From positions 248,001-312,000 of the forward strand of contig NW_002476246.1 in the NCBI RefSeq assembly GCF_000189635.1: a stretch of 64,000 bases of DNA. The letters run 5' to 3'. Both the position numbers and the translations under genes were made by a program. Positions 1-64,000 of the stretch are shown here, piece by piece. The first letter of the stretch is position 1. Every line of letters begins with the position of its first letter. The notes under the pieces are model-generated. The model made no database searches and was not told the DNA's origin. It saw only the letters and a program-made list of their open reading frames with translations. The stretch comes from Tetrahymena thermophila SB210 (Eukaryota; Ciliophora; Oligohymenophorea; Hymenostomatida; Tetrahymenidae).

Positions 1-32
1 TTGTTTGAAAAATTATAAGTTTATCACCGAAA

Positions 33-103
33 GCACCGATGGTTTAGTGGTAGAATAGAGCGTTGCCATCGCTTTGACCCGGGTTCGATTCCCGGTCGGT
101 GCA
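33..103 (+). tRNA. tRNA-Gly (anticodon GCC), copy 1
   Basis: A full cloverleaf can be drawn. The 7-bp acceptor stem pairs gcaccga with tcggtgc. The D arm contains agtggtaga. The anticodon stem gagcg/cgctt closes the loop ttgccat, giving anticodon GCC. The T arm is ccggg-ttcgatt-cccgg, and a discriminator A follows at 103. A T run just downstream (104-109) fits a pol III terminator. The internal A box (tggtttagtgg) and B box (ggttcgattcc) are intact. No CCA is encoded, as expected for a eukaryotic nuclear tRNA. The leader contains caccga (25-30), a copy of the first bases of the acceptor stem. Confidence 0.97.
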
Positions 104-273
104 TTTTTTATAAGTTATATAGGAATATGTATTCTATCTTTTTTTTAACGAAATTTTATTTTATGAAATTCATAGTAATAATTAATTAATTAATTATTGA
201 AAATAATTTTTATACGAAGAAAAAATCAATTTTAAAGAAGATTATTTGGACATATTTAATATTATCACCGAAA

Positions 274-344
274 GCACCGATGGTTTAGTGGTAGAATAGA
301 GCGTTGCCATCGCTTTGACCCGGGTTCGATTCCCGGTCGGTGCA
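274..344 (+). tRNA. tRNA-Gly (anticodon GCC), copy 2
   Basis: This copy is identical to copy 1 over the mature tRNA and lies 241 bp downstream in the same direction. About 10 bases of leader (atcaccgaaa) and the T-rich trailer are also shared, so the pair probably arose by local duplication that included flanking DNA. The pol III internal promoter and T-run terminator are intact. Nothing suggests a pseudogene. Confidence 0.97.
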
Positions 345-430
345 TTTTTTATAATTTTATATAAAGTGTTTAATTAATTTAAATTATTGTGATAAAATTT
401 TTTTTTCAAAAATATGTTACAATGAACAAA

Positions 431-2373
431 TCACTCAAATAAATTTTAATCTAACAAAGAATTATCAAATTTATTAATTTGGCGCTTTGGTGGAGATAAG
501 GATCTCGTTGAAGAATTAAATTTAGGAAGGTTTTGATTTTAGTTAATACTGTAAAAATTAGTATTGACTTTAATAGTTCTAATTTAGTGAGAGTTTGGTT
601 TATCTCTGTTTATTTATGTTTAAAAGTTTGTGTAGTTTGGTTATTTGGTATAATTAGATAGTTTTTACTAGCCTTCAACAATTTTATGCCAATCAATAGG
701 AATTTTATCTGATTTGTCATTTTATTAGGCATGGTAGTCATGTTTTGTGTAGTATGTAAATTTAGTATCTTGCTTACTCAAATGAACTAAGTCAGCTGTT
801 TTATGAAAGTGTGCATTTTCATATTATTTGTAATGATCATAATGTTCAGGACCTATAACTGGTTTGAACAGTTAATCTCTTCCTCTAGTTCTATCAAAGT
901 AGAAAGTACCTTATTCACATATCTAATTACCCTTATAATTATTATATAGTCTCTCATTTAAGTCTTTTACATTTTGCTCAGGAAATAACGGGCCTCTACC
1001 TATTTATTTTTAAAAATTATCATGAATTAATAAAATGATATTTAATATAAATCAATATCTTTTCTATTTAATTTTAAAATATTTTTTATTGACTATTTAA
1101 TATATATATATATATATATTAATTATGACATTTTAGTTTATTTTATTATTGTTTTACTTACTTTTGATTTTATTAAATAGATAGTTTGCTTCATGAGATT
1201 TTATCTTATCAGGAATTTAATTGAAAGCATCTTGATCTTGTTAATCTAGATTTTCTCCTATAAGCAATTCGTATTCTGTTCTTGCTTGAATAAATAACTT
1301 CTAATTTTCTAATATTTCTTCTCCAATAAGTCTCTTTTTTTCTTAAATGATATCCAGCATATCTCTTATCTTCTAAGGGTCATCCTTTTGAAGTTTATCT
1401 TTTTAAAGTTCATATTAGGCTTCAATTTCTTCAAGCTTTTTCAGTAGAGACACAATCTTGTCAGAGTACTTTTTCATTTCTTAAGTTACACTTCTTATTT
1501 TATATTCACAAAGATTTCCCCTAATAATGCAGTCTGGAGCCATCTGCATTTCTTGTCTTCTCTATTTAAAATAAATTTTGTTTAAAATTAAAAGTGAGAA
1601 ATTAAGTTCACCTAAGTAGAAGGAAGAGGTAAAAATTTGTGAGGTGTTGATGAAGGAAAGATTTAGTCATAAATAGGATGATAATTTAAGTTCGAAGAAT
1701 CATTATCGAATTTATGATCTAATTCTATTAGTCTTTCCCTTTCTAATCGAGTAAAAGCAGAAGAGTGCTTCGAATTAGGAAGCAACTTATTTTTTGAAAT
1801 AATCTAATTTATTTTATCTTTTTTTTCTCTTTTAAACTAAAGACAAGTAGTGTTTAGAACTTTATATGACTAATTTTTATCAAACAAGACATCCTCACTT
1901 CTATCTTGTGGGGAGTATGACCTAAATATTTTTTTATTTTCTTAATAATTTACAACTTTGCCACTTTCAGTCTTTTTTTATTAATTGCTAAGCTAATCTT
2001 CTTAGTCATTCTCTTGATCTATTTTTGTGTCAAGTTAATTTTTATCGAATTGCTTTATAACATCTGCTATTTTAATCTTATTTTGTTAGTAAATTGTTTC
2101 ATAGCCGTAGCTTCTATAATTATAGAACTTTCCAGCCTTTGACAGCATTTAGTTGGAAGGCACATTTATTTTATTAGTCAGTAGATGCTTTAAGTAAATT
2201 GTTTTCTCATAATTTCCCTCTGCTTTTGATTACTTTAAGTGGGTTTTAATATTTTCTTATTACAGGTTAGCTGCTGTCTTCGGGTCTAAAATAATTCCAT
2301 TTGAGAAAAACGATGTTGTATTTTTTTGGCTGCTTAGATAGTTTTTTTCAATCTTAGTAGTATTATTCTCCAT
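431..2373 (-). CDS. Coiled-coil protein of unknown function (3 exons, 576 aa)
   Basis: With TAA/TAG read as Gln the gene runs from ATG at 2373 to TGA at 431-433. Exons are 1612-2373, 1162-1561 and 431-999; the 1731 coding bases divide evenly into 577 codons. Introns are 1562-1611 (starts GTGAAC) and 1000-1161 (starts GTAAGT); both end TAG. A second ATG four bases upstream is out of frame and soon meets TGA. Exon 1 encodes a polar, Lys/Gln/Ser-rich segment. Exon 2 encodes a highly charged helical stretch with coiled-coil character (EKRLIGEEI-like heptads). Exon 3 is rich in Tyr, His and Asp (for example IGPEHYDHYKQYENAHF) with a basic tail. There is no signal peptide or membrane span. I do not recognise the family; a cytoskeletal or ciliary role is a guess. 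It is divergent from the cyclic-nucleotide-binding gene across a ~455 bp spacer. Confidence 0.8.
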
Positions 2374-2828
2374 TCATTTATATCTTATTTATAATTATTA
2401 TTAATTTCAAAAAATACTAATTAATTAAATTAATTCTTTTTTGCAAAGTAGGATTAATAAATCAAAATATATATATTAATTTTTGCATTTGAATTAATAT
2501 GCAAAAAGATATTAATGATTTGTTTGTTTTTGTTTAGGTGAAATGTTAATAATATTTTTATTTCTTTAGATATTATTTTTAATTTGTGATATTATTTTCG
2601 AAGAATTAATCTAGTATAATTAAATTTCTATTATGAATACATAGATATTTAATGTTACTGGAGTATTTAAATAAATGATAATGGTTTACATTAAAATTTA
2701 TTATCAAATTCTATTAAAGATTTTGTGAAATTATTAATTTATTTTGTGATGCAAAATTATTCATTCATTCATTCAGTTATTTTTATTTTAATATCAAAAA
2801 TTCATTAAAAAAAGTTTTAATAGAAATT
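2374..2828. other. Divergent promoter spacer
   Basis: About 455 bp of AT-rich DNA separates two divergently transcribed genes, so it should hold both promoters. It contains short ATTC repeats (cattcattcattc near 2762). I see no open frame or RNA gene in it. Confidence 0.5.
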
Positions 2829-4979
2829 ATGAAGCACCTAATAAGTAAGGAAGATCTTAAAAATAGCGAAGAAGATAATACTGAGAAGACTTAGGAAAGT
2901 TAATCAACTGCAAAAGTGAAACCTATTTCGGTTAATACTTAAGATGCGAAGGTGTTAATTGAAATACTTTAAATACCTGCTGAGTAAAGAAGACCTGAGC
3001 ATATTTAGATTATGAAAGAATGTTTGAGGAAGGTAAAATTTTTGCAGTCTTACTAGGATTCTACTCACTATGCTGAAGTTTTAAAAAATTTGGAATTAGA
3101 AAGTTGGCCACTTGATCATATACTATTTAGATAAGGAGATGTTGCTGACAAATTTTATATTATTTTAAATGGTATTATAGGATTATATATTAGAACAGCA
3201 AATGATGCTGATACATTTATTAAAATTGATTAGAACAAAAATCAAAATTAGGCAGTAGATAGCAGCAATTAATAAAATGAAAACGAAAAAAATATGCCAC
3301 AACAAAAAAAGGAAAATAGCCCAAATAAATCTGTTCGTAAAAGCCAGATTATTGACCAAAAAGGTGACAATATCTCGCAAAATATATTAGGAGTTGGAGT
3401 TAGAGAAGTGGCAAGATTAGAATCTGGAGATGCTTTTGGAGAATTAGGTTTGCTTTTTAATGAAAATAGAACTGCAACTGCAGTTTGTTTGGACACGACT
3501 AACTTACTGGTGTTAAAAAAGCAGATATTTGAAAAATATTTATCCTAGAGTAAAAATGCTAAAATAAGTATTATGGTTGATTTCTATACTAATTTGTGGT
3601 AAATGAGAGAAATGTTATAAAAAGATATTCTCAAGCTTTCTACTAAAACTACATTGACCTAATGCTCTAAAAATACAATAATAATTAAGTAAGGAGAAAA
3701 GCCAAAGGGAATATTTTTTGTCAGAAACGGAATAGTTAAGCTCGTTTCGACACTAAAATTTAGAATTGACTATAAGAGCAATAGCATTTTGGATGATTAC
3801 AAAGACCCTACACCAGAAGAAATTAGACTTAAAAGATATAAAACAATTGATGTTTAATTGGAAGAAATAGGAAATGGTAATGTTTTTGGAGACTATGAAG
3901 TATTTAACAATTAAGAAATTCCTTATACTGCAGTATCAACAACTGACTGTGATATATTAACTATCACTCTCTAAGACTTAAAAAGTTGCGTTCCTTTGGA
4001 TGTATATAAGTAATTTGAATCTTCTATTAAACATTACCCATCAAGTGAAAAAATAAAAAGATAATATATTGAAAATATAATGTGGAATAATTATAAAAAC
4101 GATATAGTTCAGAGCTTTAATAATGAATTGGTAAATTCTGTGAGATAAGCAAATATTTTTTAGCATCGCCTACCTTTTTTACCAAAAGTTACTTTAGATA
4201 AATATTAAATATATGATGAAATCAACTAGAATAGATAAATTAAAAAAAATCAAAAACCTAATAATTAATAAAATTCAAATAATGAAAATTTTACCACTTT
4301 AAATTTTTTATAGAATTCTGATAGAAGCTTAAATCTTGAGAAGAATTCAAATCTTAATAATTTGAGTTTCAAAGCAAGTATTTTCAATAAAAGTAGTAAA
4401 TAAATATAAAGAAAACTATCTGTTGGAGATGACTCAACACCTAATATGAACTCAAATAATTAAGGAAATACTTAAAGAGATATAAAAACCTCAATATTAA
4501 ATGAATTGTCTCACATTAATAAGCTTGAAAAATAAGAAGATCATTTAAATTAAATGTTGCTTAAGTAAACAGACATGCTTCAGCATAAGACTAAGGGTGT
4601 AGATTCTTTCTAGACTGAGATTTTTATACATAAATACAACAATAAAAAAAATGCCAAACAAAATCTAAATTCTAAGCCTCATAGCAAGTTAGTATCAAGC
4701 AGATCAGACACTAATTTGCTTAAAAATAAAAAAGTATATGAAGAAAAATAATAAAAAATTAATTAAAACGAATCTCTTTAAATGCAAAAAAATATGATAG
4801 ACCAATTAATAAATTCAGGATTGCTGATAGGAGACAGTAAAAAATTAAATTCCATTTAAAGTAACAATTAAGATTCATATCCAAAAAATCTTGCCTAAAA
4901 TAATAAATCAAATAAATATATATTACCAAGAATTAACAAATAGAGCAAAGTCTCTTTATTAGCAAACGAAATTTATTGA
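2829..4979 (+). CDS. Tandem cyclic-nucleotide-binding-domain protein (716 aa)
   Basis: A single uninterrupted frame (TGA-only stops) runs from ATG 2829 to TGA 4977-4979. The first cyclic-nucleotide-binding domain spans about residues 80-245. Its first strands (GDVADKFYIILNG) start near residue 102, and its phosphate-binding cassette FGELGLLFNENRTATAV starts at residue 203. Glu205 and Arg214, the residues that normally hold the ribose and cyclic phosphate, are present. A ~60-residue Gln/Asn-rich insert lies inside this domain. A second domain (about 270-395) has a degenerate cassette (FGDYEVFNNQEIPYTAV) lacking the Arg, so it is probably unable to bind nucleotide. The C-terminal ~300 residues are Asn/Gln/Ser/Lys-rich and probably disordered. 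No kinase, channel or dimerisation/docking domain is visible, so this is not a canonical PKA regulatory subunit. The most likely role is as a cytosolic cAMP/cGMP-responsive regulator. Confidence 0.85.
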
Positions 4980-5367
4980 AAACCTAATAATAAACCACAC
5001 GAATTTAATTAAATAATTAATACTTTACAATTTATAAAATCATTATAAATATTTTGTATGAAATTTACATTCTCTTCTAGTACACTGTAAATCTTTTATA
5101 TTTTTACCAAATTAAATTTACCTTATAAGATTGAATATTATTTATATAGCGTTTGAAACACCACCCGCCATTAATGATATCACGATTAGTAATATTTAAA
5201 ATAATTATTAGAAAAATCTTCCCAATAATATAAAAATAAAAGAAATAAAGAAAGAAAATCAATGAAAAACTTATATATAAATATTAATATAAACAAATAT
5301 ATAATAAAAAGAATTTTGCAAGCTGTATGTTATGCATATTTGTTAAAGAAAAGAAATACAATATAAA
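4980..5367. other. AT-rich spacer downstream of the cyclic-nucleotide-binding gene
   Basis: No supportable gene is present. A short patch at about 5150-5195 (tttgaaacaccacccgccat) is less AT-rich than its surroundings, but I cannot assign it. Confidence 0.4.
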
Positions 5368-6235
5368 GATAATTTGTAAAAATTCAACCAATTAATTTAT
5401 TCTGTTAATTTATAATTGTTTATTGAAATAAAAGAGTAAATTTAACTATTTTCTAATAATTTTATTCTTACATAATCGCAATATTAAAATATAAAAAGAC
5501 TGAATTTAATATTTACTAATACCACATAAAATAGATTTATCATTTAATTTATTCTTCTATTTTTATAATTTTAATTAAAGATAGAACATTTTTTAGTAAG
5601 AGTCTAGTTAAAGTCTATAAAATAAAAAGTAGAAAAAAATATACAAGAATGAAAATAATTTTATTTAAAATATTATTATATATATTTATGAGTAAGTTAA
5701 TCAATCATATACATAATTTGGGGATTCAATTTTAAATTATTTATGATGTGAAAAATAAGTCTCTAAAAAATAAATAACTAAATTTAGTTTTTATATAACC
5801 AAATATGAATTGTTTGTAAGTCAGTCAGTCATTTAAGTTCTAAATCAAACATTTAAATTTTACTTTTATCTTATAGAAAGATAGTATAGCTCAAAATAAA
5901 ATTTTTTAGTTTGCTCTTTTATTTAATTTGTGTCATAATTAAAGTAGATTTTTTGGATTAAATTAATAAATATAAATATTTTGTGTGATTTATTTTTGGG
6001 TTTATTTATTAAATTTCAAATAAAAATATATGTGGCTTTAGACAAATATTAATTTTATTTTTTATTATGCTAAATATAGATTTGCTTACTTACTAGTTAT
6101 CATTTAAAAATTTAATTTCAATAATACTCTATTTGCAATTTAATAGACCGTTTTAAATTTCAAATTACTTTAAGAAAGGCTTATGAAAAATATATAAATC
6201 CATTTTTATTGCCTTCAATAGAGAAAGGGAAATTA
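5368..6235 (+). repeat. Dispersed ~870 bp non-coding repeat, copy 1
   Basis: This stretch matches 27862-28733 in the same orientation nearly end to end, with scattered substitutions and small indels. Shared landmarks are gagtctagttaaagtctata (about 5600 versus 28108), a gtcagtcagt tract and tatatgtggctttagacaaa (about 6030 versus 28530). The match starts abruptly at gataatttgtaaaaatt and ends at gagaaagggaaatta. Neither copy carries a long open frame, terminal inverted repeats or an RNA gene I recognise. It lies 3' of the cyclic-nucleotide-binding gene. Confidence 0.8.
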
Positions 6236-7346
6236 TGCTAAAAATTATTTAAATTAATAAATTTAATTTAATTATTCCAATTTAAAAAATAGAAGAAAAA
6301 AAAAAGTTGAATTTCATTCTAAAACACATTAACAGCAAAAAACCTTCTAAATTTATACTGTGGTTTTCTCGTAGTAAATGAGATTATTATTATTATTGCC
6401 ATCCTCTAATAATTATTTCTCTAGTAGGAAATTTAAAGAAAATATAAAATAATAAAAAAAGGTACCTAAAAATTCTGCTTCGAACCTAAAAAAATCAAAA
6501 AAAGTCTTATTCGGTAGATCACTAATAAATATGATGATTTCTTAAATATGTATTGAATATATTTTAATAAATATGAATATTTATTTACCTTTTTAATAGA
6601 TTAAAACAAACATAAAAATATAACATTTTAAAATTGAACTATACCAATTGAAAATATTTTATTAACATATGACAGAAAACCCATTAATTTGATTATTATT
6701 ATTATTATTTTATATATATAATTTTTAATAGAAATATTGATTTAATAATTAATGGTACACTGACATTTGTTTTTATGATTTTTTTTTTAATTTATAAATT
6801 TGTATCTTGTTTATTTTTTTTTTTATCTAAATTAATTTCATATTAAAAGTTAATTAATTTATTAATATCCTAATAATTAATTTATTAATTAAATTCCATA
6901 AATTAGTTTTCAATATTTTTGAAAAAAAATAAATGATATCAAAAAAAAAATATTTTTACAGCACTTAAGAAGTAATAATATTTATTTGTTTATAAATAAC
7001 ATTTAAATTATTTTTATTAATAAAATAAGTTTTTAAACTCTTCAATTTAATCTTTTTAGGATATCCATTTAGTTCTGAAGTATATTTAATTTATTAATAT
7101 TAATGTTTATTTATTTAAATTTAATTTTCATCTAATTTGTAATATTATTTTTCTAATTTAAATTATCATCTAAAAAATAAATTCAATTATATTATAGCAA
7201 ATTAATAAATAAATATTTCTAATTATTTTAACTTAAAAATTTTCTTAAATGATTATTATTATTTATTTTTATATTTCCTATTTTTTCTTCCTTTTTCCTT
7301 CTAACTATTTAATTAACTGTATGTTTTTTATTCAATATTTAAGAAG
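6236..7346. other. Spacer upstream of the LRR array; unresolved 5' exon(s)
   Basis: About 1.1 kb of AT-rich DNA precedes the first recognisable LRR exon, so the start codon of that gene should lie here. A 104-codon frame (ATG 6378, TGA 6690-6692, beginning MRLLLLLPSSNN) is a candidate first exon, but it has no convincing splice to the array. The segment around 7060-7080 after cttttta could be a tiny exon. I cannot decide between these. Confidence 0.3.
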
Positions 7347-9552
7347 TTCAATTAAAATTGGTGCTCATGGTGCTTAAAGATTAGGTTCTGGTTTAGGAAA
7401 GTGCACTAATCTCTCAAATTTGACACTTTATCTTTAGTAAAAACAGTTTTTTTGTTTTGGATTATGATATTTTTGAATATGAATTTAAAATAATATAACT
7501 TAATAAATATTTTAATTAATTTATTTTAGATTTTTATTTCATTTATTTATCTTTTTTTTATTTATTTCTTTATTTCTTTATTTGTTAATTTAAATTATTT
7601 TTTCATATTTTTTCTTCATATTTTCTTTCAAACTAATTAATTAAATATTTTTTCTTTAATATTTAAAAAGATTTAATATTATTGGTCAAACTGGTGCATC
7701 AGGATTAGGTTCTGGTTTAGGAAATTGCACTAATCTCTCAAATTTGACACTTGATCTTGAGTAAAAAGAGTTTATTTGTTTGTTTGATTTGAGTTTTGAT
7801 ATTTTTTAATATAAAAATTAATTTAAAACAATAAAACAAATACTTTTAATTTAACTATTAGATTTTTATTTGATTTATTTTTCTTTTTTTTATTTGTTTG
7901 TTTTTCAGTTTGTTAATTTAAGTCATTTTTTATTTTCAACTTTTAATTTTATTGCTGGTCCTATAATAAAATATCATATAATTTTTATGATTTTAAGCTA
8001 ATTTTACTCTTTCTATTTTTTCAATTTTTTTATCAATTTTATTCAATTTTCTTTTTTTTATTCTACTAGTGCTTTTTAATTTAGTTATTTCATTATATAT
8101 TTGATAATTTAACTAACTAAATTTTCAACTTTTGCTTTTATATTAATTAATTAATTTCTTTATTATTATCTATAATTTTCTTCATTTTTTTCATTATAAC
8201 TAAAAAATTAACATTATATTTATTTTTCAATATTTAAAAAGAAATAATGAATATGTTAAAGAAGGTACAATTTGTGATAAAGGAGCATCAGACTTAGGTT
8301 CTGGTTTAGGAAAGTGCACTAATCTCTCAAATTTAACACTTCATCTTTCGTAAAAACAGTTTTTTTGTTTTAGATTGCTATATTTTTGAATACTAAAAAA
8401 ATTTAAAACAATTTAACTAATACTTTACTTTTAATTTATTTATTAGATTTTTATTTCATTTATTTTTCTTATTTTTTTATTCTGCTTGTGTTATTTATTT
8501 ATTTATTTTTTTTAGTTAATTTAAATCATTTTTTCATTTTGAAATTTTAATTTTATTTTTAGTTCATTTTTTATTATTACATATTTTTTCCTTCTATTTA
8601 ACTAATTAATTGTATAATTTTTCTTCTATATTTAACAAGTAATAATTTAATTGGTGCAATTGGTGCATTAGGCTTAGGTACTGGTTTAGGAAAGTGCACT
8701 AATCTCTCAAATTTGGCACTTCATCTTGAGTAAATAGAGTTTATTTGTTTTGGATTGTGATTTTTTTAAATATGAAAATAAATTAAAAAAAATAAGACTA
8801 ACACTATTTATTATTTTATTTATTAACTTTTTATTTAATGTTTTTCTTATTTTTTATTATTTTATTTAATGTTTTTCTTATTTTTTATTATTTTATTTAG
8901 TTTTTTTTTAGTTTATTTAATATATTTTTTCATTTTCAGCTTTTGTTTTATTATTAATTTATATCTTATTATTTCATATTTTTCTTCATTTTCTTCTTCT
9001 TTTTAACTAAATAACAATATGTTTTTTTTCATAATATTTAAAAAGTAGAAATTAAATTGGCGATGAAGGTGCATCAGGCTTAGGTTTTGGTTTAAGAAAG
9101 TGCTTTAATCTCTCAAATTTGAAACTTATTCTATTGTAAATTTAGTTTTTTTATGATATTTTTGAATATAAAAATGAATTTAAAACAATATAACTCTTTT
9201 AATTTGTTTTTATATATTTAAATCTTTATTTTTTAATTTTACTCATTTTTTCATAATCAAAATTTGCTTTTATCATAATTAAGTAATTAATTATTTATTT
9301 ATTATTTCATATCTTTTCATCATTTTTTCATTCTTACTAACAAATTAATTAACTATAGTTTTTTCTTCAATATTTAAAAAGTCAAAATAAAATCAATGAT
9401 AAAGGCGCATCTGGGTTAAGTTCTGGTTTACGAAAGTGCACTAATCTCTCAAATTTGAAACTTTATCTTTAGTAAAAACATTTTGTTTGTTCTGGATTAT
9501 TTGTTATATTTTTTTATTTAAAAGTGAATTTAAAACAAAAAAATTAATTCTT

Positions 9553-9595
<43 letters not shown>

Positions 9596-10623
9596 TTAGC
9601 TTTTTATTTGGTTTATTTTTCTTTTTTATTTTGATTGTGTTTTTATTTATTTATTAATTTAATTAATTTTTTAATTTTTAAATTTTCCTTTTATTATTAA
9701 TTAATTTCTTATTACTGCATATTTTTTCTTCATTTACTCCTTCTAACTAACTTAATAACAATATGCTTTTACTTAATATTTAAAAAGAGACAATTTAATT
9801 GGAGATGAAGGTGCATCAAGATTATGTTCTCGTTTAAGAAAGTGCACTAATCTCTCAAATTTGACACTTAAACTTAAGTAAATAAATACAGTTTACTTGT
9901 ATTCGATTAGGATGGATATTTTTTAATATAAAATAAATTTAAAAAAAAACAAAAATAACACTTTTCTTATTTTCCTCATATTTTTATATTTTGTCATATG
10001 TTCGTTTTTTTTTTCAATTAAACTCACTTTTTTAATTTTTTAATTTATTATTAATTAATTAATCAATTCATATCTTATTATTTCATATTTTTTCTTGATT
10101 TTTTCCTTCTAATTAACTAATAACAAGATGTTTTTTCTTCAATATTTAAAAAGTAAGAATTATATTTGTGAGGAAGGTGCATCAAATTTAGGTTCTGGTT
10201 TGGGAAAGTGCACTAATCTCTCAAAATTGACACTTTATCTTGAGTAAAAACACTTTATTTGTTTGTATTAAGATATTTTTGAAAATAAATAATGAATTTA
10301 AAACAATATAACAAACTAACTCTTTAATTTATTTATTTTTTTATTAGCTTTATTTAATTTATATTTCTTATTTTTATTTATTTATTTGTTTATTATTTTA
10401 ATTCATTAATTTTTGCTTTTATTATTAATTAATTAGTTCATTTCTTATTATTTCTTCATTTTTTCCTTCAAACTAACTAATTTACTATAATATTTTCCTT
10501 CAATATTTAAAAAGAGAAAATTAAATTGGTGATTAAGGTACATCAGACTTAGGTTCTGGCTTAGGAAATTGCACTAATCTTTCAAATTTAACACTTGAAC
10601 TTAGGTAAAAATAGTTTGTTTGT

Positions 10624-10658
<35 letters not shown>

Positions 10659-13600
10659 TTTTTGGCTGTGATATTTTTAGCTATCAAAATATATTTTAAA
10701 TGAAATAACTTTTTTAATCTTTTCATTAGCTAGCTTTAATTATTAATATTTATTTGATTAATTATTCTTTTTTTATATTTTGCTTGTATTTCTTTTTATT
10801 TCTTTGTTACTATATTATTTTATCTAATTTTTTTATTTTTAACATTTACTTTTATTATTTATTTATATTTTATTACATTTTTTCCTTTAGCGAACAAGTT
10901 AATTGTTTTTTTCTTCTATATTTAAAAAGTGAAATTGGTGCAATTAGTGCGATTGGTGCATTAGGTTTAGGTAATGGTTTAGCAAAGTGCACTAATCTCT
11001 CAAATTTGGCTCTAATTCTTTAGTAAAAACAGTTTAAAAAAATGATTTAAAAACAACAAAATTAACTACTTTAATTTTTTTATAGCTTTTTATTTAATTT
11101 TTTTATTCTGCTTGTGTTTTTTAAAATTTCTTTGTTTATTTTTAATTCATTTATTTATTTTCAGCTTTTGTCTTATCTTGAATTAATTAATTTATTTATT
11201 TCTTATTATTACATATTTTTTCTTCATCTTATAAATAACTAATTAACTTCAAGTTTTTTCTTCAATATTTAAAAAGTAAAAATTAAATTGGTGATGAAAC
11301 TGCATCATGCTTAGGTTCTAGTTTAGGAAAATGTGTTTAAATCTCAAACTTGACACTTAATCTACAGTAAAAAGAGTTTGTTTATTTAGGATTATGATAT
11401 TTTTGAATATAAAAATAAATTTTTTTTCAATTTATTACCTTTTTTTTATTGTGCTTTGTTTTGTTTTTTATTTATTTATTTATTTGTTAATTTAACTCAT
11501 TGTTTTATTTTCAAGTTTTATTTTTAATTTTCAATTAATTTCTTATAACTTCATATTTTTTCTTTATCTTTTTCCTTCTAACTCTATATATTTTTTCTTT
11601 AATATTTAAAAGCGAAAATTAAATTGGTGTAAGAGGAGCATCTAAATTAGGTAAGGGTTTAAGAAAATGCTCTAATCTCTCAAATTTATCTCTAATTCTT
11701 TCGTAAAAACAGTTTTTTTTGTTTATTTCTGAAAATAAAAATGAATTTAAAATAATATAACTTAGCCTACACTTTTTTAATTTATTTATTATTTTTATTT
11801 GATTTATTTTTTTTTTTTTTTATTCTACTTATCTTTTTTATTTATTTTGTTTTTTTGTTTATTGTTTTAATTGTTTTTTTTTTATTTTCAAATTTTGCTT
11901 TATTAATAATTAATTAGTTTATTTCTTACTTCATTTTTTCCTTCAATTATCAAAATATTTTTTCTTTAATATTTAAAAAGGAGAAATTAATTTGGCGATG
12001 AAGGTGTATCATCTTTAGGTTCTCGTTTAAGAAAGTGCACTAACCTCTCAAATTTGACACTTTATCTTGAGTAAAAAGAGTTTATTTGTTTGGATTGTGA
12101 TTATTTGAATATAAAAATGGTTTTTAAAACAATATAAATAATTCTTTTCATTTATTTATTAGCTTTTATTTGATTTATTTTTCTTTTGTTTATTATGCTA
12201 GTATTATTTTTTTAAAATTTATTTCTTTGTTTGTTTGTAAATTTTATTCATTTTTTTCTTTTTAAAATTATTCTTTTATTCTTAATTGATTAATTCATTT
12301 CTTATTATTTCATTTTTTCCTTCTAACTAACTAATTCTTAACATATTTTTTCTTCAATATTTAAAAAGGTCTAATAAATTTGGTGATGAAGGTGCATCAG
12401 GCTTAGGTTCTGGCTTAGGAAAGTGCCCTAATCTCTCAAATTTGACTCTTTATCTAAGGTTTAAATTATTTATTTATTTGTTTATAAATTTAAATAATTT
12501 TTTCATTTTAGACTTTTACTATAATTATTAATTAATTAATTAAATACCGTCAATCCTCATTAATTTTCACCAACCTCCCCACCCCTACCCCCTACCCCCC
12601 TCACTGTTAAAAATATTAAGATAATATGGTGAAAATTTATGATTGTGAGAATTTATGAGGATTTACGGTAAAATAATTTATTATTATTTCATAATTAACA
12701 ATATATTTTTTCTTCAATATTTAAAAAGTGAAAATTAATTTAGTGGTGAAGGTATATAAGGTTTATGTTCTGGTTTAGGAAAATGCATTAATCTCTAAAA
12801 TTTGACACTTAATCTTGAGTAAAAATGGTTTATTTGTATTGGATTATGATATTTTGAAAATAAAAATGAATTTAAAAAAATATTACTAACTCTTTTGATT
12901 TATTTATTAATTTTTTATTTGATTTATTTTTCTTTTTAGGTTTTTTATTTATTTATTTATTTGTTTTTTAATTGAACCCATTTTTTATTTTAAACTTTTT
13001 CTAAGATGAGCTAATTCATTCATTCATTACTTATTATTTCAAATTACTTCTTCATTTTTTCTTTCTAACTAATAAATTAACTAAATATTTTTTCTTCAAT
13101 ATTTAAAAAGGGAAAATGAAATTGATGATAAAGGTGTATAAGGCTTAGGTTTAGGTTTAGAAAAGTGCAATAATCTCTCAAATTTAACACTTTTTCTTCA
13201 GTAAAAAGAGTTTATTTGCTTTGATTGTGATATTTTTGTATATAAAAACGAATTTATAACAATACAATATAATTCCTTTAAATTATTTATTAGCTTTTTA
13301 TTAGATTTATTTTTTTTTTTATTCTGTTAGCATTTATTATTTATTTATTTTATTATTTCTTTGTTTATTTGTTAATTCAACTCATTTTTCATTCTCAACT
13401 TTTAATTTTATTATTATTTCATATTTTTTTCTTTTTAAAAGGGAAAATTAAATTGGTGTAATTGGCGGATTAAGCTTAGGTTCTGGTTTAGGAAAGTGCA
13501 CTAATCTCTCAAATTTAACACTTTATCTATCGTAAAAAAATTTTATTTGTTTTGGATTGTAATATTTCTGAATATAAAAATGAATTTTAAAAAAATATAA

Positions 13601-14859
13601 CTACTCTTTTAATTTTTTTTTAGCTTTTTATTTGATTTATTTTTCTTTGTTTTATTTAATTTATTTGTTTGTTAATTTATCTCATTTTTTATTTTCAAAT
13701 TTTACTTTTATTATTAATTTAATAATAATTCTTTCATTTCTAATTATTTCATATTTTTTTTCAATTTTTCTTTCTAATCAACTAATTAATTTTATATTTT
13801 TCTTTAATTTTTAAAAGTGGAAATGAAATTGGCGATGAAGGTACATCAGGATTAGGTTCTGGCTTAGGGAAGTGCATTAATCTCTCAAATTTGTATCTTG
13901 ATCTAGGGTAAAACAGTTATTTATTTTGGATTGTGATATTTTTTAATATAAAAATGAATTAAAAAAAACATAATTAACTAACTCTATTAATTAAATTATC
14001 AGCTTTTTATAGGATTTATTTTAATTTTTAATTTATTTTGTAGAGTTTTTTTATTTTTTTCTTTCTTTCTTTCTTTTTTGTAAATTAATTTAACTCATTT
14101 TTTCATTATCAACTATTGTTTTTATTATTAATTAATTTTTTATTATTTCATCATTTTTTCCTTCTAATTAACTAATCAATAAAATATATATTTTTCTTCA
14201 ATAATTAAAAAGTGCAAATAGAATTGGTGATATAGGTGTATAAGGCTTAGGCTCTGGTTTAGGAAAATGCACTAATCTCTCAGATTTAAGCCTTAATCTA
14301 CAGTAAAAATAGTTTATTTATTTTGGATTGTGATATTTTTGAAAATAAAAATCAATTTAAAACAATATAATTGACACTTTTAATTTATTTATTTATTTAT
14401 TAGCTATTTATTAGATTTATTTTTCACTTTTTTATTTTATTATTTCATATTTTTTCATTCTAACTCTATTTATTTTTCTTCAATATTTTTAAAGTATAAA
14501 TTAAATTGGTGATAAAGGTGTATCAGGCTTATGTTTTAGTTTAAGAAAATGTGTTAATCTCTCAAATTTGACCCTTAATTTTTAGTAAAAACAATTTATT
14601 TGTTTTTGATTATGATCCTTTTGAAAATAAAAAGGAATTTAAAACAATATAAATAACTCTTTTAATTAATTAATTAATTTATTAACTATTTAATTATTTG
14701 ACTTATTTTTCTTTTTATTTATTATGCTAAAATTTTAATTATTTATTGATTTAAAATATTATATTAAATTTAAAATTTAATTCTATTTATTTTTTTAGTA
14801 ATTTAAACTAATTTATATTAATAGTAGAAACTAAGTCAACAAATAAAAATATATTTTGA
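7347..14859 (+). CDS. Leucine-rich-repeat protein, one LRR per exon (>=21 exons; 5' end unresolved)
   Basis: Twenty homologous exons encode LRRs of ribonuclease-inhibitor type with consensus N-x-I-G-D-E-G-A-S-G-L-G-S-G-L followed by G-K-C-T-N-L-S-N-L-T-L-x-L. Exon starts are 7347, 7671, 8242, 8640, 9046, 9382, 9788, 10154, 10515, 10930, 11277, 11613, 11981, 12369, 12729, 13111, 13442, 13818, 14213 and 14495. Eighteen are exactly 90 nt; those at 8242 and 10930 are 108 and 93 nt. All begin and end in phase 2, follow a T-rich tract ending AAAAG or similar, and are followed by GTAAAA/GTAAAT (GTTTAA once). None has an in-frame TGA or frameshift, so the reading frame is under selection. A likely terminal exon, 14799-14859, adds about 20 residues and a TGA. 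The product would be a curved LRR solenoid of at least 600 residues, with no visible membrane anchor. Partner and function are unknown. The first exon with ATG is not identified. Confidence 0.82.
9552..9597. repeat. ATTT microsatellite in LRR intron
   Basis: About eleven consecutive ATTT units lie in the intron between the exons at 9382 and 9788. A similar run is at 10622-10663. Shorter versions occur in most introns of the array. Confidence 0.9.
10622..10663. repeat. ATTT microsatellite in LRR intron
   Basis: About ten consecutive TTTA units lie in the intron following the exon at 10515. Confidence 0.9.
12547..12668. mobile_element. TA-flanked inverted-repeat element (MITE-like), copy 1
   Basis: This 122-bp element lies inside an LRR-gene intron. 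Its left end (12547-12570, starting ccgtcaatcctcatt) and the reverse complement of its right end (12645-12668) match at 21 of 24 positions. It is bounded on both sides by TA, the target duplication typical of Tc1/mariner-type elements. It has no coding capacity. The middle carries an unusual C-run tract (C4, C4, C5, C6). It belongs with the 121-bp element at 27309-27429: same flanks, nearly the same length, and related end sequence. Tc1/mariner relationship is inferred from the ends only. Confidence 0.75.
12577..12600 (-). other. Predicted G-quadruplex motif
   Basis: The minus strand reads G6-TA-G5-TA-G4-T-G4, a textbook short-loop quadruplex motif. It sits within the inverted-repeat element in an otherwise extremely AT-rich intron. 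Folding is predicted from sequence only. Confidence 0.7.
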
Positions 14860-15782
14860 AAGAAAAATGCCTTAAATATAAAAGATTAGTTGCATTATAA
14901 ATATAAAAGTGATGAAATAGGATGAATAAATATAAATTTATTTGAATATAGATAAATGCTATTCAAAAATTTAGTGAATTGAGATCACTATTTTTTTTGA
15001 ATGGCTGATTTGTTTGAACATTATTTATTTAAAAATAAATAAATAATTTTATAATAGAATTTAATTAATTAATTAATAATATTTATAATAATTTTAATTT
15101 ATATCAATCTTTATTTATGATTTTTCTATTAAATTTTTAATTAATTTTTGCCTTTTTTAAAAATTTTTCTTCAAAAAAATTTAAAAATTTATTAAAAAAA
15201 AATTATTTTTAAAATTTTCAAAAATAGTAGTAAGCGTTGCCTTCATAAATAAGAAAATAATAATCAAATATTATCATTAGAATAAATATTTTAAAAGAAA
15301 AGTTACAAATTAAAGTTAATCTCATATAAATTTATTTTAATAATTTAAAAAATGTTCTCTGCTGTTAAATTATTTAAAGAAAAAACATTAAAATTTTACA
15401 CGTATAAATATTAGATAACCAATTTAAATTTTGTTTTACTTATTAAACATTTTATATTTTAGGTATTATAACAAAATTTATTTATTTAACTATGAAATTT
15501 ACATAATTTAATTGCCTAATTTTAAAAAAATTAATTTTACAAATATTATATAGTTTCTTGTTGTGTGTTTATTTAAAAACTAATTTTGTAATTTTATATA
15601 ATTTGTAATATACAAAATTTTTTGATTTGTATTTCGTACTCATTTTTATAATTATTTACTTTTTAATTAGAAAAAATGGTAATAAATTTTTTACAAATAT
15701 ATTAACTTAATTAAATGGTTGTTCGGGTGCCTTAATAAAGAACTTAATGACTGTTTGATTAGTTATCTAGCTAGCTATTCTA
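14860..15782. other. Convergent intergenic region
   Basis: About 920 bp lies between the 3' ends of the LRR gene (+) and mannosidase A (-). It is nearly pure A/T with TTAA-type runs. Its right part (from about 15300) resembles the 3' flank of mannosidase B (20700-21128), including a gggtgcctta motif near the stop codon. No gene is seen. Confidence 0.5.
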
Positions 15783-18700
15783 TCAGTCAACAAACGATAT
15801 TTTAAAAACCCTTAACTGTAAAGGCTTGATTGTCATACTATTTGTTTCTTTTTTTAGATTTAATAAAAATTTAATAAGTAAGTGTTCCATCCAAAATAAT
15901 TTAAAAATTTTATTTACATTTTTCTTAGTCCAAATTTGACTAAATTGAGGGCTAGAAGATTTATCCATCATCAGCTTTCCATTTATATTTATTTTAAAGC
16001 ATTGCTTATTTGCTTTGATTTGCAGTCAATGTCAACTCGTCTAAGATTTAGAATTTAGAATCTAATTTAAACTCAGCATTTTCGAAATCATGAATATTAT
16101 AAAGTCTCAAAGTATAATAATCTTCAAATTATTTAAGGTATACCCTTAAATAAGGATTTTTATTTGAAACCAAGGGTGAATTCTCAAATAAATTGTTAAA
16201 GTCTTGAGATAATTAAAATTTTTTTTTGCTTGTCTTCGAAATAAAGATTTAATTAGCAGAATCCAAGTGGTTTTATATTAATCTTCCTGTACTTTCTTTC
16301 TCTTTTTCAAAAATTATATAATGTCTGACTTTCTGTTAAAGCCCCTATTTAGGTTTGATATCATCAAATTCATTTAGACTCTCTGATACACCTTTATCAT
16401 CATCCTTCAGAGTTCTTTTTTAAGAATAAAAAATTTCTCATATTTAAAATTCATTTGAATTAATTAATTACCTTCTGTGTATCATAATTTCTATTTCACC
16501 TTCATTTAAGGAGGTACCACCTTATGATCTATCATTAACTACAAGTACCCTTTACTTAGTTTGTGTGTCTTCCAATCCAATTATAGCACCGATTGGGTAA
16601 TAGTTTCCACTCACAGGATCTGTTTACTGTTTTAAAAAAATTTTGGATGGATTAATAAGTTATTTAAATAATCATAGATAGCTTTTACATTTAAAACCCA
16701 TGTATTTCTGTAATTAATTTATCTTTATTATAATTCTAAGCCATTAGAATCGGTAAAGAATTTTCTATCGTTTTTATAATTTGTATTTATAAGCATCACA
16801 ACTTCTTTTCCAATACCATCATCAACATCTATGGAGTGAATAAATGTTTCAACTTCGCATACTTGTTTTTATGGGTAAATCGAGGAGAATCTTAGTTGAG
16901 TGGTAGTTTTTGTTCCATCCAATAAAACTACAGTAACAACTTCTCCTTAATAAACAGTCTAATATTTTTATTATTGAAAAATAAATAAAACTTTTATTAT
17001 TGAAAAATAAAATTTACTGCAGATTTTATTTCAGAATAAGGCATGTTAGGAGTTTGAGCTGGTCTGAAGACATATGCTCCTGAAGGTTAGTGAACTTCAG
17101 TGGAAGACATATAAAAATTATATTGAATTTAGAAACTAGATTAAAATGACTTTTTAGTTTTTGATGAGTGATGCTAATTAATATTTTATTAAAGAAATTT
17201 AAACATAAAACAATTTAGTGTAATATAAAAAAATTAGATTTGGTTCTGAAAATAGATACCACTTGTTTAGCAAAATTGATGGAATTTTTAAAATTTTGTT
17301 AAAACTTCACTCACTGATAAAGGAATACAAGTAAAAGCTTATCAAATTCCTTAAATTCCAAATGAAACAAAGGAATAACCCAAATTAATTTTAATCTAAA
17401 ATTCAAAACGATTAATAATAAATTTAGTTAATTTTTTCTTTAAATCAACGCACTAAATTTTGCTAATTATAAATAAAAATGGCAATTTACTTTTTAAGAA
17501 AAGAATTTATTTGATTTGATGTGGTCATTTTTGATTTATTTTTTTTCCCTAGTAGAAAGTGTGAAATTTAAGGTCATTGTATCTATTGATAAGGATTAGC
17601 TTTGAGATAAATCAATATTTATTTAGTCAGAAGATTATTCTTTTTTAAGAGGTTTTACAATAGAGTTTTTCTCAACATTAATTTTTATCTTATAATATTA
17701 GAATGAGTAACCTTCAAATTTATCTACAAAGTACAAGTCGCAATCGTTATCATCTTATGGATTTGAGCAAATAACATCAGCTTTATATATTGGAAAATCA
17801 TGTTAAAAAATTATTTTAAAACAATTTATTAATTTCTTGATAAATTAAACTAAAAAATTTATTAAATACCAGCTATTTAAGAATTTTCAACATTTAAAAC
17901 TAACAATGAAATAGGTGGGACCTTTATTCTTGTAAGTTATTATCTTGTCGTTGATGGATTATATATCATTAGCAGGACTGGTAAACCTTAGCTTAGCTAT
18001 TATTAGGTTATATCGCATTAAGTAATAGTGGCATTCCAATTACATTAAACATAATCAATATCTTTTTCGTTTATTTATTTCTCAGTATATTCTTGTAATA
18101 AAGGATGTAATTAATCTCTAATCAAAGAATATCCATTGTTTAATCGTTGAATGTAATCATAAGCTACTTTTTACCTTTCTGTACCCGTAATTGCATCATG
18201 ATGCATCATCATGGCAACTTGCTAATTAATTATTATAATAAGAAGGTTAAAATAAGATTTAATTAATATAAAGGATTTTTTATATCAAAAAACTTTTTTT
18301 AAAAAGAAAACTGATTTTTATCTATATTATTTTTTTTTGCATATATCATTAAAAATTACAAATTAGCTTAAATAGAAATGTTAATTAATTATATGAAAAT
18401 AAGAAAGAATGGGAAAGCTATTGCATTTTTGGTCATGTTTGGTTTGTTAGAAGAGTTATAAATTTTAATTAATTAATTAATTTTCTCATTTTATCTATCA
18501 TTTCTATTAATCATTAATAAGGTAAGGTTGGTTACCTGTTCAAAATTTTGCAAAGCTTTAAAGATATCTTGATAGTTGTTTTTGAATTGATTTGATATTT
18601 TTAATATTGACTCAACTGAGAAAATATTTCTAATAGCCTGTAAGTATCTTCCTGAATCTTTAGTAAATCCTTTAATTGATGGACGGGAAGTGAAATATCC

Positions 18701-20146
18701 CGTCCAATAAGCACTAGCTTTATCAGCATAAGGAAGAAAATCATATTTATTAACAGGATAAGACTCATTTTATTTTTATAATTCTTTTAAGTAATTTGAT
18801 GGAGTTGAATATAGTATTTTCATATTGTATTAGTCGTTGTGAGAATTAATGTATTCCATTAGTAAATCCATGTTTTCATAATAAATATTTGCTTTGCTAT
18901 AAGCAAAATCATCACCCATAGTGTGCAAGAGATGTTTGCCTCTATAGTATTGATTCATTGTTTGAAAGTATTAAACAAATTCTTAAGCCTTTTAAGCAAT
19001 ATTTTATTTAGTGACTGGTTAGTCAGTTTCAAAAGAAAAATCTAATTATTTAATAAAATGAAAATCTTAACAAATTCTATTCATAAAGCATATTCAATTC
19101 TAATAACATAAATAAAACTTATTATCAATTTATTTTTCTAATATTTCTTAAAAGATAAAGTATGATTTCATAAAAAAATAAATAGCTATATGAATTCAGG
19201 GGGTGTGTATGCAAAACAATTTTTTAAAAGTCTATTTATTAAATTTAAAATGAAGGCTATTTCTTTACCCAACATTTTTTCTCATATCCCTACCCTCCCC
19301 TTTAAATTTATAAAGTCCTTTTAAAGGAGTTTATTTCTTCTTGATATTAATTGTATGAATTAAATAATAATTTAGATACTTTGAGGAGGAGAGTAATGCT
19401 TGTAATTGACTGCTGAAAATATGTAATTTTGTTCCCCTGAATTTTGTTCAGGTGACCATATCATTTCGAATTCTTTATTTTAAGACCTTTAAGCATAATC
19501 CTAATAGTCAATTCTAGCAAACCACTATGCATTTAAACCCATTTAGCTGTATAAAGCTGCATTCGAGTTTTGATGTCCAAAAGGATCTATTTACCAGCCA
19601 ACAGTAGGAGTTATGTTAAGTTTATCTTAAACCCATAAATGACCTACAGTCATATTTTCTATTATGTCCTCAAAGTATGCTGTAGCTTCATCATGCATAA
19701 CCCATCCACCATTCAATATTTCTATTTATCCACTTTAAACTAAGCTTTTATAAGTATCCCTTTACTCCTCTGTTAAACTATCCCACCAAATATCTAGATA
19801 ACCTATTTCAACTTAGTTAAATTTTCTGAAAGGGCTTTTCTAAACTTCAGTAAAAACAGAGTTTAAAATGTTTTTTACAGCTTTTTTTCATATTTAATAA
19901 ATAAATTAAAGGATCTTTTAAAAGTTTCATTGATATAATTTGCTGATTTAAATATTATTATTTTTATTTAAATGTACCTCCTTAGCCTTTAAATGGACTA
20001 GGGTTATTATATAATTCTTATATGCTAAAAATCCATCCATAATCATCATGAGAATGAGGAATCAAATGTACATGAACTGTATCCTGCTATCCAAGAAATG
20101 CTACAGTAAAAGAAATTAGAAAAATTAATAAATTGTATCCTTTCAT
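15783..20146 (-). CDS. GH38 alpha-mannosidase A, lysosomal type (10 exons, 986 aa)
   Basis: Exons (high to low): 19978-20146, 19380-19880, 18536-19041, 17870-18221, 17491-17780, 17018-17173, 16689-16958, 16472-16626, 15918-16414 and 15783-15847. They sum to 987 codons with all phases agreeing. The start MKGYNLLIFLISFTVAFLG is a signal peptide. Glycoside hydrolase family 38 hallmarks follow: [12 protein letters not shown] with zinc ligands His33 and Asp35, ILNGGWVMHDEA, QIDPFGHQ with the catalytic nucleophile Asp155, HTMGDDF, YFTSRPSIKG, and MHHDAITGTE with zinc ligand His400. Distal motifs YYPIGAIIGL and VVNDRSQGGTSL also fit lysosomal-type enzymes. It should remove terminal alpha-mannose from N-glycans in lysosomes or secreted fluid. 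It is tandem with copy B. Its 317-nt intron 5 is absent from B, C and D, and A is about 15 residues longer there; that junction is the least certain. Confidence 0.92.
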
Positions 20147-21128
20147 ATTTTATATGACGTTTTTGATTTAATGTATTTGTTTTTCTCTTTAATCTAAAAT
20201 TAAAAATAAATAGTAATGTCTGATAATATATTTATCTATTAACGATTTTAAAAACGAATTATATCAGACATAAATTTTTTGTTGTGATAGCTAATTTTTA
20301 ATTAACTTTTTATGACATATTGCACTAAATTAAATTTGTTATCTAAATACAAATATAAAGAAGTTTAGTGGTGAAAAAAAGTATTTAAAAAGTAGAAATC
20401 ATTTTAAAATTGTAATAATTTACAAAATAATTAATCTAATTTTATAAATATATGGTACGGAAAAATTCTATGCTAATGAATATTTTATAATAATTCCTAC
20501 TTATAGAAATAGTGTTGGATAAATTAAAAGGAAATCTATAAATTGATAATTAAAACCAATACAGCATTTTAATAAAATAAATACCTTGTTTTCTCAAATT
20601 CTAGTTTTTAGTTTAAATACATTGTAATCATATTATTTAATATTAAATTTTGTATCTTAATTGTATTTAAATATCTGAGTGTTAGTTAATATATGGGGAT
20701 TTACAATATTTAAAGAAAATATTTTATAATTTTATAAATACAATTGTAAAGTAGTAAATTAAATTAATCTTTTTCACTTATAAAACATTTAATATTTTAT
20801 ATTTTGAAACATAATTAAATAAGAAATTTATATTATATATTAATTTATTTTTTTAATTTTTACAAATAGTGTGTCAAACTTTCTTCATCTTCATTTAAAA
20901 TCTTTATTTTATAATATTATAATATCATAAATAATTTTTTACAATTTAAAGTATTCAACAATTTTTAAATTCTTGTTTAAAGCTCATTTTTTATGATAAT
21001 TTACTTCTTTCTAATTTAAAAAAAATGATAAAAAAATTTCTACGAATTTCTTACCTTAATTAAATGATTGATAGGGTGCCTTAATTGAGAAGTTTACTAC
21101 TCTATTTGCCTTCTAATCAGCTATTCTA
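20147..21128. other. Spacer between mannosidases A and B
   Basis: About 980 bp holds the promoter of A and the 3' flank of B, both on the minus strand. It is AT-rich with no supportable open frame. Confidence 0.5.
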
Positions 21129-24100
21129 TCAATTTACTAAAGATATTTTAAAAACTCTTAACTGTAAAGGCTTGACTGTCATACTATTTGTTTCTTATTT
21201 TTAGATTTTTATAAAAATTTAATCCTTTTGATAATTTTAAAATTAAATTTACATTTTTCTTGCTCCAAATTTGATTAAAATGAGGGTTAGAAGGTTTATC
21301 CATTATCAGCTTTCCATTTATATTTATTTTAAAGCATTGTTTATTTGCTTTGATTTGCAGTCAATGTCAACTCGTCTAAGATTTTGAATTTAGAATCTAA
21401 TTTAAACTCAGCATTTACAAAATCATGAATATTATAGAGTCTCAACGTATAATAATCTGGGAATTGTTTTAGGTAAACTCTTAAGTATGGATTTTTATTT
21501 GAAACAAATGGAGAATTTTCAAATAAATTGCTAAAATTTTGTGATAATTAAAATAAGTTCTAGCTTGTCTTAGAAATAAAAATTTAATGAGCTGAATCTA
21601 AGTTGTTTTAAATTAATCTTCCAGTGGATTCTTTCTCTTTTTCAAAAACTATATAATGTCTAACTTTCTATTAAAGTCCCTATTGTGCTTTTATATCATC
21701 AAATTCATTTAGACTCTCTGCTACACCTCTTCCATCATCTCTCAGAATTCTTTTTTAAAAAACAAAATATAAAAAATTTTCTCATTTAAAATTCATTTGA
21801 ATTAATTAATTACCTTCTGTGTATCATAATTTCGATTTAACCTTGATTTAGGGAGGTACCACCTTATGATCTATCATTAACTACAAGTACCCTTTACTTA
21901 GTTTCTTAATCTTCCAATCCAATTATAGCACCAATTGGATAATAATTTCCACTTACAGGCTCTGTTTGCTGTTTTAAAAAAATATTGGAATATATATTGA
22001 ATAAGTAAAGAGGGTTTTACTTTTAAATCCCATGTGTTTCTGAAGTTGACTTATCTTTATTATAATTCTAAACCATTAGAATCAGTAAAGAATTTTCCAT
22101 CATTTTTATAATTTGTATTTATAAGCATCACAACTTCCTTTCCAACACCATCATTAACATCTATGGAGTGAATAAATGTTTCAACTTCGCAAGCTTATTT
22201 TTATTAATAAATAGAGGAGAATCTTAGTTAAGTGGTAGTCTTTGTTCCATCTAATGTAACTACAGTTACTACTTTTCCTTTATAAACAGTCTAATATTTT
22301 ATTATTAAAAAATAAAACTTTTACTTGCAAAAAAAAAATTACTGCAGATTTTATTTCAGAATAAGGCATGCTAGACTGTTGATTTGGTCTGAAAATATAT
22401 GCTCCTGAAGATTAGTAATTATCAGTGGAAGAGGTATAATAATTGTATTGAATTTAAAAGCTATTAGAAAATAATCTATAAGACCTAATGTAGTCATCTT
22501 TAATTTCTTGCCAAGTAGAAAGCCTGAAATTAAATGTCGCAGTATTTATGGATAAAACTTAAGTTTGAGATAAATTAATCTCTATTTCGTCAGAAGATTA
22601 TTTTTTTATATAAGGTTTTACAATAGAATTACTCAAAGGGCTAACTACTATCTTATAATATTAGAATGAGTAACCTTCAAATTTATCTAAAAAGTACAAG
22701 TCGCAGTCTTTATCATCTTATGGATTTGAACAAATGACATCAGCTTTATATAAATAAAATCAAGTTATAATAATTCTTTTATAATTTATAAATTTCTTGA
22801 TAAATTAAACTAAAAAATTTATTAAATACCAGTAATTTGTTAATTTTCAACATTTAAAACTGATAATGAGATTTATGGGACTTTTATTCTTGTAAGTTAT
22901 TATCTAGTTGTTGAGGGATTATATATCATTAACAAGACTGGAGAGCCTTAACCTAGCTACTTTTAGGTTATATCGCATTAAGTAATAGTGGCATTCCAGT
23001 TGCATTAAACGTAGTTAATATCATTTTCATTTATTTATTTGTTGGTATATTCTTGTAATAAAGGATGTAATTAGTCTCTAATTAAAGAATATCCTTTATT
23101 TAAGCGTTATATATAATCATAGGCTACTTTTTACCTTTCTGTACCAGTAACCGCATCATGATGCATCATCATGGCAACTTACTAAAAAGTTATTAAAATA
23201 ATAAGATTAAAATAATATTTAATTAGTGTAACATAGGAAAAGATTTATTTTATCAATTTATTTTAATTAAGAAAAAGGATATTTATTTTAAATATTTTTT
23301 AAAGGATTATACAATTATAAAAAACTGTAACCCAGCTTAAAAAGAAATTTTAATTAATTATATTAAAAAAGAAAGAAAGAGTAGAGAATGGTAAGCTTTT
23401 GTATTTTTGATAAATTTATATTTTTTGGATGAAGTTATTAATATTAATTAATTTTTATAGTTCCTATTCATTATTATATTTAGATTAGGTTACCTGTTCA
23501 AAATTTTGCAAAGCATAAAGGATATTTTGATAGTTAACTTTGAATTAGTTAGATATCTTTAATATTGATTCAGTTGAGAAAATATTTCTTATAGCCTGCA
23601 AGTATCTTCCGGAATCTTTAGTAAATCCTTTAATTGATGGACGGGAAGTAAAATATCCAGTCCAAAAAGCATTAGATTTATCAGCATAAGGAAAAAAGTC
23701 ATATTTATTTACAGGGTAGGATTCATTTTATTTTTATAATTCTTTTAAATAGTTTGATGGAGTAGAATATAGTATTTTCATATTGTATTAGTCGCTACGA
23801 GAATTAATGTATTCAATGAGCATATCCATACTTTCATACCAAACATTTGCTCTGCTATAAGCAAAATCTTCACCCATGGTGTGGAAGAGATGTTTGCCTC
23901 TATAGTATTGATTCATAATTTTAAAATATTAAACAAATTCTTAAGCCTTTTAAGCAACATTGTATTAATTAACTACTTAGCCAGTTTCAAAATAAAAATC
24001 TATTGATTTAAAAAAATGAAATAATTTATAATTTATATAAAAAACACGTTTCTTCTAAGTATATTATCGAAATATGCTTCTTTACTTTTTAAAAGATAAA

Positions 24101-24987
24101 GTAGGGTTTCACAAATAAAAAGATATCAATTAAAATTTATGTATTGCATTTAAAGGAGTTTGTTTTTTCTCTACAATACTATAATAATTGTATGAATTAA
24201 ATAATAATTTAGATACTTTGAGGAGGAGAGTAATGCTTGTAATTGACTGCTGAAAATATGTAATTTTCTTCCCCTGAATTTTGTTCGGGCGACCATATCA
24301 TTTCGAATCCTTTATTTTAAGATCTTTAGGCATAATCTTAATAATCAATTCTAGCAAACCACTATGCATTCAAACCCATTTAGCTGTATAAAGCTGCATT
24401 TGCGTTTTGATGTCCAAAAGGATCTAATTACCAACCAACAGTAGGAATTATGTTAAACTTATCTTTGACCCACAAATGACCAACAGTCATATTTTCTATC
24501 AAATCCTCGAAGTATGCAGTAGCTTCATCATGCATAACCCATCCACCATTCAATATTTCTATTTATCCACTTTAAACTAAGCTTCTATAAGTATCCCTTT
24601 ACTACTCTGATAAACTATCCCACCAAATATCTAGAAAACCTACTTCAACTTAATTGAATTTTCTGTTAGGACTTTTCTAAACTTCAGTATAAACAGAATT
24701 CAAAATGTCTTTCACAGCTTTTTTTCATAATTGATAAATAAATTCAATAAAGTTTCAAAATTTTCATTGATATAATTTGCTGATTTAAATATTATTGTTT
24801 TTTTAGAAATATAAATACCTCCTTAACCTTAAAATGGACTAGGGTTATTATACAATTCTTATATGTTAAAAATCCATCCATAATCATCATGAGAATGTGG
24901 AATCAAATGTACATAAACTGTATCTTATGATCCAAGAACTGCTGCAGTAAGAGCTATTAGTATAACAAATAACTAGTATCCTTTCAT
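21129..24987 (-). CDS. GH38 alpha-mannosidase B, lysosomal type (about 970 aa)
   Basis: This is the tandem paralogue of A in the same orientation, with ATG at 24987 and TGA at 21129-21131. The start MKGYQLFVILIALTAAVLGS is a signal peptide. Exon 1 (24819-24987, 169 nt) and exon 2 (24217-24717, 501 nt) have the same lengths and phases as in A. All active-site motifs are kept: [12 protein letters not shown], the nucleophile in QLDPFGHQ, HTMGEDF, MHHDAVTGTE and the ending [13 protein letters not shown]. The region split by intron 5 in A is one exon here (22343-22743), with the uninterrupted [10 protein letters not shown] segment. I traced the main exons and found no in-frame TGA. Length is estimated from A less the A-specific residues. 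Confidence 0.9.
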
Positions 24988-25852
24988 ATCTTAAATCGAG
25001 ATTTTGATCTAAATTATTACTTATTATCTAAAATATTAATTATCTTTTAAAGGTTTTCAAATGATTATTTAAATAATAAGAAACTTTTTGGTATGGTTAG
25101 TTGATTTCAAACTTATTTTTGATGAAATCTTAACACCAAATGTAGTTAATTATGTAAATACAAAAATATAAAAGAAGTGTATCCTTGAAGAATACAAATT
25201 GGAAAGGTAATAGATATATCTTGTTAAAAATAATCTTATTATTGTTATATTTTTCAAAATATTCTGCTTTTTTTATATATTGTATAGCCACTATTTATGT
25301 TAAGGTATAATTAGTTATATTTCCTATTTATATAAATAGTGATATGGAAAATAAATTTCAAAAAATTAAGGAAAAATGTTCTATAATCAGTATTACTATT
25401 TACTTATATTTTATCTATTACTTAGTTTATTTTATTTCGTTTCTTATTTAAAATTTCTTTTCTTATGCAATATTAAATAAAAAATGCTTAATAATTGTTA
25501 CAAAGATATTTTATTAAGCATTTTTTATTTTTGCTAAGAAATTTTTTGATATTTGAAAAATAAACTTGTATTAAATTATTGTATTTATTAATTAAATTTA
25601 TAAAATGAATTTTAAAAACAAACAAAAGACTAAAAAAATTTTATAAAATCTTTTATGAAAATAAAAGTAAAATTTGTTTACAATTAATCTTATTAAAGAT
25701 ATTTTAATATGTTAATAATAAAAAAACATCTGTAATAATGAATAGATTTAGAAACATATAGTACTACTATTATTAATTATTTATTAATATTAAGTCTAAT
25801 TTTAGAATTATTAAGCAATAATTAACAACTATATTTATTAATGATAGGATTT
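24988..25852. other. Spacer between mannosidase B and glutathione peroxidase
   Basis: About 865 bp of AT-rich DNA contains the promoter of mannosidase B on its left and the 3' end of the peroxidase gene on its right. No gene is seen. Confidence 0.5.
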
Positions 25853-26380
25853 TCAAAGTAATAGCTATTTAATTTACTATTCCATTTCTACGGGATTAAC
25901 TTTTGGGCTGAAATATTAAACAACTTTACCTGTCTTTCCATCAACTAAAAATTTAGCAAAATTCCAAGGTATTTTAGTTGCAGCATTATTTTAGAATAAT
26001 TCTGAATTTCTTCTTAAGTATTTGTAAACAGGATGAGTATTTTCTCCATTTACATCAATCTTAGAGAAAAGAGGGAATTCTACGTTGAATGTCTTTTGAG
26101 TATATGAAAGGATTTCAGACTCAGCCCAAGGTTCTTATGCTCCAAATTGGTTGCAGGGGAAACCTAAAATTTCTAAACCTTAAGATTTATATTGCTTGTA
26201 TAATTAGACTAATTAGGTATAATGATCAGAAGTTAAACCACACTAGCAAGCAACATTAACAACGATGATAGCTTTTTTGTTATTGAAATTTTTTAAAGGA
26301 GTATTCTCACCATTGATGTTATTGGCTGAAAGATCATATAAGCTTGTGGCTTCGCTCTGAATTTGTTCTGAACCGTTCAT
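25853..26380 (-). CDS. Glutathione peroxidase, cysteine type (175 aa)
   Basis: A single exon runs from ATG 26380 to TGA 25853-25855. All three family blocks are present: NVACQCGLT with the peroxidatic residue at Cys47, GFPCNQFGAQEPW with catalytic Gln82, and PWNFAKFLVD with Trp139-Asn140. Position 47 is encoded by an ordinary Cys codon, not TGA, so this is a non-selenium enzyme of the short monomeric type also common in plants and protists. Such enzymes usually use thioredoxin or glutathione to reduce H2O2 and lipid hydroperoxides; Cys76 is always conserved, and Cys45 is an unusual extra Cys next to the active site. There is no signal peptide, so it is probably cytosolic. Confidence 0.95.
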
Positions 26381-27308
26381 TTTTGTTAATTTTTGTAATG
26401 AAGTGTAAAATAATTGGCTTATATTTTGTTGATTTATTAATTTTCATTCACTTTTTAATCGTAATTTGGCAATCATTTAAAACATTTATTTTTTCTGGAA
26501 TATTTCCATAAATTACTGAAAATCCAAACATATACATTATTACGTAGAAGTTGAACATTATATTTGTACAAAATGACTAAGACTTAACAAAAATTAGTGA
26601 ATGCTCATTAGAAAGATACTAAAATGAGTATTATTTGTTCTTAAGAAGTAATCGATATTCTAGAATAGCTGTTACAGACTATTGATGCAATTCCAATACT
26701 AAAATGACCTTTTAGCATCTCAAAAATTATATTTAAGAGAAATATATTAAATTTTTAATAATTTTAATCTATCTTAAAATACTTAAAGGCAGCAACTTAC
26801 TTTTAAAATTCTTCACAAATTTTCAAAATATATACTTTAAAAATTGAAACAATTACTTTTAAAAAATCAAATAAGTACCATTCATTCATCCTTATATTAA
26901 TAATTAGATAATATTTGCATTTAAAATTTAATCATAGAAAATGGCTACTAATATTAAATAAAATAAAAGATGAATCTTTGCAAATTATAAAAAAGTAAAT
27001 TAATCAAATATTTTTTTTAAAGTCAATTTATCAAGAGTAAAATATTTTAATCAATAAATTGAAAATTTATAAACCTTTTTTATGTAGATTTATTTGAAAA
27101 TTAATGATATATTCCATTAAAAAAGGCTTTAAAATAAATGTAAATCAATAAAATAGTCTAATAGGGGATAGGAGTGGGTGGTGGAAGGTTCATAGCAGAA
27201 ACTCATTCATTTTTGAATAAATTTCCTTTAAAAAGAATGTAAATTTATTTTTTGTTATTGAATTTAATAAGGAATACAAATTTTTCTATCAAAAATGAAT
27301 AGAAAATA
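26381..27308. other. Spacer upstream of glutathione peroxidase
   Basis: About 930 bp, mostly A/T. It contains one short open frame (26573-26707, listed separately) and a G-rich patch (ataggggataggagtgggtg, near 27162). Nothing else is supportable. Confidence 0.4.
26573..26707 (+). CDS. Possible small protein (44 aa), low confidence
   Basis: A short frame from ATG 26573 to TGA 26705-26707 begins MTKTQQKLVNAHQKDTKMS and continues with a hydrophobic/acidic helix-like half (EVIDILEQLLQTIDAIPIL). It is divergent from the peroxidase gene about 190 bp away and is less AT-rich than the surrounding DNA. I do not recognise it. Chance open frames of this size are common when only TGA is a stop, so it may not be a gene. 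Confidence 0.2.
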
Positions 27309-27429
27309 CTGTTAATGCTCATTAATTAAGGCATTCCCTAAGTATCTTTTTTGCCCAAAAAAAGTGCCCACACCATAATCGGAAAAAAAAATTTAAGAAA
27401 AAAATGCCTTAATTAACAAGCATTTACAG
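27309..27429. mobile_element. TA-flanked inverted-repeat element (MITE-like), copy 2
   Basis: This 121-bp element is bounded by TA on both sides. Its left end (27309-27335, starting ctgttaatgctcatt) matches the reverse complement of its right end (27403-27429) at 24 of 27 positions. It has no coding capacity. The end sequence is related to the element at 12547-12668 (shared pattern C-Y-G-T-N-A-A-T-S-C-T-C-A-T-T-A-A-T-T), and the two are almost the same length, so they look like members of one family. Confidence 0.75.
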
Positions 27430-27431
27430 TA

Positions 27432-27861
27432 TTTTGTTTATTAATAAAATTTAATGAATATTATTATTTTGATTATTTTTGAAAATAAAATTATCTTAAT
27501 TTTTATTAGATAAATTATTTTTCTTTTTAAATTATCATTAAATGAAAAAGGAGAATTAAAATAATTTAAAATTAATATAAAGGTAAAATGAATTAGTTAG
27601 TTAGTTAATTAATAACTTGAAAAATAAGATAAAACAAAATTTTAAATAATTAGATAAAAAGGTAAAAAAGTAAGAATACTTAATTTAAGTGTATTCAGAT
27701 AAAAAAGAGGATTAATAGGTATTATTAAATCTAAATATATCTAAAAAAAAATTATTTGAATTATTATTTAATTTATTTCATTTTTAACAAAATAAATCAA
27801 TAAAATCCATCCATCCACCCACCTTAAATTTTTTAGTTAAGTACTATTTATAGTTTAAAAT
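27432..27861. other. AT-rich spacer
   Basis: About 430 bp between the inverted-repeat element and the dispersed repeat. It contains simple A/T runs and a short ccatccatccacccacc tract near 27808. No gene is seen. Confidence 0.4.
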
Positions 27862-28733
27862 GATAATTTGTAAAAATTTAATGAATTAATTTATTCTATC
27901 AATTTATAATTGTTTATTTAAATAAAAGAGCAAATTTAGCTATTTTCTAATAATTTTATTCTTACATAATAGTAATATTAAAATATAAAAATACTAAATT
28001 TAATATTTAGTAATAGCACATAAAATAGATTTATGATTTAATTTATGCTTGTATTTTTATAATTTTAATTTAATTAATTAAACATAGAACATTTTTTAGT
28101 AAGAGTCTAGTTAAAGTCTATAAAATAAAAAAAATAAAAAAATATACAAGAATGAAAATAGTTTTATTTAAAATATTATTAAATATATTTATGAGTAAGT
28201 TAATCAATCATACAAATACTTTGGTGATTCAATTTTTAATTATTTATGTATGTGAAAAATCAGTCTCTAAACAATAAATTACTAAATTTAGTTTTTATAT
28301 TACCAAATATGGATTGCTAGGCAGTCAGTCAGTTAACTAAATCAAACATTTAAATTTTACTTTTATCTTATAGAAAGATAGTATAGCTCAAAATAAAATT
28401 TTTTAGTTTGCTCTTTTATTTAATTTTTGTCATACTTAAAGTAGATTTTTTAGATTAAATTAGTATATATCATCTCATTTTGTGTGATTTTTTTTGGGTT
28501 TATTTATTAAGTTTCAAATAAAAATATATGTGGCTTTAGACAAATATTAATTTTATTTTTTATTATGCTAAATACAGATTTACTTCCTTACTAGTTATTA
28601 TTTAAAAATTTAATTTGAATAATACTGTATTATATTTAATAGACCATTTTAAATTTCATATTACTTTATGAATGGCTTATGAAAAATATTGAAATCCATG
28701 CCTTCAATGAAGAACCAAGAGAAAGGGAAATTA
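27862..28733 (+). repeat. Dispersed ~870 bp non-coding repeat, copy 2
   Basis: Partner of 5368-6235 in the same orientation. The match is continuous apart from small indels such as the longer taattaatta near 28070. It ends about 320 bp upstream of the Cys-rich surface-protein gene, so it may contain part of that gene's upstream region. No coding content is visible. Confidence 0.8.
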
Positions 28734-29050
28734 GGGATTTCAATGGATATTTGTTTTGCAAGAAATAATACTAAGTTTAATTGATTTATCATTTTATTCT
28801 TTGAATAATCACTTATTTGTTACGCTTACTTTCAAGATATTAATATTATTTTTTAAATAAAAAAAATTGGCTCATTTATCAGAATAGTATTAAATAAAAA
28901 TAGATAAGTAAATCATAATGCTTAAATACATTGACTAATTATAGAACTAATCTTATTATTTTAAATTTCGTGTTAAGAAATTTATAATTAATTATGATAA
29001 TAAATTACAAAGATATAAAAATATACAAGATAAATAAATAAATAAACTTA
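28734..29050. other. Promoter-proximal spacer of the surface-protein gene
   Basis: About 320 bp of AT-rich DNA between the dispersed repeat and the surface-protein start codon. It probably holds the 5' leader and core promoter. No motif can be assigned with confidence. Confidence 0.4.
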
Positions 29051-30661
29051 ATGAATTCGAAAGTGTTTTGCCTGATACTTGCTTTCGCTCTAATAAAAAT
29101 AGCGTATACATACGACTGTAAAGTTTGTACTTTTAGTATGGATGGGACTGATAATAATGGTCCTTGTACTCCATGTGATGAAGGGACATGCACTCCATTT
29201 GCAGGAACTAAAGGTAACGATTAATCAGCTTGTATTTCAAGAAAATGTTAAGGGGGTAAAGTTAGCAGGTATGGCTATGATTTGGATGGAAAAGGGGAAG
29301 GATGTTACAATTGCTTCGAGGGTTTTTATACTTTAGACGGTATATCTTGTGATCTAATCCCTTGTGGCTATGGCTTTTATGGTGAATTAGGCTTTTAAAA
29401 TAAATATAGTGATACCAAATATCCTTAATGTAAAAAGTGTCCAGATGGCTTTTCCACCTAAAAAGAAATTACAAAAGGACTTGATGATTCTGTTTGTAAT
29501 GTAAAGGTAAAATTATGCCCTGCAGGTAAATGGAGTTGGACAGGTTATGATCGTGATGAAAATGGCACTGGATGTTTAGATTGTTTGGAGGGTACTTACT
29601 CTGAAGAAGGTTCAACTTCTTGCAATCTATGGTCCTGCGGTAAGGGTTATTATAGCGCAACAGGATATTATGATTCAAACTAAAAAAACAATTGCTAAAA
29701 ATGCCCAACAAATAAATCTACCTTAGAAACAAATACAAAAGGAAATGATGATTCAGCTTGTGATTTACAATTAAGACCATGTCCTGAGGGTAAATGGAGT
29801 GAAACAGGATATGATCTTGATGGAAATGGCTTAGGATGTTAAGATTGTTGGGAAGGTACTTACTCTGAAGAAGGTTCCACATTTTGCTATCTAACACCCT
29901 GCGGTTATGGTTTTTATAGCGCAACAGGATATTATGATTCAAGAAAAGAATTTAATTGTGAAAAATGCCCAACAGGAAAATCTACCTTAAAAGAAAATAC
30001 AAAAAGTAATGATGACACAGTATGTAATTCAGTAAAACTTTGTCCAGAAGGTAAATGGAGCGAAACAGGTTATGATCTTAATGAAGAGGGCTATGGATGC
30101 TAAGATTGTATCGAAGGTACTTACTCTGAAGAAGGTTCAACTTCTTGCGATCTAAAGCCCTGTGGTTATGGTTTTTATAGCGCAACAGGATATTATGATT
30201 AAAGAAAAGAATTTAATTGCTAACAATGCCCAACAGGGAAATCTACATTAAAATAAAATACAAAAGGAAATGAGGATTTAGTTTGTGACTTGTAATTGAA
30301 TTTGTGTCCTAAAGGTAAATGGAGTAAAACAGGTTATGATTCTAATGGAAGAGGAGAAGGATGCAATACTTGTGAGATCGGTACATACTCTTTAGAAGGC
30401 TCTAAAACTTGTAATTTAAGACCTTGTGGTTAAGGTTTTTATAGCAAAACAGGCTATTACGATGCTGATACAGAAGATAAATGTCAGGCTTGTCCAGAAA
30501 ATACTTCTACAGATGGAATTTAAACCTAAAGTTTAGATAAATCAGTTTGTAAATCATTTGAGATTAATCCTACTGAAGTTGGTGCTACTACTAATAACGC
30601 TACAAACTCTATTATCATTAAAATGACTCTAAGTTTTATTTTGCTTGTTGCTCTTTTCTGA
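29051..30661 (+). CDS. Cys-rich, repetitive GPI-type surface protein (immobilization-antigen-like, 536 aa)
   Basis: An intronless frame runs from ATG 29051 to TGA 30659-30661. The first ~20 residues (MNSKVFCLILAFALIKIAYT) form a signal peptide. Then come one divergent and four close tandem repeats of about 88 residues. Repeat landmarks are CPxGKWSxTGYD, C-x-x-C, EGTYSEEGSTSC, PCGYGFYSATGYYD and CPTGKSTL; CP-GKWS starts recur at nt 29516, 29780, 30041 and 30305. The C-terminus is a small-residue stretch (GATTNNATNS) followed by a hydrophobic tail ending LSFILLVALF, the classic GPI-attachment signal. This layout matches the immobilization/surface antigens of Tetrahymena and Ichthyophthirius; membership is inferred from architecture, not alignment. 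Some central repeats are nearly identical at the DNA level, suggesting recent duplication or gene conversion. Confidence 0.85.
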
Positions 30662-31206
30662 AGGTGATAAAATGAAAAAATATAAATTTATTTTATTTTA
30701 TTAAATAAAATATTTTTTTTTATATCTTGTTTTTTTATGATTTTTGTTAGAATCATTTATATTCTATTTGTTATCTAAAATTTAAAGATTTATTTACATT
30801 TCTGGTTTGATTATTTTAAAATATAGATGTTCCTGGTTTTAAAATATTTGTATAAAAAATGAATAAATGACAGTCTACATTTTTTTTTCTTTTTTAAATA
30901 AGAATTTATCTAAAATATATACCTTAGCTTTAAAACCGAGCAAGCAGAGTATTTTAATTTTTTATGCTAAAAATTATTTTCATCAGAAAAATTATTTAAT
31001 TTCATCTAAAGTATAATCTAATACATATTCCTATTTTAAAAGTGTTAAAATGGACTATTAGATAGATTTTATAATTTTCAAAAGCACATTAGGTTGAACC
31101 ATGGTTCTTTTATCAAAAGAGGTTTTCAAAAATTCCTTCAATTTTTCAAAACCTAGTGAAGATTTTCAAAATTTAATCTTTTCTTATATACATTATTGCT
31201 ATCTAA
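30662..31206. other. Spacer between surface-protein gene and mannosidase relic 1
   Basis: About 545 bp, AT-rich. The right part has short similarity to mannosidase A intron 5, so the relic may begin slightly earlier than annotated. No gene is seen. Confidence 0.4.
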
Positions 31207-32590
31207 ATTTCTTTTAATCAAATATTAATTAGCGTCAACCATCCAAAATTAAAAAGCCAATTTACTATAGTTTCTAAATTTAGTATAATTATTATACCTC
31301 TGTCACTGATAAATACTAATCTTCAGGAGCATATATCTTCAGACCAAACCAACAATCTAGCATGCCTTATTCTAAAATAAAATCTGCTGTAAATTTATTT
31401 TGCAGATAAAAGTTTAATTTTTAAAAAATAAAAATATTAGACTGTTTATTAAGGAAAAGTGGTAACTGTAGTTTCATTCGACGGAACAAAGACTACCACT
31501 TAACTAAGATTCTCCTCTGTTTAATGATATAAATAAGTTTGTGAAGTTGAAACATTTATTCACTCTATAGATTTTAGAGATGGTCTTGGAAAAGAAATAG
31601 TGTTGCTTATAACTATAAATTATAAAAACGATGGAAAATTCATTACTGATTCTAATGGTTTAGAATTATAATAAAATTAAGTCAACTTCAGAAACACATG
31701 GGAATAAACGTAAAAGTACTTTTTATTTATAAAACTCCCTAGTCCAATTTTTTTTTACAGCAAACAGAGCCTGTAAGTGGAAACTATTATCCTATTGGTG
31801 CTATAATTGGATTAGAAGACTAACAAACTAAATAAAGGGTACTTGTAGTAAATGATAGATCATAAGGTGGTACCTCCCTAAATCAAGGTTAAATAGAAAT
31901 TATGATACACAGAAGTTAATTAATTAATTCAAATGAATTTTAAATATGAGAAAATTTTTTATTTTTTTATTTTTAAAAAAGAATTCTTCAGGATGATGAA
32001 AGAGGTGTAGCAGAGAGTCTAAATGAATTTGATGGAATCAAACCAGAATAGGGACTTTAACAGAAAGTTAGATTTTATATTATTTTTAAGTAAGAGATGG
32101 AAAGCACAGGAATATTAATTTAAAACCATTTAGATTCTGCTCATCAATTTTTATTTCAAAGACAAACTAAAAAATATTTTAATTACCTCAAGACTTTAAA
32201 AATTTATTTGAAAATTCTCACTTAATTTCAAATAAAAACTCTTATTTAAGGGTTTACCTAAAATAATTCCCAGATTATTATACTTTGAGACTCTATAATA
32301 TTCATGATATCGAAAATGCTCAGTTTAAATTAGATTCTTAATTTGAAATCTTAGATGAGTTGACATTGAGTGCAAATTAAAGCAAATAAACAATGCTTAA
32401 AAATAAATATAAATCTAAAGTTGATGATGGATAAATCTTCTAGCCCTCATATTAGTCAAATTTGTAGCAAGTAAATTGTAAATGTAATTTTTTTACATAA
32501 ATTTAAAAAAAGAAAAAAATAATATGGCAATTAAGTGTTTGCAGTTAAAAGTTTTTAAAATATCATTAGTTAATTAAGAAATTTGTAGAA
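31207..32590 (+). pseudogene. GH38 mannosidase relic 1 (3' half only)
   Basis: Homology to mannosidases A/B covers the segments equivalent to exons 6-10 of A. Recognisable pieces are [10 protein letters not shown] (near 31330), DGTKTTTQLRFSS (31480), [16 protein letters not shown] (31755) and the final LQLKVFKIS (32555). The N-terminal half with all catalytic motifs is missing. Disruptions include an in-frame TGA at 31525-31527, a one-base frame change before the donor near 31708, and damage to the donor after the MIHR-like segment near 31915. Its 5' end matches mannosidase A intron 5, so the breakpoint lies in that intron. It cannot make an active enzyme. Confidence 0.85.
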
Positions 32591-32934
32591 GAAGTTTTTT
32601 AATTTTATTATACTAGAAAGAAAAAATTAATCATAAAAATAGGTAGAAAAAATATATTAAACAATTTCATATGTTCAAAATTATATTATTTAAAGTTAAT
32701 ATAAAATTCGAAAATTAGATTTTAGATGAAGAAGGATAAACTTCGACATAATTTATTAAAAAAACTTTAAAATAAACTAACAAATTTTTGAAAATTACAT
32801 ATTTAAATTTTATTTCAACTACTAAATATTATGGAAGAAATTTCTAAAGAAATATATTGCCAGTTAAGTTAATATTAAAAAGAACTATCTAATTTAAAAC
32901 TAACTAGAAGAATATTCTTTATGTTTTGGACAAA
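32591..32934. other. 3' flank of relic 1
   Basis: About 345 bp resembling the 3' flank of relic 2 (35200-35460), so it is the old downstream region of a mannosidase copy. There is no gene of its own. Confidence 0.5.
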
Positions 32935-35170
32935 TAACTTGATCTTATTTAAAGATGGATAGGGAGGGAACATAAAAATAATAAATATGGAATAACTCAT
33001 CTAAAAAATAAATAAATTATCAAAAATACATATTATTTATCCACTCTTTCTTTCTTTCTTTCTTTTTCTTTCGAATAATTAATTAAAATTTCTATTTAAT
33101 CTAAGTTACATTTTTTACAATTGGGGGATGCTATGCAAAAAATATATAAAAAAAAACCAATTTTTTAATTAAAAAATAGGAATAAAACAAACATTTCCTG
33201 AGTAATATAAATATAATTTTAATATTTTTATTGGAATTATTAACTAATAAGTTGCCTGGTGATGCAACATGATGTTTCTGCTACAGAAAACAAAAAAGTA
33301 GCTTATGATTACATATAATAATTAGAAAAAGGAAATTCTTTGTTTCAAAGATATAAAAGCAAATAAATTAATGAAAATAACATATTATCTATGTTTGATG
33401 TAACTAAAATACGACTATTACTAAATATAATGTTACCTAATAATGGATTAGTTAAGATTTTCTAGCCTTAAAAATGATATGTAACCTGTAATATCTAGAT
33501 AGTAACTGACAAGGAATAATGTACCATCATAATAATCGTTAGTTTTAAATATTAAAATTTCGTAAATTATCAGTATTCAATTATTTTTTTTAGTTTAGTT
33601 AATCAAGAAATTTTAAAACTGTAAAAGAATTTTGTGAAATTTGAATTCCTTTTATAAAGATAATGTGATCTGTTCAAACCCATAAGATGATAAAGGATAC
33701 AGCTTGCACTATGAAGATAAATTTGAAGGTTGATCATTCTTATAATTTGAGATAATAACTATTCCTTTTAAATATTCTATTGTAAAACGTTATGTAAAAA
33801 ATAATTTTCAGATAAATAAAGATTGATTTATCTAAAAGTTAATCTTTATTAATAATACTATGGCATAAAATTTCACACTTTCTACTTAGCAGAAATAAAA
33901 ATAGGTATATCAGGTCTTACATATTATTTTATAATAGTCTAGCATACCTTATTTTAACTTTTCAATTGATAATATAAAAATAAGGTTGTTTAAAAAAGAA
34001 ATGGTATAGTTGTTGTTTAATTGGATGGAACAAAGACTGCCACTTAATAAAGATTCTCCTCTAGCTATTTATAAAAGTAAGTTAGAGAAGTTGAAACATT
34101 TATTCACTCCATAAATGCTAACGATGGTGTTGGAAAGGAGATTGTGATGCTTGTAAATACAATTCTTAAAAGAGATGGAAATTTTCTTACAGAATTCTAA
34201 TAGATTAGAATTATAATAAAGATAAATCGACTTCAAAATAAATGGGATTTAAAAGTAAAAGACCTATTTATTTAAAAAATTTACATAATTCAACTATTAT
34301 TTTAAACAGCAAACATAACATGTAAGTGGAAACTATTATCCAATTTGTTCTATAATTGGATCAGTATACTAAAAAGATAAATAAAGGGTACTTGCAGTAA
34401 ATGATAGTTCATAAGGTATTAATATAAACTAAGATACACATAAGGAAATAAATCAAATGAATTTTAAATATTTGAAGATCTTTAATTTAATGAATTTAAA
34501 AAAAAATAAATCTGAGAGATGATGGAAGAGGTGTATCAGAGAGGCTTAAATAAATTTGATGATATCAAGCCATAATAGGGACTTTAATAGAAAGTTAGAA
34601 ATTAGATAATTTTTGAAAATGAGAAAGAATCTACAGGAAGACAAATTTAAAACCACTTAGATTCAGCAAATTAAATTCTTGTTTTGATGATAAACTAAAA
34701 CTTACTTTAATTACCTGAAAACTTTATCAATTTATTTGAAACTTTATCCTTGATTTCAAATTATTATCTTAATTTAATGATATACCTAAAATAATTCCCA
34801 GATTATTTTACTTTGAGGCTTAATAATATTTATGATTACGAAAACGTTCAGTTTATTAGATTCTAAATTAAAAATCTTAGACGTGTTGGGGTTGCCTGAA
34901 AATTAAAGTAAATAAAAAATGATTTAAAATAAATATAATGGAAAGCTGGTAATAAATAAATATTCTAGTCTTTATTTTAATCAAATATGTTGTATGAAAA
35001 ATGTAAATTTAATTTTCTTTTGGAATTTACATTAAGTTTTAAAAAAACTTAAAAATAAACAAAACAATAAACATTACAATCAAACCTTTTCAGTTAAGGG
35101 CTTTTAAAATATCCTTAATTAATTTAATTGATTGATTGACCTATAGATTAATTGACTAACCAAGCAGTGA
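32935..35170 (+). pseudogene. GH38 mannosidase relic 2 (exon 4 to 3' end, decayed)
   Basis: The left edge matches mannosidase intron 3, including a (TTTC) tract near 33045. The exon-4 equivalent near 33250 has lost the HHDA active-site motif and contains TGA (gcctggtgatgcaacatg). Later pieces matching exons 5 to 10 follow in order, for example the GTKTATQ-like segment at 34030 and the SGNYYP-like segment at 34320, with many indels. The end, including the flanking gcaccctgacaatcattt sequence near 35190, matches the 3' flanks of A and B. Exons 1-3 are absent. Confidence 0.85.
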
Positions 35171-36106
35171 AATTCTCTGGTAAGGCACCCTGACAATCAT
35201 TTAATTTAGGTAAGAAATTTGTAGAAAGTTTTTTATGATATTTTTTTAATTAGAAAAAAGAAATAATCATAAATAAAGAGGAAAAAATACGTATTAAATA
35301 ATCTTTGTTGGTTAAAAATTATAAAAAGTTATTTATAAGATATTTTAAATTTATAGAATCAGGTTTTAGATCAAGAAAAAGAAACTTTGACATAATTAAT
35401 AAAATTTTTTTAAAATTATACTAATAAATTCCATAAATTTCATATTTAAATTTTGTTTGATTAACAACTAAAAAAATTAAATTAAATATCTAAGAGGAGG
35501 AAAAACCTTTAAATTATTTTCAATAAATATAAAAATTTTATATATTTTTTTTTCTTTAAAGATGTAAAAGGTTTGAAAATAAAATTTAACACCCTCACCT
35601 AATTTGTGAAAACATTTTATTTGATAAATTTCAAAAATATAATTTTTATCGCTTAATTTATTTTTTAATTAGATAATGTAATCAATTTAAAAGAAATTAA
35701 CTATTAAGAAATGAATAAGTGTAAACAAAAAAAAGATTAACTTTCAGATCTTTAATTTCTGTAAACAATTAAAATTAATAAAGATTTAGACTTTATTTAA
35801 ATTTGTTTGTTTTTTTCTGTTATTTTTAATTTTAAAATATTCAAATTAACTTAATTTTAAACACATTTAATAAATTTACTGAATTTACTTATTTTGATAT
35901 GAATTTATGCGCATATAATTTAGATTTATATAAAATTTATTCAGTATAAGTATCACTAAATTGCTTGTGGAAAATATTTAAAGGTAAAAATAGAAAACTA
36001 ATAATTAGGTTCGTAATTAGCTGTAATGAATTTATATAAACTTTATTAAATTACAATTTTATAATTAAAAGAAACAAATTAAAATTATTAAGAAAAATAA
36101 ATAATA
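35171..36106. other. Upstream region of mannosidase C
   Basis: About 935 bp. From about 35490 (ggaaaaacctttaaattatt) it matches the upstream region of mannosidase D from about 41475, so the two genes share promoter DNA. No gene is seen. Confidence 0.5.
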
Positions 36107-39100
36107 ATGCTAATTCTTTTTGTATTGATTCACTTAATTAAATGCTAAGTAGATAACATTACCTACGTTCATTTAATCCCTCATTCACATGATGACTACG
36201 GATGGCTATATACAATTGACGAATACTATAGCAATAGGATTATCCAATTTGGATAAGAATATGGAAGTAATTATTTATTTATTAATTTATATTATTTTTT
36301 TTGCTTCTATAAATATTATTTGGGTTTTACAGATGTCAGAGATATTCTTAATTCAGTCTACAGCGAAATCTAAAAAAATAATGAAAGAAAATATATACAA
36401 GTTGAAATTGGTTTCTTAGATATGTGGTGGAAAAATTAAAATGAAGAGGTGCGCAACAAATATAAAGAACTGGTTCAAAGTGGAAAAATCGAAATTATAA
36501 ACGGCGGATGGACAATGCATGACGAGGCTACTACCTACTTTGAAGATATCATTGACCAAATGACTGTAGGGCATTAGTGGGTAAAAGAAAATCTTGGTGT
36601 TGTTCCTGAGATAGGATGGTAAATTGACCCGTTTGGGCATTAATAAACAAATGCTGCACTCTTCAGCTAGATGGGTTTCAATGCACAATGGTTTGCAAGA
36701 GTAGATTACTAAGATTTTGATTACAGAAAATAAAACAAAAGACTTGAGATGGTTTGGCATCCTAAAGAATATGACGAAGATGCTTACATCTTTTCAGCTA
36801 TTAATTATTAACACTATTCTCCTCCAAGAAGTATTTAATTATTATAATTAATTATATTACCAAAATTGGCAATTATTTGATTTTATTAGCTTACTATATT
36901 TCTTAAAATTTAATATTAAACACTTTCAAATTTCAAGTTTAAAAATATTTCTTATCCTTTCTTGTATAAAGTGTTTTCATTAAAAGCCCTATTTTATTTT
37001 TATAGGCACAGATTACACTTGAATAATATTTAATTGGATCAAGGATACTAATTACAATTTTTTATTTTTAATCGCTAAAAAAGATTTCTTCTTTGAAAGA
37101 GGATAACAAGTAACCTAAAGTAATGTGCATTAAAAAGCTAGAGAATTCGTAAACTATTTCTAGCAAATGAGATAAAGCTTTTAAACTAATCATTTAATAC
37201 ACACTATGGGAGAAGATTTTACTTTTAGTCATTCTGAGGTTTGGTTTGATAGCATCGATCTCTTAATTGAGTACATTAATAAGAGAAGAGACGAATTTGG
37301 GATGGTCATCCAATACTCCACTCCATCGTAGTACTTGAAGGAAATTAATAAGCAATAGAAAAAATGGCCTGTTAACAATCACGATTTTTATCCTTATGCT
37401 GATACTTAAAATGCTTACTGGACAGGATATTTTACTTCTCGTCCTTCATTAAAAGGATTGACAAAAGATAGTGGAAGATACTTATAAGCGATTAGAAATA
37501 TATTTTCATTTGAGCATATTTCTAGAAGAACTTAACATTTCGAAAGTTATTCAGACAAAATTTAATAATCTTTACAATATTTTGAAGAGGTAATTATTCT
37601 GAATTATTTATAAATTTTTGAGCAAATATCTTCAGTATGATTAATAATGAAAGAATTATTTTCTTAATTACTAAATGAGGGTTTAATTATTTTTTTGAAA
37701 AAACAATAAATAAACAGTAAATGGCCGCATTAATGCATCACGATGCAGTTTCTGGTACTGGAAAACAGCGTGTTGTAAATGATTACATTTATAGAATAAG
37801 TAATGGGTATTCTAAAATTAGAGATTATTTAAATCCTTTGCTCAGAGAATATACACTATAAGATATTAGTGAATCTGATGTTAGCTATCAGTAATGCAAT
37901 TGGAATGCTACTGCATCGCAATGCAATATAACATTTTCTTAAATCAATGCTAAAAAACCTGTTCTAGTTAATATTTACAATCCATCTGTCACTAGAATTA
38001 TTAATATCAGGATTAGAGTACCTGATGCAAATATCACTGTAATAAACTAAAAAAATTAATTATTGCAAGGTAATTTTTTCCATTCAAATATTGCTTCATT
38101 AAAATTAAAAATTTATCTATTCTTAAAAAAGCTGACTTAATTTGTTCTCACCCTCAAAACTAAAAGGACTGCGATTTGTATTTTAAAGATTAATTTGAAG
38201 GTTACTCATTCCAGTACTATAAAATTATTTTTTAAGATTCTAAGTATTAATAGAAAGTTCAACCTATGGACATTAAAAGCTTGTAAGAATAAGTAGTAAT
38301 TGAGTTATCTAAACTTTCAACGCTAAAAGTTGATTTAATAAAACAATCATTTTTGTACTAAGTATGGGAGACAGAAAAGCAATCAAGCTTCGAAGTTTAA
38401 AAGCTTAAAGAATATACTTTTTCATTGCAATATAACTTTTATTATTCCTCTCAAAACTGGGGTTAATCTTCTGGTGCTTACATTTTTAGGCCTGATAACG
38501 ATCAAACTTATACTTACTCTCAGATTAAAAATATAGTAAAGCTTTCTTTTTTATTATTATTCTTAACCAAAATCTCTTAAAATTAATCTGCTTAGAATAA
38601 TTGTCTTAATTTTCTTAAAATGAGTTGTGTCGCTTAACTAAAAATAAAATTTTAGCGATTTATTATACTTATTTCCTATTTTTAGTTCATTGAATTACAA
38701 TCAAAATTAATTTGAAAAAAATAATATTTATTAATTAATCAATTCAATATTTTTATTATAGACAATTTATAGGGGACAACTGGTAACTATAGTTTTATTA
38801 TAAGGAGAACATACAACCACTTAATTGAGATTTTACTTTAATAACTTTGACAAAATTGTTGAAGTTGAAACCTTTATCCATCCAATTAATGTATCTGATG
38901 GTAAAGGCAAAGAGGTTGTAATGATTGTTAATACAAATTTGAAGAACAAAAAAACATTCTACACTGATTCTAATGGATTGAGCTTGTAAAAAAGAATATT
39001 GAATTTTAGACCTACATGGGATTTGCGAGTACTTTTTCTTTTTAACTTTAAATTATCTTATCTTATTTTTTATTTTTAGGTTCATCAAGAAGTCAGTGGA

Positions 39101-39894
39101 AATTATTATCCTATTGGATCTATGATTTAAATCTAAGATGAAGATACCAATTAATAAATTTCTGTAGTAAATGATAGGTCCTAGGGAGGAACATCACTAA
39201 AAGAAGGCTAATTAGAATTAATGATTCACAGAAGGTAAAATATTTGATTTTTTAATCGAATTAGTTAAACTTAATTTATAAATAGAACTCTTTAAGATGA
39301 TAATAGAGGTGTTGGAGAATCTTTAAATGAAATAGATATAGAAAGTGGATAAAATGGCCTTTCTTAAAAGATTAGGCACTATATTGTATTTGAAAGCTAA
39401 AATGGATAGCTTTCAAGAAGAGTTTAAAATGAACTTGATGCCTCTCCTTTAATATTCTTTGCTGAATCTGATAAAGGATTATTTAACTTTAAAGTTGATA
39501 AAAATCTTAATAAAATCATTAAAAATAGCAACATTTACCTCAGAGTTTACTTAAAAATATATCAAGGTCACTACACTCTAAGGCTTTATAATGTTAATGA
39601 TAACTAAGAGGCTAACTTTGAAATACCTTCAAATTTCCAAATTATGGAAGAACTTACTCTTACTGCTAACTAAAGTAAGTAAGATTGGTATTAAAAATAA
39701 ATGAAGTGGTAAGGAGAAAATGGAAAAACATACTAGTAGAAATAGAATGACTTCAAAAAAGAAATTGGTATAATTTTTATTTATTCTTATTAAATAATTA
39801 AACATTTTTAATTTATAAAATAGAATAAAAAAACATTAAATTAAAACCTTTGTAGCTAAGAGTTTTTAAAGTTGATATCAAAAAACAAAGATGA
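36107..39894 (+). CDS. GH38 alpha-mannosidase C, lysosomal type (9 exons, 964 aa)
   Basis: Exons: 36107-36266, 36333-36830, 37084-37589, 37718-38069, 38132-38535, 38762-39028, 39080-39234, 39286-39767 and 39824-39894; 2895 coding bases, 965 codons including TGA. Start [14 protein letters not shown] is a short signal peptide. Active-site motifs are complete: [12 protein letters not shown] (zinc), [20 protein letters not shown] (nucleophile Asp), [17 protein letters not shown] and [10 protein letters not shown] (zinc His). Exons 3 and 4 (506 and 352 nt) have exactly the same lengths as in A, showing shared ancestry of structure. It lacks intron 5 of A. C and D are much closer to each other than to A/B. 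Probable lysosomal or secreted exo-alpha-mannosidase. Confidence 0.92.
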
Positions 39895-40349
39895 AATACT
39901 ATTTATCTTACTAATTATCTAATTTGATTTAAATAGAAAATTTAATAAATTTACTAATTAATATTTATAATTTTAACATATTTTGTATTCTATACTAGAG
40001 TAAAATGCCATTTTTATTTACAATAAGCGAAATTTAATTTTTTTATTTAATTAAGATAATTTACAAGCTTTTAGGGAAATATTTTAATTTTTAATTTTTC
40101 ATTAAAAATTTTGAAATATTTGCTCTTTAAGAATATGTAAAAAAAATCAAAAAAATGATATGTTATAAGAATATACGGTATCTATTATTTGAAATTTTAT
40201 ATTTTGCTAATTTAAAGCTTTCTAAAAACTCAAAAATAAAGATGTATTAAGCTTATTTAGCTGTATTTATTATGTTATTAAGATAAATTACATTTTGCCT
40301 TTTGTAAATTAAATAGGAATTTCACTCTATTATAAAAAACTATAGGTAG
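39895..40349. other. Spacer between mannosidase C and relic 3
   Basis: About 455 bp, AT-rich. The first ~80 bp resembles the 3' flank of mannosidase D. No gene is seen. Confidence 0.45.
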
Positions 40350-41435
40350 ATTGATCTTATTTAAAGATAGAGAACATAAAAATTAATAAATTTGAAAAAA
40401 ATCATCTAAAAACACAAAAAATATCAAGAGTAAATATAATTTACCTAATCTATCTTTGTTTCGTTTTTTCTTTCTTTTTTTCGTATAACTAATCAAAATT
40501 TATATTTAATCTAGGCAACAGTTTTTGACAATTAGGAGATTTTAAACAAATAATATATAAAAAAGCCAGTTTTTTAATTAAAGAAATTTGAATAAAACAA
40601 ACAATTTCTGTGTCATAAAATTTTATTTTAATTTGTTTATTCTATTTATTAATTAATAAGTTACCATGTTAATGCAACATGAAGCAGTTTCTACTACAGA
40701 TAGGGTTAAACTAGCTGAAGATTACATATAACGATTAGAAAAAGGATACATATGTTTCAAATATATGCTATAAAATAAATAAACGTTAATTACTTTATCT
40801 ATGTTTGATGCAACTGAAATACCACTATTACTTAATTGAGTTAATTTAGGCTAAAAATAGATTAGAGAAGACATGCCAGTCTTGAAAATGATATATAACC
40901 TGTCAATAGCTTGATAGTAATTGACAAGGAAAAAATTTCGATTATATTCATAATTTGTTTTAAATGTTAAAATTTCGTAAATTATCAAAATTTAGTTAAT
41001 AAGTTTGATTTCCTTTATAAAGCTAATGTCATCAGCGCAAACCCATAAGAAGATAAAGATACAACTTGATGTACTTTGAAGATACATTTAAAGGTTTCTT
41101 ATTCTAAATATTTGAGATAATAGTTATTCCTTTGAAATATTCAATTCTAAAACCTTATGTAAAAAATAATTTTCTAATAAATAAAGATTTATTTATCTTA
41201 CAGTCTATGTTTGTTAATAAATGTATGGCATATAATTTCATACTTTCTAATTATAAATATGAAAAATAGGTGTATCAGGTATTACATATTATTTTATAAC
41301 ATTTTAGCACTCATTATTTTAATGTTTAAATTGATAATATTAAAATAAGACTATTTATTAAAGAAATATCGAGTTGTAGTTTGATTGGATGGAACAAAGA
41401 GTGCCACTAAATTAAAATTCTCCTCTAGTTATTAA
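40350..41435 (+). pseudogene. GH38 mannosidase relic 3 (internal fragment)
   Basis: Closest to relic 2. The left edge is intron-3-like sequence starting at gatcttatttaaagat, shared with relic 2 near 32943. The exon-4 segment near 40670 reads MLMQHEAVSTTD in place of the conserved HHDA motif, so the zinc His-Asp pair is changed. The exon-5 and exon-6 regions are decayed with frameshifts. Homology stops abruptly inside the exon-7 equivalent (near 41435, after a ctcctctagttatt match); everything distal, including the 3' flank, is deleted. It is not functional. Confidence 0.82.
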
Positions 41436-42197
41436 ATACAACTGAAAAAAATTAAATTTTACAGTTATTAGTAACGTGGAAAAACCTTTAAATTATTTTC
41501 AATAAATATAAAAATTATATTTAACAATAATTTTCAAATTTTTTCTGTATTTTTTCTAAAATTACTTAAAATACCAACCCAATTTCAAAGCTGATTATAA
41601 AATATACATCTTTTAATAATTTAAATTAAAATACACTTTAATCCCAATAAATAATTTATTTTAATATTTATTTGATTAAATTTATTATTACCATATTTTT
41701 GTAAAAAAAGGTAAACATTTAGAGTAGCCACCTGAAATAATAATTAACTAATTCAAAAATTCCTCTCGCACTATGATCTCTTTAAAAAAAATTATTAATT
41801 AAGAAATAAAAAACTGTAAACAAAAAAAGGATTAATTTTGAGATTTTTAACGCCAACTAAAATTAAAATTAATAACGATTTAGAGTTTATTTAAATTTTG
41901 GTTGTTTTTTTTCTGTTATTTAAATTCAAACAAACTTAATTTTAAACACATTTAGTAGAGTTTCTGAGTTTACATTTTTTGATATGAATTTATACACATA
42001 TAATTTATATTTATATAAAAATTTTTTCAGTTTAATTATCACTAGATTACTTGTGTAAAATATTTAAAGGTAAAAATAGAAACCTAATAAATAGGCTTGT
42101 AATTAGCTGTTATAAATTTAATTAAAGTTTCCTTACTTATAAAATATTTATTTGAAAATTAAAAGAAATAAATTGAAATTATTAAAAAAAATAAATA
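41436..42197. other. Upstream region of mannosidase D
   Basis: About 760 bp. From about 41475 it matches the upstream region of mannosidase C with scattered changes and indels. No gene is seen. Confidence 0.5.
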
Positions 42198-45100
42198 ATG
42201 CTAATTCTTTTTGTATTGATTCACTTAATTAAATGCTAAACAGATAACATTATCTATGTTCATTTAATCCCTCATTCACATGACGACTATGGATGGTTAT
42301 ACACAATTGACGAATACTATAGTAATAGGATAATTCAATTTGGATAAGAATATGGAAGTAATTATTTATTAATTTATATTATTTTTTTTGTTTCAATAAA
42401 TATTATTTGGGTTTTACAGATGTCAGAGATATTCTTAATTCAGTCTACAGCGAAATCTAAAAAAATAATGAAAGAAAATATATACAAGTTGAAATTGGTT
42501 TCTTAAATATGTGGTGGAAAAATTAAAATGAAGAGGTACGCAACAAATATAAAGAAATGGTCCAAAGTGGAAAAATCGAAATTATAAATGGCGGATGGAC
42601 AATGCATGACGAGGCTACTACCTACTTTGAAGATATCATTGACCAAATGACTGTAGGGCATTAGTGGGTAAAAGAAAATCTTGGTGTTGTTCCTGAGATA
42701 GGATGGTAAATTGACCCGTTTGGGCATTAATAAACAAATGCTGCACTCTTTAGCTAGATGGGATTCAATGCACAATGGTTTGCAAGAGTAGATTACTAAG
42801 ATTTTGATTACAGAAAATAAAACAAAAGACTTGAGATGGTTTGGCATCCTAAAGAATATGAAGAAGATGCTTACATCTTTTCAGCTATTAATTATTAACA
42901 CTATTCTCCTCCAAGAAGTATTTAATTGTTATTATTAATAATATTACCAAAATTGACCATTATTTGATTTGGTTAACTTACAATATATTTTTCTTAAAAA
43001 TTAATTAATATTATTTACTTTCAAACTTCAAGTTTAAAAATATTTCTTATCCTGTCTTTTGTAAAGTGTTTTCATTAAAAGCCCTACTTTATTTTTTAGG
43101 CACATATTATACTTGAATAATATTTAATTGGATCAAGGATACTAATTACAATTTTTTATTTTTAATCGCTAAAAAAGATTTCTTCTTTGAAAGAGATTAA
43201 CAAGTAACCTAAAGTAATGTGCATTAAAAAGCTATAGAATTCGTAAACTACTTCTAGCAAATGAGATAAAGCTTTTAAACTAATCATTTAATACACACTA
43301 TGGGAGAAGATTTTACTTTTAGTCATTCTGAGGTGTGGTTCGATAGCATCGATCTCTTAATTGAGTACATTAATAAGAGAAGTGACGAATTTGGGATGGT
43401 CATCCAATACTCCACACCATCTTAATACTTGAAGGAAATTAACAAGCAATAGAAAAAATGGCCTGTTAACAATCACGATTTTTATCCTTATGCTGATACT
43501 TAAAGTGCTTACTGGACAGGATATTTTACTTCTCGTCCTTCATTAAAAGGATTGACAAAAGAAAGTGGAAGATACTTATAAGCGATTAGAAATATATTTT
43601 CTTTTGAGCATATTTCCAGAAGAACTTAACATTTCGAAAGTTATTCAGACAAAATTTAATAATCTTTACAATATTTTGAAGAGGTAATTAATTATTCTAA
43701 ATTATTTACAAATTTTTAGCAAATATGATCAGTATTAATAATGAAAGAATTATTTTCTTAATTACTAAATCAGGGTTTAATTATTTTTTTGAAAAAAATA
43801 AATAAAAATAGTAAATGGCTGCATTAATGCATCACGATGCAGTATCTGGTACTGAAAAGCAGCATGTTGTGAATGATTACATATATAGAATATGCGATGG
43901 GTATTCTAAAATTAGAGATTATTTAAATCCTTTGCTTAGAGAATATACACTGTAAGATATTAGTGAATCTGATGTTAACTATCAGTAATGTAACTGGAAT
44001 GTTACAGCATCGTAATGTAATATAACATTTTCATAAATAAATGCTAAAAAACCTGTTCTAGTTAATATTTATAATCCATCGGTTACTAGAGTTATTAATA
44101 TCAGGATAAAAGTACCTGATGCAAATATCACTGTAATAAACTAAAAAAATGAATTTTTGCAAGGTAATTTTTTTCCACTAAAATTTTACTTTATTAATAT
44201 TAAAAATGTATCTTTTCTTAAAAAAGCTGACTTAATTTGTTCTCACCCTAAAAACTAAAAGAATTGCGATTTGTATTTTAAAGATAAATTTGAAGGTTAC
44301 TCATTCTAGTACTATAAAATTATCTTTTAAGATTCTAAGTATTAATAGAAAATTCAACCTATGGACATTAAAAGCTCGTAAGAATAAGTAGTAATTGAGT
44401 TATCTAAACTATCAACGCTAAAAGTTGATTTGAAAAAACCATCATTTTTGTACTAGGTATGGGAAGCAGAAGAGCAATCAGGCTTAGAAGCTTAAAAGCT
44501 TAAAGAATATTCTTTTTCATTGCAATATAACTTTTATTATTCCTCATAAAATTCAGGTTAATCTTCTGGTGCTTACATTTTTAGGCCTGATAACGATCAA
44601 ACTCATACTTACTCTGAGATTAAAAATATAGTAAAGCCTTCTTTTTTATTATTATTCTTAACCAAAATCTCTTAAAATTAATCTACTTAGAATAATTATT
44701 TAATTTTCTTAAAATGACTTCTATTGCTTAACTAAAATTATATTAAGATTATTTTTATTTAAGTTATGATACTAACTTCCTATTTTTAGTTCATAGAATT
44801 ACAATCAAAATTAATTATGAAAAAAATATTATTTATTAATTAATTAATTCAATATTTTTATTATAGACAATTTACAGAGGACAACTGGTAACAATAGTTG
44901 TATTATAAGGAGAACATACAACCACTTAATTGAGATTTTACTTTAATAATTTTGACAAAATTGTTGAAGTTGAAACCTTTATCGATCCAATTAATATATC
45001 TGATGGTAAAGGCAAAGAGATTGTAATGATTGTTAATACAAATTTGAAGAACAAAAAAACATTCTACACTGATTCTAATGGTTTAAGCTTGTAAAAAAGA

Positions 45101-46002
45101 ATATTGAATTTTAGACCTACATGGGATTTGAAAGTATTTATTTTTCTTTTTAATTTTAAATTATCTTATCTATTTTTTTATTTTTAGGTTCATGAATAAG
45201 TCAGTGGAAATTATTATCCTATTGGATCTATGATTTAAATCTAAGATGAAGATAAAAAGGAATAAATTTCTGTAGTGAATGATAGATCTTAGGGAGGTAC
45301 ATCACTAAAAGAAGGCTAATTAGAATTAATGATTCACAGAAGGTAAAATTTCTAATTTTTGATCGAATTAGTTAAAATCAATTTTTAAAAAGAATTCTTC
45401 GAGATGATAATAGAGGCGTTGGAGAATCTTTAAATGAAACAGATAATGAAAGTAAATAAATTGGTCTTTTTTAAAAGATCAGGCACTATATTGTATTTGA
45501 AAGCTAAAATGGATAGCTTTCTAGAAGAGTTTAAAATGAACTTGATGCCTCTCCTTTAATATTCTTTGCTGAATCTGATAAAGGATTCTTTAACTTTAAA
45601 GTTAATAAAAATGTTAATAACATCTTTAAAAATAGCAACATTTACCTCAGAGTTTACTTAAAAATATACCAAGACCACTATACTCTAAGGCTTTATAACG
45701 TTAATGATAACTAAGAGGCTAACTTTGAAATACCTTCAAATTTCTAAATTATGGAAGAACTTACTCTTACTGCTAACTAAAGTAAGTAAGATTGGTATTA
45801 AAAATAAATGAAATGGGAAGATGAAAATGGAAAAATATACTAGCAGAAATAGATAGACCTCAAAAAAGAAATAGGTATGATTTTTATTTATTCTGATTAA
45901 ATAATTAAATATTTTTAATTTTATAAAATAGAATAAAAAAATATTAAATTAAAACCTTTACAACTAAGAGTCTTTTAAGTTAATATCTAAAAGCAAAGAT
46001 GA
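42198..46002 (+). CDS. GH38 alpha-mannosidase D, lysosomal type (close paralogue of C)
   Basis: The first three exons (42198-42357, 42420-42917, 43178-43683) have exactly the lengths of those in C (160, 498, 506 nt), and the remaining exons follow the same splice sites to TGA 46000-46002. I read every exon and found no in-frame TGA. The signal peptide [13 protein letters not shown] and all active-site motifs are intact, including [23 protein letters not shown] and [10 protein letters not shown]. The protein is nearly identical to C through the catalytic domain, with more substitutions in distal exons. It sits in the second copy of a relic+gene block, immediately after relic 3. Confidence 0.92.
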
Positions 46003-46616
46003 AAATACTATTTATCTTATCGACAATTAAATTTTATTTTAAGAAAAAATTTAATAAATTTACTCATCATTAATATTTATTAAAGTAAAACTTTTTAATT
46101 ATCATTAATTTAATTTGCAATAAATAAACATTAATTAATACAATTTTGAAACAGCAAATTTTAAAATAAGTTTAGGAAGTCATACAAATGATTAATTATT
46201 CACTCATTAAAAAAAATAATTTAAATATGCAAATGATTATTATTTATTTTAATAAAAATCTTAAACAATTAAAGACACAAAAAGTCAATTTAAACTAAAT
46301 TTTCAAGATAAATAAAAATATTTGAAATAAAAAAAATAAAATAATAAAGTAAATATCAAAAAGATAGAAAAAATTGGTTATTTTTACATAAAAATTATTA
46401 TTAAATATAAATTATAGATTTAAGAGTAAAAATTTTATTATGACTGCAAACAAAGTATAAAATATATTTTTCAATTTATATTTTTAAGGAATAAATAATT
46501 TAATATATTTTTAATCAAGATAAATACATACAAAAATTTATTAATTTAGGAGAATGCTTTATCTTATTTTAAAGATGTGATTAATCATTAAATAAATTAT
46601 TTTCATGCCTATTTGT
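46003..46616. other. Convergent spacer between mannosidase D and LRR gene 2
   Basis: About 615 bp of AT-rich DNA between two convergent 3' ends. No gene is supported. Confidence 0.5.
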
Positions 46617-48231
46617 TCATAATTATAAATTAAAATGGCTAAATATTGTTGGTAAATTAATTTACTTTATTAATGAAACAATGCAATATTGTAAATTTTT
46701 AAGTCCTTTTAAAGATAACCCTAATAAAGCAAGACTTTTTTATTATATATAATTTAACTAGCCTAATCTAAATACAAATATTTATAGTTTATGCAAATTA
46801 GCAAAAGATTTAAATATAGACAATGCCCCTTTTTCCTAAATGTTATTATAACTAAAAATATTAAGATTCATGCTTTTATAAAATACTTACTGTCCGATGC
46901 TTAATTTAAGAGAGAGTAATTGTTATAATTCTTTAATGCCTTCACTTAATTTAATAGATCCAGCTTCTTACATGTTATTACTTTATCAATAAAAAAATAT
47001 ACATTTGTAAAAAATAATTATGGTTTAAAAAATAGCTTAACTTTTATAATAATAAACCTGTATTTAATTTTAAAATTGTAGTAATTACTTTTAAATATTT
47101 AGATCTAATGATTACAAATTTTACATGCTCTATAAACTCATCCCAATTTAAGATACACCCTCTTAACCTATATTATTTCTTAAAAAGAATTATTTAAATT
47201 CTAAATACCAAAATATACTTTCCTATATCTATGTATAAATCTATAAGATTTGAGCAACTCTTAAGACCCTAACCAATTGCTATCCCTCCTTAAGGTTCTA
47301 ACTCATTATCACTATAATAAATTATTTAATCAATATGTTTACCTAAATAAATTAAACTTTACCTTTCAATTATCAGTTTGATTTATTTTAGCTGATGGCA
47401 TTTTAGCAAACTTTTAGACAGAGACTATCCACCTTAAATAGATATTTTATTACCACTTAAAATAAAAAAATAGTTTAAAAGATAAATCTTGTAAATGTAA
47501 AATACTAATTAATAGTATATTCTAATTTTTCTAAATGTTTGCAGTTTTAAAATGATTCTCCAATATGCTTTCCTCCTTCACTTCCTAGTAAATTATTACT
47601 TTCAAAAATGTAAATTTATTATTCATGAAAAATAATACTTTACTCCATAATTTTTAAAACTAAATATCTTAAATTTGAACACTACAGAATAGAATGACTT
47701 AAATTTTTGCTACCTTCAACACCTAACTTATTATTACTTTTAATAAGAATATATTAAAATTTACTTATTAACTAGAAATTAAGTGTAAAAAAGTAAATTA
47801 ATTAGATTTTAGAGCTGAAAAAATAGCCAATAAACTTACAATCCAATAATGAATGATAACATAAATAGTTTATCCAATTTATGAAAGACTTTCTCCAAAA
47901 AGAGATACGATTAAGGATTTAGCTAAATGTTACTTTTATAAAATAATTTTTACTGGTTAATTTATATGAAAATTTATATGTACGTTTGTGTTTCTATTTA
48001 AAGCTTTTAGATAGTATCAATATCAGATATCAATGTAAATAATGAGCATTGGTGTTTATCTTCTTCATAATTAGTATTACTTGAAATGATTAAAATTATT
48101 AAAAATAAGTTAGATAAAATTAATTAATCGATTACCCCTCAGCTATCAGACTAATTTCAAATGTATTTTTATGAATATTTATATTATTCCTATATTTTTA
48201 TGCCTCAGTTATTTTAAGGTAAGATCCTCTT
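46617..48231 (-). CDS. Second LRR protein, one LRR per exon with short introns (5' end unresolved)
   Basis: Read on the minus strand, successive exons encode LRRs of the pattern N-x-L/I-x-x-x-G-G/A then an SCSNLIDLYIDIG-like core. Exons: 47984-48079, 47840-47932, 47644-47736, 47506-47598, 47363-47455, 47219-47311, 47089-47178, 46891-46980, and terminal 46617-46851 with TGA 46617-46619. Internal exons are 90-96 nt and all phase 2 to phase 2. Introns are 37-108 nt, begin GT (GTAAGT, GTAAAG, GTATTT, GTACAT) and end AG. An earlier exon probably ends at about 48138 (before GTAATCG) and extends to at least 48231, but no ATG is found. It has no signal peptide in the visible part. It shares its architecture with the LRR gene at 7347-14859, although the repeats are more diverged. 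Confidence 0.75.
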
Positions 48232-48860
48232 TTTAGTAAAATTATAGTGAAATAATTTTAATTTATTATGAAATTTATTACTCAAGTACTTTTATTTAGG
48301 TAGTTTTTTTTATTTTGGTAATTTTAAGGATTTATTCAGCTTATTTATCAGCTAACTCAAAGATATTTAAAGAATGTCTTTTTTTCTTCTAAATGCATCC
48401 CATTAAATTTTTTTTGCAATATTTTTTTAATTTGTAAACTGTTTTTTTTGGAAATCAATTTTATGATTTGTGTTCTTACTCCTTTAAATTTTTAAATTGA
48501 GTTATTTTTATCCTTTATGTATTTTTTTTTATGAAATTAATTTTTTGTTTATTCTTTAAAGTTCTTTTTTAAAAATTGAATATTTTTATCAATATTTTTA
48601 GACAATTATCTGCGCTATGGCAATTAAATTTTAATGTTATTTTTATGCAGAATAAATATGAGTATATATATTAAAAATTCATCATTTAAATGCAAATAAT
48701 TAAGTAATAAAATTATTCTTAAAATGAAGTAGAAAAAAAAGTATTTAAAAAATTCAAATATAATTTTTTTTTTTTTGGTAGAAGTTTTTTATTGAAAAAA
48801 TTAGACAACGCTATAAAAATTTAATACATTTTAAAATTTATAATTTCAATTTAATTTGAA
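48232..48860. other. Region upstream of LRR gene 2 and 3' of the cysteine protease
   Basis: About 630 bp, T-rich on the plus strand. The first exon of LRR gene 2 probably lies here but cannot be placed. The right end is the 3' flank of the protease gene. Confidence 0.3.
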
Positions 48861-49975
<1,115 letters not shown>

Positions 49976-50267
49976 TTGATTAACAAACAAATTTTCAAAT
50001 TATATTTTTATTAATTAATTAATTTAAAATAATAATAAGAATTTTAAAAAGTTAGATGATGATTTTATATAGCAATGAGAGGATCTGTGACAAGCAATCT
50101 CATTAGGGAGTAAATATTATTTTGTACTTTTATTAAAGAATTTATTATATTATAAAAGAATATATCTTTAACTTTAATCTTATTTTGTCCAGATCTAATT
50201 TCTGATGAGCACAATATATTTTCTGTACATAAAGGTTTTAATAATAAAAGCACCTATTTATTAAATA
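49976..50267. other. 5' flank of the cysteine protease
   Basis: About 290 bp that should contain the protease promoter. One minus-strand frame is open through it into the protease ATG, which I regard as chance. Confidence 0.4.
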
Positions 50268-50408
50268 TCAAATTCTTTTATAAAGGCTTTATTTACCAAT
50301 TTTCTTAAAATCAATCAATGAAAGAATTTCTATTTGGAATTTATACTTATTGCCATCTTTTGCTGCATAGAGCTGCCTACTACAATTTTCGCAATAAATT
50401 TAAATCAT
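50268..50408 (-). CDS. Possible small protein (46 aa), low confidence
   Basis: A frame from ATG 50408 to TGA 50268-50270 begins MIQIYCENCSRQLYAAKDG and ends in a basic tail. It has one C-x-x-C pair. An alternative reading splices at a GTAAAT site within its last codons and would leave a long open frame running to the protease ATG. I do not recognise it. A real small gene and a chance frame are both possible. Confidence 0.22.
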
Positions 50409-52424
50409 TTTATTTTAAATCAACAAAATTAATAAATTCAAAATATATATTTTCAAATGAATGATCAAAAATCACAAACAGAGAGATTTGCCAAAAAAAA
50501 TTAATTTGTATGATAAAACTAAATTTACTTATCAAAGTTAAGCACAAAAATTTTCAATCTAATAATAACGATAATAAGGTTCTATGTTAACATTAGCTTT
50601 AGTTACAGAAATAAAATAGAGATTTTGAACAGTAAATAAAGATTTTTCTCAATTTACATTAAATAGAAAAAATAATTTTTTAGATAAAATATATGATGAA
50701 TTTTAATAATTTTAAACGATATTTATTAAGACCTATTATTTAAAAATATTTAAAAAAAATAAAAGAAAAAAAATTACATTTTTTAAAAAGCGCAAAGTAA
50801 ATAATCTTTGTTAGAAGAATTATTAAACCAATTATTATAATTAAACAAGTATTTCAAAAACACTTGAAAATAAATAAAGTTTTTGATAATGTTTAGTATT
50901 GAAGATAAGAATTTATTTCTTTTTAGTAAAACTTTTTATTGTTTATTAAAATTGTGATTAAAAACTTCTTAAAACTATGCCTTTCATTAAATAATAAAAT
51001 AATTATTTTCATTTATTTTTTTAAAATTCTATTTAACAAATAAATAATAATTTTTTTTTTTAAATAAATAATAAATTTTTATTTAATATTTATTTTTAAA
51101 ATTTAAAAATTAAATTAGCCTTGTATTTATTTTTTTTAAATAATACAATTTTTTTATTTATGATTTATTATTTTAAAAAAATTAAATAGAATTATTTAAT
51201 TTCACATTTATTTATTTTTATTATAAATAATAATAAAAAAAGTATTTAATTAAAAAATTAAGTGAGACAGTAGTTAAAAATAAAATCAATTACTGTTTTA
51301 AAAAATTTTAGTGTTTTTTTCCAAAATTAAACTTTCAGTTAAGGTTAAAGAAAGTAGAATAAATGAGTTAGTAATTACTAAGCTATTACAAAATTAATTT
51401 TACTTAGATTATTTTTGAAATCATTAATGCTTACAATTCTATTTTTCACAAATAAAAATTTTATAGTATTTTTATCATATTTATTTTAGGTAAAAGTTTA
51501 TTAATAATAAAAGAAATATTTTTAATTCATTTTATTTAAGAAAAATTAAGTACATTATAGAATTAAAATATTTATTTAGATCATAATTATTTGCATTTTT
51601 TATAGATTTAGAAAAGTAATAACAGTTTATATTTATTTTTATAAGCCAGTAAATTTTTAATTATTAGTTTTTTTTTATATTATTTACATAAAATAGGATT
51701 AGTGAGATATTATAAAAAAGTTTATAAATATGCTATAATTAATTTTCTGATTTTTGTTTTCTTTTGTAAAATAAATTGTTTTTTTATTATTTATGAATTC
51801 CATAGGTAAAGCAATGTTATTTTTTTGTGCTTAAAATAATTTTGAAATACATTGATTAAAAATTAAATGTAAACAGGTTTTACAATAAACTGAATGAAAA
51901 TTGTAAATAAATATTTGAATTTAAATTAATGGTAAATAAAAATTCTTTTACATTGATTTGTATTGTAAATTAAAATTTAGGCTATTTTTAAACTATCTTA
52001 GCTTCATTACAAACATAAAATTTTGATATAGTGCAAAACTTAGACAGTAACTTAAATTATTAGTGATTGTGAAGTTAATTTCTAAATATTTTTTTTCCTT
52101 CTAAATACTTTAATTAACATCACTATTTATATATATTAATAATAATGCTTTTTTCATTTTAAAAGTTTCTATTTTTCTGTTTGTTTATCTTTATACAAAT
52201 TAATAATAAATTATAACATTAAAAAATTTATTTGTATTTTGCATGCCTATTGCTATTTTTAGCTTAAAAATAAGCATACGATTTTTTATATGATTTTATA
52301 CAGTAATTAAAATACACAGTTTTTTACTAAATGTATATTTGTTTACTTAAAGAGATTTTAGATTATTCTTAATAATTAAATATTAAAAAAAGAATTAACA
52401 ATCACTAAATATTAAAGCATAAAA
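50409..52424. other. Long AT-rich intergenic region
   Basis: About 2 kb, with a very AT-rich core (51000-51300) of alternating A and T runs. I see no open frame with protein-like composition, tRNA or recognised repeat. The right end should hold the promoter of the membrane-protein gene. Confidence 0.5.
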
Positions 52425-54702
52425 ATGCAGTTTTTCAAACAAGATCACATTAATATCTACTTAGCTAAATTCAAAAGCCCGAAGCTAGAAAGATAGTTTC
52501 ATAGTAGCCTAGAGCCAAAAGTAGTTCAATTAGATATACTTATCTTAACGTTAGAATATATTAATTTAATATTATTTTTTATAACTATGTAGAGAAAGAT
52601 ACCTATTTATTTAGTTGTTTTGGCAGAGATTATATGGGCTTCTATGAGATTAATGTTAGGCATAGATCAATAAAATGAACTTTAGACGCTTATTGCATGC
52701 TCAGCTTTCATGGTTATTTTCAGATTTATCCCCTCACGCTTCTAATAATATCTATTAATTATGGGTTAGATATACTCTACTTTTAATGTTTAGACCTACT
52801 TGCAAGATTATAACAAAGTGAATTCTACTAATTTAAGTACTTTCTAAATCAATTTTCAAAATGGAATGGTAAATACTATTTATTATGCTAACATTTCACA
52901 TAAAGTATTTTATATTTTTTTAAATATTCAATTAGATGCAAGTGATTTATTACACCCTTGAGTCCCAAAATTTTCCCCTAGAAGTAGTCAGTATGTGTGT
53001 AAACTTTGGTATAATTATATACTACATGACTATGCCAATTGAATATTTGGAAGTTTATATAATGTCCTTTATTATAATCATAACATACAAGCATTACCAT
53101 AACATGAATTCAAGAAGATTGTTCCTAACCCTCAAAAATTTTTAATAGTTGGAGAAAATCAATGATGTTGTTTAATCCAACATTCTAATCATTTAATAGT
53201 TTAACTCCCGCACGTACGAAATGCATTTGATTGGTAATAATTAATTTACTCAAAATATTTATTAATTTAATGAATGAAAGAATCAATGAATGATAATTTT
53301 TTAATTAATTTATAAATACCAAATATTTATTTATTTAATGAATGAATTAATGATAGTAATTTAATTGACTTTTTTAAATATCTAATTGACGTTTAATGGA
53401 TGAAAAATTAATCATACTTAATGGTATTATAAATAAATAGATTGTAATGAAAAAGCTAAGAAATTAAATATTCAGAAAAATCAAGAAGCTTATACCTCTT
53501 ATCTGTAATCCCTTAAAATAGTGGAGAATGCATAGTTATCGCAAACTCTCCTAGTCAATAAGGGACACAATACAAAGTTAGAGTCTTTAAAAGATGTACT
53601 ATTAATAAGACATTCATAAGTATATAACGAAATGATGTAAAAAAAGCAAGAATAAATGATATAGCAAAAGTAGAAAAACAAAAAACAATAAAAATAGCTT
53701 GATGACTCTGATTAATTATAAATATTAAAAGGTGATCTAAAAGTAAATTGGATTGATCCGACAACAAAAAAGACTATTAAATATAATGTAAAGTTAGTAC
53801 CAATATTTATTAATGAGCCTCTTATTGTAATATTTCTAGAAGATATTACTATCTATTCTTAATTTATGAATTTGAGGACCCTTAAAAATAACGAGTCCCA
53901 ACTATTTTAATCCTTCGCTTCGTTTTTAGATGATAAATTAACTTAAATTATGTAAATGGGTCAAATATCTGTCAAAGAAATACAAAGATAATTAATTTCT
54001 ATTAAACAAGTCTTGAAATTCTTAAAAAAATTTGAGCTAACCCAATCATTTTTAGAGGAGTTTTCTATTCAATAAGTTATCAAATAAATTTAAATACTTT
54101 ACGAAGATTTTACACATATTTAATATGTAAACAATTTGAAAAGTGAGATTATAAAGTCTAATAAATCAGCTTTATTTAGTATTATTTTAGGCATTGTCAG
54201 CTCATTTAAGCCCACTGAAATAAAATAGATAATTATTAAGCCCAGCGAAACTAAATTTTCCTCTGCTATAAAATTAGAAGTGGTTATAAATAATTAGAAA
54301 AATAATAATACTTAGTATAGAGATTTCCTTAATTAATATAATCTTTTATAATATCCTTCTCTCTATGAAGCTTATACATCTTATTTTAATAAGTTGTTAA
54401 AAAAGATATGTTTGAACAGCTATTACACTTGCGAAATAGACGAAGAAAACTAAACAGCTGTTTTTTCAGTTGAAATTATCTAGGATCTTTCATTAGTCAT
54501 TACCACTCATTGCATATAAATATCATAGTCGCTTATTAAATTGCAACCTTCCCCTATTGAGAGCCACTATTGCTCTCCAGATTAAACACTTGAATCAGAA
54601 TAATTTAGTAAAGTTAGCATCACTTCTATTTAATAAGTGTATTCTTCAGCAGCTCCTTAAAATTTTAAGCTGAAAACCGAATAATAGATTTAATTAAGTT
54701 GA
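52425..54702 (+). CDS. Multi-pass membrane protein resembling a degenerate sensor histidine kinase (3 exons, 667 aa)
   Basis: Exons are 52425-52868, 52936-53233 and 53441-54702, giving 668 codons including TGA at 54700. Residues ~33-220 contain about six hydrophobic spans, for example ILILTLEYINLILFFITM and YLVVLAEIIWASM. A PAS-like segment follows, ending in VIFLEDITIYSQFMNLRTL, the position where sensor kinases have a DiTe-type motif. The next helix (SFASFLDDKLTQIMQM) occupies the dimerisation/H-box position but has no SHELRTPL and no phospho-acceptor His. A later stretch (SIILGIVSSFKPTEIKQIII) sits where an N-box would be and lacks its Asn. It looks like a membrane sensor that kept the layout of a hybrid histidine kinase but lost catalysis. 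The kinase relationship is inferred from layout; another family is possible. Confidence 0.6.
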
Positions 54703-56870
54703 AACTCAATTAATTTACTATAATACAAAAGTGATACTAGATTTGAGTTGAAACCATAGAAAATAAATCTATGGTCAATATGCGAATAAGATTAAAGAAA
54801 TATTAAAAACCACAAATTAATTGTATATTTTTTGGGTATTTTTAAATTTAATATCAATATCCAAAAAATTTTTATTCTACCTTCTTTGATATATTTTGTT
54901 GATTATAAATCTAATAACAAAAATATTTGAGGTAAGTAAGAAGGAGAGATTAAACCTAAAATAATAAATAGTTAAAAAAAATTTAATTAAATATTAATGT
55001 GATCTGTAATAATAAACTAATAAAAAAGCCTAATTGATAATTTATACAAAAATAATTTATCTTAAAAATTGCTTTTAATTTAAAAATTTACTCAAAATTT
55101 AACAAGTCAATTAATTACTAAATTAGTTTTATTAATATTATATCCCTATTACTAACAAGCAATTTATATTTAAATATTGCATAAAATCATATTTATTTTA
55201 CTGTTTATAAAATGCTCAATATTAAATAAAGCTTTAAAAATATACTCTTTAACTGCTAATTAATGAAATTAACTATTACAAAATAAGGTTATTAATTTAA
55301 TATTTAAAAGGAAGATAAAAAATATATTTTATAAATAATTTATCATTTCATATAATCATTAGAAATAAAAAAAACTATCAAAATGAAAATAAACTTTTAT
55401 TTAAATTTTTAATTAAATTAACATTTTTGATTATTTTTTTAATTATAGAAATTTAGAAATTAAATTAAAATATTAATCTAGTAAATCAAAATAATAAAAT
55501 TAATTAATAAATCAAATTTTTTGTTATGACTAATGACTACCTTAATAAGAATATTTTGGAAAACAAACATAAATGTTATTAGTTTAATTTTAAAATAAGT
55601 AATTCTTTAGAAGTAAGCAATTTCAAAAACAATATCAGATTTTCTTATAATTTTTTTATTATTCAAAATTTTAAAATAATTAATATAATAAGTAAAATAT
55701 TATTTATTAACAATAAACATTTAAATGGTTAAATATTGTTTTACTGAAATAATTTATATTAAATTTTATAGCACTCAAAATTAAAACTAAAGGATATTCT
55801 GAAGAGCTAAATTATAAATTATTAACTAGATATAGAAAAATTAATTAATTTAAATGATAGATCTTTACTCTTAATTAATAATAATAAGAGTAATATTTTT
55901 TATTATATAAAATATACCAAGATATAAGATATGCTTTTAGTTCTAAATATTTGACATTTTTTTAAAAATTAAAAAAATCCTTTCATCCCTCAATTTTTTA
56001 TTTTAAAACAATTTATTCAAAATTTTTTTATTAATTTATTCAATTATTTGTACTATTTAAAAATAATTAATTTAGAAATCTATATTGTAAAATATTTTAA
56101 TCATTTATTTTGATTATATTATTGGTAGCAAGCATATTTTAAATCACTGATTCTCTATAAATACATACTTTTTAAAAATTATAACAAATTAACTCAAAAA
56201 AAAATACAAATTTTATTTCTTTTTTCTTTTGTATTCTTTTTTCTTTTAAAATATATAAATGATAAATAAAAAAAATATTTTTGAAAAGCAAAAAGAAATT
56301 AAAAATTACATATTACTTAAAATAAATAATTTATTTAAAATTTCTATTTATAGTAGTAAAAATTATATGCAAAAAAAATTCTATATAACTAAATTTAATA
56401 AATTTAAATTTATTTACTGGATCAAGAAAAATTAAATAATAAATAAATGATAGAATCAAATACTTTTAACATAATTAATATATGGTTAAAGGTAATCTTT
56501 TTTAATAAAACTAGACTAGTTACGACATGTATGTTAGTACTAGTTATTTAATATCCTCTTTTTTATGAATGTTAGTTAAGCATCGAGTATATTTTTGCTA
56601 TTGTTATAAGCTTGAATAAAGTATATTTTATATTTTTAGATCTTAACTATAACAAATTATTTGATTTTTTTAATAAAATTTTGCAAAATTAACAAAAAGC
56701 AAGCAAAAAACAAGAAAGCAAAAATCATTTAAAATTTCTACTGACTCTATTTAAAAACAATATTTAAGCATGAATGTCTTTATTTTAATTTTACATCTGA
56801 CACAACTAACTTAAAGTAGTATTTTAGTTAATTTTTAGTTAATTTACATTTATGTTTAAATTTATTTTAG
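54703..56870. other. AT-rich intergenic region; first exon of the large Cys-rich gene not placed
   Basis: About 2.2 kb. The right part must hold the start of the gene that follows. Candidates are a hydrophobic frame from ATG 56531 (MLVLVIQYPLFYEC) and an overlapping MNVSQASSIFLLLLQA frame near 56566, but neither gives a clean splice in the right phase to the exon at 56871. Confidence 0.35.
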
Positions 56871-59800
56871 ATCTTTTCGCAAGCAGTAAATATGCTGTTG
56901 ATTCCAAAGAATCAGATATTAATACTCATTCATTTGTTTTTGAGGTAGACCTAGAGATAATAGAAAATAAGCTGCAGTAATGTAACCTTTATTGTTTTAT
57001 TACTCTGCAATTCTAAAATCCTATCCAAGACCATTTCTTAATGTAAAATGACTTATTTGTTGACTATTTCATCCATTTAAAATTTAAAAATTATAAGTAG
57101 AAATAACATCGATTTCAAGATTATGCTTTTAGATTAAAATAGCTAAGTCTTAGAATAATACAATAATGTGAATGAGCTTACGAGTAAGTAGGTCGATATA
57201 CACATTCCATTGAAATAAAAGATGGATAAATTGTTTTTAAAATTAAAATACATTGATAATGGTATTAATTAGTAGCAGATCTCATTAATTTAAGATACAT
57301 TTTAAACTGTTTATGCAAGAATGTATGATTTTATTTTTACTTGAATATCATTAATAGAATGATAAATTAGTATTTAACTGTACTATTATTAATTAAAATT
57401 AATAGTGAAAATACAAAAAAAGAAGAGTTCTACTTATAGCGTCATAGATAACTGATTCTAACTTGTCCTAAAGGATAGTTTGAAAATAATGGATTTTGTA
57501 TAGAATGCTCAAGTTGTAGTATTTGTAATTCCCTATCAACTTATAGTGCATAAAGAGAATGCTTTCTTTGTCTATCATTACCTCCATACGGTTTAACATA
57601 AAGATTAGATGGATCCTGCTAAAAAGATTGCCCACCTGGATTGAGCTATAATGTTTGGGATCTATAATGCACAATTGGCTGTGATTAGTCATAATGTGTT
57701 TGCAAAGACTCCAAATGCGTTTCATGCTTGAACAATTCGTATATGATATATCCAGATTTTAATACTTGCTATTTATGCTAAAATGGATCTACTTAAATTG
57801 GAAACTTATGCTTTAAATGCAATCTTAACTAATTTATTGATCTTCCAAATAAAAAATGTAGTAGTTGTGATATTTATGGTCCTTGCGAAAAATGTGATTA
57901 AAATTAATGTCTAAAATGCTCTCCCTCAGCTTGCTTTGATGGATTTGATTAAAAGAAATGCATTTATCCTTCAAATGAAATATTAAAAATTGGAGATTTC
58001 TGCTTTAAAAAATCTTCGTCTTGTAAATCCTACTCATAATAATCTTTGAGGGAAGATAAGAAATAAATTGTTTGTGACTAATGCGTCAATTCCAAATATA
58101 TTAAATATTACGATGGATCATGCTAGGAAACCTGTAAAGAATGGCATGAAGTTTTCGATGGTGTTTGTATGCAATGCAATTATGATTGTGTTAAATGCCC
58201 TAAGATATATGAATGTAATAGATGTGAAAAAGATAGGTTTGTAGTTGAAGATATTTCTGCCTGCGCTAAAGAATCAGAATGTTTAGAAATGCCAGGACAT
58301 TTCATAAACAAAATCAGTAAAACTTGTGATGTATGTAAAATAGATAAAGGTTACTATTACTCTGATGGATAATGTAAGAAATGTCACTCCTCATGTAAGA
58401 CTTGCTCAGGAGGCTAATATAATTAATGCTTGACATGCTTTGAAGGTTCAACTTTGCTTGATGATAAAACTTGTTTTACTTGTACAATAAATGATGGAAA
58501 ATATATAGATGACTCTAAAAATTGCAAATAATGTCATTATTCTTGTAAGACTTGTAATGGGGGATCAGAGTTAAACTGTCTAACTTGCAAAGGAAATCTT
58601 ATTCTTGACAATTAATCAAAAAGATGTGTTTGTAATTTAAGTAATTGTATTGAATGTTCGCTAGATGGTTTTAGCTGCCTCAAATGCAAGGAAGGTTATG
58701 TTGGAAGAGATTGCAGTGAGTGCAATATTGCTTAAGGCAAATACATATTTAATAATATTTGTAAATCTTGTGACAGTTCATGTTAAACATGTTCAGGACC
58801 TCTAAAAACAGATTGCATTGATTGCAAAATTTAAGCTTTTAAAGTAGACCCTATAAATAAATTATGCTAATGTACTATTGAAAATTGCTAAACATGTGAT
58901 TTAGATGGAATTGAATGCATAAAATGTATAGATGGATACACACTTAAAGATAAAAAATGCACTTTTTGTGACATATAAAATGGATATTTCATTAGTCCTG
59001 AAAATATTTGTTAAGAATGCCATTCTAGTTGCATGAAATGCAATGGACCTTATGAAAATAATTGTGAGTAATGCAAATAAAGTGGTTTTATATTGGATTC
59101 GATGAGTAAAAAATGTATTTGTAAGTTCAAAAATTGTTTAGAATGTTCGATTGATGGACTTCATTGCTAAAAGTGTATCGAGAATTATACGATTAGGAAT
59201 AATGAATGTATTTATTGTGATTTATATAATGGATACTATTTAGAAAATGGGGTTTGTAAGAAATGTGATGAATCTTGTAGTAGTTGTACAGGCCCAACTA
59301 AATATGATTGCATAAGATGTGCTTGGGGTAATTACATTTTAGATCCAAAGACAAGCTTGTGTATTTGTGGAATTCAAAATTGTAAAACTTGCTCAGTTAT
59401 GTCTTGTGCTGAGTGCATAGAAGACTTCGTTTTAATTGATAATAAATGTGTATTTTGTGATTTATCATAATCAAAATTTATTTTAAATAATAATTGCTAT
59501 TAATGCCATGAAAGTTGTAAAACTTGCCATGGCCCGACTGAGAGGGATTGTGATACTTGCTTAATACCACTTTTTGAAAGAGACCCAAATAACAATAATA
59601 TATGCTCATGCACAATAAAAAATTGTAAATCTTGTAATAGCGATGGAAGTAAATGCTTAGAATGCTAAGAATTTTATGTAAATTAGTAGAATTTCTGCTA
59701 ATATTGTGATGAAAAAAAAGGTTATTAATTTAATAAAATCTCTAACTAATGTGAGAAATGTCATGAAAGTTGTAAAACTTGTTTTGGCACATAAAAAACA

Positions 59801-62800
59801 GAATGTTACGAATGTATAAAACCAAATTATAAACCTAACTTAAGCAATATGAATATATGTGAGTGTGCTTTATAAAACTGTAAAATGTGTGATGAAGATG
59901 GCATTACATGCTTATAATGTTAGATGAATTATTATCAAGTAAACGGGATATGTTAATATTGCGATATATCCTAATTTAATTATGATTAATTCAATCAAAA
60001 ATGCTATAAATGCCATGCTTCATGCTCAACTTGTAATGGACCAACAGAAAGAGATTGCATAAAGTGTTTAAATGACAACTTTGTGTAAGATCCTTTAAAT
60101 TTTAATATTTGCAATTGTAAAATAAAAAATTGTTAACAATGTTCAATTGATGGAGCATTTTGTTAAAAATGTTCTGAAAACTTTTATTTAAGCAACTCTA
60201 AAACCGAATGCTTTTAATGTGATATTTAAAATCAATTTTTTATAGATAAATAAGAAAATACTTGTTTAAGTTGTCATGGAGATTGTAAAACTTGTAGTGG
60301 TACATAGAAAAATGAATGTTTAAGCTGCTTACATAAAGGATAATTTTTAAATGAGAGTAATTTTTGTGTCTGTCCATAAAATACTTGTTTAAAATGTGAA
60401 TTAGAAGAAATTACATCAAAAAAAATATGTTAGTGCGAGTAATGCTAATGTGATATAGAAAACTGTGAATAATGTATTTCTCAAGATGAAGAAACTTGTG
60501 AAGTTTGTAAGCCTAATTTTATTTTAATTGAAAATGGAAAAGTGTGTCAAAAACAAAAATATTGCAAAGTCGAAAATTGCTTGTAATGCTCCCTAAATTC
60601 TGATAAAATATGTTTAAAATGCTAAAAAGGGTTCTTCTTATCAGAAAATAATAGATTTTGTGATCTAACTTTTAATGAAATTAATTTATCTTAATAATTT
60701 CACCTAAATATGCAATTGACAGACGAAGGTTATAAAATAATTTTATAATTTGAAAAACCGCTTTTAATTAGAGATGAAAATAACTTTGATTAAATTATTG
60801 AAGTTCAGATCACATAAATTAAAAGAGAAGATTATAGCTATAAGATAAAAAAAGCATCTGAAAAGTAACTGAAAATACATCTTATGTTAAATGTAACTTG
60901 TAAAGAAGAAAGAGGAATTTTGAAAATTAAAGATGAAGGTTTTATCTAACTAAATTATTTGTCTAAGACAGAAGAGACTGTGGTCTTAGAAAATTTTGTT
61001 AAATTGAATCAAAATTAAAAGGAGCAACAGAAAAATATTCAGGTAGCTAGCCAAAGTATAACATCAACTGTTGTAGGGACTGTTATTCCTTTAGCCCTCC
61101 TAGGTAACTTTTACATAGTTTTTAGCATGCTTGATATCACTGGATTGATATACTACCTTCTCTATCTTGATATCAGATATCCCTTTAATGTTACTAGTTT
61201 TTGCAGTCTCTTTTAAAACTTTTAATTTGCTTTCATCCCTAATATGCTTTTAAAGTTCTTAGATACTAATTATGTGTAATGGGCACCTAAAAAATTTATT
61301 GAAAATGAATCTGATGGCTATTTTCTTCATGGAGCAGGGCAAAGCTTTACAATTATTAGTAAATTATTTTAAACTCACTTGCTTTTAATATTTTTTTAGT
61401 TTAGAAATTTTTTTCAAATTTTCAAATTATTTTAATTAAACATTAAAGTTAAAAAAAATTAAAAATAATCATTTTTTTGCCTTTATCAAAAAATTTTATT
61501 TATTCCTCTTTATTTTTTTTGAAGACATCCTTTAACTACTAAAAATAATAAATAAAATTTAATAATGTTTATAAAAAATTTTTTTAAACTAAAGCTATCT
61601 TTATGGTGATATACACTAGTTTAAAGATCCTACAACTTATTCCAATTAAATCGTTTAATAAATATATTACTGAAAAAATAAGAGGAGGATGGGAATATAG
61701 TGGATTCATAGATCTAATAGGTACAGTTTACCTTTACGTTTTAGTTTCAGTTCTTCTACAAGTGTACACCTTTGAAATTTATGACAATTCTTCTCAGATT
61801 AACTATATTTTATTTGCTATTTGTTCTTTTGCTGTCTTCGCTATACCAATAAAGTTTACACATATTATCTACAAATCCAAAAATGCTAAAGATGATACCT
61901 TTCTAAATCAGAGACTCGGTTCTTTAATAGGAGGCTTGAAACTTTTCAACTAAGACGATTAAATAGAATTTTAAGATATTTAAAATCAAAACGAAGATCA
62001 GGAAAATATCAATGAAAAAAAAAATTAAAAAACCAAAAAATCTTAATTACAATTAATTGAAGAGGAAGTTTGTGATAAAACAATAGAAATAAAGATTTTT
62101 TCACCTAAAGAATCATATAGAAGTTAAGATGGGAATATACTACAAAGTTAAAATTTAAATATCTATGAACAATAGCCAAAAGAAGGTTTTTGTATTAATT
62201 CTTCGAAATGTGTAGACTAATTTAAGCAAACATCAAATTTTTTTGGAACTGAAAAATATTCTTCAGCTAACCTATTGAATAAAAAAACTAAAAGACAAAT
62301 GTTATAAATAAAATTCAGTAAGTATACTAACATGCTTTTGTACTTTAGAAAAATAATATTTTCATGCATAGTAGTATATCTACATGATTACACTTATGTT
62401 TAGGTATGTTTGCTATCAGTTTTAAGCTTATTTGTTGGAGCTTACTACTTATACGTTATGCCTTAAGTTAGTAATTTTGATAACATCAAAAATGGAGTCA
62501 GTGAACTGATATTAATAATAATTATATTTTCAGCTGGGTTATTAAAGGATGACCCAAAGGAATAAAATGAAGAAGAAAGAATAAATATTGGATGGATCTT
62601 TGTTTCTTGTACAGCTTTTATAATCATGGTTTAAGCAATTGATTTGATAATTGAGCTTTTTAAATCTCTCTTATAACCAATCTTATCTTTATGTAGGAAG
62701 AAAGCAGCTAAGACAGTTCCTTCATTTGAATAGAAGGCCAAAAAGAGAAGAAAAAGTGTTAAGCAAAAAGAAAATTTTATATCTGAACCAAACAATATTT

Positions 62801-63168
62801 AAATTTAACAAAATAAATTCATAACATCACAAATAAACTTAAAGAGTATAGATCAAATTGGTAAGTATGATGAATAAAACCCTCCAAATTTAGGAGAGTT
62901 TCCTAATAGTGCTACAATTTTAGAAGATATTACACAATCTATTCCTATGAATCCTAGAAGAAAACGAATTAAATTTTTTAATACTTAAAATGAAAAATAG
63001 TAACTTTAAGTTATCTCTATTAAACCTAGGAATAGTAATTTAAATGTAAATGCTTAATCTCATGACTCTATAGCTTAAATTTATGATTAAAATAGCAATA
63101 TATAACCTAATTCTTCATCTAGATCGTACATTTAAGATTTTTCATCTGGCTAGTTTATTAAATCATGA
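56871..63168 (+). CDS. Very large Cys-rich, furin-like-repeat membrane protein (5' end and one frame change unresolved)
   Basis: Supported exons are about 56871-57322, 57406-61358 and 61595-63168 with TGA 63166-63168. The last two alone give about 1840 residues. The first encodes a Cys-poor ectodomain (YAVDSKESDINTHSFVFEVD...), but its two protein-like halves are in different frames, joining near 57100. The long exon encodes dozens of C-x-x-C modules: CHSSCKTCSGG, CDSSCQTCSGP and CHESCKTCHGPTERDC alternating with ICxCxIxNCxxC units, as in furin-like/growth-factor-receptor Cys repeats. It ends with a Cys-free domain and membrane spans (STVVGTVIPLALLGNFYIVF, then the YLYVLVSVLLQVY and LILIIIIFSAGLL spans in the last exon), with a polar Ser/Gln-rich cytosolic tail. 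Large Cys-rich multi-span proteins of this kind are an expanded family in Tetrahymena. Ligand and function are unknown. Confidence 0.8.
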
Positions 63169-63686
63169 AAAAAATTTTGCATTTTAAAGGCTTTATGATT
63201 TTTTTAAAAATACAACTCAATTTTAAATATTTAAATTATTTCAAATGTACAAAAATAATTTTTAAATTCTAATTAAACAATTAATCTTAAAGCTAAACTC
63301 TTTATTTAAGTAATGAATGTAGGTTGTTGATATATCAAGAGGAAAAATTATTTTCAAATGATTATTTATTCCTATTATTGAGACATATATTAAATTTAAA
63401 TAAATTTATATTCTTTAAGTATAAAAGAGCAAATATAATTGCTTTTAAATATTTAAACAGTATAAAAGAAATTAAAAAATTTTAAATTATTTTGTATGTC
63501 TGTAACTATATTATTATTTATTTATTTAAATTAAAATATAAAAAGTTATTTGATTTACTTTCCATTTTGAAATTTTTTAAGGATATTAAGTTTTTATAGA
63601 AATATCTTATGTCTTGTATTCGAATAGTAATTTCAACTTCTTCTTCTCTGACTGAATTTTTGATTTAAAGCATACAAACAAATAAA
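63169..63686. other. Convergent spacer
   Basis: About 520 bp of AT-rich DNA between convergent 3' ends. No gene is seen. Confidence 0.5.
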
Positions 63687-64000
63687 TCATAAAGAAATTA
63701 AAAAAACTAGAATAAAAATATTGATAATTATAATTATCCAAAGAGTATTGTTGCTTGTAGTCCTTAGTAAATCTTCAAATCTACTTGACATAGTCTACAT
63801 TTTTTAATTAACTTAATCTGCTCTTTTATTAATGTGCTCAAGAGGATCTGTAGAATCTACAATCATTTATCCTACTTGCTTTTATTTGCTAATCAGTGAT
63901 TCTACTAAATCGTTTGCACTATCTATAGCTTAGTTTTCTTTTTATTATAAGGCAGATCTATGTTACTAAATTTCATAAGAAGACATATCTTGCATTTCTA
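63687..64000 (-). CDS. Tail-anchored helical protein, SNARE-like (possibly truncated by window edge)
   Basis: The minus-strand frame ends at TGA 63687-63689 and is open to the window edge. An in-frame ATG at 63995 would give 102 residues, but the true start may lie outside. The visible protein is a long amphipathic helix with heptad hydrophobics (for example ANDLVESLISKQKQVGQMIV and MQTMSSRFEDLL) followed directly by a single C-terminal hydrophobic span (LWIIIIINIFILVFLISL) and stop. A coiled-coil SNARE motif plus tail anchor has exactly this layout, and a Q lies where a zero-layer Gln could be. Assignment to a SNARE subfamily is not possible, and another tail-anchored coiled-coil protein is an alternative. 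Confidence 0.5.

Follow-up and report, generated by a model that had tools for sequence, protein, structure and literature searches.

The window analysed here, the whole 64,000-nt stretch of Tetrahymena thermophila SB210 DNA, contains an LRR gene, predicted to be protein-coding, that very probably belongs to the young group III class of Tetrahymena LRR genes with 90-bp exons; its array lies between 5' and 3' modules common to paralogues with differing unit numbers. Both the architecture and the gene class are already described in the accessible text of Xiong et al. 2019 (PMC6564038). The window gene is one well-resolved example, both terminal modules included, of a described, remarkable family; the leads beyond what that accessible text contains are an exon-targeting element and a link to exon skipping, rather than the window gene itself.

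The gene model runs from 6933 to 14859 on the forward strand, with 23 exons, 22 GT-AG introns and a predicted product of 656 aa, start and stop intact. The window is AT-rich (22% GC). Under the standard code it holds no ORF of 150 aa, and under code 6, in which TAA and TAG are read as Gln, an open LRR array appears. The fold class is plain because Pfam matches LRR_6 on the protein (1.3e-20); the off-family match, PITH, falls under its cut-off. Chains similar in sequence include some titled 'leucine-rich repeat protein' and 'flagellar associated protein'. At the very start of the window, two tandem tRNA-Gly (gcc) genes occupy positions 33-103 and 274-344. The parts of the LRR gene are as follows.

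6582..7346, + strand: 5' module common to other LRR genes, 70-75% identity to paralogue 5' ends
6933..6971, + strand: exon 1 (start codon), 39 nt, phase 0 end, MISKKKYFYSTQE; ATG and donor aligned across paralogues
7030..7079, + strand: exon 2, 50 nt, phase 2 end; conserved block among paralogues, joins LRR exon 1 in frame
7347..7436, + strand: LRR exon 1, 90 nt, phase 2-2
7671..7760, + strand: LRR exon 2, 90 nt, phase 2-2
8242..8349, + strand: LRR exon 3, 108 nt, six additional residues, phase 2-2
8640..8729, + strand: LRR exon 4, 90 nt, phase 2-2
9046..9135, + strand: LRR exon 5, 90 nt, phase 2-2
9382..9471, + strand: LRR exon 6, 90 nt, phase 2-2
9788..9877, + strand: LRR exon 7, 90 nt, phase 2-2
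10154..10243, + strand: LRR exon 8, 90 nt, phase 2-2
10515..10604, + strand: LRR exon 9, 90 nt, phase 2-2
10930..11022, + strand: LRR exon 10, 93 nt, phase 2-2
11277..11366, + strand: LRR exon 11, 90 nt, phase 2-2
11613..11702, + strand: LRR exon 12, 90 nt, phase 2-2
11981..12070, + strand: LRR exon 13, 90 nt, phase 2-2
12369..12458, + strand: LRR exon 14, 90 nt, phase 2-2, unusual donor GTTTAA
12729..12818, + strand: LRR exon 15, 90 nt, phase 2-2
13111..13200, + strand: LRR exon 16, 90 nt, phase 2-2
13442..13531, + strand: LRR exon 17, 90 nt, phase 2-2
13818..13907, + strand: LRR exon 18, 90 nt, phase 2-2
14213..14302, + strand: LRR exon 19, 90 nt, phase 2-2
14495..14584, + strand: LRR exon 20, 90 nt, phase 2-2
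14799..14859, + strand: last coding exon, 61 nt, TGA end, YNLNQFILIVETKSTNKNIF; in-frame join

An earlier, sequence-only reading of this DNA had described 20 frame-symmetric exons, and the description is borne out: all 20 are bounded by AG and GT with phase 2 at both ends, and 18 of them measure 90 nt (the others 108 and 93), arranged as uninterrupted series of 2, 6 and 10. The intron ends are similar, as that reading had also claimed, with GTAAAA donors in 16/21 cases and TTTAAAAAG acceptors in 13/21; the GTTTAA of LRR exon 14 is the sole array donor other than GTAAA. The 19 introns between LRR exons range from 192 to 481 nt and are distributed over the mod 3 classes 0/1/2 as 6/9/4, i.e., they are not frame-bound. 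The codon cut by the array introns falls in what we take to be the LxLxxN strand of the LRR, and each repeat is therefore completed by the following exon. The proposal of exactly one LRR per exon is thus accurate as to length but not as to boundaries, the intron interrupting a codon within the strand motif. The intron that separates LRR exons 14 and 15 holds a MITE-like inverted repeat (12545-12670) with 26-nt arms that are 88% complementary; this repeat has at least 51 genome matches (best 40 of 62 candidates scored).

The gene had been placed at 7347..14859, a range that is correct at its end, where the TGA exon lies (14799-14859), and falls short at its start, the ATG exon being located upstream (6933-6971). 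Alignment of the upstream region of the window with ten paralogue loci shows the ATG and the donor in 11/11 rows, together with a second conserved block. Searches of the genome DNA (101 Mb, 445 contigs) with the 5' and 3' pieces return at least 43 and at least 40 matches, respectively, own copy counted (40 candidates scored each); the ten aligned loci constitute the firm 5' cases, because array introns, which resemble the query, may account for some of the 5' matches. The block 14760-14900, which holds the last exon, has at least 39 other genome matches (best 40 of 209 candidates scored). The left limit of the 5' module (6582) is set by a single locus, L018, with the other loci beginning later.

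According to the accessible text of Xiong et al. (PMC6564038), the Tetrahymena LRR class comprises tens of thousands of exactly-90-bp exons with >96% phase 2 introns, and T. thermophila genes hold 1 to 51 such exons each, with six conserved leucines. Introns of the youngest group are ∼257 bp long (group III peak), against a 56-bp background. The class is further characterised by nucleotide-level repetition, recognised by masking with published consensus repeats, and by a pericentromeric or subtelomeric position in the micronucleus. The same text reports that frames are intact, that many of these genes are expressed and that Ka/Ks is < 1 (for young LRR genes, a between-species median of about 0.4), and describes most species-specific genes as silent or very low during axenic growth.

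Selection was assessed in the window and 12 further 10-kb stretches of the same genome, which together yield 191 units, 177 of them exactly 90 nt; counts of TGA, pN/pS and nearest relatives use these 177 only. The exon finder takes the AG and GT nearest the 90-nt expectation, which inflates the proportion of 90-nt exons. Of the 14 units with another length, 11 are divisible by 3; the other three are errors of the finder, which misplaced the start of window LRR exon 3 (88 nt instead of 108) and of two exons broken by an element (89 and 91 nt), and all three stand as non-90 among the 191. Gaps between successive units number 178, including a few that separate genes or contain an element; their median is 269.5 nt and their length classes are 60/67/51, and this spread over three classes indicates that the frame constraint acts on the exons only.

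Within the spliced window array, TGA is absent in frame and occurs 30 and 11 times in the two alternative frames. Each of the 18 exons with a length of 90 nt differs from their consensus at 11-22 positions, yet none carries an in-frame TGA; simulation of neutral mutation in these 18 exons under two base spectra predicts 3.4 or 4.6 (P(0) = 0.027 and 0.009, respectively). Across the 177 exons of the 13 stretches, the in-frame count is again 0, whereas the alternative frames contain 241 and 125. Leucine occupies six codon positions in 154-168 of the 177 exons, and the remaining positions vary freely. The proposed dN/dS check did not give clear selection (pooled value 0.85 for the 18 exons, pN < pS in 92/153 pairs), and pN/pS over the 177 exons does not distinguish the correct frame (0.93) from the wrong ones (0.97 and 0.91). 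Selection keeping the frame open is supported. The claim that frame preservation reflects selection on the protein thus stands for the open frame, but dN/dS among the exons is uninformative.

Unit number varies among paralogues. The 11 loci with both modules carry 8, 9, 9, 9, 10, 13, 13, 14, 15, 17 and 20 units. These counts exclude two of the 13 loci (L030, 7 units and no 3' module match within its 10 kb; L036, weak 3' match) and, at L035, L036 and L039, the units past the first 3' module match, which are included in the 191; units too diverged for the profile escape counting. Allowing up to 2 mismatches, the 24-nt exon core occurs 3,738 times in the genome. Where acceptor-like TTTAAAAAG accompanies an exact core, 95 of the 100 places listed (of 103) show 90-bp exon spacing, and the five deviants (-9, -3, +3, -12, +3) are all in frame; the window's own exons account for 3 of those 100, including one deviant (+3).

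At the window locus, exon pairs have a mean identity of 0.77-0.80 at every lag from 1 to 10, and the best pair reaches 88.5%. Since no pair exceeds this value and identity is flat with lag, the locus shows no sign of a recent unit gain, and recent array growth was rejected for it. The suggestion that unequal recombination produces a range of solenoids finds support in paralogues with similar ends and 8-20 units, but not in recent events at the window locus. For 30% of exons the nearest relative belongs to the same stretch, versus 8% with shuffled labels, so free shuffling between genes does not explain everything. The own-stretch excess also shows duplication within genes, and the position of most nearest relatives in other stretches fits exchange between genes. 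At L029, the paralogue with the 5' piece most similar to that of the window among the matches listed, the neighbouring units 12 and 13 differ at 4/90 nt, a recent unit duplication.

These data bear on several alternative views of the locus. The array could be a decaying pseudogene, its frame intact only through recent copying, and the dN/dS of about 0.85, the transposon-like insertion in one intron and the atypical donor at LRR exon 14 would agree with this. We consider it highly improbable: start, stop and all 22 GT-AG introns are intact, the 18 exons have accumulated 11-22 differences per 90 nt with no TGA, and the absence of in-frame TGA from 177 exons in 13 stretches led to its rejection, though dN/dS is indecisive. 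Ongoing unequal recombination might also cause unit number at the window locus to differ between strains. Paralogues with similar ends and 8-20 units, and close neighbouring exons at another locus such as L029, are in line with such variation, which nevertheless appears unlikely here given the best pair of 88.5% and the flat identity over lags 1-10.

Combinatorial exon skipping, yielding a range of LRR solenoids from one locus, is a further alternative, and a very unlikely one. Its premise of frame-neutral skipping is sound, as TGA is created at 0/210 possible forward skip junctions among exons 2-23, and donors and acceptors are mostly alike. In the accessible text of PMC3274533, 139 cassette-exon events are reported for T. 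thermophila, with a mean intron of 279 bp, the longest of four splicing classes, and units of the 90-bp class are spaced similarly (median 269.5). T. thermophila is also the sole non-animal surveyed whose skipped exons show an animal-like 3n bias (p = 2.18e-5), as given in the accessible text of PMC6142364. Exon symmetry, however, cannot argue for programmed skipping, because duplication of one phase-2-flanked exon must yield symmetry to be readable; the symmetry already follows from duplication. Moreover, the accessible text of PMC3274533 counts cassette exons as 139 of 1,474 splicing events, regards intron definition as prevalent and attributes premature stops to 25-33% of events in each type. 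Short reads over similar exons can imitate skipping. The word 'leucine' is absent from the accessible texts of PMC3274533 and PMC6142364, and among the matches listed no literature tying 90-bp LRR exons to exon skipping was found. We infer that LRR arrays may lie behind both the 279-bp cassette introns and the 3n bias of T. thermophila, either because exons are truly skipped or because similar exons are mis-mapped. LRR arrays would thereby give a concrete, checkable reason for the outlier in the published exon-skipping survey, so far as its accessible text describes it (PMC6142364).

Beyond the window, two paralogue LRR exons are interrupted by one common GC-rich sequence. A genome search with its 38-nt head motif (up to 3 mismatches) finds 42 copies, all exact, including the two discovery copies and two on C50 that look like one duplicated stretch; this SINE-like element was not found in the window. 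The copies are located as follows.

Loci L046-L065 and L070-L091: SINE-like element copies, head motif and LRR exon junction

The LRR core follows in 42/42 copies (up to 8/24 mismatches allowed), and in 42/42 the exon resumes -1 to 6 nt from one fixed place, the spread being a short T run. Longer flanks cover 20 loci: in 15 of these the beginning of the exon is present on the opposite side of the element, followed by a short tandem repeat; in the remaining 5 the pattern did not pick up this exon part, and one of them, L058, has a half-exon with a different tail. The target lies around AAATTGGTGAT inside LRR exons, with a duplication of about 11 nt, and variants of it private to L046, L057, L062 and L064 recur on both sides, which identifies a target site duplication. 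Arithmetic from the flank data gives a usual copy of ∼400-480 bp. The element head contains GGTTCGAATCC, a B-box-like motif. A tRNA identity for the head was rejected (ARAGORN none in the 4 loci tried, Rfam none for L046 only, fold z 0.37), and the term 'SINE' is used by inference, because the head has a B-box-like motif and no tRNA call. In the window gene, the length-variant exons 8242-8349 and 10930-11022 have, by eye, their extra codons where the element inserts in relatives; the extra codons of LRR exons 3 and 10 could be insertion scars.

The 42/42 junctions suggest that the frame-neutral exon family may serve as a landing site for a site-specific retroelement. In the accessible text of PMC6564038, the Tt.REP and Tm.REP non-LTR retrotransposons co-localise with LRR units, introns are called favoured targets and a 54-bp tail is mentioned; 'sine', 'target site', 'site-specific' and 'insertion site' do not occur in that text. 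A fixed exonic site for the SINE-like element was not found in print among the matches listed, the REP side being the accessible PMC6564038 text. Tentatively, then, the symmetric 90-nt LRR exons may form a genome-wide safe harbour, in which a SINE-like element, presumably with a REP-type LINE partner, hits one target, the broken exon is skippable and skipping of such exons, broken or whole, explains the 3n bias of T. thermophila; as a whole, we consider this unlikely. Symmetric exons could make element insertion tolerable, each hit costing one repeat and not a gene, because an interrupted exon could be omitted without frame loss. Omission of the broken exon from the mRNA would leave the frame intact, and the element would then be annotated as intronic; this, if true, would reconcile the exonic site with the intron-target statement in the accessible text of PMC6564038. 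Thousands of frame-neutral exons would likewise be a quarry for new solenoids.

For the window gene itself, the most likely reading is that it encodes one solenoid protein at full length, and that the array grows or shrinks across generations. An ancestral exon with phase-2 introns on both flanks would have supplied the unit, one exon plus one phase-2 intron, that was multiplied in the germline nucleus by unequal crossing over or conversion, every gain or loss staying readable because both flanks are in one phase. Purifying selection would preserve the leucine framework and purge frameshifts and TGA. The default product would be a single full-length LRR solenoid of 20 repeats, and diversity would arise mainly over generations and between loci, less by splicing.

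Dscam-type combinatorial arrays consist of a single gene with many similar frame-compatible exons. The window gene shares such exons with them but, in its sequence, shows no mutually exclusive clusters, and all its exons are open in one product. The paralogue element resembles Tt.REP and Tm.REP, as these appear in the accessible text of PMC6564038, in that it is a retroelement linked to exon/intron units of the 90-bp LRR class; it differs from them, by description only, in its length of ∼400-480 bp, its SINE-like character and its fixed intra-exon site. As group III is described in the accessible text of PMC6564038, the window gene shares with it tandem 90-bp exons (at least three consecutive), phase 2 introns, six leucine positions (seen over 177 exons), a variable exon number and membership of a very large family. 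Its array introns (192-481 nt) are nearer the 257-bp group III peak than the 56-bp background, and the 269.5-nt median gap over the 13 stretches is likewise close to that published peak. Two of the 20 window units have other lengths, and nothing material separates the window gene from group III as the accessible text of PMC6564038 presents it.
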